A DNA stretch of 64,000 nucleotides from Enterobacteriaceae endosymbiont of Macroplea appendiculata (GTDB lineage: Bacteria; Pseudomonadota; Gammaproteobacteria; Enterobacterales; Enterobacteriaceae): contig NZ_CP046220.1 of assembly GCF_012571605.1 (NCBI RefSeq), positions 402,350 to 466,349 of the forward strand, read 5' to 3'. Under the pieces are notes generated by a model. That model did not search any database. It was not told the DNA's origin and saw only the letters and a list, made by a program, of their open reading frames with translations. Shown here piece by piece: positions 1 through 64,000 of this stretch. Made by a program: the position numbers and the translations under genes. Within the stretch, counting starts at the first letter, position 1, and each line of letters begins with the position of its first letter.

Positions 1-755
1 ATGGAACTTTAGTTTTATATCGTGCTTATTACGCTTTACCTTTATTATTTAATAATAAAGGTAAAGCGACTGGTGCTACATGTGGATTTATTAAAATTTT
101 TAAAAAAATTATTCATATGTACTCAACTAATGACATAATAGTTATTTTTGATGCACCAGGTATAACATTTAGAAAAAAAATATTTACCAAATATAAAATA
201 CAACGTCAAAAAATACCTTATAATTTACGCATGCAAATTACACCTTTAAAAGATATTATTAAAGCCATGGGATATAAAGTAATATCCATTAATAATATTG
301 AAGCAGATGATATTATTGGAACTATTACAACAATATTAACAAAAAAAAAATATGTTGTTTATATTTTTAGTTCTGATAAAGATTTAGCGCAATTAGTATC
401 TAACACAGTATATTTAATAAATCCTATTAAATATAATATTTTAGGACCAAAAGAAATATATCAAAAATATGGTGTTTATCCTAAATTAATGAGTGATTTT
501 TTAGCTTTATGCGGTGATAAAACTGATAATATTCCTGGTATACCAGGAATAGGTATAAAAACAAGCCAATTATTATTAAATAATTTCGGTAGTATTAAAT
601 ATATTTATAGTAAAATATATAATCCCAATTATATGAATAATACAAAAATGCAAAATCTCAAATTAAAATTAATAATGTATCAAAAAGAAGTATTTTTATA
701 TCATAAATTAACAACTATTAATACTAATATTAATTTACAAGGCTATTATCCATAA
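1..755 (+). CDS. polA: DNA polymerase I, 5'-3' exonuclease domain only (5' end outside window)
   Basis: The frame is open from base 3 (GTLVLYRAYYALP...), so the gene begins to the left of the window; the first internal ATG at 117 is not the start. The protein matches the N-terminal flap/5' nuclease of E. coli PolA, which removes RNA primers and cuts flaps. Metal-binding acidic motifs are present: FDAPG, EADDIIGT, SSDKDLAQLV and the helix-hairpin-helix stretch GDKTDNIPGIPGIG. It stops right after the region equivalent to E. coli residues of about 245-250, so the 3'-5' exonuclease-like and polymerase domains are absent and no remnant is seen in the following 364 bp. Buchnera has a similar stand-alone nuclease. 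The truncation is read directly; that it is functional is inferred from the intact active-site motifs. Confidence 0.93.
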   Translation, partial: GTLVLYRAYYALPLLFNNKGKATGATCGFIKIFKKIIHMYSTNDIIVIFDAPGITFRKKIFTKYKIQRQKIPYNLRMQITPLKDIIKAMGYKVISINNIEADDIIGTITTILTKKKYVVYIFSSDKDLAQLVSNTVYLINPIKYNILGPKEIYQKYGVYPKLMSDFLALCGDKTDNIPGIPGIGIKTSQLLLNNFGSIKYIYSKIYNPNYMNNTKMQNLKLKLIMYQKEVFLYHKLTTINTNINLQGYYP

Positions 756-1119
756 GATTAATATGAAATTTTAAAGACATTCATAATATGAATGTATCCA
801 TATAATATATTGTAATATAAAAATTATTATAAATTTATTTTATTATAGTATTTTAAATTACAAATTATCTCTTAAAAAATTAACAAAATACATAATTATA
901 TTATTTATTTTTATATATAAATAAACATTATTTTTAATAACTAATTATTAATTTTTTTATTTTACAAAAGAAGTATAATCATTTAATGAGTATTAAATTA
1001 ATTCTCATATATGTTTTAAAAAATAAGAATCATGTCATATCCTAAAAAAATATATAATATAAACAAACATTTTATTTATATTAGAAATAATATATTATTT
1101 TATTTATTGAGATTATAAT
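756..1119. other. 364-bp intergenic region between polA and typA
   Basis: Very AT-rich and without an open frame or tRNA-like structure. It shows no recognisable remnant of the polymerase domain or of the Spot 42 RNA that follows polA in E. coli. The only structure I can point to is a short hairpin just after the polA stop (777-795). The typA promoter presumably lies in the right half, but no convincing -35/-10 pair stands out. Confidence 0.6.
777..795 (+). terminator. Small hairpin after polA
   Basis: A perfect 8-bp stem (ACATTCAT / ATGAATGT) with a 3-base loop lies 22 bp after the polA stop codon. There is no U-tract behind it, so it may only protect the 3' end, or be chance in such AT-rich DNA. 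Confidence 0.3.
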
Positions 1120-2937
1120 ATGGAGAAAATACGTAATATAGCTATATTAGCACATGTAGATCACGGTAAAACTACATTAATTGATAAATTATTAGAAGAA
1201 TCTGATTCAGATCATATACATAAATCCATATTTACAACTAATAAAACACGTAAAATGGATACAAATGTTTTAGAACAAGAAAAAGGAATAACTATTGTTT
1301 CTAAACAAACTGCCATATTATGGCATAATTATACTATTAATATCATTGATACACCAGGACATGCTGATTTAAGTTCTGAAGTAGAACGTATTTTATCTAT
1401 GGTCGATGCATTTTTATTAGTAGTTGATGCTGTAGAAGGACCTATGCCACAAACTACATTTGTAACTAAAAAAGCTCTAGAATATAAATTACAACCTATT
1501 ATAATTATAAATAAAATTGATAGAAATATACATAGATCTAAATGGGTGCTAGAACAAATATTTGATCTATTTATTACTTTAGATGTTACTGAACAACAGT
1601 TAGATTTCCCTATTATTTATACATCTGCTATAAAAGGTATGTCAGGATACAATTTGCATAATATTAAAAATAATATGAATGCATTATATGAAACAATTAT
1701 TAAATATACACCTGTACCGAAAGTTCATATACATGGTCCATTACAAATGCAGATTTCACAAATAATACGTGATCAGTATTTAGGTAATATTTGTATTGGT
1801 TTAATTAAACGAGGTACCATAAAAATTAATGATTTTTTTTCTGTCATAAGAGAACAAAAACAAAAAAAAATAATCAAAATATTATCTATAACACAAAATA
1901 TAGGCTTAAAACAATATTATTTTAATCACATGTCTGCAGGAAATATTATTGGAATTTCTGGATTAGGTTTAGAAAACATTAATATTTTTGATACAATATG
2001 TGATAAAAATTATCATGAATCATTACCTTTATTAACAATTGATAGACCAAAAATTAATATGTATTTTCATACTAATAATTCACCTTTAGCAGGGACAGAA
2101 GGTAAGTATATAACCTCTATAAAATTATTTAAAAGAATATATCAAGAATGTTTATATAATATAGCATTAAAAATACAAACTACAGAACAAAATAATATTA
2201 TAAAGATATCATCAAGAGGTATATTACAATTATTAATTCTTATAGAAAATATTCGTAGAGAAGGTTATGAATTATTAGTGTCCAAACCACAAATTATCGA
2301 ACACATTAAAAATGGTAAAATCTTAGAACCATTTGAATTATTAATTATAGATATCCCAAAAAATATAAAAGGTAAAATAATTGCTTTTATTGGCTTAAAA
2401 GGCGCCATTATTAATAATATTACTTTAAAAAAAACAAATAATAGAATAATAATTGAAAGCATTATATCAAGTAGAGCTTTAATTGGATTTAGAACAGAGT
2501 TTTACAATATAACTTCTGGTACTGGAATTATGAATTCTTCTTTTAGTCATTATGATAATAAAAAGGATAATTTTAATAATAAAAGAAATTATGGAGTACT
2601 TATTTCCTATTGTACAGGATATGCTACTGCTTTTGCATTATCTCGTTTACAAGCTAGAGGAATTTTATTTATTAAACCAGGTGATAAAATATATGAAGGA
2701 CAAATTGTTGGCATGCATAGCAAGATTAATGATTTAATTATTAATTGTTCAAATAATAAAAAATTAACTAATATGCGAGCTGCAGGAAAAGATAACAAAA
2801 TTCCACTAATACCTAATAAACAAATATCTATGGAATTTGCTATAGATTTTATTAATGATGATGAATTAATAGAAATTACACCTTTATCTATTAGATTAAG
2901 AAAAAAAGTACTAAAAACATACAAAAACATTATTTAA
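1120..2937 (+). CDS. typA: Ribosome-associated translational GTPase TypA/BipA
   Basis: 605 residues, against 607 in E. coli. TypA is an elongation-factor-like GTPase that binds the ribosome and helps 50S assembly and stress growth. G1 AHVDHGKTT is at residues 11-19, the switch I tail EKGIT at about 54-58, DTPGH at 77-81 and NKID at 131-134. EF-G-like domains III and V and the TypA-specific C-terminal domain follow, with the conserved FRTEF and RAAGKD stretches visible. The ATG at 1120 gives the same N terminus as the family (MEKIRNIAI). polA and typA are near neighbours in E. coli too, so the pair is ancestral. It runs convergently into the tmRNA gene. Confidence 0.97.
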   Translation: MEKIRNIAILAHVDHGKTTLIDKLLEESDSDHIHKSIFTTNKTRKMDTNVLEQEKGITIVSKQTAILWHNYTINIIDTPGHADLSSEVERILSMVDAFLLVVDAVEGPMPQTTFVTKKALEYKLQPIIIINKIDRNIHRSKWVLEQIFDLFITLDVTEQQLDFPIIYTSAIKGMSGYNLHNIKNNMNALYETIIKYTPVPKVHIHGPLQMQISQIIRDQYLGNICIGLIKRGTIKINDFFSVIREQKQKKIIKILSITQNIGLKQYYFNHMSAGNIIGISGLGLENINIFDTICDKNYHESLPLLTIDRPKINMYFHTNNSPLAGTEGKYITSIKLFKRIYQECLYNIALKIQTTEQNNIIKISSRGILQLLILIENIRREGYELLVSKPQIIEHIKNGKILEPFELLIIDIPKNIKGKIIAFIGLKGAIINNITLKKTNNRIIIESIISSRALIGFRTEFYNITSGTGIMNSSFSHYDNKKDNFNNKRNYGVLISYCTGYATAFALSRLQARGILFIKPGDKIYEGQIVGMHSKINDLIINCSNNKKLTNMRAAGKDNKIPLIPNKQISMEFAIDFINDDELIEITPLSIRLRKKVLKTYKNII

Positions 2938-2972
2938 TTTACAATTTAACTTATAAGATAACATTCATATTA

Positions 2973-3328
2973 TGGAGCTGGGGGGATTCGAACCCCCGTC
3001 CAAAAATATTACACTTTTCGAAACTACATGTTTAGTTTCATCATTATATTCAATATTATACACTGATGAACAAAGTTATATAATATCTTAGTCTATATTT
3101 TTAATATATAATTCTAGACATACTATATACGATCTCTTTGATGATATGACCCATATATTTATTCCGAAGAGCCAGTAATAAATTATAGGACTTTTACAGT
3201 TTTTAAGCTGCTAAAGCGTAGTTATTATTTTTTGCATTTATAATTATACAGTTTTTTTACAAGGCCTACTGTATCCCTTGACATGCTCTACAAGCTTTAT
3301 AATTTTGTCGAATCCATTAATCAGCCCC
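2973..3328 (-). ncRNA. ssrA: Transfer-messenger RNA (tmRNA)
   Basis: The minus strand starts GGGGCTGA and ends GGTTCGAATCC...CAGCTCCA, which pair as the tRNA-Ala-like acceptor stem; the G3.U70 wobble needed by alanyl-tRNA synthetase is kept. The T arm (GGTTCGAATCC) is clear. The resume frame (3235 down to 3203) reads GCA AAA AAT AAT AAC TAC GCT TTA GCA GCT TAA, giving the degradation tag AKNNNYALAA (E. coli: ANDENYALAA). About 356 nt, similar to E. coli. The 3' CCA is not encoded (discriminator A is followed by TAA), so it must be added by the CCA enzyme. The 5' end lies 26 bp after smpB, so cotranscription with smpB or a promoter inside smpB is likely. Confidence 0.96.
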
Positions 3329-3354
3329 AATGATTATTATATAATACATCTTGA

Positions 3355-3816
3355 TTATTGTATATATTTTTTTTGTATACGTAATTTATTTATATTCCAT
3401 TCTTTATATTTCAGTAAATTTCTTTTATCAATTTTATTTTTCCCTTTAGCAAGAGCTATATTAGTTTTACAAAAAGATCTATACCAATATAAACTAATTA
3501 ATACAACAGTTAAATGTTGTTTATTAATATAATTTTTTATTAGTTCTATTTCTTTGGTGTGTAATAATAATTCTCTTTTGCGATTAATAGTATATTGATT
3601 ATGATTACAACTTGTGATTAAAGGAGTAATATATGTATTAATTAAATAAATTTTATTATTAATAATATTTACATAACTATTATTAATAGTAATTTGACAT
3701 GCACGTAAAGATTTTACTTCCCATCCTTGTAAAATAATACCGGTTTCTATATTTTTTTGAATAAAAAAATTATGATAAATTTTTTTATTTAAAATAATAA
3801 TTTTTTTTTTATTCAT
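3355..3816 (-). CDS. smpB: SsrA-binding protein SmpB
   Basis: 153 residues (E. coli 160). SmpB binds the tRNA-like part of tmRNA and takes it to stalled ribosomes for trans-translation. The family signature ILQGWEVKSLRA lies near residues 28-39, followed by NNSYVNI, the SLYWYRSFCKTNIALAKGKN block, and the KRNLLKYKEW tail that forms the C-terminal helix in the mRNA channel. The tmRNA gene follows directly on the same strand, as in many enterics. The short lysine-rich N terminus of E. coli SmpB is trimmed. Confidence 0.97.
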   Translation of the reverse strand: MNKKKIIILNKKIYHNFFIQKNIETGIILQGWEVKSLRACQITINNSYVNIINNKIYLINTYITPLITSCNHNQYTINRKRELLLHTKEIELIKNYINKQHLTVVLISLYWYRSFCKTNIALAKGKNKIDKRNLLKYKEWNINKLRIQKKYIQ

Positions 3817-4006
3817 ATTAATAATATGACTTATATAAACTAATATTGTACATTATAATATATATTATTAGTATTATAAATAATAATATTATTACAAAGT
3901 TAAAGTAATTATAATTAGTAATTATAAATATAATAAAAATATTTTTATATAACTATAAAATAGTTATAGTAATATTACTATTTAGTAAATATTTTTGGAG
4001 TATAAT

Positions 4007-4681
4007 ATGAAAGATATTAATTTAAATAATACCATTTTAGAAAATTCTATATCATCAATATGTAACAAAAATAATATAAATAATGATGAAACACAAGATC
4101 CAGCAATAACATCATCTACTCATCATAATGATGAAACACAAGATCCAGCAATAACATCATCTACTCATCATAATGATGAAACACAACAAGACTTGAAAAA
4201 TCAACATGAACAAGATCAATTCAAAATATTATTTTTACAAAATCAAATACAAGAATTAGAAAAAAAAATTATTCTTAATAAATTAAGGTCGCAAGCAGAA
4301 ATAGATAATATAAAAAAAAGATCTATTTTAGATATGGAAAAAACATATAAATTTTCATTAGAAAAAATAATGGTAGAATTATTACCCATTATAGATACCT
4401 TAGAAAGAGCTATTATTTTAGAAAAAAATAATTGTTCATCTAAAATTATTGAAGGTATAACTTTAACATTAAAATTATTTATAAAAACGATTAGTAAGTT
4501 TGGAATAACAATTATTAATGAAACTAATGTACCATTTGATCCATTAAAACATCAAGCAATGTCAATTATACATTCTAATAATATACAAGAAAATTATGTT
4601 ATAGAAATTATGCAAAAAGGATATATGTTACATGGTAGATTATTAAGACCTGCCATGGTCAGTATAGTACAAAAAAAATAA
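4007..4681 (+). CDS. grpE: Nucleotide exchange factor GrpE, with N-terminal tandem repeat
   Basis: GrpE releases ADP from DnaK. The ATG at 4007 is preferred because GGAG lies 6 bases before it; an in-frame TTG at 3995 has no such support. The protein is 224 residues (E. coli 197). Residues 1-60 are a low-complexity acidic segment holding two exact copies of NDETQDPAITSSTHH (26-40, 41-55) plus a partial third (56-60). Then comes the long dimerising coiled coil (about 70-110, FLQNQIQELEKKI) and the C-terminal beta domain with NVPFDPLKHQAM and GYMLHGRLLRPAMVSI, which contacts DnaK. No sigma-32 promoter is obvious upstream. In E. coli grpE also lies near smpB-ssrA. Confidence 0.96.
   Translation: MKDINLNNTILENSISSICNKNNINNDETQDPAITSSTHHNDETQDPAITSSTHHNDETQQDLKNQHEQDQFKILFLQNQIQELEKKIILNKLRSQAEIDNIKKRSILDMEKTYKFSLEKIMVELLPIIDTLERAIILEKNNCSSKIIEGITLTLKLFIKTISKFGITIINETNVPFDPLKHQAMSIIHSNNIQENYVIEIMQKGYMLHGRLLRPAMVSIVQKK
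4082..4186 (+). repeat. 45-bp tandem repeat inside grpE
   Basis: Two identical 45-bp units (4082-4126 and 4127-4171) are followed by the first 15 bp of a third (4172-4186). The unit encodes NDETQDPAITSSTHH and keeps the reading frame. The copies are identical at DNA level, so the duplication is recent or is kept uniform by slippage. Confidence 0.97.
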
Positions 4682-4763
4682 TATAAATTTTATCTAATAT
4701 ATCGTAATATATTTGTTTATTAAAATAAATTTCATTATAAAATATTTAATAAAGGAATAGTGT

Positions 4764-4976
4764 ATGTCTAAAATATGTTTTATAACAGGGAAAAAAACTA
4801 TGAAAGGACATAATCGTTCTCATGCTATGAATGCAACTAAAAGAAAATTTTTCCCTAATTTACACTATCATAGATTTTGGGTACAAAAATATAATAAATT
4901 TATCAAATTACGTATTTCTGCTAAAGGATTACGACTTATTAATAAAAAAGGTATTGAGTCTATATTAGGTATATAG
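4764..4976 (+). CDS. rpmB: 50S ribosomal protein L28
   Basis: 70 residues against 78 in E. coli. The N terminus ([11 protein letters not shown]), the [11 protein letters not shown] block and [11 protein letters not shown] are well kept; the last eight or so residues of the E. coli protein (after the VLAEL region) are missing, a mild C-terminal erosion. AAAGGA lies 8 bases before the ATG. Followed after 40 bp by rpmG, the standard rpmB-rpmG pair. In E. coli mutM follows, but here mutM lies about 37 kb away. Confidence 0.96.
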
Positions 4977-5016
4977 ATTATGATATATACCATATTAAGG
5001 ATGAAAATCTTAATTT

Positions 5017-5184
5017 ATGTCAAAACGTTCTAGAATTATTATTAAATTATCTTCTACTGCAGGTACAGGACATTTTTATACAATAACAAAAAATAAAAAA
5101 AATTATTTAAAAAAAATTAATATAAAGAAATTTGATCCTAAAATAAGAAAACATGTTATATATAAAGAGACTAAAATTAGATAA
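5017..5184 (+). CDS. rpmG: 50S ribosomal protein L33
   Basis: A 55-residue protein with the L33 signature [16 protein letters not shown] in the first half and [19 protein letters not shown] at the end, the same length as the E. coli protein. It lacks the zinc-binding cysteines, as does E. coli L33. An out-of-frame ATG at 5001 is ignored. Partner of rpmB just upstream; the two are probably cotranscribed and end at the strong hairpin at 5238-5279. Confidence 0.96.
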
Positions 5185-5237
5185 AAATTATTTTTATATT
5201 TAAGTTTATTAGTAAGTAGTAAAATAATTTGTTTTTT

Positions 5238-5279
5238 CATCAATAATGTTATTACTTTTGCGTAATAACATTATTGATG
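5238..5279. terminator. 18-bp inverted repeat between rpmG and rpmE
   Basis: A perfect 18-bp stem (5238-5255 with 5262-5279) closes a 6-base TTTTGC loop between two convergent genes. It is the strongest stem in the intergenic DNA of this window and most likely acts as a terminator for both directions, although neither side has a clean U-tract. Confidence 0.7.
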
Positions 5280-5332
5280 ATGTTAATAATAAATAATTAA
5301 TACATAATAGAAATTATATATATTTATATTTT

Positions 5333-5542
5333 TTAAAATTGAAGATTCTTAAATCTTTTCTTAAAAAGTTCGACTCGTCCCTTAATGTCAATAATTTTTT
5401 GTTTTCCTGTATAAAATGGATGACACATATTACAAACATCTAAATGTAATTTTTTATTTAGAGTTGATTTAGTATGAATAATATTACTACAAGAACATTG
5501 TGCAATAATATCATGATATTGAGGATGAATATTTTGTTTCAT
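5333..5542 (-). CDS. rpmE: 50S ribosomal protein L31 (zinc form)
   Basis: 69 residues (E. coli 70), starting [12 protein letters not shown]. The four zinc-binding cysteines are present as C16/C18 (CSCSN) and C37/C40 (CNMC), so this is the zinc-containing L31 type rather than the YkgM-like paralogue. The GGRVDRFNKRF-type ending is kept as [10 protein letters not shown]. It is divergent from priA, the same arrangement as in E. coli. Confidence 0.96.
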
Positions 5543-5627
5543 GTTAAGTTTTTAATATATAAATATACTATATATACAAAAATATTATTTAGATTACAAG
5601 CATATTTTAAAATAAAATGATAAGATC

Positions 5628-7778
5628 ATGAAAATTATTCAAGTAGTTTTTAATAGTGTTAAATTATATAAACCATATCATTATTTGTTAACTGATAGTG
5701 TTATAGTAAATATTGGTTGTAGAGTAATAGTACCTATCAAAAATAAAAAATATATAGGAATAGTAATATATAATGATAATAAAACTAATTTTGATATAAA
5801 TAAATTAAAATATATTGATCAAGTTATAGATAAAAAATCATTATTTAATAAAAATATTTGGAAATTAGCAAAACAAATTTCTTTATATTATCAATATTCT
5901 TTTGGTAAAATTTTATTTAAAATATTAAATTATTTAACAGTTACTAATGTAGATAATAATATTGCTGATAATAATGTATGGTTATTAAACCATAAAATCG
6001 TAACTCCTGAATTAATACAATCATTAAAAAATAATAAACAAAAATTTGTACTTATTTTATTACAAAAACAACATATATTTTATAATCAAAGTATATATTA
6101 TGGATTAAATAATCGTATTATGTTTGCTTTAGAAAAAAAAGGATGGTGTTTTTTACAGAAAACCAATATACATTTACATTATATACAAAAAAATAATATA
6201 TTTAAAGAACAAAATAAAAAATATGTACATTATACAAAAAGTTATACTTTCAATATATGGACATTAAATAGTAGTTTACTATATTTTAATGAAATAATAT
6301 TATATATGTCATATATTAAAAATATTTTATTATATAAAAAACAAATATTAGTTATTGTACCGAAAAAAAACTATATTTTTAATATATATAAATATTTTAT
6401 GAAAATATTTAATGTAAATGTATGTTTATTTTATTCAACATTACCTACTAAACAAAAAAAAAACATATTATATAATATTAAACAGGGTAATAAAGCAATT
6501 ATAATAGCTACTCCATCATCTATTTTTATAAAATTTTATCAATTAGGATTAATAATTCTTACAGAAGAACATGAATATACTTATAAACAAATGTATAATT
6601 GTAAATATAATTTTAAACATATAGCAATATTCAGAGCCAGAATAGAAAATATTCCCATTTGTTTATGTTCTAAAACATTCTGTTTAGAAACTATATATAA
6701 TATAAATAATGGCAAATATAAAGTTTTATATAAAATTAATAATATTTATGATAATTTTTTAGTTAATATTATTAATCTTGAAAATACAATTGTAAAACAT
6801 GGTATTTCTAAAAAATTATTAAATATTATATACATGCATATTCAAAAAAGAGAACAAATTATATTATATTGTACTCATCAAGGATATGCACAAACAGTAT
6901 TATGTAATATATGCAAACAAACTATTAAATGTACAATATGCTGTAATAATTATATTTTTTATAAAAAAAAATATCAATTATATTGTAAAATTTGTAAATA
7001 TACTATTAAAATGTTTAATATATGCCCTTATTGTCACACATCATATTATTTAGTTCCCATAGGTTCCGGTATAGAACAAATTACTGAATTTTTAAAAAGT
7101 ATATTCCCTAAAACATATGTATTATGTATTACTGAATACAATTTAATTAAACAGGATACATTAGTTATTTACAATAAACCTATGATTATTATCACGTCTA
7201 AAATATTATATAAACGATATTTTTATTTTACAAATAATACATTATTATTATTTTTACAGACTGATTATATTTTTTTTTCTAATCATTTTCGTACTACAGA
7301 ATATTTTTTTCAATATTTATTTAATATTTTAAATAATCATTTTATTAAAAATATTAATAAAACTATTATTTTACAAACAAATTATTATCATCATATCTTT
7401 TTTTATATTATGCTGAATAAAAATAAATATTTTTATTTAACAAAAATGCTTTTACAAGAAAGAAAGACTATGTTATTACCACCGTATAGTTATCAAATTA
7501 TTATTATTTTTGAAACATGTAAAAAAAATATTTTATCAAATTATATCTTAACATTAATAAAAAATTTTGTATGTTTTACTAAAAATGATAAAAATTTTTT
7601 AATTATTGGACCTATTAATATACAAAAAAATTATAAAAAAATATTTTGCAAAAAAATAATTTTACAACACACAAGTAAAACACAATTAAAAAAAATTAAG
7701 CAAAATATTTTACTTGTAACTCAAAAAATAAAATATTTTAATTTTATTAAAATAATTATTGATGTAGATCCCATTTAA
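5628..7778 (+). CDS. priA: Primosomal protein PriA, helicase motifs degenerate
   Basis: 716 residues (E. coli 732), one uninterrupted frame. In enterics PriA recognises stalled forks and D-loops and reloads DnaB. The N-terminal fork-binding domain and the C-terminal block (LPPYSYQIII...IIDVDPI) align along their length. The eight zinc ligands are intact (C426, C429, C435, C438, C453, C456, C466, C469). The helicase core has decayed: Walker A GVTGSGKTE is replaced by TLNSSLLYFNE (211-221 region), DEEH by TEEH (312-315), GSATPALET by CSKTFCLET, the motif V region GTQMLAKGHHF by TSKILYKRYFY, and the arginine-rich motif VI (QVAGRAGR) by an unrelated sequence. ATP-driven unwinding is therefore unlikely; a DNA-binding or scaffold role is inferred. 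Divergent from rpmE and 36 bp before mnmG. Confidence 0.9.
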   Translation: MKIIQVVFNSVKLYKPYHYLLTDSVIVNIGCRVIVPIKNKKYIGIVIYNDNKTNFDINKLKYIDQVIDKKSLFNKNIWKLAKQISLYYQYSFGKILFKILNYLTVTNVDNNIADNNVWLLNHKIVTPELIQSLKNNKQKFVLILLQKQHIFYNQSIYYGLNNRIMFALEKKGWCFLQKTNIHLHYIQKNNIFKEQNKKYVHYTKSYTFNIWTLNSSLLYFNEIILYMSYIKNILLYKKQILVIVPKKNYIFNIYKYFMKIFNVNVCLFYSTLPTKQKKNILYNIKQGNKAIIIATPSSIFIKFYQLGLIILTEEHEYTYKQMYNCKYNFKHIAIFRARIENIPICLCSKTFCLETIYNINNGKYKVLYKINNIYDNFLVNIINLENTIVKHGISKKLLNIIYMHIQKREQIILYCTHQGYAQTVLCNICKQTIKCTICCNNYIFYKKKYQLYCKICKYTIKMFNICPYCHTSYYLVPIGSGIEQITEFLKSIFPKTYVLCITEYNLIKQDTLVIYNKPMIIITSKILYKRYFYFTNNTLLLFLQTDYIFFSNHFRTTEYFFQYLFNILNNHFIKNINKTIILQTNYYHHIFFYIMLNKNKYFYLTKMLLQERKTMLLPPYSYQIIIIFETCKKNILSNYILTLIKNFVCFTKNDKNFLIIGPINIQKNYKKIFCKKIILQHTSKTQLKKIKQNILLVTQKIKYFNFIKIIIDVDPI

Positions 7779-7814
7779 TATACGTTATAAAATACATATA
7801 TGGAACATTAATTT

Positions 7815-9704
7815 ATGTCTAATTATAAAAGTTTTGATGTAATAGTTATAGGTGGGGGACATGCAGGCGCTGAGGCTGCTATGGCTAGTACACAGATGAA
7901 ACAAAAAACACTACTAGTAACACAAAATATAGATACTATAGGATACATGTCTTGTAATCCTGCTATTGGTGGTATTGGTAAAGGACATTTAGTAAAAGAG
8001 ATAGATGCACTAAATGGAATTATGGGTATAACAATTGATGATGCAGGTATTAATTTTAAAATATTAAATAAAAGTAAAGGTCCTGCTGTTCAAGCAACTC
8101 GTGTACAAGCTGATCGTGAATTATATCGTCGTACTATTAAGTATCATTTAGAACAACAAGAATTATTATTTATAATACAGCAAGAAGTAAAAAATATAAT
8201 TATTAAAAATTATAAAGCACAAGGTATTATTCTTAATAATAATGATTATATTTATGCTAATGCAATAATTTTAACTAATGGTACTTTTTTAAATGGCAAA
8301 ATATATATAGGTTTATATCATACTTTTCAAGGAGGGAGGATGAATGATCATTCTTCTACTAAATTAGCAGATTTCTTAAATACATTACCTTTGAAAAAAA
8401 ACAGATTAAAAACAGGAACACCACCACGTATTAGTACAAAAAATATAGATTTTACCCATATGGATATACAAAAAAGTGATACACCTTTACCATATTTTTC
8501 ATTTTTAAAAAATAAAAATTCATTTCTAAAACAATTACCATGCTACATCACATATACTAATCAACAAACACATAAAATTATTGCTGATAATATTATTCAT
8601 AGTCCTATGTATAATGGGATTATTAATAGTCAAGGGCCAAGATATTGTCCTTCTCTTGAAGATAAAATTATTAAGTTTCCCGATAAACAACAGCATCAAA
8701 TTTTTTTAGAACCAGAAGGATTACATAGTAATGAAATATATCCTAATGGGTTATCTACTAGTTTGCCTTTAAAAATACAATTACTTATTATTAATTCTAT
8801 AAATGGTTTAGAAAATGCATATATTACACGTCCAGGATATGCTGTAGAATATGATTTTTATGATCCGCGAGGATTAAAACCTACTATGGAAAGTAAATAT
8901 ATCAAAGGATTATTTTTAGCAGGACAAATTAATGGTACTACAGGATATGAAGAAGCGGCATCTCAAGGATTATTAGCAGGAATAAATGCTGCATTATTTA
9001 ATAATAATCAAGAATATTGGTATCCTCTCAGACATCAAGCATATATAGGTGTATTAATAGATGATTTATGTACTTTAGGTGTATCAGAACCATATCGTAT
9101 GTTTACTTCAAGAGCAGAACATAGATTAATTTTAAGAGAGGATAATGCAGATATAAGATTAACAGAAATAGGTTATAAATTAGGTTTAGTAGATAATATA
9201 CGTTGGGAAAATTTTAATAATAAATTAGAACAAATAGAAAAAGAAAAACAAATTTTAAAAAATACTTATATTTCTTATAAAGATATTAATATAACAAAAA
9301 AATTAAATTTACTACTACAACATAATTTATATAAAAATATAAATTGTATAGATTTATTAAAAAGGCCGGAAATTCATTATCATGATTTAATTCAATTAAA
9401 TATTTTACAATCACATTTATTAAATACAGACATTATAAAATATATTGAAACAGAAATAAAATATAAAGGTTATATTAAAAGACAACAAGAACATATACAA
9501 AAACAAAAAAAACATGAACATACATTAATACCTACTAATATAAATTATAATCATATAAATGGTTTATGTAATGAAGCAATTGAAAAACTTAATACATATA
9601 GACCTTATACGATAGGACAAGCTTCTAGAATTGCTGGTGTATCTTCTGCTGATATTTCAATATTATTAATATATTTATTAAAAAATAATAAATATATATC
9701 CTAA
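7815..9704 (+). CDS. mnmG: tRNA uridine-5-carboxymethylaminomethyl modification enzyme MnmG (GidA)
   Basis: 629 residues, exactly the E. coli length. MnmG is an FAD protein that works with MnmE to put cmnm5 on U34 of tRNAs reading NNA/NNG codons. The FAD-binding dinucleotide motif [12 protein letters not shown] is at residues 11-22; [19 protein letters not shown], the GTFLNGKI stretch, [10 protein letters not shown] and the second FAD block [21 protein letters not shown] are all present, as is the C-terminal helical domain that binds MnmE ([14 protein letters not shown]). Its partner mnmE is at 43.2-44.6 kb. The usual neighbour rsmG is absent; a large gap follows. Confidence 0.97.
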
Positions 9705-9801
9705 AAAATAAAGAATTTTTATGTGTTGATATTAAATATCAATTGTTTAAAAAAATATCTTGCAAACAATAATATTTTTATATTTATTTTACATAAAAAA
9801 A

Positions 9802-9828
9802 TAAGTTTGTAAATTATTTACAAACTTA
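9802..9828. terminator. 12-bp stem-loop after mnmG
   Basis: Perfect 12-bp arms (TAAGTTTGTAAA / TTTACAAACTTA) with a 3-base loop. On the minus strand the stem is followed by a run of seven T (opposite 9795-9801), the form of an intrinsic terminator, yet no minus-strand gene lies to the right until 13.8 kb. On the plus strand there is no U-tract. It could be an mnmG 3' end structure or a relic. Confidence 0.45.
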
Positions 9829-10255
9829 AATTATAACTTAAATAATTTTTACAAATTATGTACGAGTTCATTAATAATCATGTTATAACTTATTTAAAAT
9901 AATAATTTCAGTACATAGTTACATAAAAGATCATAATACAAAACATTTTTAGCATATTATTTATTTTATTTATAAAAATAAAATATTTTTTACATATAAA
10001 TAAAATTTTATTTAATATGTTATAAACAATATTTATTTTTTAAATACTATTTAAATTTTAATTAATAAAAATATATTTATTAAATAACTTATTATTTAAT
10101 ATTTTTTTATAGTAATATTTTTGATAAATTACTATTTCTTTATTACGAAGAATATAACTGTATTACTATTACTAATTATATTAGTACTTAATTAGTAAAT
10201 TATATATGTAATGTAACAAAATTAGTGACTATAATTTTTGAGTATAGTATATACA

Positions 10256-10277
10256 TAACAAAAATATATTTTTGTTA
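10256..10277. promoter_or_regulatory. 22-bp palindrome in the nrdAB upstream region
   Basis: TAACAAAAATA followed by its exact complement, 66 bp before the nrdA ATG. It loosely resembles NrdR boxes (paired AT-rich palindromes before ribonucleotide reductase genes), but the flanking CAC/GTG of the consensus is missing. A half-similar element (TAACAAAAATATTATTTTAA) follows at 10301. Function is inferred from position only. Confidence 0.3.
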
Positions 10278-10343
10278 ATAAAAATTTTTCATGTTTTATA
10301 TAACAAAAATATTATTTTAATAAATTTGATATAGGTATTTCAT

Positions 10344-12632
10344 ATGCATAATAAGATATATGTAATTAAAAAAAATAATCGTCCAGAAATTTTTAATTGG
10401 AATAAAATATATATAACATTATCTCGTGCCATGGTAGGTTTAACAAACATATCTATAGATAAAATTAAAAAACAATTTTTTTTACATTTTTATAATAATA
10501 TGCATAGTACAATTATACAAGAAACTTTAATAAAAATTACAGCAGATTTTATTACAGAAAAAAATCCTGATTTTCAATATATGGCTGCAAGATTAAATAT
10601 TTTCAATTTAAGGAAAAAAGCATATGGAAAATTTTTACCTCCTAAATTATATCAACATGTTAAATATATGGTTGATTTACATAAATATGATCCTATGTTA
10701 TTAAAATATTTTTCTAAAAAAGAATTTCAATATATGGATGATAATATTATCCAACATGATCGTGATATGTTATTTACATATGTAGCAGTAAAACAATTAG
10801 AAAGTAAATATTTAGTACAAAATAGAATTACAGGAAAAATATATGAGAGTGCACAATTTCTTTATATATTAATTTCTGCATGTTTATTTGCTGAATATCA
10901 TACTAATATAAGAATGGAATATATAAAAAATTTTTATCATGCTATTTCAACATTTAAAATTTCTTTACCTACTCCCATTATGTCTGGTGTACGCACATTA
11001 ACTAAACAATTTAGTTCTTGTATTTTAATTGAATGTGGTGATAGTATTGATTCTATTAATGCTACTACAAGCACTATTTTAAAATATGTTTCACAAAAAG
11101 CAGGTATTGGTATTAATGCTGGTCGTATTCGTGCTGTCGGTAGTCCCATTAGAAATGGTGAAGCTTTTCATACTGGATGTATCCCATTTTATAAACATTT
11201 TCAAACTGCTATTAAATCCTGTTCACAAGGTGGGGTTAGAGGAGGAGCGGGAACATTATTTTATCCATTATGGCATTATGAAATTAATAATTTACTAGTT
11301 TTAAAAAATAACAAAGGTATAGAAGATAATAGAATTAGACATCTTGATTATGGTGTGCAAATTAATAAACTATTATATCAACGTTTAATTAACGGTATTG
11401 ATATTACATTATTTAGTCCTTCAGATGTACCTGGATTATATGAAGCTTTTTTTACAGATCAAGAAAAATTTTCATTTTTATATCATTTTTATGAAAATAA
11501 TAATAATATTAGAAAAAAAAGTGTTAATGCAACTAATTTATTTTCTTTAATGATGCGTGAAAGAACTTATACTGGAAGAATTTACATACAAAATGTAGAT
11601 CATTGTAATTATCATTCTGCATTTAATGCTACAATAGCTCCAATCAAACAATCTAATTTATGTTTAGAAGTAACTTTACCTACAACAACACTAAATGATA
11701 TTAATGATCCTAATGGTGAAATTGGTATATGTACATTAGCTGCATTTAATTTAGGAATGATAAAACAACTAAAAGAATTAAAATATTTATCTGATTTATT
11801 AGTAAGAGCTTTAAATAATTTACTTGATTATCAAGAATATTTGATAAAAGCAACAGAAAAATCAGCTTTAGGACGTAGATCTTTAGGTATTGGAGTAATT
11901 AATTTTGCATATTATTTAGCTAAAAATAATGTTCGTTATTCTGATAATAGCGCTAATAATTTAACTCATAAAACTTTTGAAGCAATACAATATTATCTAT
12001 TATGTGCATCTAATCATTTAGCTAAAGAAGAAGGGGCATGTCCATTATTTAAAGAAACTAATTATTATAATGGAATATTACCTATTGATACTTATAAGAA
12101 AGATGTGGATGAATTACATTCAGAACCATTGCATTATCCATGGGAAAAATTAAGAAAAAAAATTATTAAATATGGTTTACGTAATTCCACATTAACTGCA
12201 TTAATGCCATCTGAAACTTCCTCGCAAATATCTAATGCAACTAACGGTATTGAGCCTCCTAGAGGTTTAATTAGTATTAAGACATCAAAACATGGTACTT
12301 ACAAACAAGTAGTCCCTGAATATCATTTATTAAAAAATAAATATGAATTAATTTGGGATATGCCTAATAATTATGGATATCTAAATCTTATTAGTTTAAT
12401 GCAAAAGTTTATTGATCAATCTATTTCAACTAATTTAAATTATGATCCTAAACGTTTTAAAAATAATAAAATTACTATGCAACAACTTTTAAAAGACATA
12501 TTAATAGCTTATAAATTAGGTATAAAAACTTTATATTATCAAAATACTAGAGATGGGGCAAAAGATGTACAAAATAAAGATATTATATTAGAAAATAATC
12601 ATCATTGTATTAATGATACATGTATTATGTAA
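10344..12632 (+). CDS. nrdA: Ribonucleoside-diphosphate reductase 1, alpha subunit
   Basis: 762 residues (E. coli 761). Class Ia large subunit that reduces NDPs to dNDPs using the radical generated in NrdB. An N-terminal ATP-cone precedes the catalytic barrel. The redox cysteine in FSSCILIECGDS, the NLCLE active-site motif near residue 440 and ICTLAAFNLG (second redox cysteine) are intact, as are the radical-transfer tyrosines in TLYYQNTRDG. The C-terminal cysteine pair that passes electrons from thioredoxin is C755/C760 (CINDTC). trxB is at 56.8 kb. TAGGT lies just before the ATG. nrdB follows after 42 bp. No nrdI/nrdH or ferredoxin yfaE neighbour. Confidence 0.98.
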   Translation: MHNKIYVIKKNNRPEIFNWNKIYITLSRAMVGLTNISIDKIKKQFFLHFYNNMHSTIIQETLIKITADFITEKNPDFQYMAARLNIFNLRKKAYGKFLPPKLYQHVKYMVDLHKYDPMLLKYFSKKEFQYMDDNIIQHDRDMLFTYVAVKQLESKYLVQNRITGKIYESAQFLYILISACLFAEYHTNIRMEYIKNFYHAISTFKISLPTPIMSGVRTLTKQFSSCILIECGDSIDSINATTSTILKYVSQKAGIGINAGRIRAVGSPIRNGEAFHTGCIPFYKHFQTAIKSCSQGGVRGGAGTLFYPLWHYEINNLLVLKNNKGIEDNRIRHLDYGVQINKLLYQRLINGIDITLFSPSDVPGLYEAFFTDQEKFSFLYHFYENNNNIRKKSVNATNLFSLMMRERTYTGRIYIQNVDHCNYHSAFNATIAPIKQSNLCLEVTLPTTTLNDINDPNGEIGICTLAAFNLGMIKQLKELKYLSDLLVRALNNLLDYQEYLIKATEKSALGRRSLGIGVINFAYYLAKNNVRYSDNSANNLTHKTFEAIQYYLLCASNHLAKEEGACPLFKETNYYNGILPIDTYKKDVDELHSEPLHYPWEKLRKKIIKYGLRNSTLTALMPSETSSQISNATNGIEPPRGLISIKTSKHGTYKQVVPEYHLLKNKYELIWDMPNNYGYLNLISLMQKFIDQSISTNLNYDPKRFKNNKITMQQLLKDILIAYKLGIKTLYYQNTRDGAKDVQNKDIILENNHHCINDTCIM

Positions 12633-12674
12633 TATAAAGAAATATTTTACTATTAAACCTTTTTGGATATAATT

Positions 12675-13805
12675 ATGAGCTATACCACTTTTTCTAATAA
12701 AAAAAATAATCAATTAAACGAACCTATGTTTTTTGGACAAACAGTAAATATAGCACGTTATGATCAACAAAAACATTATATTTTTGAAAAATTAATTGAA
12801 AAACAATTAAGTTTTTTTTGGAGACCTGAAGAAATAGATATTTCTTATGATAAGATACATTATTCTAATTTACCTTCACATGAAAAACATATATTTATTA
12901 GTAATTTAAAATATCAAACATTATTAGATTCCATACAAGGTAGAAGTCCTAATATAGCATTATTGCCTTTGGTTTCTATACCTGAATTAGAAACATGGAT
13001 AGAAACATGGTCATTTTTTGAAACTATACATTCTAGATCTTACACACATATTATTAGAAATATTATTAATGAACCATCATTAATATTTGATGATATTATA
13101 ACAAATAAAAATATTATCTTACGCGCACAAGATATAATTAAATATTATGATGAATTAATAAATTCAACTTATTATTGGCATATGTTAGGAGAAGGTGTGC
13201 ATTATATAAACAATAAAAAAATTATTATAGATTTATATCATTTAAAAAAAAAATTATATTTATGTTTAATGAATATTAATATTTTAGAAGCAATTAGATT
13301 TTATGTTAGTTTTGCATGTTCTTTTGCTTTTGCCGAACAAAAATTAATGGAAGGTAATGCTAAAATTATTCGATTAATTGCACGTGATGAATATTTACAT
13401 TTATTAGGAACGCAATATATTTTAAATATTATGCATAAAGGTTTAGAAGATAAAGACATGATACATATCACAAAAAAATGCCAAAAACAATGTTATCATT
13501 TATTTTTAAATGCCGTAAAACAAGAACAAGAATGGGCACAATATTTATTTCAAGATCATTCAATAATTGGATTAAATAAAAATATATTATGTCAATATAT
13601 TGAATATATTACTAATATTAGAATGAAAAATATTGGATTAGGAACACCGTTTAATATATCAAAAAATCCTATTCCATGGATTAATTCATGGTTAATATCA
13701 GATAATGTACAAATGGCTCCTCAGGAAGTAGAAGTTAGCTCATATTTAACAGGACAAATTGATGCTACTGTAAAAATTAAAGATTTCCAAAATTTTAAAT
13801 TATAA
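12675..13805 (+). CDS. nrdB: Ribonucleoside-diphosphate reductase 1, beta subunit
   Basis: 376 residues, same as E. coli. It carries the diiron centre and tyrosyl radical; the radical tyrosine sits in [11 protein letters not shown], iron ligands in [15 protein letters not shown] and ARDEYLHL. The start is the ATG at 12675 ([10 protein letters not shown], equivalent to MAYTTFSQTK); an in-frame TTG four codons earlier (12663) is not needed. The C terminus ([16 protein letters not shown]) keeps the tail that docks on NrdA. It ends in a hairpin shared with the convergent ydgI-like gene. Confidence 0.98.
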
Positions 13806-13812
13806 ATAATTT

Positions 13813-13841
13813 TGACTGTTATATGTTATAAATAACAGTCA
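13813..13841. terminator. Hairpin between convergent nrdB and antiporter gene
   Basis: A 10-bp perfect stem (TGACTGTTAT / ATAACAGTCA) with a 9-base loop lies eight bases after the nrdB stop and just before the stop of the minus-strand gene. The arms contain G/C pairs, unlike most chance stems here. Probably a bidirectional terminator. Confidence 0.55.
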
Positions 13842-13856
13842 TTGATTATTTCGTAT

Positions 13857-15269
13857 TTATATAACTAAATATATCAAAGAAAGTATAGACCCTAAGAATA
13901 ATATTATAAATAATATTTTTTCTTTATTAGAAAATATAAGCATATTATTATTATACATTTTAGTTATTATTATTAATAATAATCCTGGTAGATATAAGAT
14001 TAATGATAATAATAAATGCGTTATTCCAGAAGCATATAATAACCATAAACCATAAAAACAAGAACCTGTCCCAACAAAAAAATTTTTTATGTTAAAATTC
14101 TTATCTTTTAAAGATATTTTAAATAAATATGCGCCTACTAAAAAATATGGTATTAATATCATCTCAGATGCTAATGTTAGTAAATAATTATAATCTATAT
14201 GCGTTAACCAAATTAATATTAAAAATATTTGCATACTGATATTTGTAAGCCATAATGAATATATTGGTATCTGTTTTTTATTTTGTTGAGCAAGTATTGG
14301 AGGAAACATTTTATGTTGTGCTGCTATTAAAGGTACTTCTGCAGCCATAATAGTCCAACTTAAATAAGCTCCGCATACTGATATAATTAATCCTAATATA
14401 ATGAAAATATAACCTATATCACCAATAAATAATTGCATTAATCCAGCCATGGAAGGATTTCTCATATGTGATAAAGCTGATCTTGGCAATATGCCTAAAG
14501 ATAATACAGTTGTTAATAAATATATACATAAAGCTATTATAATAGCTAGAAATGTCGCTTTTTGTATGTCTTCTTGTTTTTTTGCACGTGAAGACAATAT
14601 AATTGCACCTTCAACACCAATAAACACCCATAAAGTAATTAACATAGTATTTTTAATTTGTGTAATAATGGGTAATGCTAAGTCTAAACCAATTAAATCT
14701 GTAATAAATATCTTATAACGAAATAATATAATTGCAAAAATCATAAAAATACTTAAAGGTAACAGTTTACATATAGTTGTAATTAAATTAATAACAGCAG
14801 CTGTTTGTGTACCCTGTAATAATAAAATGTGTATTAACCATAATAAAATTGATGAACTTAATAGTGCTTGCCAAGTATTACCATTACCAAAAATTATATG
14901 TTTATTATTATCAGTAAAAAAACTTAAAGATGCAAAAACAATTACTAAATAAGAAACATTAGCGATAACTGCACATAACCAATATCCCCAAGCAGAACAA
15001 AAACCTATTAATTCTCCAAAACCATCTCTTGCATAAGAAAAAATTCCTCCCTGTAAATGAGGTTTTAACTTATGTAATAATAACATGGATGTTGCTAAAA
15101 ATAGTATACCTATACCAGTAATTATCCAGCCTATTATTAAAGCTATTGGACTAGCAACATAAGCCATATTTTGTGGTAAACTAAAAATACCAGCACCTAA
15201 CATAGAACTTATTACTAAAGATGTTAATGACATTAAATTTAACTTTTTATTCAAAATAATTCCTTTCAT
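13857..15269 (-). CDS. ydgI: Basic amino acid antiporter, ArcD/YdgI type (APC superfamily)
   Basis: 470 residues, about twelve hydrophobic segments. It matches the E. coli YdgI/ArcD group of arginine/ornithine-type antiporters along its length: SSMLGAGIFSLPQNMA near the N terminus (TM1 with the substrate-binding G-[SA]-G-like turn), GGIFSYARDGFGELIGF, WGYWLCAVIANVSYLV, WVFIGVEGAIILSSRAKK and CGAYLSWTIMAAEVPLIAA. It would exchange cationic amino acids across the inner membrane; exact substrate is not readable. The ATG at 15269 has no ribosome site, whereas AAAGGA lies six bases before an in-frame TTG at 15254, whose product (LNKKLNLMSL...) lines up with the E. coli start, so 15254 may be the true start. 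Possible route for host-symbiont amino acid exchange. Confidence 0.88.
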   Translation of the reverse strand: MKGIILNKKLNLMSLTSLVISSMLGAGIFSLPQNMAYVASPIALIIGWIITGIGILFLATSMLLLHKLKPHLQGGIFSYARDGFGELIGFCSAWGYWLCAVIANVSYLVIVFASLSFFTDNNKHIIFGNGNTWQALLSSSILLWLIHILLLQGTQTAAVINLITTICKLLPLSIFMIFAIILFRYKIFITDLIGLDLALPIITQIKNTMLITLWVFIGVEGAIILSSRAKKQEDIQKATFLAIIIALCIYLLTTVLSLGILPRSALSHMRNPSMAGLMQLFIGDIGYIFIILGLIISVCGAYLSWTIMAAEVPLIAAQHKMFPPILAQQNKKQIPIYSLWLTNISMQIFLILIWLTHIDYNYLLTLASEMILIPYFLVGAYLFKISLKDKNFNIKNFFVGTGSCFYGLWLLYASGITHLLLSLILYLPGLLLIIITKMYNNNMLIFSNKEKILFIILFLGSILSLIYLVI

Positions 15270-15296
15270 ATTTTAGTAAAATAATATTTTTAATAA

Positions 15297-16043
15297 TTAA
15301 ATGGGATTATCTATATCAATAAAATTTATATTAAGTTTATATTTTTTTTGTAACCATTGACCTAACATGATTATTCCTCCCTTTTCGGTAGCATGATGTC
15401 CTGCAGAGATAAAATGTATACCATATTCTTTTGCAATATGTAAATTCATTTCCGAAACTTCTCCTGTAAGAAAAACATCTACACCAAAATATGCAGCTTC
15501 TTCAAAAAATTTTTGGCCCGCACCACTACACCATGCTATAGTTTTAATATTTTTTTTTGCATTAAAATTAAAATGTAATGGAATACGATTTAATTTTTTT
15601 GTGATTTTTTGAATAAAATCATGTATATTCATATGTTTTGTTAAACAACCGTATAATACAAAAGGATTAATATTACCCATAATATTTATATCTAATATTT
15701 TAGATAAATAAAAATTATTACTTATATTTGGATTAATATCTAAAGGTAAATGCCAACTATATAAATTAATATTATTTTTTAGTAACGCATATAATCTATT
15801 TTTTTGCATACCTTTAATCATAAAAGTATTATTTTTCCAAAAAATACCATGATGAACAATAATAGCTTCTACTTGTGATGTAATAGCGATATTTAATAAA
15901 TCTTTACATATACTTACTCCAGTAATAATGTTCTTTATATGTTTTACTCCTTCTACTTGTAACCCATTACATGCATAATCTTGTATATTTGTAAAATTTA
16001 ATTTTTTGTTAATTTTATTTTCTAATTCAATATTATTTATCAT
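15297..16043 (-). CDS. ybgI: Nif3-like dinuclear metal-centre protein YbgI
   Basis: 248 residues (E. coli YbgI 247). The family forms a toroidal hexamer with a two-metal site; its cellular role is not settled (annotated as a GTP cyclohydrolase I type 2 homologue, or hydrolase/repair related). Metal-ligand motifs are visible: VHHGIFW near residue 64, the SWHLPLDIN loop, and GHHATEKGGI near the C terminus with the acidic GEVSEM stretch before it. The start matches the family (MINNIELENKIN). It lies 27 bp upstream of the antiporter on the same strand, so the two may be cotranscribed. Its retention in a reduced genome suggests an essential housekeeping role. Confidence 0.93.
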   Translation of the reverse strand: MINNIELENKINKKLNFTNIQDYACNGLQVEGVKHIKNIITGVSICKDLLNIAITSQVEAIIVHHGIFWKNNTFMIKGMQKNRLYALLKNNINLYSWHLPLDINPNISNNFYLSKILDINIMGNINPFVLYGCLTKHMNIHDFIQKITKKLNRIPLHFNFNAKKNIKTIAWCSGAGQKFFEEAAYFGVDVFLTGEVSEMNLHIAKEYGIHFISAGHHATEKGGIIMLGQWLQKKYKLNINFIDIDNPI

Positions 16044-16227
16044 TTTATTTTTTTAAAATTTCTATATAATGTATTATTTATAAATAGATTGTATATTCAT
16101 AATATAATCTATTAGATGTTATATGTTTTTGTAACATAATAGATAAAAAATAAATAGTACCTTTTTACTTTTATATAAGATATCTATTCTTTTATAACGT
16201 TATTTTTTATATATCATAGGAATTATA

Positions 16228-17607
16228 ATGTTTAAGTTTTTAAGTAAAAAATTATATAAAACATTTTCTAAAATTAAAAATTATGGACGATTAACAGAAA
16301 CTAATATAAAAAATATATTAGATGAAATGTATCAAAATTTATTAGAAGCTGATGTTTCTTTAGTAGTAATACAATATTTTTTAAAAGATATTAAAAAACA
16401 TATTATTGGAAAAAAAATTAATAATAGTTTTACTCCTGGACAAGAATTTTTAAAATTAGTTAAAGAAAGATTAACAGAACTATTAGGATCAGAACAAAAT
16501 AATATTAATTTTGCAACAAAACCACCTGCTGTTATCATGTTTACAGGATTACAAGGAACTGGGAAAACAACTAGTACAATAAAACTAGCATATTTTTTGA
16601 AAAAAAAATATAATAAAAAAGTTATAGTAACATCATTAGATATTTATAGACCTGCAGCTTTAGAACAATTAAAAATTTTAGCAGAAAAAATTAAAATTGA
16701 TTTTTATCAAATAAAACAGCATACTGATATAATACAAATCAGTAAATCAGTTTTACAACATGCTAAAATTTATTTATACGATATATTAATTGTAGATACA
16801 GCTGGAAGATTACATATTAATAATATTATGATGGAAGAGATAAAAAATATATATAATATTTTGAAACCTATAGAAAATTTATTTATTGTAGATTCTATGT
16901 TAGGACAAGATGCTATTATAAGCGCAAAAACATTTAATAATATTATACCTATTACAGGAATTTTTTTAACTAAAGTAGATAGTGACGCAAGAGGCGGAGC
17001 AGTATTATCAGTAAAATATATAATTAAAAAACCAATTAAATTTATAGGTAATGGAGAAAAAATTAATCAAATAGAAATTTTTCATGCAGAAACAATGGCA
17101 CGAAAAATATTAGGTATGCGTAAAGAACTTCTTAATATTGATGAAATACAAAAAAAAATAGATTCTATAAAAAAACAACATTTGATAAAAAATTTCAATA
17201 CAAAAAAAACATTAAGTTTATATGACTTTTTAATACAATTAGAACAAATTAAAAAATTCGGTAGCAATAATATTATGAATATTTTTCATAAACTTAATAT
17301 TAATCAACAACAATATATCAATAATCCGATTATGAATATTATTCATGTTAAACAAGAAACAATAAATAATCTTAGAAATATTATTAATTCTATGACTAAA
17401 TTAGAACAAAATAATATAGACATTTTAAATTTTTCTCGTAAAAAAAGAATATCTTTAGGAGCAGGTGTTGCTTTAAATACCATTAATACAATACTTAAAC
17501 AATATTATCAAGTAAAAATATTAACTAAAAAAATTAAAAATAATAATAAAATAAAAAGTATGTTAAACAATATGACTAACTTTTTAAATAGAAAACATAA
17601 AAAATAA
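16228..17607 (+). CDS. ffh: Signal recognition particle GTPase Ffh
   Basis: 459 residues (E. coli 453). Ffh binds signal sequences and 4.5S RNA and targets inner-membrane proteins to SecYEG through FtsY. The helical N domain (1-95) is followed by the G domain: G1 GLQGTGKTT at 107-115, DTAGR, and TKVDSDARGG. The C-terminal M domain starts near residue 295 and keeps the RNA-binding SRKKRISLGAG block, but contains only about five methionines compared with some twenty in E. coli, and the finger loop is shortened. Head of the cluster with rpsP (15-bp gap), as in enterics. AGGA lies 8 bases before the ATG. Confidence 0.97.
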   Translation: MFKFLSKKLYKTFSKIKNYGRLTETNIKNILDEMYQNLLEADVSLVVIQYFLKDIKKHIIGKKINNSFTPGQEFLKLVKERLTELLGSEQNNINFATKPPAVIMFTGLQGTGKTTSTIKLAYFLKKKYNKKVIVTSLDIYRPAALEQLKILAEKIKIDFYQIKQHTDIIQISKSVLQHAKIYLYDILIVDTAGRLHINNIMMEEIKNIYNILKPIENLFIVDSMLGQDAIISAKTFNNIIPITGIFLTKVDSDARGGAVLSVKYIIKKPIKFIGNGEKINQIEIFHAETMARKILGMRKELLNIDEIQKKIDSIKKQHLIKNFNTKKTLSLYDFLIQLEQIKKFGSNNIMNIFHKLNINQQQYINNPIMNIIHVKQETINNLRNIINSMTKLEQNNIDILNFSRKKRISLGAGVALNTINTILKQYYQVKILTKKIKNNNKIKSMLNNMTNFLNRKHKK

Positions 17608-17621
17608 GGTATAGTAATATT

Positions 17622-17852
17622 ATGTTAAAAATCCGTTTATCACGACAAGGTGTTAAAAAAAAACCCTGTTATAAAATTATTGTTGCAAACAGTAAAAAAG
17701 CTAGAGATGGTCGTTTTATAGAAAAAATAGGTTTTTATCAACCTTTTAATATTCAAAATAATATATTAATAAATACAAAAAGAATAAAATATTGGGTTTC
17801 ACATGGTGCCATACTTTCTAAAAAAGTAAAATTTTTATTAAAATTAAAATAA
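17622..17852 (+). CDS. rpsP: 30S ribosomal protein S16
   Basis: 76 residues (E. coli 82). Signature MLKIRLSRQGVKKKPCYKI at the N terminus and ARDGRFIEKIGFYQP in the middle are unmistakable; the C-terminal tail is cut by about six residues. First gene of the rpsP-rimM-trmD-rplS operon, 15 bp after ffh and 18 bp before rimM, so the entire run is probably one transcript. Confidence 0.97.
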   Translation: MLKIRLSRQGVKKKPCYKIIVANSKKARDGRFIEKIGFYQPFNIQNNILINTKRIKYWVSHGAILSKKVKFLLKLK

Positions 17853-17870
17853 TTTTTTATATAATATAAA

Positions 17871-18371
17871 ATGATAATTTTAGGTAAATTTGGATCTTTT
17901 TATGGTATTAAAGGATGGATTAAATTATTTTCTTATACAGAAAATCATGATAATATTTTTTTATATAAAAATATATTTATTTTAGATCAATTAAATAAAA
18001 AATATTACATCAAATTTTATAAATATATTTATAAAAAAAAATTCTATATTACTAGAATTAACATTGTTAATGATATTGTCAAAAATACATCTTTCAATTT
18101 AGTTAATAAAAATATTCTGATTCAATACAAAGATATTATTATATATAAAAAACCAAAAGAATATTATTGGTATGATATTATAAAATGTACAATTACTAAT
18201 GTAGATAATAAACATTTAGGTGTTGTTACTAATATTATTACAACTGGTATACATGATATATTAGAAGTAAAACAATATAATCATCAAAAAAAAATATATA
18301 TTCCCTTTATTATGCAACAAATAATTAAAAAAATAGATCTATTTAAAAAGATCATTATAGTTCATTGGTGA
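17871..18371 (+). CDS. rimM: Ribosome maturation factor RimM
   Basis: 166 residues (E. coli 182). RimM assists assembly of the 30S head and binds S19. The N-terminal RimM domain begins ILGKFGSFYGIKGWIKLFSYTE with the conserved G-x-G-I-K-G-W motif; the C-terminal PRC-barrel begins at EYYWYDII and includes the GVVTNIITTGIHDILEV loop and IPFI. The rest has diverged with many Lys/Ile/Asn replacements. Between rpsP and trmD as in all enterics. Confidence 0.95.
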   Translation: MIILGKFGSFYGIKGWIKLFSYTENHDNIFLYKNIFILDQLNKKYYIKFYKYIYKKKFYITRINIVNDIVKNTSFNLVNKNILIQYKDIIIYKKPKEYYWYDIIKCTITNVDNKHLGVVTNIITTGIHDILEVKQYNHQKKIYIPFIMQQIIKKIDLFKKIIIVHW

Positions 18372-18394
18372 ATAATTATTTAAATATTACAATT

Positions 18395-19144
18395 ATGATG
18401 TGGATAGGTATAATAAGTTTATTTCCTAAAATGTTTGATGCTATTAAAAATTATGGTATTACCAGACAAGGAATAAAAAAAAAATTATTACAATTAGATT
18501 TTTGTAATCCTAGAGATTATGTAAATAATAAATATAAAATAGATGCACCAATATATGGTGGAGGAGGTATAATATTAAAACCAGAACCATTAATGAAAGC
18601 TATTAAAGAAATTAAAAAAAAAACAAAAAGTAAAAACATAAAAGTAATTTATTTGTCTCCCCAAGGGAAAAACATTAATATAAAATATATAAAGACTTTA
18701 TTAAAATATGACTTTATTTTAATTTGTGGACGATATAAGGGTATAGATGAACGTGTAATACAATATTTTATAGATGAAGAAATTTCTATTGGTGACTATA
18801 TTTTAAGCGGCGGAGAACTACCTGCAATGATTGTTATTGATGCTGTATCTAGGTTAATACCAGGAGTATTAAATAATATTGCATCTAATAAAACAGATTC
18901 TTTTTATAATAATGGATTATTAGATTGTCCTCATTATACACGTCCAGCAATAATCACAAATTATTCTCATGTTCCAGATATATTATTATCAGGTAATCAT
19001 AAAAAAATAAATGATTGGAAGCTACAAAATTCTTTAGGTTATACATGGTTGAAAAGACCTGATTTATTAAATAAAAAAAAATTAAATGAAAAAGAAAAAC
19101 ATCTTTTAAAGATTTTTAAAAAAAATTTTTTTAATATTAAGTAA
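18395..19144 (+). CDS. trmD: tRNA (guanine-37-N1)-methyltransferase TrmD
   Basis: TrmD methylates G37 of tRNAs with G36 and prevents +1 frameshifts. The likely start is the ATG at 18395 or 18398 (MWIGIISLFPKMF as in E. coli); a TTG at 18365 would overlap rimM and add ten unmatched residues. The SPOUT-knot motifs are present: YLSPQGK, LICGRYKGIDERVI, SIGDYILSGGELPAM, and the tail LLDCPHYTRP. The N-terminal loop that reads YGGGPGM in E. coli is YGGGGII here, a change in a well-conserved stretch. About 249 residues, close to the E. coli 255. Confidence 0.96.
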   Translation: MMWIGIISLFPKMFDAIKNYGITRQGIKKKLLQLDFCNPRDYVNNKYKIDAPIYGGGGIILKPEPLMKAIKEIKKKTKSKNIKVIYLSPQGKNINIKYIKTLLKYDFILICGRYKGIDERVIQYFIDEEISIGDYILSGGELPAMIVIDAVSRLIPGVLNNIASNKTDSFYNNGLLDCPHYTRPAIITNYSHVPDILLSGNHKKINDWKLQNSLGYTWLKRPDLLNKKKLNEKEKHLLKIFKKNFFNIK

Positions 19145-19153
19145 GAGGTAAAC

Positions 19154-19504
19154 ATGAATATTATTAATGAAATAAACCAACAATATATCAATAATAAAAA
19201 AAATATACCTGCTTTTAGAGTAGGAGATACATTAGTAGTACATTTATGGGTACTTGAAGGAAATAAAAAAAGAATTCAGTTATTTGAAGGTATAGTAATT
19301 GCAAAAAGTAATAAACATATCAATTCTTCTTTTACATTACGTAAAATGTCTCATGGAATTGGTGTAGAACGTGTCTTTCCTTTATATTCTAATATGATTC
19401 ATACCATACATATTAAAAAACTAGGTTTAGTTAGAAAAGCAAAATTATATTTTTTACGTAAACTAACTGGGAAAGCAGCACGTATTAAAGAACGTTTAAT
19501 TTAA
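19154..19504 (+). CDS. rplS: 50S ribosomal protein L19
   Basis: 116 residues (E. coli 115). [28 protein letters not shown] and [20 protein letters not shown] are typical. AGAGGT lies before the ATG, the clearest ribosome site of this operon. Last gene of rpsP-rimM-trmD-rplS; its stop is only 9 bp from the end of the convergent recD. Confidence 0.97.
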
Positions 19505-19513
19505 AAAATAATA

Positions 19514-21376
19514 CTATAAATTTTTAATACTATGCAATAACAATTTTTTCCTAATATTAGAATAACGTTTTATCTTTTGTTGCAATGTTTGAAAAAAGAT
19601 ATTGTAAGGACTAAAAATATATATTTTTTTTTTAGCTCTAGTTATAGCAGTATAAATTAATTCTCTATTTAATATAGAAGTAAATTTATTTGGTAAAATT
19701 AATGCAACATGATTAAATTCTGATCCTTGTGCTTTGTGTATAGTAATTGCATAAGATATTTCGTGCTCAGGTAACTCATTAATATTAATAAATTTATATT
19801 TATGATATGGTAATTGAAATATTATTTCAAGTTTTTTTTTTTTTTTATTCCATATCGTTATACCTATATCACCATTAAATAAATTTAATAAATGATTATT
19901 TTTAGTAATGATGATAGGTTTTCCTGGATACCACATTGATTTCATATAATATAAACTATGTTCTTGTTTAGAAAATATATTATCTAATTTATTATTAATT
20001 ATACTAGTTCCGAATAAACTATTTTTAATAGCACATAAAATCTGATAATTTTTTAAATTATGAAAATAATTATCAATATTTTGTATGTCATTATAGTGTT
20101 TAATATAACAAAAATATTGTTTAAAATATATAATATGATTTTGAATCATATTATTATATGTTTCAATGTTATTGATATTAATATATTGGACGTCAAGATA
20201 TTTATTAGTTAAAAAAATATCTTGTATATCTTTTATACGTTTTTTTTTAATAGATAGAGCTAATTTGTGTATACCTGAAGAATGTTTATAACGATAATTT
20301 TTTGTTAATGTATTAATACAATTACGAATATAACATGTTGTATTATTTTTGCTAGTCTTTATAGTAATCAATATAGTTGTTAAAAAATGATTATAAGCTT
20401 TAGTTATATTAAATTTTTTAAAATAACATATATCCTGTAATAAATAACCAGTATTTATTGGAGACAACTGATATTCATCTCCTAACAAAACTAAAGAACT
20501 ATTTTTAGGTAGGCTATCTAAAATAATCGACATTAAATGTAAATCAATCATAGATGCTTCATCAACAATTAATAATTGTGTATTTAATTGATTTTGTTGA
20601 TTAAATATAGTGGTTTTTTTATATATATTAATTTTAAAAAAATTATGTATGGTTGTAGCACTATGTGGTATTTGTTTAGCTTCTTCTGGAGTTATAACTG
20701 ATATGGGTAATAAACTAAAAAACATATTTAATGATTCTGTTATTCTATTAGCAGCTTTACCTGTAAAGGCAATAACATTGATTATAATATTTTTTTTAAT
20801 TTTTATAAAAGACAAAATAATTTTTGCTATAATGGTAGTTTTACCTGTACCCGGGGAACCTGTAATAATACTAATTCTATGCATTAAAGCTGTTATAATA
20901 GCTATTTTTTGCTGCATATTATCAATATCATAAAATATATTATTCAGATGATTTTTAATTTGTGTAATGTATTGCACACAATATTTATTGTTTAAAAAAT
21001 GATTAATAATATTATTTTCTAATTTCCATATTCTATACATATAAAAACATTTATTTTCTAAGATGAAAGGTGTGATTTGTATTCCTTTACCATCACTAAC
21101 AATATATGTATATGATAATAATTTTTTTTCCCAATTAATATTGTTAGAAAAAAATTTATTAATTTTATTTAATAAAGTTTTATTATCATGAAAAATTTTT
21201 TTTGGGTTTAATTGTGATATTGGTAAACATATATGACCATCTCGTATAAATTTACTTAAATACGATACAGCAAACATTAATTCTGGTTGTGTATGACTTA
21301 TTAAAATATTTGCAAATTGTAAATCAATTTCTTGAAATAATTTACTTTGATTTAATAATTTTAAGAAACGATACAT
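19514..21376 (-). CDS. recD: Exodeoxyribonuclease V, subunit RecD
   Basis: 620 residues (E. coli 608). RecD is the fast 5'-3' helicase motor of RecBCD. Walker A GSPGTGKTT is at 173-181, Walker B LLIVDEASMID follows, and the C-terminal motifs ITIHKAQGSEF and LIYTAITRAKKK (arginine finger) are complete, so the motor looks active. The middle (about 340-450) has diverged and is very Asn/Lys/Ile rich. Last gene of recC-recB-recD; 24 bp separate it from recB. Confidence 0.96.
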   Translation of the reverse strand: MYRFLKLLNQSKLFQEIDLQFANILISHTQPELMFAVSYLSKFIRDGHICLPISQLNPKKIFHDNKTLLNKINKFFSNNINWEKKLLSYTYIVSDGKGIQITPFILENKCFYMYRIWKLENNIINHFLNNKYCVQYITQIKNHLNNIFYDIDNMQQKIAIITALMHRISIITGSPGTGKTTIIAKIILSFIKIKKNIIINVIAFTGKAANRITESLNMFFSLLPISVITPEEAKQIPHSATTIHNFFKINIYKKTTIFNQQNQLNTQLLIVDEASMIDLHLMSIILDSLPKNSSLVLLGDEYQLSPINTGYLLQDICYFKKFNITKAYNHFLTTILITIKTSKNNTTCYIRNCINTLTKNYRYKHSSGIHKLALSIKKKRIKDIQDIFLTNKYLDVQYININNIETYNNMIQNHIIYFKQYFCYIKHYNDIQNIDNYFHNLKNYQILCAIKNSLFGTSIINNKLDNIFSKQEHSLYYMKSMWYPGKPIIITKNNHLLNLFNGDIGITIWNKKKKKLEIIFQLPYHKYKFININELPEHEISYAITIHKAQGSEFNHVALILPNKFTSILNRELIYTAITRAKKKIYIFSPYNIFFQTLQQKIKRYSNIRKKLLLHSIKNL

Positions 21377-21400
21377 TTATTTTACCAAAATAAAAATATT

Positions 21401-24400
21401 TTAATTAAATAATAAATCTAATTTTTGGATGAGTTCTACTGATGGTTTATGCAACCAAATACCATGTTTATTTTTCATATTATTATTTATTCCTCGTAGA
21501 TATAAATAAATTACAGCACCAAAATGTTTACTATAATTATAGTTATACATGTTATTTTTTAAATATTTGTGTAAAGCTAATGTATACAATTGATATTGTA
21601 TGTCATAACGATTCCTACATATATCAGTTTCTATATTTTTATAATTATAGTAATTAATATTATAACCTAACCAGGTAGTTTTATAATCAATAATATAATA
21701 TTTATCTTGCCATATACATACTAAATCCAGTATACCATTTAAAAATCCTTTAAAGTCTGGAAAACATATTGTTGATAGATTTGAAGAAATAATATCATAT
21801 TTTTTAATAATATCATTAAATTGTATATCATAAATATTATTTTTTATTGTACAATAGAATTCAAATTCTACTTGTTTGTGTTCTTTTACAATTTGTTTTA
21901 ATATAATTTTCTGGGGTCCTAATGGTGTATTAATTATATTATTTATCCAATTAGTTAACATTTTATGCCAAGAAATGTGAATATTATTTTTAAATAATTC
22001 TTTCTTAATAATATCATGAATATTACTATATTTTATAGTAACTTTTTCTAAAATTTTATGCATAAATATACCAATCTTTTTACCTACTAAAAAATTATGT
22101 TGTGTTTTTTTAATATATTTTTTTTGTGTTTGTAAAAAATAGAATGTATCAATAGGTTTTATATAAATTTTATTTTTATATTGTATTTGTTTTATTTTAG
22201 TAAAATTCATGATCTTTATAGTATTAAATTTATTTAAATTATTTTTTTGTTCTAAAACATCATATTGATATATTAAAATATGAGGTTTACTAATTTTATT
22301 AACTATAAACATCTTATAATTTAAGATAACTATTTTAATATCATTAGTGATTAATTGTTTTATATTGTTATATAAAATATTTTTATCATTATTTTTATTT
22401 TTTAATAAATACTGTAAAGAATTAAAATATTTTATATATTTATGATATTTATTATATTGATAAAACTGTATATTAGCTAAACCAATATTACAAGTAAAAA
22501 TAGATCTAGTAATAGATACATACAATAATCTTAAATTTTCTGATAGTGATTCTTGTAAAGCATATTGAATATTTTCTTGATTTTTATGAAAATCAATGTT
22601 TTTTTTATAAGTAATAGGATCATGATAAACAATAACTTCAGAATTCATTACATCAATAAAATTACAAACAATAAAAGGCAACCATACAATATTAAATTGT
22701 AAACCTTTAGATTGATGAATAGTCATAATTCTTATATGATTATTTTCATCATATTGTTTAGGTAAACATACTATATTTTTAGAATTTGGATATATAATTT
22801 GTTTTGTTATCCATTGAATTAAAATTTTTATATGAGTAGTTTTTTTAAATTTTGTTTGTATATATTCCCCTATAAATAATATATTTTTAATTTGTTGTTC
22901 ATTATATAAGCAAATAATATTAATTTTTTTTAAAATATTTTCCTTGAGAAAAAAATATTTTAACATATATAAAATACCTTTTTGTTGCCACATTTCTTTA
23001 TATATAGAAAATTGTCGCATAATTTTTAATAAAAAATTATTTTTATTATTCACATCGAAATTTTGTAATGACGTTGTAAATAAGGAATGATTTAATATAT
23101 GCATAACAGATTTTATATCATATGGTTCTGCAATAGCTTTTAAAAGTAAAACTAGTTCTTTAGCTTCTATATTTTGAAAAATATTATTTTGTTCAGATAA
23201 ATATATAGATAATATATTAAATTTTATTAGTTCCTTTTGTATAATATATGCTTCATATTTATTACGTACTATGATTACAATATCAGTTATATGAATTTTT
23301 CTTTTTTTTTTATTTAAAATAATATAATTATCATGTAATAAAGTTGTATAGATATTTTCAGCACAGATATATGCAATTTTTTGTTTGAAACACATATTAT
23401 TATATTCATGTAAATCAAACCAAAATGTGATACCTGGTTGTATCTTATCATTTATTATTAAATTATAATTATATTTTTCCTGTGCATATTTAAGAGGTTG
23501 AAAATGTATGTTTTTAAGTAAAAAAGGATTAGATCTATTCATAAATAAATTATTAATACTATTAGTCATAGTACTTGATGAACGCCAATTATATTGTAAT
23601 GTATAACAATACTGGATTTTTTGTTTAGCTCGTAAATATGTAAATACATCAGCATTTCTAAATGCATAAATAGATTGTTTAGGATCGCCAATATAAATTA
23701 TTAAACTATTATGTATATTATTTAAATAAATTGTTTGAAAAATATTATATTGTTCTATACTAGTATCTTGAAATTCATCTAATAAAACAACAGGATATTG
23801 TTTTTGAATATCTTGGGCAATTGATATGCCTAAAGTACTATTTAAACGTTTTAACAAAATATTTAGTAAATCATCAAAACTAATTTTTTTTGTTTTTGTT
23901 TTTTTAATTTTGAGAAAATTATATACATATTTTACTACTTGAAATAAAATTAAATGTTTTAAACTTACTATTTTATTTAAAAAAACATCTATTTTTGTAA
24001 ATAAAATATGTTTCGGAGGATATTTAATACTATGTAAAATTAAGTTTTTTTGTGAAAATTTTTTTAATTTTATAGGGTAACTATTATCTAATGTATTTGT
24101 AATAGTCCATATATTAATTTCTGTAATCCAGTTCATTAATGAACGTTTATTATATAAATATTTATTTATATCACTATCATGTATAATATGTAATATATTT
24201 TTATAATATAATTGCCATGTTTTTTTTATAATATTAATATAATTAATATTTTTTTGAAATTGTTGAGTAAAATTAACATTATGTATATTAAATTTAATAT
24301 TTGAATTTTTATAATGAAAAAAAAATGGTAATATAGATTGTAATAAGTTTTTTGGTGTTTGGAATTTTTGAAAAAATATTTTTACAATATGCATGGGTAA

Positions 24401-24934
24401 AGACTGAATATGTTCGTTCCAAAATTGTGTAATAGCTTGATTAATCCAATATAATTCTAATTCATTATTCATAATAGTAATTACATTATGTGTAATATCA
24501 TAACTTTTAAAATTTAAAATTTTTTGACAAAATGAATGAATTGTATAAATAGATGCTTTATGTATATTTTTAGTTGCTTGTAATAAAATTTTTTGAGCTT
24601 GTATTAAATCTTTAATTTCTGATAAAAGTATATTAATCATTTGATACTTACTTGACCTATTAATGCAAGCACGTAATAAAATTTGTATACTATGAACAAT
24701 TTTTTTATATAAATCACAAGCAGCTATTTCAGTAAAAGTTACGACTAAAATGTTTTGTACAGTTAAAGGTATAGAATATAGTTTTGGTTTATATAAACCT
24801 AATAACAATCTTAAATAAACAATGATAATTGTAAATGTTTTACCTGTTCCAGCAGATGCTTCGATTAAATATTGACCTTGTAAATGTATTTTATATGGAT
24901 TAAATTCTTGAGTTAATAATATCGGTAATTTCAT
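21401..24934 (-). CDS. recB: Exodeoxyribonuclease V, subunit RecB (helicase-nuclease)
   Basis: 1177 residues (E. coli 1180). RecB carries the 3'-5' helicase and the single nuclease site of RecBCD and loads RecA after Chi. All SF1 motifs are visible: EASAGTGKT (25-33), VTFTEIAA, LLDEFQDTS, IGDPKQSIYAFRNAD, YNWRSS, IMTIHQSKGLQF and LLYVSITRS. The C-terminal nuclease is also intact, with the conserved histidine in IFMHKILE, then GILDLV and YYIIDYKT giving the Asp/Asp-x-Lys site. Order recC-recB-recD; E. coli has the protease gene ptrA between recC and recB, lost here (17-bp gap). Confidence 0.97.
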   Translation of the reverse strand: MKLPILLTQEFNPYKIHLQGQYLIEASAGTGKTFTIIIVYLRLLLGLYKPKLYSIPLTVQNILVVTFTEIAACDLYKKIVHSIQILLRACINRSSKYQMINILLSEIKDLIQAQKILLQATKNIHKASIYTIHSFCQKILNFKSYDITHNVITIMNNELELYWINQAITQFWNEHIQSLPMHIVKIFFQKFQTPKNLLQSILPFFFHYKNSNIKFNIHNVNFTQQFQKNINYINIIKKTWQLYYKNILHIIHDSDINKYLYNKRSLMNWITEINIWTITNTLDNSYPIKLKKFSQKNLILHSIKYPPKHILFTKIDVFLNKIVSLKHLILFQVVKYVYNFLKIKKTKTKKISFDDLLNILLKRLNSTLGISIAQDIQKQYPVVLLDEFQDTSIEQYNIFQTIYLNNIHNSLIIYIGDPKQSIYAFRNADVFTYLRAKQKIQYCYTLQYNWRSSSTMTNSINNLFMNRSNPFLLKNIHFQPLKYAQEKYNYNLIINDKIQPGITFWFDLHEYNNMCFKQKIAYICAENIYTTLLHDNYIILNKKKRKIHITDIVIIVRNKYEAYIIQKELIKFNILSIYLSEQNNIFQNIEAKELVLLLKAIAEPYDIKSVMHILNHSLFTTSLQNFDVNNKNNFLLKIMRQFSIYKEMWQQKGILYMLKYFFLKENILKKINIICLYNEQQIKNILFIGEYIQTKFKKTTHIKILIQWITKQIIYPNSKNIVCLPKQYDENNHIRIMTIHQSKGLQFNIVWLPFIVCNFIDVMNSEVIVYHDPITYKKNIDFHKNQENIQYALQESLSENLRLLYVSITRSIFTCNIGLANIQFYQYNKYHKYIKYFNSLQYLLKNKNNDKNILYNNIKQLITNDIKIVILNYKMFIVNKISKPHILIYQYDVLEQKNNLNKFNTIKIMNFTKIKQIQYKNKIYIKPIDTFYFLQTQKKYIKKTQHNFLVGKKIGIFMHKILEKVTIKYSNIHDIIKKELFKNNIHISWHKMLTNWINNIINTPLGPQKIILKQIVKEHKQVEFEFYCTIKNNIYDIQFNDIIKKYDIISSNLSTICFPDFKGFLNGILDLVCIWQDKYYIIDYKTTWLGYNINYYNYKNIETDICRNRYDIQYQLYTLALHKYLKNNMYNYNYSKHFGAVIYLYLRGINNNMKNKHGIWLHKPSVELIQKLDLLFN

Positions 24935-24951
24935 AATTATATTAAATAATT

Positions 24952-27900
24952 TTATTGTATTTTAAAACATAATATATCTAATAACCATGTTATTATAATG
25001 TTTTGTATATCTAAAAATTTTTTTGGTTGTATATCAAAATTTATTTTTTGAAAATATAAATCATTTTTTTCACTAAAAAAATTTTTTTCCCAATAATAAA
25101 AAAATTTTTTTTTAGCTTGTTTTTGCATAATACTACTATAATCAATACCATTAATATTGGTATTATAACAAACATTTATCCAAGACCAAGAACTTCTCAT
25201 AGGTAAAATTATTGGATTATTTATTCCTATAATATATCCTTTAATATATTTATTTAATAAATTTAATGCAGTATTATAAGGTATATATCTAAAATTATAT
25301 TGAGTATCTTTAAAACCTATAATTTTAGCACTATGTATATTACTATCACACACACATAATATTAAATACTTAATCCAAAAAGCCATAATAGATTTAATAT
25401 CTAAATATTTTGGTTGAAATTCTAGTAATGTATTATTACTATATAAGTATTTTATTTTACCATATAATATTATATTATCAAAATTTAAATGAACTTTTTT
25501 GCTTATAATATTATGTTGTTGATAATTATAATATTTATGATATATAACAGATATTTTGTGTACAGTTTCTAACCACCATATTTTATTATAATTACCAAAA
25601 GGCAATAAACCATGATTTAAGTAATATTTATATAATGTCATAATACTACCATGATTAATAAATGTGTTAAATATATCTTTATTAATTATATATTTTTGTA
25701 AATAATTAATATTAAAAGATTGTATCTGAAAATCTTTTCTATCATTAATATTTTGTAAATATATTCCTAATCTTTGATTAAAAAAACCTTTTAGAGGATG
25801 TCGCCAAAAATTAATGAAATTACAAATACTAATATTATTTATGTCAAGTATTTTAAATTTTAAATTTAACTTATTTGTCTGTATAATATTCTTTGTAATA
25901 TTAAATTTTTTATATGATATATAATGTATAATATTATTATGTAAAACAAAATTATTATGTATATATGTAATTAATGTTTGTATGGTATTAGAGATATTTT
26001 GATGTTCTAAAGGTTGTGACACGTAACTAATATATAATTTGTGTTTAGTGAGTGTTAATAATTTTAAAAATATATATTGATCTATATTTTTATTACTATT
26101 TTGTTTTAAATAATTATTTAATAAGCTGAATTGAATATCATATGTTTTACGGGGGAAATATTCTTCATTCATACCTATTAAAATATATATTTTAGTTGGT
26201 TTGATAAAAAAATTATTTAAATTACAAAAATTAATTTTATTAATTCTAAAAGATTTATAATCTTGTGTTTTAAATATATAATTAATAAGATTTATAATCA
26301 TAAAAATGTCAACTTTATTTTTATATTGAGCATATATACCATATTGTATACATTTTTGGATTTTATTAAAAAACTTATATATTTGTATATTATAAAAAGT
26401 TTTTTTCGGAAAAAAATCTAAATATAATTTTTGTAAAATATTAATCCATTTTGTTAAAAAATATGATTTTTGTAAAAATTTTTTCCATTTATATAAAAGA
26501 AATAATAATTTTGTAAATTTTCCTAATATAATACCAGTAATATTATCTACACCAGGATATGGAAGAATATTATTCCATATTTGTTGTGTATTACCTAAAA
26601 CATATCCAACATATAAACGTTGTAATGCTAAAGTCCAAGTATATTGATTTTTTAATAAATCAAAATTTTTAATATTACATAAGTTTATATCATATCTAAT
26701 ATCCATATTTTGAATCCAGTAATATAAATATTCTATTTCTGTATCTTTAATATCTAATTTATTTAAAATATATTTATTATTTAATAATAAATATATTTTA
26801 TTAGGAGTAACATTTTGATGCATTAATTGTAATAAATATAAAAATATGCTAATGATATTTATATTTAGAAAATTAAATGGAGTTTTAATATTAATAGGCA
26901 TATTTTTTTCACAAAATAAATCTTGAATTAATGGTGCATATAATTCTAACTTAGGAGATATAACCATAATATCATGAAGTAAATAATTATTATGTTTATT
27001 CAAAATATTCATAATATTCTGATATAACAACGTTATTTCAGTTTGAATACTTTCACAAGAAAAAATCTGTATAGAAGTATCTATTTTCTGTATTTTTTTT
27101 TTACATGCTGTATTATCAGTAACATACAAAATATCTTTTTGTATTGTAGTTAATAAATTATGATCCTCTATAGATACAAAAGCATCAATATCTCTTGCAG
27201 AAATATCTAAGTATATATGTTGCATATATAATTCATATTTACCAAATTTATTTAATAAACTATTATCATTTAAGAAATTCCAATAATATTGGCATGGATG
27301 ATAACAAAATAAATGTATTTCAAGTTGTTTTTCAAATAATTGTAATATTTTTATATAAATATAAGGAATATTATATATTTCAAAAATAAATATTTTAGTA
27401 TCTAGTAAATCTAATTTACATGTATTTTGTGTTTTTAAAAAATAATATAAATTTCCATAATGCCATAGCTTTGTTTGTAATGTGTTTATATAATATTGCG
27501 TAATACTGTACCACAATTTAGATTGCCAAATTTCATTTTTATTATTATGAGTATAATTTGGTTGCTCCCAGAGAATTAATAATTCTGGTTTATATTTTTG
27601 ATATTGATCAAATATATTAGCAATATGTATAGCAATATCCAAATTAGAATATAAATATTTCATTTTATGAAAATATTTTTTTAAAAACAAAAACTCTGGT
27701 AAATGAATTAATTTTGGTATTAAATACATGATAGGCCAAATAATAGAATATTTATTTAAAAAAATATTATTACCTCTGGTTAAGAAAGTAAGAGTTTTTT
27801 TTATAATATCCATTATAAATATATCTATGGTGGAATAACTAATATTGGCATGTATTTTTATACTATTTATTAAATATAATTTGAATTCAGTAATATTATT

Positions 27901-28020
27901 TTTATTATTAATCAATATCTTTTTTGATTTTAATATATTAGTTTTATTACAATTTAAAAGTTGTAATTCTAATATTTTAAATAAAGTGTTCATTTTATTC
28001 GATTTATATATCGTAAACAT
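24952..28020 (-). CDS. recC: Exodeoxyribonuclease V, subunit RecC
   Basis: 1022 residues (E. coli 1122). RecC holds the complex together, splits the duplex and reads Chi. It starts MFTIYKSNKMNTL like E. coli MLRVYHSNRLDVL. The inactive helicase-like fold and the C-terminal dead-nuclease-like domain can be followed by conserved patches such as YNIPYIYIKILQLF, the LGMNEEYFPR-type stretch (IGMNEEYFPRKT), KLYISYVSQ, FWRHPLKGFFNQRL and PFGNYNKIWW. Roughly a hundred residues are missing from internal loops and much has drifted, so whether the Chi sequence is the same as in E. coli cannot be told. Confidence 0.94.
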   Translation of the reverse strand: MFTIYKSNKMNTLFKILELQLLNCNKTNILKSKKILINNKNNITEFKLYLINSIKIHANISYSTIDIFIMDIIKKTLTFLTRGNNIFLNKYSIIWPIMYLIPKLIHLPEFLFLKKYFHKMKYLYSNLDIAIHIANIFDQYQKYKPELLILWEQPNYTHNNKNEIWQSKLWYSITQYYINTLQTKLWHYGNLYYFLKTQNTCKLDLLDTKIFIFEIYNIPYIYIKILQLFEKQLEIHLFCYHPCQYYWNFLNDNSLLNKFGKYELYMQHIYLDISARDIDAFVSIEDHNLLTTIQKDILYVTDNTACKKKIQKIDTSIQIFSCESIQTEITLLYQNIMNILNKHNNYLLHDIMVISPKLELYAPLIQDLFCEKNMPINIKTPFNFLNINIISIFLYLLQLMHQNVTPNKIYLLLNNKYILNKLDIKDTEIEYLYYWIQNMDIRYDINLCNIKNFDLLKNQYTWTLALQRLYVGYVLGNTQQIWNNILPYPGVDNITGIILGKFTKLLFLLYKWKKFLQKSYFLTKWINILQKLYLDFFPKKTFYNIQIYKFFNKIQKCIQYGIYAQYKNKVDIFMIINLINYIFKTQDYKSFRINKINFCNLNNFFIKPTKIYILIGMNEEYFPRKTYDIQFSLLNNYLKQNSNKNIDQYIFLKLLTLTKHKLYISYVSQPLEHQNISNTIQTLITYIHNNFVLHNNIIHYISYKKFNITKNIIQTNKLNLKFKILDINNISICNFINFWRHPLKGFFNQRLGIYLQNINDRKDFQIQSFNINYLQKYIINKDIFNTFINHGSIMTLYKYYLNHGLLPFGNYNKIWWLETVHKISVIYHKYYNYQQHNIISKKVHLNFDNIILYGKIKYLYSNNTLLEFQPKYLDIKSIMAFWIKYLILCVCDSNIHSAKIIGFKDTQYNFRYIPYNTALNLLNKYIKGYIIGINNPIILPMRSSWSWINVCYNTNINGIDYSSIMQKQAKKKFFYYWEKNFFSEKNDLYFQKINFDIQPKKFLDIQNIIITWLLDILCFKIQ

Positions 28021-28197
28021 GATTAAATATCAAACATTATCCTTCTAAAATTATTTTCTTCATAAAAAAATTATAATTTATGTATATAAATAAATATAAT
28101 ATATATTACTCTATATAATTAAAATAAAAATAGATAATAAATATCTAATTTAGATTTGATGTAAAATTTAAATTATTATTTTTTTATAAAGGATACT

Positions 28198-28842
28198 ATG
28201 TATATATATAATGAAGAAAATTTAATGATTAAAGCTAAATTAATTATAGGATATAATATTATGGAAATAGCAAAATCATTAAATTATTGTCTTCCTAAAC
28301 TTATGAAATATAACACAGGATGTATAGGAAAATTAATAGAATATTATTTTTTTGATACACATATTAATAATCAATTTAATCAAGATATTCCTTATCTGGG
28401 CATAGAAATTAAAACAGTAACAATTAATCCAAATAAACAAGTATTATATGATAGTTATATTTGTTCGTGTACATTATTAACACAAAATGTTATTTGGGAA
28501 AAAAATAATATTAGTCAGAAAATATCTAAAATATTATGGATGCCTATTATAACATATAATAGTAAAACACCTATATTAAATAGAATTATTGGTACTCCAG
28601 TATTATGGCAACCAACTTTATATGAAAAAACTATTTTAAAATATGATTGGACAAATATTATACATTTATTAATTATGGGATATACACAAGATTTAAATGA
28701 ATATAATGGATATATTTTAAAAATAAAAAATAAATCTAAAAAAAATATCAAAACCAAAATTATAGATCAAAATGGCAATATTATTTTTACTGTACCTAAA
28801 GCATTTTATTTTAAACGTCATTTTATAACATCAATTATTTAA
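28198..28842 (+). CDS. mutH: DNA mismatch repair endonuclease MutH
   Basis: 214 residues (E. coli 229). MutH nicks the unmethylated strand at hemimethylated GATC sites when activated by MutS-MutL. The catalytic D...ExK motif is DIPYLGIEIKT, the downstream ISQKISKILWMPI contains the fourth catalytic lysine, and GTPVLWQP and TVPKAFYFKRHF are conserved. The start is supported by AAAGGA five bases before the ATG. It sits next to lysA, as it does approximately in E. coli. No mutS, mutL or dam gene is present in this window. Confidence 0.95.
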   Translation: MYIYNEENLMIKAKLIIGYNIMEIAKSLNYCLPKLMKYNTGCIGKLIEYYFFDTHINNQFNQDIPYLGIEIKTVTINPNKQVLYDSYICSCTLLTQNVIWEKNNISQKISKILWMPIITYNSKTPILNRIIGTPVLWQPTLYEKTILKYDWTNIIHLLIMGYTQDLNEYNGYILKIKNKSKKNIKTKIIDQNGNIIFTVPKAFYFKRHFITSII

Positions 28843-28856
28843 TTTATATAATTTAC

Positions 28857-30122
28857 CTATATTATTTCTAAATTAATTAGTTCTTTCATATGTTGTTGAC
28901 GACGAATTTGTGTGATTTTGTTGTTATCTATAAGGATCTCAGGTATTAATGGTCTACTATTATAATTAGATGACATAGAAGCACCATAAGCACCAGTATC
29001 ATGAATGATTAAATAATCATATAACTTGATATTAATAGATAATAAACAAGTAGTGAGTTTACCGTGACTATTTTGAGTAAACACATCTCCAGCTTCACAT
29101 AATGGCCCTGCTATAATTGTAGGAATTTTATTATCTTGTGATAAATCTATTCCTGTAGATGAAATAGCTGAAATATGATGATAACTACCATATAAAACAG
29201 GTCTACTAAAATCATTAAAACCAATATTTACTAATATAAATCTTGTGTTTTGAATAAATTTAATAGCATAAATTTGTGCAATTAATATTCCTGATTCAGC
29301 TACTAAAAATCTACCTGGCTCTATTTCTAACTGTATATCAGTATGAAAATACTGACTAATTAATTTTCTAGTATTGTTCCATAAATAAAAATAATGGTCT
29401 ATATTTATAGATTCATCATGTATATTATAGGGTATCGATAACCCCCCTCCTGCTGAAATAGCATGTATTTTAGGCATATATTTTTGAGTCACATTATATA
29501 ACATAGCATTACATACTTTTTTTAAGTGTTTATAATTTACACCAGAACCGATATGCATATGTATGCCAATTAAATTAAAATGATATTTTTTTATTATTTG
29601 AATAGTTTGTTCTATATCAGAATACCATATACCATGTTTACTATATATACCTCCTGTATTTGTTTTTTTATTATGTCCATATCCAAAACCAGGATTAATA
29701 CGTAACCATATATTATGTTTTTTTTTCAATTGTCCTAATTGATGTAACATATCTATAGATCCAATATTAATGGGAATATTTAATTCTATAATTTTTTTTA
29801 ATGTATTATTTTCTAATATATCTGCAGTAAATAAAATATCATGATGCGGATCATACCCAGCATATAATGCTCTTTCAATTTCTCCTAAAGAAACAGCATC
29901 TATTTTAATATTATTTTGTCTTATTAATTTTAAAATATTAATATTAGAGCATGATTTTTGTGCGAATCTAATAATATCAAATTTTTTTAATTTTGATATT
30001 TGTTTTCTAATGTTATCTGCACAATATACCCAACATGGAGTATTATATTTTTTAATAATTGATAATATAAGTTTATTAGATAAACAATTTTTATTATGTT
30101 TTGGATCAAAAATTTTCATCAT
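28857..30122 (-). CDS. lysA: Diaminopimelate decarboxylase
   Basis: 421 residues (E. coli 420). PLP enzyme that makes L-lysine from meso-diaminopimelate, the last step of the pathway. The PLP lysine is K56 in FAQKSCSNI; HMHIGSGVNY, the SAGGGLSIPY phosphate-binding stretch, EIEPGRFLV, GPLCEAGDVF and GAYGASMSSNYNSRP are all intact, so the enzyme should be active. The E. coli activator gene lysR next to lysA is gone. Lysine made here may serve the symbiont, or the host if the upstream dap genes are kept. Convergent with mutH (14-bp gap), divergent from ptsH. Confidence 0.97.
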   Translation of the reverse strand: MMKIFDPKHNKNCLSNKLILSIIKKYNTPCWVYCADNIRKQISKLKKFDIIRFAQKSCSNINILKLIRQNNIKIDAVSLGEIERALYAGYDPHHDILFTADILENNTLKKIIELNIPINIGSIDMLHQLGQLKKKHNIWLRINPGFGYGHNKKTNTGGIYSKHGIWYSDIEQTIQIIKKYHFNLIGIHMHIGSGVNYKHLKKVCNAMLYNVTQKYMPKIHAISAGGGLSIPYNIHDESINIDHYFYLWNNTRKLISQYFHTDIQLEIEPGRFLVAESGILIAQIYAIKFIQNTRFILVNIGFNDFSRPVLYGSYHHISAISSTGIDLSQDNKIPTIIAGPLCEAGDVFTQNSHGKLTTCLLSINIKLYDYLIIHDTGAYGASMSSNYNSRPLIPEILIDNNKITQIRRQQHMKELINLEII

Positions 30123-30442
30123 AAAATAAAAACTCTATAAATTTAAATAACATTATTTTTAATAAATAAAAATAATTATCTATACTAATGAAATAATATT
30201 CAAAATATTAACATATATTTTTACATAAATAAAAATATATTATATTTTGTAAAAGATATTTTTCTGTTTTAAAAAATATTTTTAAAAATATAAATATATG
30301 TTATATATGAATATATACAATAAATTATATGTTAAAATAATCTTATGAAATATCATTTAATCTTAGGTTATTAGATAATATTGTAAAATATGATTTTAAT
30401 CATATAATAATATTTCAATAAATTACAATTTAGGAAACAATA
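30123..30442. other. 320-bp divergent intergenic region, lysA / ptsH
   Basis: AT-rich, no RNA gene or ORF. It must hold the promoters of lysA and of the pts operon but I see no consensus pair. An 18-bp palindrome ATATGATT-TT-AATCATAT lies at 30388-30405, about 38 bp before the ptsH start; it is not a CRP site (no TGTGA...TCACA). Confidence 0.55.
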
Positions 30443-30697
30443 ATGTTACAAAAAGAAGTGATAATTAGTAATGAACATGGATTACATACTAGACCAGCAG
30501 CATTATTTGTTAAAGAAGCTAAAAATTTTATTTCTGAAATTACTATTACATCTAATAATGTTACAGTAAATGCAAAAAGTTTATTTAAAATTCAAACGTT
30601 AGGATTATCTAAAGGAACAGTTATTATGTTAACTGCTTCAGGTATAGATGAGAAACAAGCAATTATACATTTAGTACATATTATAAAAAATTTATAA
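30443..30697 (+). CDS. ptsH: Phosphocarrier protein HPr
   Basis: 84 residues (E. coli 85). HPr carries phosphate from enzyme I to sugar-specific EIIA domains. The active histidine is H15 in EHGLHTRPAA, and the NAKSLFKIQTLGLSKGT stretch around Ser46 matches the enteric protein. TAGGAAAC lies before the ATG. First gene of ptsH-ptsI-crr. Confidence 0.98.
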   Translation: MLQKEVIISNEHGLHTRPAALFVKEAKNFISEITITSNNVTVNAKSLFKIQTLGLSKGTVIMLTASGIDEKQAIIHLVHIIKNL

Positions 30698-30809
30698 CAT
30701 ATATTTACTTTTTATAAAATAAAATTTAATTTTAATTAGTGATAGTTATTATATCTTTTATATATACTTAATAATAATGTTAAATTATATAAACATTGAG
30801 GTAATATTT

Positions 30810-32522
30810 ATGATTTCAGGAATTTTAGCTTCTCCTGGTATTGCTTTTGGTAAAGCTTTTTTGTTAAAAATAGAAGATATTATTATTCATAAAAAAAAAA
30901 TTGATAAAAAATATGTTGATATAGAAATTAATAAATTTTTTTATGGGCAAAAAAAATCTATAAAACAGTTACAAAGTATAAAAGAACATGAAATAAAATT
31001 TAATACTGAGAAAGAATCTATACTGGAAGGACATATAGTATTATTACAAGACATCGAAATGTCTAAAGATGTTATTATGTTAATAAAAGAAAATTTGTTT
31101 TCTGCAGCATATGCAGTAGATAGTATTATGCAAAAACAAATTAAATCATTACAAAATATTAATGATGCATATTTGAAAGAAAGAATTAGTGATATTAGAG
31201 ATATTAGCCATAGATTAATCAAAAATATCTTAAATATGAGTATGAATGATTTAAATATTCTTGATAATGAAGTTATTTTAATTGCTAAAGATTTAACTCC
31301 TTCAGAAACAGTACAATTAAATACAAAAAAAATTTTAGGTTTTATTACTGATTTAGGTAGCCAAACATCACATACTGCTATTATGGCACGTTTACTAGAT
31401 ATCCCGGCAATTGTTGGTACTGGTAATATTACTCAAATAGTCAAAAATAATGATTATATTATTTTAGATGGCATTTCTAATCATATTCATGTTAATCCTA
31501 AAGAAAAAACTATTACTACTTTAAAACAAAAATACAAGAAATACATTTTAGAAAAAAAAAAATTAATACAATTAAGTATTGTTCCTGCTTATACTAAAGA
31601 TAATTATACAATTAAAGTTTGTGCTAATATTAGTACAATAGAAGATTTACAAAAAGCAAAAAATCATGGTGCGGAAGGTATAGGTTTATATAGAACAGAA
31701 TTTTTATTCATGAATCGTAATTCTTTGCCTAGTGAAGAAGAACAATTTAATACATATAAACAAATGGCATCTAATATGCCAAATAAAACAATTATCATTA
31801 GAACATTAGATGTTGGTGGTGATAAAAATATACCATATATGAATTTACCTAAAGAAGATAACCCTTTTTTAGGTTGGCGTGCTATTAGAATTACAATGGA
31901 CCGTATAAACATTTTACATACTCAATTACGAGCAATATTGAGAGCTTCTATATTTGGACAATTATGTATTATGTTCCCTATGATTATTTCTATAGAAGAA
32001 ATACTATTTTTAAAAAAAGAATTACAATTTTTAAAAAAACAGTTATATTACGAACAAAAACCAATACAACATAATATACAAATAGGTATTATGATAGAAA
32101 CACCAGCAGCAGCCATTATTGCTCATCATTTGATAAAAGAAATTGATTTTTTTAGTATAGGTACTAACGATTTAATACAATATACATTAGCTGTAGATCG
32201 TGGTAACGATTTAATTTCACATTTATATAATCCTATACATCCTGCACTTTTATTTTTAATCAAAAATATAATCGATGCTTCACATTCTGAAGGGAAATGG
32301 ACTGGTATGTGTGGCGAATTAGCTAGTAATGAAAAATTTATTCCAATATTATTAGGTATGGGGTTAGATGAAATTAGTATGAATGCTGCTTCTATACCAA
32401 AAATTAAAAATATTATTCGTAATACTAATATGAGCGATGCTAAAATTTTAGTAAAAAATATTTTAACATCAAATACTATGAAAAAAATCAATCAATTTAT
32501 TATTAAATATTATAAAAAATAA
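30810..32522 (+). CDS. ptsI: Phosphoenolpyruvate-protein phosphotransferase (enzyme I)
   Basis: 570 residues from the ATG at 30810, which is preceded by GAGGT and gives MISGILASPGIAFGKAF, identical in layout to E. coli (575). An upstream in-frame ATG at 30777 would add eleven unmatched residues. Enzyme I takes phosphate from PEP onto H188 (GSQTSHTAIMAR) and passes it to HPr. The C-terminal PEP-binding barrel shows GLYRTEFLFMNR, TLDVGGDK, FSIGTNDLIQY and the catalytic cysteine region TGMCGELA. Middle of ptsH-ptsI-crr. Confidence 0.98.
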   Translation: MISGILASPGIAFGKAFLLKIEDIIIHKKKIDKKYVDIEINKFFYGQKKSIKQLQSIKEHEIKFNTEKESILEGHIVLLQDIEMSKDVIMLIKENLFSAAYAVDSIMQKQIKSLQNINDAYLKERISDIRDISHRLIKNILNMSMNDLNILDNEVILIAKDLTPSETVQLNTKKILGFITDLGSQTSHTAIMARLLDIPAIVGTGNITQIVKNNDYIILDGISNHIHVNPKEKTITTLKQKYKKYILEKKKLIQLSIVPAYTKDNYTIKVCANISTIEDLQKAKNHGAEGIGLYRTEFLFMNRNSLPSEEEQFNTYKQMASNMPNKTIIIRTLDVGGDKNIPYMNLPKEDNPFLGWRAIRITMDRINILHTQLRAILRASIFGQLCIMFPMIISIEEILFLKKELQFLKKQLYYEQKPIQHNIQIGIMIETPAAAIIAHHLIKEIDFFSIGTNDLIQYTLAVDRGNDLISHLYNPIHPALLFLIKNIIDASHSEGKWTGMCGELASNEKFIPILLGMGLDEISMNAASIPKIKNIIRNTNMSDAKILVKNILTSNTMKKINQFIIKYYKK

Positions 32523-32547
32523 TAAATATATTTTAGAGGATTCAGTT

Positions 32548-33060
32548 ATGATAATTTTTACAAATTTTTTTAAAAAAAAACAGACGCAAATAAAAAATAA
32601 TTATATAAAAATTTTTGCACCTATTTCAGGAACTATCGAAAATATTGAAAATGTACCTGATACTGTATTTTCTGATAAAATCATTGGTGATGGCATAGCA
32701 ATTAATCCTACTAGTAATATATTAGTATCACCAGTAGATGGTATTATTGGGAAGATTTTTGACACAAATCATGCATTTTCAATTCTTATAGATAATGATA
32801 TAGAACTATTTGTACATTTCGGTATTGATACTGTTAATTTACAAGGTAAAGGTTTTAAAAGAATATTTAGTACATGTAAAACTAATAATGTAAAAAAAGG
32901 AGAACCAATAATAGAATTAGATTTAGATTTTTTACGAAAAAATGCTAAATCAATATTAACACCAGTAGTTATTTCTAATATAGAAGATATCAAAAAAATT
33001 GATAAATACACTAATCAAGTTCGAGCTGGTATCGATCCAATATTAAAAATATATAAGTAA
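32548..33060 (+). CDS. crr: PTS glucose-specific EIIA component
   Basis: 170 residues (E. coli 169). Accepts phosphate from HPr at H90 (FVHFGIDTVNL), with H75 (NHAFSI) as the second active-site residue, both at the E. coli positions. It would feed a membrane IIBC protein for glucose or a related sugar, which is not in this window. AGAGGA precedes the ATG, 25 bp after ptsI. Regulatory roles of EIIA-Glc on adenylate cyclase are unlikely to matter in a reduced genome, though that is inference. Confidence 0.97.
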   Translation: MIIFTNFFKKKQTQIKNNYIKIFAPISGTIENIENVPDTVFSDKIIGDGIAINPTSNILVSPVDGIIGKIFDTNHAFSILIDNDIELFVHFGIDTVNLQGKGFKRIFSTCKTNNVKKGEPIIELDLDFLRKNAKSILTPVVISNIEDIKKIDKYTNQVRAGIDPILKIYK

Positions 33061-33106
33061 ATTTTTATTACTAAAAATTAACATTTTTTAATATTTTATC
33101 TATATA

Positions 33107-33125
33107 AGAATAACCTAATTATTCT
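33107..33125. terminator. Small hairpin between crr and ruvC
   Basis: A 7-bp stem AGAATAA / TTATTCT with loop CCTAA lies between the convergent crr and ruvC genes; a second 7-bp stem (AGATAAT-ACT-ATTATCT) follows a little to the right. Position suggests terminators, but stems this short are expected by chance in such DNA. Confidence 0.3.
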
Positions 33126-33198
33126 AACGTTAATGTTTAACATAAAGATAATACTATTATCTGTATAAATTATTAGTTATCATTATAAATATTAATGT

Positions 33199-33675
33199 TT
33201 AACTAAGATCAAGATAATAACTATGTGTAATAGCTACAGCTAAAGCATCTGCTGCATCTGTTTTTAATGTTATTGATAATATATTTAACATCATACATAC
33301 CATATTACATATATGTTGTTTATTTGCTCCACCAGAACCACCTACAATCATTTTTATTTGTGTTGTAGCATATTCAGAAATAGATAAATTATGATTGACT
33401 GCTGATACTATAACAGCTCCACTAGCATAATTTAATTTTAAAGATGAACTAATATTTCTAGCAACGAAAACTTTTTCTATGGCGCAATACTGCGGTCTAA
33501 ATACATTAATAATATGACTAATTTTAGAGTAAATAATTTTTAAACGCATATAAAAATTATTAATCTTTGTTTCAATACAGCCGCTATGAATATAAATTAA
33601 TTTTGTTTTTTGTTTTTTTATTAAACCATAACCAGTTATTCTAGAACCAGGATCAATACCTAATATAATAGACAT
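33199..33675 (-). CDS. ruvC: Holliday junction resolvase RuvC
   Basis: 158 residues (E. coli 173). The four catalytic acids are visible: D8 (GIDPGSRITGYG), E67 (AIEKVF), and D140/D143 (KTDAADALAVAITH). The C-terminal tail is shortened. It follows yebC on the minus strand as in E. coli, but ruvA and ruvB, normally just downstream of ruvC, are not here: the next gene is the convergent crr. Confidence 0.97.
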   Translation of the reverse strand: MSIILGIDPGSRITGYGLIKKQKTKLIYIHSGCIETKINNFYMRLKIIYSKISHIINVFRPQYCAIEKVFVARNISSSLKLNYASGAVIVSAVNHNLSISEYATTQIKMIVGGSGGANKQHICNMVCMMLNILSITLKTDAADALAVAITHSYYLDLS

Positions 33676-33701
33676 TTTTTTCTTCTTTTTATAAAAAATT
33701 A

Positions 33702-34433
33702 CTATATATAAATTGCATTATGATAAATTTTTTTTATATCAACATTAGATTTTAAATTATATATAATAGATATTAATTTTTGTTTGATATTATCGTTTAT
33801 ATGATATTTAATATATGGTATTGTTACAAATTTTATTTCTGATGGTTGTATCGCAAATTTTTTTGATAATATTAATATATCTTTATATTTTTGCTTAGAA
33901 AAAAAAATTTCAATAACATTTTTATTGAAAATTATATCATTTGGCATTAATTGTTCAGCTATATCAATAATACAATCCATATTATTATTGATAATATATA
34001 TTAAGGATACTTGTTGTTGAAAAATATAATGATTAACACTATAATTACATATTATGCCATGATACTTATCTAATATACTACGTATAAAATTTATAGTACG
34101 ATTTTTATTGTTTGTTAAACATTGTATCATTAATGTAATACGATCAATCATACCATAATATATGAGATAATTTACATTATGATGAATATATTTACGATTG
34201 TATCGTTGATGATATTTTGTTATTATTTTATTAATTGTAACACGTTTCATATTATATGATAATGCTTTATTAACTACTAATTTTAACTTATTATTATCAT
34301 ATATATTCGCATTATTATTATCTTTAACTACTGAATGTAGTTCTCTTATAATTTTAGAAAATTTTTTATCTTTTTTTGCATCTTGATAAGCTTTACGGTA
34401 ACGTGTATTAGACCATTTACTATGTCCAGACAT
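33702..34433 (-). CDS. yebC: YebC/PmpR family protein
   Basis: 243 residues (E. coli 246). The family signature MSGHSKWSNTRYRKAYQDAKKDKKF at the start is clear (E. coli [25 protein letters not shown]), followed by the middle domain with RVTINKIITK and the NYLIYYGM-type strand, and the NDIIFN...EI segment. Much of the rest is diverged. YebC proteins were long called transcriptional regulators; recent work on the family ties them to relieving ribosome stalling. Between ruvC and aspS, the usual place (nudB missing). Confidence 0.93.
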   Translation of the reverse strand: MSGHSKWSNTRYRKAYQDAKKDKKFSKIIRELHSVVKDNNNANIYDNNKLKLVVNKALSYNMKRVTINKIITKYHQRYNRKYIHHNVNYLIYYGMIDRITLMIQCLTNNKNRTINFIRSILDKYHGIICNYSVNHYIFQQQVSLIYIINNNMDCIIDIAEQLMPNDIIFNKNVIEIFFSKQKYKDILILSKKFAIQPSEIKFVTIPYIKYHINDNIKQKLISIIYNLKSNVDIKKIYHNAIYI

Positions 34434-34449
34434 ATAAAAATATTCCTTG

Positions 34450-36198
34450 TTATATATTTCCTAAGCCTAATTCTAATAAAATTTTTTTATTTACTTTATG
34501 TGGAGCATTAGTTAATAGGCATGTTGCAGAAGTTGTTTTAGGAAAAGCAATGACATCTTTAATATTTGTTGTACGTACTAATAACATAACTAATCTATCC
34601 AAACCAAGTGCGATACCAATATGTGGTGGTGCACCAAATTGTAATGCTTTTAAAAAAAAACCAAAATTATTTTCTTGTATATCATTATTTAATTTTAATA
34701 TGTCAAAAATTATTTTTTGTATTTTATAATTATTAATTCTTAAAGAACCACTACCAATTTCATAACCATTAATAACTAGATCATAAGAATCTGATAATAT
34801 ATTTTCTGGTTGTGATATTAACTTCGTAATATCATAATTTTTAGGTGCTGTAAAAGGATGATTAGTAGATATCAAGTGACCTTCTTGATTTTTAGTAAAT
34901 AAAGGAAAATCAATAACCCATAATGGATACCAACTATCATTATTAATAATGTTAAAATCATTTCCTAATAATGTTCTTAACATTCCCATGGAACTAATAT
35001 TACCATTATATTTATTAGTACCAATAAAGATAATATCTTTTTCACGTAAATTTAAAAAATGTATAATATATTTTTGATGAATTTTAATATATTCTAAACT
35101 GTTTATCCCATCTTTATCACTATTAAACATAATATTGTTCAAACCAGAATGACTAACTTGCAAAATATTTAAATCTTTCGTATTATATTGACTTATATAT
35201 AAATTATATTTATGTAAGTTATGCAAAGATTTTGTTGTACAGTATTGTTGTTTAATTATAATAACAACAAAATTAGGTTGATATATTTTTATATTATGTT
35301 TAATAAAAATTTCAGATAAATTAATTAGTTTTAAATGATTTCTTAAATCAGGTTTGTCAGTCCCATAATCAGACATAGCTTTTTGAAAAGTAAGAACATG
35401 AAATTTATTTAATTTAATATTAATGATTTTTTTCCATAAATATATGATCATTAATTCTATAAAACTTCTAAAATTTTTAGATTCAACAAAAGACATTTCA
35501 ATATCTATTTGTGTAAATTCAGGTTGTCTATCTGAACGTAGATCTTCATCACGAAAACATTTAGCAAATTGGTAATAACGATCTAATCCTGAAATCATTA
35601 ATAATTGTTTAAATATTTGTGGTGACTGTGGTAACGCATAAAAACATTTTTTATGTATACGACTGGGTACTAAGTAATCTCTTGAACCTTCTGGAGTAAA
35701 ATTAGTAAGAATAGGAGTTTCAATATTTAAAAAATTATTTTTTTCTAAAAATATTCTAATAATACTCATTATCTTTGATCTAGTTTTAATAATATGAATC
35801 ATTTTTTCTTGTCTAAGATCTAAAAATCTATACTTTAATCTGTTTTCTTCTATATTAATATGATTATTATCTATAGGTAAATTTTTAGATTTATTTAAAA
35901 TGATAAGTTTTGACACAATAATTTCAAGATGACCTGTAATAATTTTTGGATTAATATTTTTGCGTTTTACTACTTTACCAGTAATTTTTACACAAAAATT
36001 ATTACGTAATGTTTTTGCAAGTTTATATGTTTCATTATATCTTGGTATAAATATTGCTTGTATTATACCTTGTATATCTTTAATATTAGCAAAAATTAAT
36101 TTACCTAAATTTCTATAATTATAAACCCAACCATAAAGTGTTACAATATAATTGATATGCTTATCATTAACTCTACCACAATAAATTCTATGTTCCAT
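34450..36198 (-). CDS. aspS: Aspartyl-tRNA synthetase
   Basis: 582 residues (E. coli 590). Class II synthetase with an N-terminal OB-fold for the anticodon (start MEHRIYCGRVN, VTLYGWVYNYRN). Motif 2 FRDEDLRSDRQPEFTQIDIEMSF, the bacterial GAD insertion (about 290-420, diverged) and motif 3 GIALGLDRLVMLL are present; the QSPQIFKQLLM stretch is intact. Head of the aspS-yebC-ruvC run, 16 bp before yebC. Confidence 0.98.
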   Translation of the reverse strand: MEHRIYCGRVNDKHINYIVTLYGWVYNYRNLGKLIFANIKDIQGIIQAIFIPRYNETYKLAKTLRNNFCVKITGKVVKRKNINPKIITGHLEIIVSKLIILNKSKNLPIDNNHINIEENRLKYRFLDLRQEKMIHIIKTRSKIMSIIRIFLEKNNFLNIETPILTNFTPEGSRDYLVPSRIHKKCFYALPQSPQIFKQLLMISGLDRYYQFAKCFRDEDLRSDRQPEFTQIDIEMSFVESKNFRSFIELMIIYLWKKIINIKLNKFHVLTFQKAMSDYGTDKPDLRNHLKLINLSEIFIKHNIKIYQPNFVVIIIKQQYCTTKSLHNLHKYNLYISQYNTKDLNILQVSHSGLNNIMFNSDKDGINSLEYIKIHQKYIIHFLNLREKDIIFIGTNKYNGNISSMGMLRTLLGNDFNIINNDSWYPLWVIDFPLFTKNQEGHLISTNHPFTAPKNYDITKLISQPENILSDSYDLVINGYEIGSGSLRINNYKIQKIIFDILKLNNDIQENNFGFFLKALQFGAPPHIGIALGLDRLVMLLVRTTNIKDVIAFPKTTSATCLLTNAPHKVNKKILLELGLGNI

Positions 36199-36643
36199 TA
36201 ATATATTCCTAGTAGTATAATTTAATGTTTTAATATATATGTTAAAGTAAAATTTTTATTACGTTAATAAAGTATGTTCATACATCAAATATAAAAAATA
36301 TATTGCATTATTTCTTATATATTTAATTATGTTTATTTTATAAATAGAATATTTTATAGTATAAAATATATACTAACAACATATTATAGCATAAATACTA
36401 ATAAAATTTTTATCATATTAATAAATATTCTTTTTTTAATATAAAGTATAATATATGTCATTACATATTTGATTTTTCATCCTAAATGAGATTTTAGAAA
36501 TATACTACAATATTAGTAAATTAATTATGTAATTTTATTGGATAAAAAGTATTTGCATTTACATATTGTTAATAAATATTATTATAAATTGAATAATGAT
36601 ATTATAAATAATGATTTATATATTACATATTATAGGCATATTA
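36199..36643. other. 445-bp divergent intergenic region, aspS / argS
   Basis: Second longest gene-free stretch once the argS start is set at 36644. No tRNA or other RNA is recognisable. It contains an AT-only palindrome with a one-base centre (36349-36369), which could easily be chance. Promoters for both synthetase genes must lie here but no consensus pair is convincing. Confidence 0.55.
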
Positions 36644-38365
36644 ATGAATATTAAAAAAATATTATCTGAACATATATATAATGCTATGATAAAAACAAAT
36701 ATACCACCATATTATAATGTTATTTTACGTCAATGTAAAAATTTTAAGTTTGGTCATTATCAAGTTAATGGTATTATTCCTGCTGCTATAAATATGAAAC
36801 TTAAACCATATGATCTTGCCAAAAAAGTCAATAGTAATATTATTGCTACTCATATCATTAAAAAAATAAATATTTCTATTATAGGACATATAAATATTTT
36901 TATTAATAAAATATGGTTAGCAGAACAAATAGATAAAATTTTATCTTCTAAAATATTTGGTTTAACAAAACAAATCAAATCACAAAATATTGTAGTTGAT
37001 TACTCTAGTCCTAATATAGCGAAAGATATGCATATTGGACATTTAAGATCCACTGTATTAGGAGATGCTGTAGTTAAAATTTTATCATTTATAGGACATA
37101 ATGTTATACAACAAAATCATATTGGAGATTGGGGTACACAATTTGGTATGCTAATTGCTTTTTTAAAAGATCAACATTTAGAACAACTTTCTATCACGCA
37201 TTTAAATGAATTTTATAAACAAGCACAAACAAAATATAAAAATGATGCTATTTTTGCACAACAATCTCGTAAATATGTTATGCAATTACATAAACAAAAT
37301 TCATATTGTTTAAAAATATGGAAACATATTGTAAATCTTACAATGGAAAATAATTATCAAGTATATAAAAATCTTGATATTTCCTTAAATCATACTCATA
37401 CTATGGGTGAAAGTCAATATAATCACATGCTCCCACATATTGTTTTAGATTTAAAAAATAAAGGTTTAGCTATGCATAGTCAAGGAGCTATTATTGTACC
37501 GATTTATAATGATAAAAATCAAAATATTGATAATATTATAATTCAAAAAAGTGATGGTGCATATTTATATGCTACTACTGATATCGCTTGTATAAACTAT
37601 AGAGTAAAAACTCTGCATGCTGATCGTATTATATATTATGTTGATACACGTCAAAAACAATATTTGCAAAACATATTTTATATTGTAAAAAAAGCTAAAT
37701 ATATTAATAACAATGTAAGTTTAGAACATCATATGTTTGGCATGGTTTTAAATAAATTACATAAACCATTTAAAACAAGAGAAGGTAAAAATATTAAATT
37801 ACTAGATTTAATTAATGAAGCTATTAAACGTTCAAAAAAAATTATTTTAAATAAACAACCAAATATAAAATATTGTAAGTTACAACATCTAGCGCATATT
37901 ATAGGAATAGGTGCTATTAAATATGCTGACTTATCAAAAAATAGAACATCTAATTACATTTTTAATTGGGAAGAAGTTTTAAATTTTGAAGGTAATACAT
38001 CATTATATATTCAATATGCATATGTTAGAGCTGTTTCTATATTAGAAAAATCACATATTAAACAACAAAAAATACAAAAAAGTAAAATAATATTGACACA
38101 TTTAAATGAAATAAATTTAGCTATCCATTTATTAGAATTTGAAGAAATCATATTTAAAATTGCACAAAATGGTACTCCACATATATTATGTAATTGGTTA
38201 TATAAAATGGCTGTATTATTTTCTGTTGTATATGAAACATGTAATATATTACATCAACAAAATGATACTATTAAAAGAAGTAAATTAAAAATTACTTTAA
38301 TTGTTTCACAATTTATTAAACAAGGATTAAAACTATTAGGAATACAAACTATTAAAAATATGTAA
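36644..38365 (+). CDS. argS: Arginyl-tRNA synthetase
   Basis: 573 residues from the ATG at 36644, matching the E. coli start (MNIKKILSEHIYNAM); an ATG at 36611 would add eleven hydrophobic residues unlike the family. Class I enzyme: DMHIGHLRST (HIGH at 130-133), HIGDWGTQFGMLIAF, the IIYYVDTRQ strand and ADLSKNRTSNYIFNW are kept, and as in most ArgRS there is no canonical KMSKS. The N-terminal Add1 domain recognising the tRNA D-loop and the C-terminal anticodon domain ending KLLGIQTIKNM are complete. Confidence 0.97.
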   Translation: MNIKKILSEHIYNAMIKTNIPPYYNVILRQCKNFKFGHYQVNGIIPAAINMKLKPYDLAKKVNSNIIATHIIKKINISIIGHINIFINKIWLAEQIDKILSSKIFGLTKQIKSQNIVVDYSSPNIAKDMHIGHLRSTVLGDAVVKILSFIGHNVIQQNHIGDWGTQFGMLIAFLKDQHLEQLSITHLNEFYKQAQTKYKNDAIFAQQSRKYVMQLHKQNSYCLKIWKHIVNLTMENNYQVYKNLDISLNHTHTMGESQYNHMLPHIVLDLKNKGLAMHSQGAIIVPIYNDKNQNIDNIIIQKSDGAYLYATTDIACINYRVKTLHADRIIYYVDTRQKQYLQNIFYIVKKAKYINNNVSLEHHMFGMVLNKLHKPFKTREGKNIKLLDLINEAIKRSKKIILNKQPNIKYCKLQHLAHIIGIGAIKYADLSKNRTSNYIFNWEEVLNFEGNTSLYIQYAYVRAVSILEKSHIKQQKIQKSKIILTHLNEINLAIHLLEFEEIIFKIAQNGTPHILCNWLYKMAVLFSVVYETCNILHQQNDTIKRSKLKITLIVSQFIKQGLKLLGIQTIKNM

Positions 38366-38396
38366 ATATATTTTATATATATAAAGATCATAAAAT

Positions 38397-39500
38397 ATGA
38401 ATATAAAATTAAAAAAAGTTATTATTGCGATGTCTGGTGGGGTAGATTCTTCGGTTGCTGCTTGGTTATTAACTAAACAAAATTATCAAGTAGAAGGATT
38501 ATTTATGAAAAATTGGGAATATAATGATCGTAATAGTTATTGTAATATAGCACAAGATTTACAAGATGCGACTAATATTTGTAAAAAATTATCTATTCCT
38601 TTACATAAAATGAATTTTGCATCTGAATATTGGGAATATGTATTTCAAAATTTTCTTATAGAATATCAAAAAGGTTATACACCTAATCCTGATATTTTAT
38701 GTAATAAAATTATTAAATTTAAATATTTTATGTATTTTGCTTTACAACACTTAAAAGCAGATTTTATTAGTACTGGCCATTATGCAAGATGTAAAAAAAT
38801 AAAAAACAAAATATATTTATTAACTAGCATTGATGATACTAAAGATCAAAGCTATTTTCTTTATACCCTTACACAAGAAAAATTAAAAAAAATTATATTT
38901 CCTATTGGAGGATTAAAAAAAATAGAAGTAAGATATATAGCAAAAAAATTAAATTTTATTAATGCAACTAAAAAAGATTCTACAGGAATTTGTTTTATTG
39001 GTGAAAAAAAGTTTGATATTTTTTTAAATAAGTTTCTTATATCACATCCAGGCAATATTTTTGATATTAACGGTAATTATTTAGGTAAACATAAAGGTTT
39101 AATACACTATACAATAGGACAAAGGAAAAATATAGGTATAGGAGGTTTAAAAACTTATAGTAATCAAGCATGGTATGTATATAAAAAAGATATAGTAAAT
39201 AATATTTTAATAGTAGTACAAGGGAATAATAATATATATTTACTATCTATTGGCTTGATCATTATAGATATACATTGGATTAATAATATTACTATATTAC
39301 CAAAAAAAATCTCACTTAAAACAAGATATAGACAAAAAAAAGTATATTGTAAAATATTTTTTTACACAAAAAATAAAATAAAAGTTTATTTTTCACAACC
39401 TATATCTAGTATTACACCAGGACAATCAGCAGTTTTTTACGCTAAAAATATTTGTTTAGGTGGTGGAATTATTATCAATAATATTCCGTTAATACGATAA
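38397..39500 (+). CDS. mnmA: tRNA-specific 2-thiouridylase MnmA
   Basis: 367 residues (E. coli 368). Puts the 2-thio group on U34 of Lys, Glu and Gln tRNAs, using sulfur passed along a Tus relay. PP-loop SGGVDSS is at 13-19; the catalytic cysteines are C102 (DILCNKIIKF) and C199 (STGICFIGE), both at E. coli positions; TGHYAR and YTIGQRKNIG follow. With mnmE and mnmG in the same window the complete mnm5s2U34 core is represented except mnmC and the Tus proteins. Stands alone between argS and potA. Confidence 0.97.
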   Translation: MNIKLKKVIIAMSGGVDSSVAAWLLTKQNYQVEGLFMKNWEYNDRNSYCNIAQDLQDATNICKKLSIPLHKMNFASEYWEYVFQNFLIEYQKGYTPNPDILCNKIIKFKYFMYFALQHLKADFISTGHYARCKKIKNKIYLLTSIDDTKDQSYFLYTLTQEKLKKIIFPIGGLKKIEVRYIAKKLNFINATKKDSTGICFIGEKKFDIFLNKFLISHPGNIFDINGNYLGKHKGLIHYTIGQRKNIGIGGLKTYSNQAWYVYKKDIVNNILIVVQGNNNIYLLSIGLIIIDIHWINNITILPKKISLKTRYRQKKVYCKIFFYTKNKIKVYFSQPISSITPGQSAVFYAKNICLGGGIIINNIPLIR

Positions 39501-39617
39501 AAAAGTACTATATTATTTTTATAAAATAAAAATAAAATTTTATTTATTATAATTATTATTATTGTATAATAATTCATCCAAATATTTTACTAACTTATTT
39601 AATAAGATATTATTATA

Positions 39618-40730
39618 ATGATTAATATCCATAAAACAAAAATAGTTCAATTACATAATGTAAGTAAATCTTACAACAAAAAAAAAATAATATCTCATTT
39701 TAATTTAACTATTTATCATGGAGAATTTGTAACTTTATTAGGACCTTCAGGATGTGGTAAAACTACAATTTTAAGATTAATTGCTGGTTTAGATATGGTG
39801 GACGAAGGATTAATTTTCTTAAATAATACAGATATAACACACTTATCAGCTGCACAAAGACAAATTAATACTGTTTTCCAAAGTTATGCATTATTTCCAC
39901 ATATGTCTGTATTTGATAATGTAGCATTTGGTTTGAGAATGCAAAATAAACATAATAAAATTATTAATGATAGAGTTATTAAAATACTACATATGGTACA
40001 ATTAAAACAATTTATATATAGTAAACCACATGAATTATCAGGAGGACAACAACAAAGAGTGGCTATAGCTAGAGCTATTGTTAATAAACCTCGTATATTA
40101 TTATTAGACGAATCATTATCTGCATTAGATTATAGTTTACGTAAAAAAATGCAAAGTGAATTAAAAGCATTACAACGCATTTTAGGTATTACTTTTATTT
40201 TTGTGACACATAATCAAGAAGAAGCATTAACTATTTCAGATCGCATCATTTTATTAAATAAAGGTGTAATCGAACAAGATAGTACACCAAAAGAAATGTA
40301 TGAAGAACCTAAAAATTTATTTGTTGCAAAATTTATAGGTAATATAAATATATTCCACGCTACAATTATTAAAATTTTATATAATCAACAAGTACAAGTA
40401 AATCTAGAAAATTTTATATGTAATGTTAAAGTTTTATTCCCTATTTCTATAGGTGATAAAATATATGTTCTTATACGTCCTGAAGATTTACGCATTAAAG
40501 TAATTAATAAAAAAAATAATTTGAATCAAAAAGGTCTAGTAGGTTATATTAAAGAAAAAAATTATAAAGGTATGACATTAGAATTTATTTTAGAACTAGA
40601 CAATGGGAAAATTATTACTGTAAATGAATTTTTTAACGAAAATGATCCTTATTTTGATCATGCATTACATCAAAAAATGTTAATAACCTGGGTAGAAACA
40701 TGGGAAGTGACATTACCTTATGAACAATAA
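39618..40730 (+). CDS. potA: Spermidine/putrescine ABC transporter, ATP-binding protein PotA
   Basis: 370 residues (E. coli 378). Walker [10 protein letters not shown] at 42-50, signature LSGGQQQR at 140-147, Walker B LLLDE at 161-165, H-loop [10 protein letters not shown], and a C-terminal regulatory TOBE-like domain (IRPEDLRI onward). The N-terminal [19 protein letters not shown] lines up with E. coli PotA. It overlaps potB by 11 bp. It would power polyamine import if a binding protein exists. Confidence 0.96.
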
Positions 40731-41598
40731 AAATGTATTATATATTAAAAAATTTATATGTGTTATTATTATAGGTTGGATATTATTATTTATGATTTTA
40801 CCTAATATTTTAATAATTATTATTAGTTTTATGCATAAAGATCATATTCACTTATTTAAAGTGCCTTATACTGTTAGCAATTATTTAAATCTTTTAAATT
40901 TTGTATATTTAAAAATTTTTTTACATTCTATGTATATATCATTATATACAACTATAATCTGTTTAATTATTGGTTATACTTTTGCATGGTATTTAGTACA
41001 TATGTCTATTACAATACAATCTTTAATGTTAACTTTATTATTTATACCATTTTGGATAAATTCGTTAACACGTATATATTCTTTAAAAATTTTTTTTAGC
41101 GTAAATGGTTGGTTTAATAAAATTTTAATTTATTTACATTTTATAAAATATCCTATACATATTATTTATACTCCCATAGCAATAATTTTAGGTTCTATAT
41201 ATATATTATTACCTTTTATGATTATGCCTATATATACTTGTTTAAAAAAATTAGATAAATCTTGTATAGAAGCCGCAAAAGATCTTGGAGCATCACCGTA
41301 TAAAATATTCTTACATGTTATTATACCATTAACTAGCCCAGGAATTATTGCTGGATGTTTACTAGTATTATTACCTTCAATTGGAATGTTTTCAATAGCA
41401 GATTTAATGGGTGGTTCAAAAAATTTATTAATAGGTAATATTATTAAAAATGAATTTTTAAATATTAGAAATTGGCCATTTGGTGCTGCGCTTAGTAATA
41501 TTATGACTATAATTACTGTCATGTTTTTACTATTATATTGGAAATTAAAATATATATGTAATAATTATACATATAAAGGCATAACTAATAATGTATAA
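40720..41598 (+). CDS. potB: Spermidine/putrescine ABC transporter permease PotB
   Basis: 292 residues, about six membrane segments. The EAA loop that docks on PotA is [20 protein letters not shown], and the [16 protein letters not shown] stretch is typical for PotB. Overlaps potA at its start and potC by 8 bp at its end, so the three genes are tightly coupled in translation. Confidence 0.95.
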
Positions 41599-42379
41599 AA
41601 AAATTTTTAAATATATTTTTAAAAATCTTTTTTTATTTTTAGTTTATGTATGGTTATATATTCCTGTAATTATTTTAGTAATAAATTCATTTAATAAATC
41701 TATTTTTGGTATAGGATGGCAAGGTTTTACCATTAAATGGTATATTATCTTTTTACATAATTATTTATTATTACAAGTAACATATCATACAATAATATTA
41801 GGCATATGTTCCGCAACTATAACCATAATATTAGGATTATTAATAACATTATCTTTACAATATTTACATACTTATGTAAAATTATTTATTAATATATCCA
41901 TGGTAACTATGATATTATCTCCAGATATTGTGTTAGCTATATCATTATTATTATTATTTATGCTTATTCATTTTCCACTAGGTTTTTGGTCATTATTATG
42001 TGCTCATGTAACGTTTTGTTTGCCATATGTAGTTATTACTATGTGTGCCAGAATAAATAGTTTTGATGTATTAATCTTAGAAGCAGCAAGAGATCTAGGT
42101 GCGAATGATTTTATTATTTTAGTAAAAATAATATTACCCTTAATTACACCTACTCTTATTTCTAGTTGGTTATTAAGTTTTTTGTTATCTATAGATGATA
42201 TTACAATATCTTCTTTTGTTAGTAATCCAGAATATGAAACTTTACCATTAAGAATTTATTCAATGGCTAAACTAGGTACTACACCTGAAATTAATGTATT
42301 AGCAACTATATTAATTATGATCTCTATCATATTATTAATTATAAGTAAATTATGTTTAAAAAAATATTATAATTTTTAA
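41591..42379 (+). CDS. potC: Spermidine/putrescine ABC transporter permease PotC
   Basis: 262 residues (E. coli 264), about six membrane segments. The EAA loop is EAARDLGANDFIILVKIILP; LYIPVIILVINSFNKS at the N terminus and SIDDITISSFVSNPEYETLPLRIYS are typical. The potD gene for the periplasmic binding protein, which follows potC in E. coli, is absent: the next gene, mutM, lies on the other strand 24 bp away. Confidence 0.95.
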   Translation: MYKKIFKYIFKNLFLFLVYVWLYIPVIILVINSFNKSIFGIGWQGFTIKWYIIFLHNYLLLQVTYHTIILGICSATITIILGLLITLSLQYLHTYVKLFINISMVTMILSPDIVLAISLLLLFMLIHFPLGFWSLLCAHVTFCLPYVVITMCARINSFDVLILEAARDLGANDFIILVKIILPLITPTLISSWLLSFLLSIDDITISSFVSNPEYETLPLRIYSMAKLGTTPEINVLATILIMISIILLIISKLCLKKYYNF

Positions 42380-42403
42380 AATAAATATTTATCTATAACA
42401 TAA

Positions 42404-43222
42404 TTATTTTTGACAATATATACAAAAAAAACTACTTCTATTTCTTTGTAAAATTTTTTGAATTATATTTTTTTGACATTTACAACATAATTGTTTAGCT
42501 TTATTATAAATACATAAATACTGTGTAAAATTTCCAATATTTTGATTGGGTTGTTTATAATTATTAATAGTTGTTCCCCCATATTTAATGGATTTTATTA
42601 ATATTTGTTTAGTATACATAACTATTAATTTAACTTCATTAAAACATAAACTATTACTTTTTCTAAATGGTAATATTTTAGAAAAAAACAATATTTCATT
42701 AGCATATATATTACCTATACCAGTAACAATACTATTTGTCATTAATAATACTTTAATTGGTATTTGACTATATTGTGTTTTTTGATATAAATAAAGAGCA
42801 TGAAATTTATAATGTAATGGTTCTATACCTAATTTTTGTAAAAAATTATTCCGTATATAATATTGTGTTTCCCATAACCAAAATCCAAATTTTCTGGGAT
42901 CATTATAACGTAATATCCAATTATTATTAATAATTAAATCAATATGATCATGTTTAGTAGGTGAGATAAGATTTGTTTTAAGTATTATTAAGTTTCCTGT
43001 CATTCCTAAATGAATTATAATAGTATTATACAATAGTATTAAGATAATATATCTACCTTTCCGTTTAATATCTATAATTTTTTGATTATTAATAGTATTA
43101 ATTTCGGTAGGAATATTATATCTTAATTTATTAGTTCTAATAATAGCAAAACTAATTATTTTGTTTTGTAGTTCTTTTTTTATGAATTGGGTAATAACTT
43201 CTACTTCTGGTAATTCAGGCAT
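42404..43222 (-). CDS. mutM: Formamidopyrimidine-DNA glycosylase (MutM/Fpg)
   Basis: 272 residues (E. coli 269). Removes 8-oxoguanine and ring-opened purines. The Schiff-base proline P2 and E3 are there (MPELPEVEV), HLGMTGN and NDPRKFGF are kept, and the C-terminal zinc finger (QLCCKCQKN ... RSSFFCIYC) with its arginine is complete. The catalytic lysine at position 57 of the E. coli protein (RRAKYLL) is an arginine here (RKGRYII), which may lower activity on 8-oxoG. In E. coli mutM follows rpmB-rpmG; here it sits after mnmE on the minus strand. Confidence 0.95.
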   Translation of the reverse strand: MPELPEVEVITQFIKKELQNKIISFAIIRTNKLRYNIPTEINTINNQKIIDIKRKGRYIILILLYNTIIIHLGMTGNLIILKTNLISPTKHDHIDLIINNNWILRYNDPRKFGFWLWETQYYIRNNFLQKLGIEPLHYKFHALYLYQKTQYSQIPIKVLLMTNSIVTGIGNIYANEILFFSKILPFRKSNSLCFNEVKLIVMYTKQILIKSIKYGGTTINNYKQPNQNIGNFTQYLCIYNKAKQLCCKCQKNIIQKILQRNRSSFFCIYCQK

Positions 43223-43246
43223 TAATATTTACTCATAATATAATTT

Positions 43247-44617
43247 TTATTTACCAACACAAAAATCAGAAAAAATATTATCTAATAAATTTTGTGATGT
43301 AAATTTTCCAACAATAGAATCTAATTCTATTTGCATTAATCGGAAATTTTCAGATAATAATATTATATCTATATATTGTTTTTTAGAAACAAACATTTGT
43401 TTGCTTTGTTCTATAAGATTATATATATTATTAAAGATATTTATGTGTCTTTGTTTAGATGTAAATTGGTTCTCATTATTATTTTGATTAATAATATTAT
43501 CTTTAATATACTTCATTAATAATGATATGCCTTGTTTATTATATACAGATAATGTAATATTAGTCCAACCATTTATAACCTTAATATTAGCAATACTATT
43601 AGTAATATCTATTTTATTTCTTATAATAATAGTAAATTTTTTATTTATATTCTTTTTTACAGTATGCAAAAATTTTGATAACTGATTTTCTGTAATCATA
43701 TCTTCTACAACTAAAAAAATATAGTCAGAATTATTCATTTCTTCAAAAGTTTTTTTAATGCCAATAGATTCAATATAATCTTTTGTTTTTCTAATACCGG
43801 CTGTATCAACTAAATTAATTAACACAGAATTAAAATTAACTTTTGTTGATAAAACATCTCTAGTAGTACCTGGGATATTAGTAATAATAGATATATTTTT
43901 TTGTGTAAGTAAATTCATTAAACTAGATTTTCCAGAATTAGTTGGACCAATTAAAGTAATTTTTATACCTTCTTGTATTTTAAGATTACATAATAAATAT
44001 TTTATGATTTGTTTAGTTTGTATAGATACATAATTAATTATTTTATAAATTTTTTCATATAATTGTTTTTCATTATATTCCATAAATTCAATATTTGTTT
44101 CTAATATAGTTCTAATCTTAATTATATTATTACTAATTGGTTGTATTAATTTTAATAATGTACCATTCATTAAATTTGTAGCAGCAAATATAGCTGCTTT
44201 AGATTCAGCTGCTATTAAAGCAGATACAGCTTCTGCTTCTAATAAATTAATTTTTTTATTTAAAAAAGCTCTTTCTGTAAATTCACCAGGATTAGCTATT
44301 CTAATACCAGAAATATTCATGATAATATCATGTATTAACATTTCTAATAAAACTATTCCACCATGACAATGTAATTCTAATATATCTTCACCAGTATAAG
44401 AATATGGTTGTGGAAACCATAATACTATACCTTTATCTACGATAATATTTTGTAAATAAAAAGGTAAATAATATGCGTATCTTGGTTTCATACTTTTGAT
44501 ATGTAAAATATATTTTATTACACAACATGATTTTTGTCCTGAAATACGTATAATTCCTATTCCTCCCTTCCCTAAAGGAGTAGCACGTGCGATAATAGTA
44601 TCAATAAAAGTATTCAT
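43247..44617 (-). CDS. mnmE: tRNA modification GTPase MnmE
   Basis: 456 residues (E. coli 454). Works with MnmG on U34. The N-terminal folate-binding domain starts DTIIARATPLGKGGIGIIRISG; the G domain inserted in the helical domain has G1 GPTNSGKSS near residue 224, the G2 region PGTTRD, and DTAGI; the C-terminal catalytic cysteine is present in the last four residues (CVGK). Downstream of yidC on the minus strand (6-bp gap), the ancestral rpmH-rnpA-yidC-mnmE order. Confidence 0.97.
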   Translation of the reverse strand: MNTFIDTIIARATPLGKGGIGIIRISGQKSCCVIKYILHIKSMKPRYAYYLPFYLQNIIVDKGIVLWFPQPYSYTGEDILELHCHGGIVLLEMLIHDIIMNISGIRIANPGEFTERAFLNKKINLLEAEAVSALIAAESKAAIFAATNLMNGTLLKLIQPISNNIIKIRTILETNIEFMEYNEKQLYEKIYKIINYVSIQTKQIIKYLLCNLKIQEGIKITLIGPTNSGKSSLMNLLTQKNISIITNIPGTTRDVLSTKVNFNSVLINLVDTAGIRKTKDYIESIGIKKTFEEMNNSDYIFLVVEDMITENQLSKFLHTVKKNINKKFTIIIRNKIDITNSIANIKVINGWTNITLSVYNKQGISLLMKYIKDNIINQNNNENQFTSKQRHINIFNNIYNLIEQSKQMFVSKKQYIDIILLSENFRLMQIELDSIVGKFTSQNLLDNIFSDFCVGK

Positions 44618-44623
44618 AATATT

Positions 44624-46231
44624 TTAATTTATTTTACGATAAATATAATTTTGTTGTAATATAGTAATTATATTACTAATTATATAATATAAAATTAAAC
44701 CAGATGGAAACCATAAAAAGAAAATGCTAAATACAAATGGCATAATATACATTATATATTTTTGTATTAAATCAATATTTTGATTATAATTATTACTGGA
44801 CATTTTTTGAATATAAAAAATTGTTATACTCATAACAATCGGTAGTATGTATAATGGATCTTCTGCAGATAAATCTTTTATCCATAATAAGAATGGTGCA
44901 TGTCGTAATTCTATGGCATTCACTAACACATAATATAATGCTAAAAAAATTGGCATTTGTATTAAAAAAGGTAAAAACCCTGATAGTGGATTTAAGCTTT
45001 CTTTTTGATATAATTTAATTAACTCTTTATTAAAAATCTTTTTATTATTTTTATATTGTATCTTTAATTTTTGTATTTTAGGTTGTAGTATACGTATACG
45101 CATAATAGTCATATATTGTATTTTAGATAAAGGGTATGTAATTATTCTCATAATGCATGTAATTACTATTATCGATAACCCCCAATTTTTTGTAAATATA
45201 AATATATAATTTAATAATATAAATAATGGTCGTGATAAAAACCATAAATAACCATAATCTATTGTTGTAAAATTTAAAGGTACTATTGTTGGTATATTTT
45301 GTGTTATTTTGGGACCTAACCATAATTTCATAGATATATGATATATTTGTCTTGGTAAAATAACATTATAAAATGTTACAGATCTAATACTAATTAAATC
45401 ATGTTTAATTTTTTTAGTATATATTATACTATGTTGCTTAGTTGGTAAAATCCAAACAGTAGCAAAGTATTGTTGGATAATAGAAAACCAACCACCAGTA
45501 TTAGTATACACATACATATTATGTTTATTTAAAATTTTATTAAATAAATATTTTTGATATTTTACATTTGGAATAGAATATATTATTCCTCTAAATGTTC
45601 TAGTAAAAAAATTCATATATTTTTGATTTAAAAATGGTAATGATTTAGATGGTGTTTGTTGTAATTCATTTAATACTTGAATATTAAAAGTATTGTTAGT
45701 GTTATTAACAATTTGATGATGTATTTTAATTAAAAAACTATTTTTTTTAAAAATAAAAGTTTTTGTATATACAATATTTTTATATACATAAAAGAATGGT
45801 ACTTTTAATATATTTTTATCTTTAGCTAATTGATAAAAAGATGATGATGTAAAAAATTTTATTTTTTCAAATAATCTATCTGGAATATGTAATTGATCAG
45901 TTTTAATAATAAAACTATTAGCCGCATATATATAATTTTTTGTATGATTTAACAAGGTTAAATAATTCGCAGAACGTAATGTGTCTTTATAATTTAATAA
46001 TCTTGCTGTTATAATATTAGCATTATTCAAATTTATATATAATAATAATTTATCGGTTTTAATGATAACATAATTGTTATTAATTAAATGTGATTTTTTT
46101 TTATATCCATAAATATTATTTATAGTATATTGTTTGTAATAAACATCACTCATTTTTTTTGTAAAGTATATAGTAAATAATATACTTAATAAACATAATA
46201 TAAATATAAAAATTTTTTTTTTTAAATCCAT
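44624..46231 (-). CDS. yidC: Membrane protein insertase YidC
   Basis: 535 residues (E. coli 548). An N-terminal membrane anchor (about 7-24) is followed by a large periplasmic domain (about 30-330), strongly diverged, and the conserved five-segment insertase domain: KNWGLSIIVITCIMRIITYPLSK with the groove arginine, QMPIFLALYYVLVNAIELRHAPFLLWIKDLS stretch in part, and PSGLILYYIISNIITILQQ near the end. Inserts membrane proteins with or without SecYEG; Ffh in this window feeds the same route. yidD, normally between rnpA and yidC, is missing. Confidence 0.96.
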   Translation of the reverse strand: MDLKKKIFIFILCLLSILFTIYFTKKMSDVYYKQYTINNIYGYKKKSHLINNNYVIIKTDKLLLYINLNNANIITARLLNYKDTLRSANYLTLLNHTKNYIYAANSFIIKTDQLHIPDRLFEKIKFFTSSSFYQLAKDKNILKVPFFYVYKNIVYTKTFIFKKNSFLIKIHHQIVNNTNNTFNIQVLNELQQTPSKSLPFLNQKYMNFFTRTFRGIIYSIPNVKYQKYLFNKILNKHNMYVYTNTGGWFSIIQQYFATVWILPTKQHSIIYTKKIKHDLISIRSVTFYNVILPRQIYHISMKLWLGPKITQNIPTIVPLNFTTIDYGYLWFLSRPLFILLNYIFIFTKNWGLSIIVITCIMRIITYPLSKIQYMTIMRIRILQPKIQKLKIQYKNNKKIFNKELIKLYQKESLNPLSGFLPFLIQMPIFLALYYVLVNAIELRHAPFLLWIKDLSAEDPLYILPIVMSITIFYIQKMSSNNYNQNIDLIQKYIMYIMPFVFSIFFLWFPSGLILYYIISNIITILQQNYIYRKIN

Positions 46232-46294
46232 TATTTATGTTCTCTATTTTGCATTATATATTACATTTAATAAATTTAATAAATAAATATTATT

Positions 46295-46639
46295 TTATTT
46301 ATATTTTTCTAACAAAATATTTAAATATTTTTGTAAGGTGTTGTATTTAACATGTACAATGTTTTTATTATGAATTATAATAATATAATCCATAATTGTT
46401 ATTATATGCTGATGTAAACGAAAATATTCACGGATTATTCTTTTATGTTTATTTCTCATATGTGCATATACAATATTTTTTTTAGAAATAATAATACCAA
46501 GACGTGAATATTTAAATATATTTTGCTGAACTAATAATAGATAATATTTGTTACTATATTTTGTATGATGTTTAAATATATGATAATAATGCTTGTTAGT
46601 ATATAAACGTTGTTTTTTTTTAAAAGTAAAATTTAACAT
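46295..46639 (-). CDS. rnpA: Ribonuclease P protein component
   Basis: 114 residues (E. coli 119). Basic protein that helps RNase P RNA mature tRNA 5' ends. The hallmark block is kept as RNKHKRIIREYFR near residue 62-74, with the N-terminal FTFKKKQRLYTNKHYYHIF aligning to the family start. The rest has drifted toward Lys/Asn/Ile/Tyr. Follows rpmH by 17 bp as usual. The rnpB RNA itself is not in this window. Confidence 0.93.
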   Translation of the reverse strand: MLNFTFKKKQRLYTNKHYYHIFKHHTKYSNKYYLLLVQQNIFKYSRLGIIISKKNIVYAHMRNKHKRIIREYFRLHQHIITIMDYIIIIHNKNIVHVKYNTLQKYLNILLEKYK

Positions 46640-46656
46640 GATAGTATGAAAAATTT

Positions 46657-46800
46657 TTATTCATCAGATACACTTAAATGTACACGATGTTTACTACGAC
46701 GACGATTAATAATATTACGACCATTTTTAGTAGACATGCGTTTTCTAAAACCATGTGAACGTTTACGTTTTAATACAGAAGGTTGGTAAGTACGTTTCAT
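46657..46800 (-). CDS. rpmH: 50S ribosomal protein L34
   Basis: A 47-residue protein: [20 protein letters not shown]..., then [18 protein letters not shown] and a short tail, close to E. coli L34 (46 residues). It heads the minus-strand rpmH-rnpA-yidC-mnmE run. Divergent from dnaN with 194 bp between them, where dnaA would lie in E. coli. Confidence 0.97.
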
Positions 46801-46994
46801 AATTTAACCTAATAATTTAATATACGTATTATCATAAAGTTTTTTATATATAAATTCAATAATAATTATTTTATAAAATATATAATCAGAATGTTAGTGC
46901 TTTTAATTAAATTAGTATATAATATGGATTATATAAAAAATAAATTTTTAATCATCACATCTTTATTCTAAAATAAAATTAGTATAGATGAATT
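46801..46994. other. rpmH-dnaN spacer at the position of the lost dnaA
   Basis: 194 bp of AT-rich DNA between divergent rpmH and dnaN. In E. coli dnaA begins here. No open frame with DnaA similarity, no fragment and no TTATCCACA-type DnaA box is visible; the promoters for both directions must lie here. Confidence 0.75.
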
Positions 46995-48116
46995 ATGCAA
47001 TATCATATTATTATTAACCGTGAAATTTTAATTAAACCATTACAATATTTAACTAATATTATTCATAATCGTACTACTACAAATATTATACAAAATATTA
47101 TCTTGTATGTACAAGATAATGGGATTATGCTTTTAAAAAGTTCGAATTTAGAAGTAGAAATAGAAATAACTATCTTATTACAAAATTGTCATTATAAAAA
47201 ATATCTTATTGCTATACCAGGAAAAAAATTTTATAATATATGTCGTAGTTTACCTAATAAAACTAACATTAATATGTTATTTAACGATGATAAACAAGTA
47301 CATATTTCTACAACGACATGTAGTTTTATTATATCTACTATGTCTGCAGATAATTTTCCGTATATTACTCCTTGGGTTAGTGAAATCAGTTTTGCTATTA
47401 AGCATATTGTTTTAAAACAATTAATACAATGTACTTTATTTTCTACTGCATTAAATGATATTAGACAATATTTAAATGGTATTTTATTGCATATAGAAAA
47501 AAACATTGTAAATATTGTATCTACAGATGGATATCGTTTATCTTTATGTCATATTAATATGAAAAAATCTTTTAAATCTTATAAAGTTATTATTCCTCGT
47601 AAAAGTATGGTAGAATTATTACGTATACTAAATAATACTAATCAAAATATATATATTAACATAAACACAAATAACATTAGTTTTACTGATCAAAATATAA
47701 AATTTACTTCTAAACTTATTAATAGTATTTATCCAGATTATACACAACTAATTCCTATAAAATTTTTAAAAACTATTATAATAAATAAATTTAATTTTCA
47801 AAATGCATTAACACGTATTTCTATATTAGCAGATGAACATATTAAAGGAGTTACTTTAAATATAAAAAATAAAAAATTAAAATTAATTACTAAAAATATT
47901 AATAATGAAATAGCAGAAGAAACGTTAAACATTGAAGAAGAATATCCGGAATATAAAATTAATATTTCTGTTAATATAAATTATGTGTTAGATGTTATTG
48001 CTGTATTAGATAGTGATAATATAAAAATTTCATTTATTAATGCTCATTCTAGCATTAAAATAGAAGATAATAATAATACAAATAAAATATATTTAATTAT
48101 GCCTATGCAAATTTAA
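46995..48116 (+). CDS. dnaN: DNA polymerase III subunit beta (sliding clamp)
   Basis: 373 residues (E. coli 366). Ring clamp that tethers Pol III. Three similar domains can be followed: the N-terminal REILIKPLQYLTNII, the IPGKKFYNICRSLP helix, LLHIEKNIVNIVSTDGYRLSLC (E. coli VRTVATDGHRLAVC) and IPRKSMVELLRIL. The C-terminal YLIMPMQI keeps the end that forms the partner-binding pocket (E. coli YVVMPMRL). dnaA is missing before it and recF after it; gyrB follows directly. Confidence 0.96.
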   Translation: MQYHIIINREILIKPLQYLTNIIHNRTTTNIIQNIILYVQDNGIMLLKSSNLEVEIEITILLQNCHYKKYLIAIPGKKFYNICRSLPNKTNINMLFNDDKQVHISTTTCSFIISTMSADNFPYITPWVSEISFAIKHIVLKQLIQCTLFSTALNDIRQYLNGILLHIEKNIVNIVSTDGYRLSLCHINMKKSFKSYKVIIPRKSMVELLRILNNTNQNIYININTNNISFTDQNIKFTSKLINSIYPDYTQLIPIKFLKTIIINKFNFQNALTRISILADEHIKGVTLNIKNKKLKLITKNINNEIAEETLNIEEEYPEYKINISVNINYVLDVIAVLDSDNIKISFINAHSSIKIEDNNNTNKIYLIMPMQI

Positions 48117-48131
48117 AGTATATTCTTATAA

Positions 48132-50591
<2,460 letters not shown>

Positions 50592-50665
50592 ACATACAGA
50601 TTAGGTTCTAATTTTTATTTTTAAAAACATTTTTAAAAAGATTTAAAAACATGTTAATCATTATA

Positions 50666-50932
50666 TTATTTATAACGATTATAAAATAAATTTTGTGTTA
50701 TATGTAGATGATTTTCTATATTATTTTTATTATTTTTAAAAATATTTTGATTTATTAATCCCTGTTCAATTTCTTTTAGGGCTATTATTGTTGTTTTAAT
50801 ATGATTATAATTATTTATTAAAGGATTTTTCCCTTTTATTTGTATTTGTCTAGCTCTAGCAGAAGCAACAAGTACTAAATCAAAACGATTACCAATATTT
50901 TGTACTGCTTTATCTACAGTAATTTTAGCCAT
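50666..50932 (-). CDS. rpoZ: RNA polymerase subunit omega
   Basis: 88 residues (E. coli 91). The N-terminal half [30 protein letters not shown] is nearly the enteric sequence and wraps the beta-prime C terminus; [14 protein letters not shown] is the second conserved helix. The C-terminal third is Asn-rich and diverged. Its E. coli operon partners gmk and spoT are not next to it. Convergent with gyrB. Confidence 0.96.
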
Positions 50933-51011
50933 AAATTATCTTTTCCTAACTTATTTTAAATATGATACATTAATAATATATAATATCATAAAATAACATT
51001 TTACCATATAG

Positions 51012-51542
51012 ATGAATTTAAATAATATACCTGCGGGTAACAATATCCCGCATAATATAAATGTAATAGTAGAAATTTCCATAAATACTAATCCTGTGAA
51101 ATATGAAATAAACAAAAAATATGGTCTCTTATTTGTAGATCGTTTTATTTCTACAACAATGATATATCCATGTAATTATGGTTATATTAACCAAACATTA
51201 TCATTAGATAATGATCCATTAGATGTATTGATATTTACAGAACATTCTATTTTACCTAGTACAGTTATTGAATGTAGACCTATAGGATTATTAAAAATGT
51301 TTGATGAATCCGGAGAAGATAAAAAAATTTTGGCAGTACCATGCAATAAAATTTCTTTAATATATCAAAATATAAAAAATATTAGTGATGTTCCCGATAT
51401 ATTTAAAAATAAAATAGTACATTTTTTTCAACATTATAAAGATTTAGAAAAAAATAAATGGAGTAAAATTGATAATTGGTATGATATAGATATTGCTAAA
51501 AAAGAAATTATAGTATCTATTAATAGATTTCATAATAAATAA
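51012..51542 (+). CDS. ppa: Inorganic pyrophosphatase
   Basis: 176 residues, as in E. coli. Hydrolyses PPi from biosynthetic reactions. The family I metal site is visible: DRFISTTMIYPCNYGYINQT and DNDPLDVLIFTE, with the later DESGEDKKILAVP aspartates. Stands alone with about 80 bp before and 117 bp after; no operon. Confidence 0.97.
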   Translation: MNLNNIPAGNNIPHNINVIVEISINTNPVKYEINKKYGLLFVDRFISTTMIYPCNYGYINQTLSLDNDPLDVLIFTEHSILPSTVIECRPIGLLKMFDESGEDKKILAVPCNKISLIYQNIKNISDVPDIFKNKIVHFFQHYKDLEKNKWSKIDNWYDIDIAKKEIIVSINRFHNK

Positions 51543-51659
51543 AATGTTAAAAATTTACTTATATATGATTCTTGCATACTCTGGTTATTTGTTATTTAAT
51601 AACTTATATAGTTAGAATGATTTAAATATATCAAACACTAAAAGGTAAATAAATATATC

Positions 51660-52907
51660 ATGTCTAGAATACAAAAAGTATTTGCTAGAGAAATTATTGA
51701 CTCTAGAGGTTATCCTACCATAGAAGCAGAAGTACATTTATCAAATAATATTATAGGAAGAGCATCTGTTCCTTCTGGTGCTTCTACTGGTTCTAAAGAA
51801 GCTTTAGAATTAAGAGATAAAGATAGCAACCGTTTTTTAGGTAAAGGAGTATTAACATCAATTGATATAATTAATAATATTATCAATAAGTATTTAACAA
51901 ATGAAAATTCTTTAAATCAAGCATATATTGATGAAATTATGATTAATTTAGATAATACAGAAAATAAAAAAAATTTTGGTGCTAATACTATTTTAGCTGT
52001 ATCTTTAGCAAATGTTAAGGCAGCAGCATTATATAATAATCTTCCATTATTTAAATATATTAGTCATATTTATGAAAATACAAAAAAACTGTTTATGCCA
52101 TTACCTATGATTAATATTATTAATGGAGGGAAACATGCTAATAATAATTTAGATATACAAGAATTTATGATTCAACCAATAACTGCAATAAACATTAAAG
52201 AATCCATTAGAATAGGAGCGGAAATTTTTCATCATTTAGCACAAGTTTTAAAAAAATATCATATGATTACTGCAGTAGGTGATGAAGGAGGGTATGCGCC
52301 AAATTTAAAAAACAATAGTGAAGCTTTTGATATGATTATTGAAGCTATTACCAAAGCTGGTTTTGTTATAGGACAAGATATCACGTTTGCAATTGATTGT
52401 GCTGCTTCTGAGTTATATCAAAATAATAAATATTATTTATCAGGTGAAAAATTAATTTTAAATTCTCAAGAATTTACAGATTTTTTATTAAAATTAACAC
52501 AAAAATATCCTATCACATCTATAGAAGATGGATTATATGAATCAGATTGGCAAGGTTTTATTTATCAAACTAAAATGTTAGGACACAAAATACAATTAGT
52601 TGGAGACGATTTATTTGTTACAAATACAAAATTTTTAAAACAAGGAATTACACAACATATTGCTAATGCGATTTTAATTAAACCAAATCAAATTGGTACT
52701 TTAACAGAAACATTTACTACCATTAAAATGGCACAAAATGCTAATTATAAAATTATTATTTCACATCGTTCAGGGGAAACAGAAGATACATTTATTGCTG
52801 ATCTTGCAGTAGGTGTAGGTGCTGAACAAATTAAAACAGGATCTATGAGTCGTTCGGAACGAATAGCTAAATATAATCAATTAATTAGAATTGAAGAAAT
52901 ATTATAA
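51660..52907 (+). CDS. eno: Enolase
   Basis: 415 residues (E. coli 432). Glycolytic 2-phosphoglycerate dehydratase. Catalytic residues: the Glu in GDEGGYAPN, the lysine in [13 protein letters not shown]; Mg ligands in [18 protein letters not shown] and [19 protein letters not shown] loop intact. The last fifteen or so residues after LIRIEE are missing, outside the catalytic core; in E. coli that tail is not part of the active site. AAAGGTAAAT precedes the ATG. pyrG, its E. coli neighbour, is not present. Confidence 0.98.
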
Positions 52908-53025
52908 ATATTTTATAGTATATATAAACAATGTTTACATTATTAGATAATGTATTATATTGTATTTGGCATTAGATTTTCATTATTATTCTTAAAATTA
53001 ATGTAGTGTGATATAAATATATTAT

Positions 53026-54717
53026 ATGCAAATTTCTAAAGAAAGAATTATTATTTGGTTAAAACAACAAAGTAAAATATCTATACATTTATTAAAATTA
53101 TCTTATTTATTTAATATGATTTATGTTGTAATTGTGATATTACATCATGCAATATTAGCACAACAAATACAATTAGTATTTATAGAAAAAGAAAGTCAAA
53201 TATTATATATTATGTATAGTTTATGTTTTGTAATGAAATCCATTATATATGTCATTATTAAACATTTTAATTATGAGTATAGTCAAGCTGTGAAAAACAG
53301 TATTCGTAGTCAAATTATTAATAAATTTACTAGTTTAAATTATAATGAATTATCTAAACAAACAGAAACAAATACAACTGGTAGTCATTTATCCTTACTT
53401 ATAGATCATGTAGAAAACTTAAAAGAATATTATAACCAATATGTACCGCAATTATTTACTAATATAACATTTATATGTTTTATATTCTTTATAATCTTTT
53501 TTATAAATTGGTTATCTAGTATAATATTATTATTATGTAGTATGATAATGATACTATTTATTATATTAATAGGTTATCAAACTGAAAAAAAAAATAAAAA
53601 ATATTTTAAAATATTATCAATATTAAGCGGTTTGTTTTTAAATAGAATAAAAAATATAGAAATAATTAGATTATTTAATTTTCCTAAAATAACTATTATA
53701 AAATTAATTAAATATATTGAAGATTTTAGAATTAAAAATTTAGAAATTTTAAAAATTGCATTTTTAACATCTTCTATATTAGATTTTTTTACTTCTATAT
53801 CATTTGCGTTTATTGCAATGTATTTTAGTTTTTCATATTTAAGTTTAATACATTTACCCATAAAAAATATTACTATTTTAAATAGTTTTTTTATATTAAT
53901 TTTAATAGCAGAATATTTTCAACATTTTAATAATTTAGGTTTATTATATCATACTAAAGCTAGAGCTATTGGCGCTGCTGATTTGATCATACAATTTTTA
54001 GAAAATAAAAAATATATTTTACAAGGAAAGAAAATATTAATACTACATAATCAAAAGCATATATTTATATATGCTAAAAATTTAATTGTAAAAGATCATT
54101 TTAAAAATATATTAATTGGACCTATATCATTTCAAATACATTATGGGCAATGTATTATTCTAACAGGACCTAGTGGTTGTGGTAAATCAACATTATTAAA
54201 TGTACTTTTAGGATTTATATCTTATGAAGGAATACTTAAAATTAACAATATAGATTTCAAGTTATTAAATTTATCATACTGGTACCATATAATTTCATGG
54301 GTCAGACAAAATCCAATATTACCAGCACCTACTATTAAAGAAAATTTATTTTTTAATAATAATCTTGATACTCAACATATCAATAATATAATGAGAATAT
54401 TAGGTATTCAAAGTTTTATTAAAAAATTCCCACAAGGTTTAGATACAATAATTAATATTAATACTAATTTTTTATCTATTGGACAAATACAAAGAATAGC
54501 AATTGCTAGAGCTTTAATTAAACCACATAAATTATTATTATTAGACGAACCAACATCTAATATTGATCTATTTAGCGAACAAAAGATTATTCACGCACTA
54601 CATAATACTATATTAAATACTAGTATTATTTGCACACACAAAATTGATAATATAAAAGATGCTCATTTTATTTGGTTTATGAATAAAGGTAAAATTATTA
54701 AAAAAATGCTATTGTAA
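53026..54717 (+). CDS. cydD: Heterodimeric ABC exporter CydDC, subunit CydD
   Basis: 563 residues (E. coli 588). CydDC exports glutathione/cysteine (heme involvement has also been proposed) and is needed to assemble cytochrome bd. The membrane domain of about six helices spans 1-320, with the ESSR-like motif FLTSSILDFFTSISFAF and LLYHTKARAIGAADL conserved. The ATPase has Walker A GPSGCGKST, signature LSIGQIQRIAIARAL (E. coli also deviates here, LSVGQ) and Walker B LLLLDEPTSN; the H-loop reads CTHK instead of VTHQ. cydC follows after 34 bp; ATG at 53026 matches the family start region. Confidence 0.95.
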   Translation: MQISKERIIIWLKQQSKISIHLLKLSYLFNMIYVVIVILHHAILAQQIQLVFIEKESQILYIMYSLCFVMKSIIYVIIKHFNYEYSQAVKNSIRSQIINKFTSLNYNELSKQTETNTTGSHLSLLIDHVENLKEYYNQYVPQLFTNITFICFIFFIIFFINWLSSIILLLCSMIMILFIILIGYQTEKKNKKYFKILSILSGLFLNRIKNIEIIRLFNFPKITIIKLIKYIEDFRIKNLEILKIAFLTSSILDFFTSISFAFIAMYFSFSYLSLIHLPIKNITILNSFFILILIAEYFQHFNNLGLLYHTKARAIGAADLIIQFLENKKYILQGKKILILHNQKHIFIYAKNLIVKDHFKNILIGPISFQIHYGQCIILTGPSGCGKSTLLNVLLGFISYEGILKINNIDFKLLNLSYWYHIISWVRQNPILPAPTIKENLFFNNNLDTQHINNIMRILGIQSFIKKFPQGLDTIININTNFLSIGQIQRIAIARALIKPHKLLLLDEPTSNIDLFSEQKIIHALHNTILNTSIICTHKIDNIKDAHFIWFMNKGKIIKKMLL

Positions 54718-54751
54718 AACCATTTAATATAAATTTGAAGGGATAAAGTTA

Positions 54752-56476
54752 ATGTCTTTAATATTATTATTTTTAAAATATCAAAAAAAACATTTCTATA
54801 TACTTGTATTAGGAATATTATTAACAATTATGATAAATATCATGAATATTTCTTTATTAATTTTATCTGGTATATTATTGACTTCAGTATTTATGTTTCA
54901 CAACAATACTATAGAATACAATTATATTATTCCTTCTATAATAATAAGAATATTATCTTTATCTAAAACAATTATAAAATATTGTGAAAAAATAATTAAA
55001 CATAATAATACTTTACATATATTAAGTAATTTAAGAATTTTAATATTTAAGAAAATTTTTCCTTTACATCCATGTGATATCAGTTATATATATCATCATG
55101 AAATATTACATCTTTTTATTACAGATATAGAAAATATAGATATTTTATATTTACAAATTATTGTTCCTATAATTAATGTATTATTCATTATATTAATAAT
55201 ATTAATAATTTTATTAATAAAACATTATTTATTAGCTATATTATTTATGTTATGTTTATGTTTACCATTAATATTTTATATCATATATTTTTATAAAAAA
55301 AATAAAATTAATAGTTTTACTAATATGATAGTTAAAAAACAATTTTATTTAATTATATATAATTTTCTGTTATATCAAAAAGAATATAAGATATTTGAAA
55401 ATATGGTTCAGATATGTAAAAAAATAAATTTTTTTCAAAAACAATGGGACATACAAAACAAAATACAACATTATTTTAATATTAAGTCTTATATAATTTT
55501 ATTTACTTTAATAAATATTAATTTTTTATTTATTATTATAATAAGTAAAATTTTGTTTTTAAAACACATAATTTCAATATCATTTATTGTTTCTTTGTTT
55601 TTATGTATTAACATATTAAATCATGTGATATTAGATATCAATAATATTATTAATAAAATTCATTATATATTATTATCTACACGAAATGTTTTTGAAATTT
55701 TTAAAAAAAAACCTACTATTACATTTGTAAAAAATACATTTTTTTTTAAAAAATTTATATCATTAAAAATAATGAAGCTTTCTTTTTATTATCCAACTAA
55801 CAACACTATACAGACAAAAGTATTAAATAATATATCATTAACTATTACATATAATAAAAAAATTGCAATTACAGGACATAATGGCTGTGGTAAATCAACT
55901 TTATTAATGTTATTAACACGTGCCTGGGACCCAATAATGGGTAATATATATTTAAATAACTGTAATTTAAAAAATATTAGTTTATATATGTTAAGAAAAC
56001 ATATTAGTATAGTACCGCAAAAAACTGATGTATTAAATGATACATTAAAAAATAATTTATTATTAAATAATCAAAATAATAGTAATATTAATAAACAATT
56101 TTTAATAAAAATTTTATGTTGTGTGGGATTAAAAAAACTATTAGAACATAATACACAAGGATTACATATGTTATTAGGAGAAAATGGCAGATTATTATCT
56201 GGTGGAGAATTAAGAAAATTAGCTATTGCAAGAATATTATTACAAAATAGTAATTTAGTTCTATTAGATGAACCCACAACAAACTTAGATAAACATTCTT
56301 GTAAACAAATTTTACAAATACTATTTAAAAAATTTAAAAATAAAACTATGATTTTTGTTACACACGATATAAATATTCTTAAAAAAATGGATTATATATA
56401 TTATATGGATAATGGTTCTGTTAAAGCACAAGGTAGTTATCTTGATTTATTGAAACAAAAAAGATATTATGAGTAG
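54752..56476 (+). CDS. cydC: Heterodimeric ABC exporter CydDC, subunit CydC
   Basis: 574 residues (E. coli 573). Partner of CydD. Six membrane helices in residues 1-310, strongly diverged, then the ATPase: Walker A GHNGCGKST, the Q-loop ISIVPQKTD, ENGRLLSGGELRKLAIARILL and Walker B LVLLDEPTTNLD, H-loop FVTHD. The active-looking NBD suggests CydC is the main ATPase. Followed by infA; infA-cydCD-trxB-serS are neighbours in E. coli too. GAAGGGATA precedes the ATG. Implies cytochrome bd genes (cydAB) elsewhere. Confidence 0.95.
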   Translation: MSLILLFLKYQKKHFYILVLGILLTIMINIMNISLLILSGILLTSVFMFHNNTIEYNYIIPSIIIRILSLSKTIIKYCEKIIKHNNTLHILSNLRILIFKKIFPLHPCDISYIYHHEILHLFITDIENIDILYLQIIVPIINVLFIILIILIILLIKHYLLAILFMLCLCLPLIFYIIYFYKKNKINSFTNMIVKKQFYLIIYNFLLYQKEYKIFENMVQICKKINFFQKQWDIQNKIQHYFNIKSYIILFTLININFLFIIIISKILFLKHIISISFIVSLFLCINILNHVILDINNIINKIHYILLSTRNVFEIFKKKPTITFVKNTFFFKKFISLKIMKLSFYYPTNNTIQTKVLNNISLTITYNKKIAITGHNGCGKSTLLMLLTRAWDPIMGNIYLNNCNLKNISLYMLRKHISIVPQKTDVLNDTLKNNLLLNNQNNSNINKQFLIKILCCVGLKKLLEHNTQGLHMLLGENGRLLSGGELRKLAIARILLQNSNLVLLDEPTTNLDKHSCKQILQILFKKFKNKTMIFVTHDINILKKMDYIYYMDNGSVKAQGSYLDLLKQKRYYE

Positions 56477-56509
56477 TATAAAAAATTTGTAATATTATAA
56501 AGGTATGAA

Positions 56510-56728
56510 ATGTCTAAAGAAAAAAATATAGAAATGCAAGGTATCGTATTAAATACATTACCTAATACTATTTTTAATGTAAAATTAGAAAATGGACATG
56601 TTGTGACAGCACATATATCAGGTAAAATGAGAAAGAATTATATTCGTATTTTAACAGGTGATAAAGTAACAGTAGAACTTACTCCTTATGATTTAAGTAA
56701 AGGTAGAATAATTTTTCGTAGTCGTTAA
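56510..56728 (+). CDS. infA: Translation initiation factor IF-1
   Basis: 72 residues, the family length. OB-fold protein binding the ribosomal A site. [46 protein letters not shown] and [17 protein letters not shown] are almost the enteric sequence. AAAGGT precedes the ATG. Convergent with trxB, 76 bp between stops. Confidence 0.98.
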
Positions 56729-56804
56729 TATAATATTTATTATATATAAGATATAATTACATAGGATCATGTTATTTTATGTTTAAATTATATTATTAAT
56801 AGTT

Positions 56805-57758
56805 TTATTCTATCATAGTAGTATATAAGTAATTTTGTACATCTAACGCTGCCATACATCCTGTAGCTGATGAAGTAATTGCTTGTCTATATATCTTATC
56901 CATTACATCTCCGGCAGCAAAAATACCTTTAATATTTGTTTGTGTATACAAATTCTTTTTATAAGTAATAATATATCCATCATTATCTAAATTTAATTGA
57001 TTTTTAAATATTTTAGTATTAGGTATACTACCAATTAATATAAATACAGCATTTAATTTTAAAATAAAATTATCTTTTATATGTTTAATATGACTAATAT
57101 GTATACCTGTTACACCATTTATATCACCTATAATATTTTTTACTATGTAAGGTTGATGTAAAAATATATTTTTTTTATTTTTCATAATAAAATTTATTTT
57201 TTTAATTAAAATATCATCTGCAGTAAATATGGTTTTTCTATGTATAAGATGTACTTCTGAAGCAATATTAGATAAATATAATGCTTCTTCTAATGCAGAA
57301 TTACCACCACCAATAACAGCAACTTTTTGATTGCGATATAATAATCCATCGCATATAGCACATGATGAAACTCCTTTACCAAAAAATTTCTTTTCAGATA
57401 ATAAACCTAACTTTTTAGGATAGGAACCTGTAGCAATAATAAGACTTTTACAATGATATTTATTATTTTCCCCTTGTAAAATAAATGGAAATGTATTGAA
57501 CATTACTTGTATGATGTTATCATGTATTATTTTTGTATTATAATACATAGCATGATTATATAAATTATCCATTAACTGACTACCAGTAATATTAGGATAA
57601 TTACCTGGCCAATTTTCCACATTATTAGTTTGTGTTAGTTGCCCTCCTACTCTATTTCCTGTGATAATAACAGGAAATAAATTGGCACGGGCAGCATATA
57701 TTGCTGCTGTATACCCTGCTGGTCCTGAACCAAGAATAATTAATTGATTAATATTCAT
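56805..57758 (-). CDS. trxB: Thioredoxin reductase
   Basis: 317 residues (E. coli 321). NADPH:thioredoxin oxidoreductase with FAD site LGSGPAGYTAAIYAARA (about 10-26), redox centre CAIC at 133-136, NADPH motif VIGGGNSALEEALYLS and the second FAD block GIFAAGDVMDKIYRQAITS. Through thioredoxin it supplies electrons to NrdAB encoded at 10-14 kb. Divergent from serS with 111 bp between; cydC, trxB and serS stay close as in E. coli while lrp, ftsK and lolA between trxB and serS are gone. Confidence 0.98.
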   Translation of the reverse strand: MNINQLIILGSGPAGYTAAIYAARANLFPVIITGNRVGGQLTQTNNVENWPGNYPNITGSQLMDNLYNHAMYYNTKIIHDNIIQVMFNTFPFILQGENNKYHCKSLIIATGSYPKKLGLLSEKKFFGKGVSSCAICDGLLYRNQKVAVIGGGNSALEEALYLSNIASEVHLIHRKTIFTADDILIKKINFIMKNKKNIFLHQPYIVKNIIGDINGVTGIHISHIKHIKDNFILKLNAVFILIGSIPNTKIFKNQLNLDNDGYIITYKKNLYTQTNIKGIFAAGDVMDKIYRQAITSSATGCMAALDVQNYLYTTMIE

Positions 57759-57869
57759 AAAACAAATAATAAAAAATATATGTTTAATTAATATAACATG
57801 TTTTATATATCAATTTACATATATATAATATATAATTTGTAATATTTTATATTATATGGATAAATTATT

Positions 57870-59144
57870 ATGATTGATATTAATTTAATAAGAAAAAATT
57901 TGTATTTAATATATACTAAATTAAAAACAAGAAATTTTCTTTTAGATATAAAGTCGATACAAAAATATGAAAATTTAAGAAAAAAATTACAAAATAACAT
58001 AAATATTTTATATCAAAAAAAAAAGTATATGCAAGATTCTATAAACATACAAAATAAAAACCTTATACAAACTAAAATTAAATCATTAAATATACAATTA
58101 ACTACTACAAAAAATAAACTAACAAATATCATGACATATTTAGAAAATATTTATGATACTATACCAAATTTACCATTAGATGATGTGCCAATAGGAGAAC
58201 ATTATAATGATCATAAAGAAATATTATATTGGGGAAAAAAACTAAAATATAATTTCTTAATACGTAATCATATTGAATTAGGATTATTACATAATGGTAT
58301 AGATATAGAATCTGGTACTAATCTAAGTGGTTCAAAATTTATTGTTATGAAAGGACCAATAGCATATTTACATAGAATATTAATTCAATTTATGTTAGAT
58401 ACACATATACAACAACATCATTATAAAGAAATATATATACCCTATATTGTTAAAAAAGAAGCTTTGTATGGTACAGGACAATTACCAAAATTTGCAAAAG
58501 ATTTATATGCTGTACATAATATGCAATTAAATACACATTATTTAATTCCTACAGCAGAAGTACCTTTAACTAATTTAGTAGCTAATACTATATTACGTGA
58601 AGAACAATTACCAATAAAATTAGTTGCACATAGTCCATGTTTTCGTGCAGAAGCAGGATCTTATGGACAAATGAATAAAGGATTAATACGTACACATCAA
58701 TTTGAAAAAGTAGAACTTATTCAATTAGTTACACCAAATATGTCTGTAAAAACATTAGAAGAATTGACTTTACATGCTGAAAAAATATTACAATTATTAG
58801 AATTACCATATAGAAAAATATTATTATGTTCTGGAGATATGAGTTTTGCTGCAAGTAAAACATATGATTTAGAAGTATGGTTACCTTCGATTAATAAATA
58901 TTGTGAAATATCTTCTTGTTCCAATATGTGGGATTTCCAAGCACGAAGAATGAAAGCACGATATAAAAATCGTGAAAATAATCACATTAATTATATACAT
59001 ACTTTAAATGCATCTGCTTTAGCTATAGGGCGTACACTAGCTGCTATAATGGAAAATTATCAATTAAAAGATGGTTCGATACAAATTCCTAAAATATTAC
59101 AATCATATATGAAAGGATTAAAAATAATTAATTATATTAAATAA
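57870..59144 (+). CDS. serS: Seryl-tRNA synthetase
   Basis: 424 residues (E. coli 430). Class II enzyme. An N-terminal antiparallel coiled coil (about 25-105) grips the long variable arm of tRNA-Ser. Motif 2 is CFRAEAGSYGQMNKGLIRTHQF with the nearby EKVEL, motif 3 NASALAIGRTLAAIMEN; TAEVPLTNL and SCSNMWDFQARRM are intact. Stops 3 bp before the end of convergent argR. Confidence 0.98.
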   Translation: MIDINLIRKNLYLIYTKLKTRNFLLDIKSIQKYENLRKKLQNNINILYQKKKYMQDSINIQNKNLIQTKIKSLNIQLTTTKNKLTNIMTYLENIYDTIPNLPLDDVPIGEHYNDHKEILYWGKKLKYNFLIRNHIELGLLHNGIDIESGTNLSGSKFIVMKGPIAYLHRILIQFMLDTHIQQHHYKEIYIPYIVKKEALYGTGQLPKFAKDLYAVHNMQLNTHYLIPTAEVPLTNLVANTILREEQLPIKLVAHSPCFRAEAGSYGQMNKGLIRTHQFEKVELIQLVTPNMSVKTLEELTLHAEKILQLLELPYRKILLCSGDMSFAASKTYDLEVWLPSINKYCEISSCSNMWDFQARRMKARYKNRENNHINYIHTLNASALAIGRTLAAIMENYQLKDGSIQIPKILQSYMKGLKIINYIK

Positions 59145-59147
59145 TAT

Positions 59148-59624
59148 TTATTTATGTTCAAATAACACTTGTATAGTATTATATAAATGTACGGTTTTTA
59201 GTAAATTTATTGGTACTACTAAAATAGTATCATCTCCAGCAATAGTACCTAATATACCTTCTGCTTTACCTAAAGAATCTAATAAACGAGCAATTAATTG
59301 TGCAGCTCCTGGACTTGTATGAATAATAATAAGCATATCATTATAATCAATATCTAATACTAGATTTTTTAATGGACTAGTTGTGTTTGGATAATTTAAT
59401 TCTAAGGGTAAACAATATACCATTTGCATTTTTGTATTTCTAGTTCTTACTGCACCTAATTTTGTTAACATTCTAGAGACTTTTGATTGATTAATCTTAC
59501 TAAAACCCTTCTGTTGTAATGCATTTACAATTTCTGTTTGTGTACTAAATGTTTCTTGTCGTATTAATTGTTTAAAAATTTTAATTAAATTTATTTCTTT
59601 TTTTTTGGTAGAATAAATATGCAT
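59148..59624 (-). CDS. argR: Arginine repressor ArgR
   Basis: 158 residues (E. coli 156) from the ATG at 59624, which has GGTGAG just upstream and gives [17 protein letters not shown]; an ATG at 59657 would add eleven hydrophobic residues not seen in the family. The winged-helix DNA-binding domain (about 15-70, [12 protein letters not shown] then [20 protein letters not shown]) and the C-terminal arginine-binding hexamer domain ([30 protein letters not shown]) are extremely well conserved compared with other genes here, pointing to real selection on a transcription regulator. ArgR is also an accessory factor in cer-type recombination in E. coli. Confidence 0.97.
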
Positions 59625-59724
59625 ATAGCTCACCGACAAAATAAAAAACACCACCAATATTATAATATTAAGAATATTTATAAAAACTTTTTGTACTAAA
59701 TTTAATTATTTACATAACCGTATT

Positions 59725-59754
59725 ATTGTAGTATAATGATATTGTTATTGTCAA
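59725..59754 (-). promoter_or_regulatory. Probable argR promoter
   Basis: On the minus strand a perfect -35 TTGACA (59754-59749) is followed after 18 bp by TACAAT (59730-59725), about 100 bp before the argR ATG. The -35 box lies in the centre of an inverted repeat ATGATATTG-N11-CAATATCAT (59736-59744 and 59756-59764), so a bound dimer could block it. No ArgR-box consensus (TGAAT...ATTCA) is visible. Confidence 0.5.
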
Positions 59755-59918
59755 GCAATATCATGATTACTTTATATATTAAACGTGATATTATTTTTTT
59801 TATAACTTTATCGAGTACATATATATTGATTAAATTTTTCATGTCTATTACAGTATGGGATAATATCCTTACATATTTTATAACGAAATATATGATAATT
59901 TTATGGATTTAATAAATT

Positions 59919-60347
59919 ATGAGTAATAATACAGTACGTATAGATAATAATCATCGTTCTTGGTATCTTATTAATGCTAAAGAACAAATTTTAGGTCGTT
60001 TAGCTACAAAAATAGTTTATTATTTAATAGGTAAACATAAAGTTATGTACACACCCAGTATTGATATAGGAGATTATGTTATAGTTATAAATGCACAAAA
60101 AATTAATATTACAGGAAATAAAAGAAAAAACAAGTTTTATTTTAGTCATAGTGGTTATTCTGGTGGTTTTAAAAAAATATCTTTTGAAAAATTAATATCT
60201 ATCCATCCCCAAAAAATAATATATCATGCTGTTAAAGGAATGTTACCTAAAAACAAAATTGGATGTATAGTTTTAAAAAGATTAAAAATTTATGCCGATA
60301 AAACCCATCAACATCAAGCACAACAACAACATATTTATAATATTTAA
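59919..60347 (+). CDS. rplM: 50S ribosomal protein L13
   Basis: 142 residues, as in E. coli. SWYLINAKEQILGRLATKI at the start, then YTPSIDIGDYVIVINAQKI, HSGYSGGFKKI and AVKGMLPKNKIG are diagnostic. Forms the standard rplM-rpsI pair (17-bp gap). argR lies on the other side of a 294-bp divergent spacer, the same general neighbourhood as in E. coli (zapE and others lost). Confidence 0.98.
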   Translation: MSNNTVRIDNNHRSWYLINAKEQILGRLATKIVYYLIGKHKVMYTPSIDIGDYVIVINAQKINITGNKRKNKFYFSHSGYSGGFKKISFEKLISIHPQKIIYHAVKGMLPKNKIGCIVLKRLKIYADKTHQHQAQQQHIYNI

Positions 60348-60364
60348 TATAGGATAATAAATAT

Positions 60365-60757
60365 ATGTCAATAACTTACCATTATGCTACTGGTAGAAGG
60401 AAAACTTCTTCTTCAAGAGTTTTTATAAAAAAAGGTAAGGGAATTATTAATATTAATAAAAAATCTTTAGAAAATTTTTTTTCACAAAATGTATATCGTA
60501 CTTTAGTTACACAACCTTTAACGTTATTAAATATAAAAAATAATATAGATTTATATATTACTGTAAAAGGTGGTGGTAACATGGGACAAGCTGGAGCTAT
60601 CAGACATGGCATTACAAGAGCTTTAATTAAATATGATAAAAATTTTAGACATGATTTAAAACAAGCAGGTTTTATTACTAGAGATGATCGTCAAGTAGAA
60701 CGTAAGAAAGTAGGTTTTAAAAAAGCTAGACGTAGTCCACAATTTTCAAAACGTTAG
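60365..60757 (+). CDS. rpsI: 30S ribosomal protein S9
   Basis: 130 residues, as in E. coli. [18 protein letters not shown] at the N terminus, [21 protein letters not shown] in the middle and the C-terminal RRSPQFSKR tail that reaches the P-site tRNA are all kept. Second gene of rplM-rpsI. Confidence 0.98.
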
Positions 60758-60829
60758 AAAAAATTTTATTAAACATTTTATTGATTAAACATAACTTTTG
60801 CTAATATAGTTTGTTTTATAGAGATTATT

Positions 60830-62104
60830 ATGGATAAACTTATTATAAAAGGGCCTGTAAAATTACAAGGAAAAGTAAGAATTTCAGGTGCTAAAAACGC
60901 AGCACTACCTATTTTACTATCCACTATTTTACTTAATGGCACAATAAGTATTAATAATATTCCATATATTAAAGATATTGATATTGCTATTAAATTATTG
61001 CAATGTTTAGGAGCTAAAATAAAAAAAGGTAAATTATTATATTTAGATACCAGAAATATAAAGAATAATTTATTACCTAAACAATTTATTACTGTTATTC
61101 GTGCATCGGTGTGGATTATAAGTCCTTTGTTAGTACGTTTTGGCAAATTTCGTATGTTTTATCCGGGAGGTTGTGCAATTGGTAAACGTCCTATAGATTT
61201 ACATATAAAATATTTATGTCAATTAGGAGCTGTTATAAAAGAAAAGAAAAATTATATTATAGGATATATTCCGAATAAAATAATAGGCACGCATATTATT
61301 ATGGATAAAATTAGTGTAGGAGCGACTATTAGTACTATACTACTAGCAATTTTTGCTAAAGGAATTACTATTATTGATAATCCAGCTAAAGAACCAGAAA
61401 TACAAGATTTATCAAATTTTTTAAATTTTATGGGTGCAAGAATTTATGGTACCGGAACTAATAGAATTACTATTAACGGCATACAATATTTAAATGATAA
61501 AAATAAAATATATACGATTATTCCTGATAGAATAGAAACAGGTACTTTTTTAGTTGCAGCTGCTATGTCAAAAAGTAAAATTATATGTGAACATACTAAT
61601 CCACAACATCTAACTGTAGTTTTAGAAAAATTGAAAGATACTGGTGCAAATATACAAATAGGAAAAAATTGGTGTAGTTTAGATATGAATAATAAAACAC
61701 CTAAAGCTGTAGATATTATTACTGGACCATATCCAAATTTTCCAACAGATATGCAAACATTATTTACTGTATTAAATGCAATTTCACATGGTATAAGTAA
61801 TATCACAGAAACTATTTTTGAAAATAGGTTTTTACATATTTTTGAATTAAAAAAAATGGGCGCAGAAATATTTTTAAAAAATAATAGGATAATGTATATT
61901 AATGGTAAAAAAATGTTGAAAGGAACACAAGTTATAGCTACTGATTTACGCGCTTCTATTAGTTTAGTTTTAGCTGGATGCCATGCTATCGGTACTACTA
62001 TTATACATAATATTAATTATATTGATCGTGGTTATGAAAATATAGAACAAAAATTATTATTATTAGGAGCTAAAATAAAAAGAATAAAAAGAATAAAAAT
62101 ATAG
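60830..62104 (+). CDS. murA: UDP-N-acetylglucosamine 1-carboxyvinyltransferase
   Basis: 424 residues (E. coli 419). First committed step of peptidoglycan synthesis, using PEP. K22/N23 (ISGAKNAALP), the catalytic cysteine C115 (PGGCAIGKRPIDLH, the fosfomycin target), PDRIETGTFLVAAA, FPTDMQTLFTV and ATDLRASISLVLAGC are intact. This argues that the bacterium still makes murein, consistent with lysA acting on diaminopimelate. The last residues are extended by a Lys/Arg/Ile run. In E. coli murA is also near rplU-rpmA-obgE. Confidence 0.98.
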   Translation: MDKLIIKGPVKLQGKVRISGAKNAALPILLSTILLNGTISINNIPYIKDIDIAIKLLQCLGAKIKKGKLLYLDTRNIKNNLLPKQFITVIRASVWIISPLLVRFGKFRMFYPGGCAIGKRPIDLHIKYLCQLGAVIKEKKNYIIGYIPNKIIGTHIIMDKISVGATISTILLAIFAKGITIIDNPAKEPEIQDLSNFLNFMGARIYGTGTNRITINGIQYLNDKNKIYTIIPDRIETGTFLVAAAMSKSKIICEHTNPQHLTVVLEKLKDTGANIQIGKNWCSLDMNNKTPKAVDIITGPYPNFPTDMQTLFTVLNAISHGISNITETIFENRFLHIFELKKMGAEIFLKNNRIMYINGKKMLKGTQVIATDLRASISLVLAGCHAIGTTIIHNINYIDRGYENIEQKLLLLGAKIKRIKRIKI

Positions 62105-62219
62105 AAATATCATTAATTCTATTTTAGAATATAATTAAATAATATTTTTTTATATATATTCACACCATATTAAATTATATACTATATCTTATTATGTAAT
62201 TTTCGGAAAGGTTAAAAAC

Positions 62220-62534
62220 ATGTATGCTATTTTTCATAATGGCGGTAAACAATATAAGATTACCATAGGACAAATTATACATATAGATAAACATCATATA
62301 GAACATATAGGAGAAATTATTCATTTTACAAAAATATTAGTAATATTTAGTACAGATGTATTTTATATTGGGAAACCATATATTTTGGGTGCTAGAATTA
62401 CTGCAAAACTTATTCAACACAAGAAAAATACAAAAATAAAAGTTGTTAAGTTCCATCGTAGAAAACATTATAAAAAAATTCAAGGACATAGACAATTATA
62501 TACTATAGTTAAAATTCTTGATATACAAAAATAA
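62220..62534 (+). CDS. rplU: 50S ribosomal protein L21
   Basis: 104 residues (E. coli 103). MYAIFHNGGKQYKITIGQ at the start and KVVKFHRRKHYKKIQGHRQLYT at the end are typical; binds 23S rRNA with L20. GGAAAGGTT precedes the ATG. First of rplU-rpmA-obgE. Confidence 0.98.
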   Translation: MYAIFHNGGKQYKITIGQIIHIDKHHIEHIGEIIHFTKILVIFSTDVFYIGKPYILGARITAKLIQHKKNTKIKVVKFHRRKHYKKIQGHRQLYTIVKILDIQK

Positions 62535-62546
62535 TAAGGACATAGT

Positions 62547-62813
62547 ATGGCACAAAAAAAAGCTGGTGGTTCATCTAGAAATGGTAGGGATTCACGTTCT
62601 AAAAGATTAGGTGTTAAACATTTTGGTGGAGAAATTGTATCTGCAGGATATATTATTGTACGTCAACGAGGTACTAAATTCCATGCTGGTATTAATGTTG
62701 GATGTGGTAAAGATCATACATTATTTGCTAAAATTAAAGGCATTGTAAAATTTATTAAAAAAGGTATTAATAATAAAATATATATTCATGTTATTAACGA
62801 TAACATTACATAA
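62547..62813 (+). CDS. rpmA: 50S ribosomal protein L27
   Basis: 88 residues (E. coli 85). The flexible N terminus [16 protein letters not shown] that reaches the peptidyl transferase centre, then [11 protein letters not shown] and [26 protein letters not shown] are nearly enteric. No cleavable leader as in Firmicutes. AAGGA precedes the ATG; 12 bp after rplU. Confidence 0.98.
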
Positions 62814-62884
62814 TGGATTTTATGTAACAGGCACAATACTAAATATATAACATTTTGTAATAAATTTATTGTATTGGAGTATGA

Positions 62885-63892
62885 ATGAAATTAATAGATA
62901 AAGTAATCATATTTGTTATGGCGGGTAAAGGAGGCAATGGATGTATTAGTTTTCGACGTGAAAAATATATTCCTAAAGGTGGACCTGATGGTGGTAATGG
63001 TGGTAATGGTGGTAATATATACTTAATGTCTAGTAACTATATTAATAATTTAAAACAGTATCATCATAAAAAATATTATGTATCAGAAAATGGTTCTCAT
63101 GGCAAAAGATATCAATGCACAGGTAGTAAAGGTAAAGATTTAGTTTTATTAATTCCTTTAGGTACAATAGTTATTGATTTAGTAACAAATATAATTATTA
63201 AAAAGTTCAATAAAAATAATTTTAAATTTTTAATTGCTAGAGGTGGTGTACATGGTCTAGGTAATACATATTTTAAATCATCAACTAATAGAACTCCTTA
63301 TCAAAATACCCAAGGGAAGTATGGTGAATCTAAAAAAATACAATTACAACAAAATATTGCAGTAGATGTTAGTGTATTAGGTATGCCTAATACTGGAAAA
63401 TCTACTTTCATTACCAAAATATCTACAGCAAACACAAAAATTGCTGATTATCCTTTTACTACTCAAACAGCTATTATGGGAATGGTAAAAAATAATTTCC
63501 ACCGTTCTTTTATGATATTAGATACTCCAGGTATCATAACAAACTCTTTTAAAGGTGCTGGTTTAGGTTTAAAATTTATTAAACCATTGAAATATTGTAG
63601 TTTATTATTACATTTTATAGATATTACTATTATTAATAATAATAATTTACTTAATAATATTAATATTATTAATAACGAAATTATTCAATTAGATCCTTTA
63701 ATTTATCATAAAGAAACATGGATTATTTTTAATAAAATTGATTTAATAACTAATTTAAATAATATTAAACAAAATATATGTGATATGTTGTTAAACACAC
63801 AATATCGTAAATATTATTTTATTTCTTCTAAAATAGGGATTGGAATAAATAAACTATATCAAGATATTTGTAAGCATATTACATCCATTTAA
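62885..63892 (+). CDS. obgE: Ribosome-assembly GTPase ObgE/CgtA
   Basis: 335 residues (E. coli 390). The glycine-rich Obg fold (1-158) shows FVMAGKGGNGCISFRREKYIPKG in part and GGPDGGNGGNGGN; the G domain has G1 GMPNTGKST, DTPGI and NKIDL, ending SSKIGIGINKLYQDI. The acidic C-terminal tail of E. coli ObgE is entirely missing, as the frame stops right after the G domain. Functions in 50S maturation; follows rpmA after 71 bp, with yhbE (normally between them) lost. ATG with GGAG upstream. Confidence 0.97.
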   Translation: MKLIDKVIIFVMAGKGGNGCISFRREKYIPKGGPDGGNGGNGGNIYLMSSNYINNLKQYHHKKYYVSENGSHGKRYQCTGSKGKDLVLLIPLGTIVIDLVTNIIIKKFNKNNFKFLIARGGVHGLGNTYFKSSTNRTPYQNTQGKYGESKKIQLQQNIAVDVSVLGMPNTGKSTFITKISTANTKIADYPFTTQTAIMGMVKNNFHRSFMILDTPGIITNSFKGAGLGLKFIKPLKYCSLLLHFIDITIINNNNLLNNINIINNEIIQLDPLIYHKETWIIFNKIDLITNLNNIKQNICDMLLNTQYRKYYFISSKIGIGINKLYQDICKHITSI

Positions 63893-64000
63893 TATGTTTG
63901 ATATTATTAACTTCATATATCATCAATATAAGCTGCGCTATTATATTTTATTTATTAGAAATAATATGGCATGCATTTTATATAAAATAAATAATTAAAT

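Follow-up and report, generated by a model that had tools for sequence, protein, structure and literature searches.

PriA pseudohelicases are already known as a kind from Deinococcus. According to passages of Lopper et al. 2015 (PMC4504706), the naturally ATPase-dead PriA of D. radiodurans binds forks and contacts DnaB directly, and the PriAs of Deinococcus-Thermus match helicase motifs I and II poorly and have the Walker A Lys replaced by Arg. In E. coli, PriA with the substitution K230R (priA300) or K230A is ATPase-dead and still directs primosome assembly and some DnaA-independent replication, as reported in parts of PMC4631800, PMC7326373 and PMC10175261. The first of these also describes (in part with PMC7326373) that dnaA rnhA strains bearing K230R PriA and further mutations grow on minimal medium while the dnaA recG strains do not, and that origin-independent growth without RecG needs the PriA helicase, helicase-free PriA being sufficient without RNase HI (PMC4631800). 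In sections of PMC10175261 and PMC13377028, fork binding is said to swing the cysteine-rich region, closing the pore on lagging-strand DNA and exposing the PriB and DnaT sites. Moreover, the PriB-docking residues of the cysteine-rich region are given there as D438, S481, T482 and H483, and one DnaB reloading assay used ATPase-dead PriA with PriB, DnaT and DnaC (both in parts of PMC10175261).

The protein described here, from the symbiont of the reed beetle Macroplea appendiculata, is judged by its sequence a selected, ATPase-dead PriA pseudohelicase. Like the D. radiodurans protein, it is a natural, ATPase-less form in a genome without a clear priB or dnaT. It differs in that motifs I and VI are erased altogether in the Macroplea PriA, and that DnaA, DnaC and RecG are also undetected in the symbiont. 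Fork binding with direct DnaB contact is shown for D. radiodurans PriA, whereas for the Macroplea PriA it is a proposal drawn from its sequence. The two come from different phyla and would appear to have separate origins. In case of the E. coli K230 mutants, a single residue is changed and PriB, PriC, DnaT and DnaC are all present, while in the Macroplea PriA the catalytic set is gone and these four partners are undetected.

In the window (the whole stretch of 64,000 nucleotides that was analysed), priA is an intact open frame of 716 codons plus stop. The PriA equivalog model TIGR00595 scores 243.9 bits against it (cut-off 230.35), with full-length similarity that includes the 3'-DNA-binding domain (3'BD), the RecA-like domains and the C-terminal domain. 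E. coli PriA (8fak_H) aligns to it nearly end to end (E 1.3e-80) at about 27% identity, and the closest named relative is the PriA of the M. mutica symbiont (P0002, 88%). The adjoining rpmE is divergent in E. coli and in the window alike, which gives orthology by position. Domain order and fold are also common to the fork-bound E. coli structure (8fak), from which the Macroplea protein differs in its lost catalytic motifs and PriB-docking residues. Its predicted fold is still that of PriA; the VIA rows ranked under PriA in the fold comparison mostly span the RecA-like core (190-621), and a scan of the genome contigs found no relative. The features of the locus are as follows.

5333..5542, reverse strand: rpmE (L31), next to priA and divergent from it, an arrangement shared with E. 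coli (context for the orthology of priA by position)
5628..7778, forward strand: priA, 716 codons plus stop, predicted ATPase-dead PriA (pseudohelicase), assigned by profile, alignment and relatives
5628..5942, forward strand: 3'-DNA-binding domain, 76% of invariant residues kept (mean of 24 Donaciinae)
5943..6215, forward strand: winged-helix region, which changes fastest in the window pair and keeps 7% of invariant residues (24 Donaciinae)
6216..6713, forward strand: helicase domain 1, predicted RecA-like fold; compared with the M. mutica symbiont, dN/dS is 0.069
6273..6299, forward strand: place of Walker A (motif I), reads SLLYFNEII
6561..6572, forward strand: place of DEEH (motif II), reads TEEH
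6666..6692, forward strand: place of GSATPALET (motif III), reads CSKTFCLET
6894..7055, forward strand: cysteine-rich region, 8/8 zinc cysteines (426, 429, 435, 438, 453, 456, 466, 469)
7323..7346, forward strand: place of motif VI (arginine finger), reads NILNNHFI
7479..7775, forward strand: C-terminal domain (PriA_C), 65% of invariant residues kept (mean of 24 Donaciinae)

The motifs were compared in an alignment of 58 PriAs (E. coli, 24 from Donaciinae symbionts, 11 others with intact and 22 others with lost motifs), to which 30 further intact PriAs were added, giving 42 intact sequences with 177 columns invariant among them; three TGA-bearing PriAs (L089-L091) were excluded from the motif and cysteine counts and considered apart, and four with stops or split matches (L084, L085, L087, L088) were counted by the longer piece alone. 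The window PriA keeps none of the seven invariant columns of motif I and none of the seven of motif VI, where QVAGRAGR is replaced by NILNNHFI. It keeps 1/6 in motif IV, 2/8 in Ia, 2/5 in III, 3/10 in V, 1/2 in Ib, 5/8 in II, 3/5 in Ic, 3/5 in IVa and 5/5 in Va. The Walker A (GxGxGKT) and arginine-finger (QxxGRxGR) signatures of an active SF2 helicase are both absent, the residues for ATP hydrolysis are missing by sequence as in the Deinococcus-type pseudohelicases, and no P-loop pattern was found elsewhere when the whole protein was scanned. The sequence-only reading had described the open 716-codon frame, the altered motifs, the positions of the eight zinc cysteines and conserved terminal blocks, all of which are borne out here, the 3'-end-binding domain and the C-terminal domain each being kept in good part. 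Its statement that every helicase motif was lost is correct for motifs I and VI and an overstatement beyond them, because Va is whole and the EEH of motif II survives.

The same pattern holds in the relatives. On average, the Donaciinae PriAs keep 0% of the invariant columns in motif VI, 9% in I, 26% in V and 22% in IV, whereas the zinc cysteines are complete (100%) and retention is 91% in Va, 76% in the 3'-binding domain and 65% in the C-terminal domain; for the 22 other dead PriAs the values are 5%, 23%, 25% and 19%, against 100%, 74%, 73% and 66%, respectively. All eight zinc cysteines are present in 46/46 ATPase-dead PriAs, so that their retention by chance is unlikely. Within the cysteine-rich region, few invariant residues other than the cysteines remain (4% kept in Donaciinae, 12% in the other dead PriAs), and the invariant residues of the winged helix are kept at 7% and 53%, respectively. 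The number of winged-helix codons compared (window 5943-6215) varies from 47 to 98 between Donaciinae pairs, and no column of this region is invariant in the 24. The PriB-docking residues D438, S481, T482 and H483 of E. coli read I, T, S and Y in the window PriA. Two residues which we take to belong to the 3' pocket are also altered (D17 to H and G37 to K). The Walker A lysine (E. coli position 230) is kept in all 22 non-Donaciinae dead PriAs (L067-L088) and in 13/24 Donaciinae, and is E in the window PriA; the background lysine frequency is 0.128. Its retention amid a lost P-loop suggests a second role for this lysine. His336 (E. coli numbering), present in 41/42 intact PriAs, is Asn in 24/24 Donaciinae and in 18/22 other dead PriAs, which may be mutation bias, since a few intact PriAs from small genomes also have Asn.

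Loss of the PriA motor is not peculiar to the M. appendiculata symbiont. All 24 reed-beetle (Donaciinae) symbiont genomes sampled have an ATPase-dead PriA in one open frame, and this agreement among congeners makes a sequencing error or local oddity unlikely. Across the family, 246 of 295 genomes exceed the PriA cut-off, and most of those with low scores are small; three have no PriA match, and several small ones have weak matches that are possibly other helicases. Thirty of the family genomes were taken further, 25 with lowered scores and five intact controls. Walker A and motif VI are lacking in 22 of the 25, an in-frame TGA is present in the other three, and stops or split PriA matches occur in seven of the 30, the TGA-bearing three among them. 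If TGA is Trp, the three TGA-bearing PriAs are open frames of 598-616 residues, dead, with eight cysteines. In these 0.3-Mb g126 genomes (G148, G257 and G329), RecA and DnaA also carry in-frame TGA, as does the PriB/SSB-type match of two of them, which suggests that TGA is read as Trp. The PriAs L070-L072 and L086, from two genera, are near-identical to named Buchnera records. Buchnera PriAs (P0157, P0158 and P0159, and P0121 from Thelaxes suberi) have lost Walker A and motif VI and kept the eight cysteines as in Macroplea, and PriAs of this type are 22-34% identical to that of E. coli.

In a second, hand-chosen set of 30 small and medium genomes, the catalytic residues are changed in nine and unchanged in 21, the latter including L122, in which Walker A is masked, and L125, whose frame is broken; L126 is represented by its C-terminal piece alone, which lacks two of the eight cysteine columns. 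L117 and L118 represent early stages. In the L117 PriA (1.4-Mb genome, 58% identity to E. coli PriA), motif VI is lost and motif I altered, with motifs II, IV and most others whole. The L118 PriA, identical to P0018 of the Arsenophonus in Ceratovacuna japonica, reads GSDKT and is altered in motif VI, and the Riesia PriA (P0019) is intact. The erosion is graded between lineages.

In an RpoB tree of 30 genomes (LG+C20), the dead and intact states need at least four changes, for which the tree is weak ground because it is built on a single gene whose long branches are AT-rich. The closest grouping of the g72 pair is with an intact relative (94/99), and that of G113 is with a different intact relative (93/91). 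In the AU test, a clade of Donaciinae plus the g72 pair was rejected (p 0.0002), whereas a clade of all dead rows (p 0.057) and one of all of them minus the g72 pair (p 0.128) were not. On these changes and p values a single ancestral loss is unlikely, and the motor, which is also missing in Buchnera, an Arsenophonus and other reduced lineages, was probably lost more than once.

Selection was estimated by a pairwise codon model written for the analysis (GY94 type, F3x4). Between the window priA and that of the M. mutica symbiont, dN/dS is 0.155 (LRT against 1: 86.6), being 0.069 in helicase domain 1, 0.116 in the cysteine-rich region and 0.309 in the winged helix. In nine Donaciinae pairs it ranges over 0.093-0.155 for whole priA and 0.015-0.147 for helicase domain 1; in the pair L010/L014, two small single domains (CRR and HL2a) give values as high as 0.67-0.68, with little power. 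An intact PriA pair from tiny genomes (L063/L064) also gives 0.155. These values, together with 24/24 open frames, rule out a pseudogene. When 50 genes of the window are set against this relative (median 0.069), PriA ranks 44 and is thus less constrained than most of them, and RecB (0.176) and RecC (0.194) are higher still. The constraint on PriA is therefore moderate, similar to that on the recombination genes nearby, and a long way from neutrality.

The replication and repair genes around this PriA are few. By family search, RecA is over the cut-off in 24/24 Donaciinae, whereas DnaA and DnaT have no match in any of the 24, and PriC has none in these or in the 65 genomes searched in all (the E. 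coli control was found). The PriB cut-off is reached in none of the 24; 23 have sub-cut-off matches, of which that of G000 is taken as SSB. The DnaC-type Pfam cut-off is likewise reached in none, and the weak matches present lie in frames that, by length, are presumably Lon, ClpX and HslU. In tblastn of E. coli proteins against the whole Macroplea symbiont genome, DnaB (68.6%), UvrD (43.9%), RnhA (62%), DnaX, DnaN and GyrB were found, and DnaA, DnaC, DnaT, PriB, PriC, RecG and RecF gave no match at E 0.01; both searches might miss small proteins that have diverged strongly. Only 78 bases separate the matches to rpsF and rpsR, too few to accommodate priB, which is therefore gone from the position it has in E. 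coli. The E. coli pathway from PriA through PriB and DnaT to DnaC is thus undetected beyond PriA, and the sequence-only reading, which had appealed to E. coli mutants that keep primosome assembly, loses this support. The Buchnera-linked genera g115 and g116 (six genomes) have the reverse partner set to Donaciinae, with DnaT and DnaC-type matches, DnaA over the cut-off in 5/6 and RecA in 0/6. The recombination genes of the window are the following.

19514..21376, reverse strand: recD, P-loop intact, over the curated cut-off
21401..24934, reverse strand: recB, P-loop EASAGTGKT, over the curated cut-off
24952..28020, reverse strand: recC, under the family cut-offs

P-loops are kept in RecB, RecD, RecA and the UvrD-type helicase, which rules out a general decay of P-loops in the genome, and SSB keeps its C-terminal tail (DDIPF). 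In addition, polA at window 117-755 on the forward strand is apparently cut to a 212-aa 5'-3' exonuclease part (PolA 52-249 of 889). The gene dnaN adjoins gyrB (window 47013-50588), and dnaA and recF, the E. coli neighbours of dnaN on either side, are undetected in the genome. A shallow minimum of the cumulative GC skew lies at window position of about 4250, just upstream of priA-mnmG; no origin is shown by it (164 kb examined). The Mfd query matched PriA alone in the Macroplea symbiont genome. In several small genomes, the Mfd matches (L191-L195, L197, L198, L201, L202) begin at residue 454-476 of 1148 in open frames of about 680-720 codons, seemingly the C-terminal part alone.

A PriA without unwinding, as the sequence-only reading proposed, is the best reading because the ATPase is lost while the fold, the zinc module and purifying selection remain. 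None of the outcomes which that reading had named as counting against it was observed. By analogy with D. radiodurans PriA, we consider it reasonably probable that the Macroplea PriA is an ATP-independent fork clamp that helps to reload DnaB. It would still recognise branched DNA, such as stalled forks and the D-loops from RecBCD/RecA repair; the cysteine-rich region would close round single-stranded lagging-strand DNA without ATP, and SSB would be displaced or contacted, by which PriA may mark and hold the site for putting DnaB back. The motor would be dispensable since forks that already expose a single-stranded lagging strand need no unwinding. As the PriB-docking residues are lost together with priB and the cysteines stay, the pore rather than PriB docking may be what keeps the cysteine-rich region. 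The contact between PriA and DnaB would have to be direct because PriB, PriC, DnaT, DnaC and DnaA are undetected, unless loading takes a route of another kind. Against the clamp stands that no known DnaB loader was detected for the last step, that PriA is less constrained than most window genes, and that two putative 3'-pocket residues are altered. Furthermore, the E. coli result does not carry over readily, because the gene content is the reverse here, rnhA being present and recG undetected, and eroded PriAs in other lineages go on to break. A bolder version for the reed-beetle symbionts, in which DnaA and all DnaB loaders known from E. coli are undetected, makes the ATPase-dead PriA the last initiator: replication would start at RecA/RecBCD D-loops or other branched DNA, where PriA would clamp the lagging strand and pass it directly to DnaB without an ATP-driven loader. 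This version is tentative and rather doubtful. R-loop-primed replication allowed by loss of RNase HI is ruled out, as rnhA is present (62% identity) beside dnaQ.

The kept parts, namely the 3'-binding domain, the zinc cysteines and the C-terminal domain, would equally suit a PriA retained for a structural or regulatory job without DnaB reloading, such as keeping hold of 3' ends on forks and D-loops, shielding stalled forks from polymerase or nucleases, or handling SSB, whose tail is kept. The undetected E. coli loader chain and the lost PriB-docking residues point the same way, but the D. radiodurans pseudohelicase, as described in the cited part of PMC4504706, contacts DnaB directly, and we regard such a job as fairly unlikely. 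It is quite unlikely that the motor became harmful, PriA unwinding leading to over-replication after RecG was lost and selection removing the ATPase. RecG has no match in the whole genome, and inactivation of the PriA helicase suppresses recG mutants of E. coli according to a passage of PMC7326373. RecG was found in 6/8 genomes with intact PriA, and also beside an eroded PriA in 3/12 (G028, G113, G170), the locus examined in the other nine eroded and two intact genomes (G080, G218) being Mfd only; these three cases rule out RecG loss as a general cause.

Graded erosion between lineages, PriAs whose frames have stops or whose matches are split (L084, L085, L087, L088; L125-L127), the rank of PriA among the faster window genes and the low identity of the Buchnera-type PriAs to E. 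coli would fit a slow decay, in which the ATPase was lost first, the rest lags behind and PriA is on its way out. We hold this to be decidedly unlikely, given the open frame in all 24 genomes of the genus, a dN/dS far below 1 with no excess over the intact pair, a helicase domain 1 tighter than the whole gene in the window pair, and the eight cysteines in all 46 dead PriAs and the three TGA-bearing ones. It is hardly credible that PriA has an ATP site of altered form and is still an active ATPase or helicase: the lysine at 230 in all 22 other dead PriAs and E322 in 21 of these and in 24/24 Donaciinae speak for it, but the window protein has E for that lysine, T for the Walker B aspartate, no motif VI and no P-loop pattern elsewhere.

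Among the matches listed from open-licence PMC papers, no title or start of an abstract concerns an ATPase-dead PriA in insect symbionts; the words priA and dnaA are absent from the main text of the reed-beetle papers PMC7289800 and PMC12508126, and a passage of PMC4389277 calls the mechanism of replication start unclear in the DnaA-less Blochmannia. What is new here is the occurrence of such PriAs across insect symbionts, the extent of the loss, and their persistence in genomes with no detectable DnaA or E. coli loading chain. Several records still label these proteins as replication restart helicase, and 'PriA present' in a reduced genome should not be read as 'PriA helicase present'. The natural series of intact, partly eroded and fully dead PriAs allows one to ask what PriA does without ATP and which of its surfaces serve the return of DnaB. 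In the Macroplea symbiont, the sole protein of the PriA pathway detected is one that was retained after losing its motor. If PriA is indeed the last initiator in the reed-beetle symbionts, the repeated loss of the motor in Buchnera, Arsenophonus and others would be a convergent stripping of PriA to a clamp that reads DNA structure.
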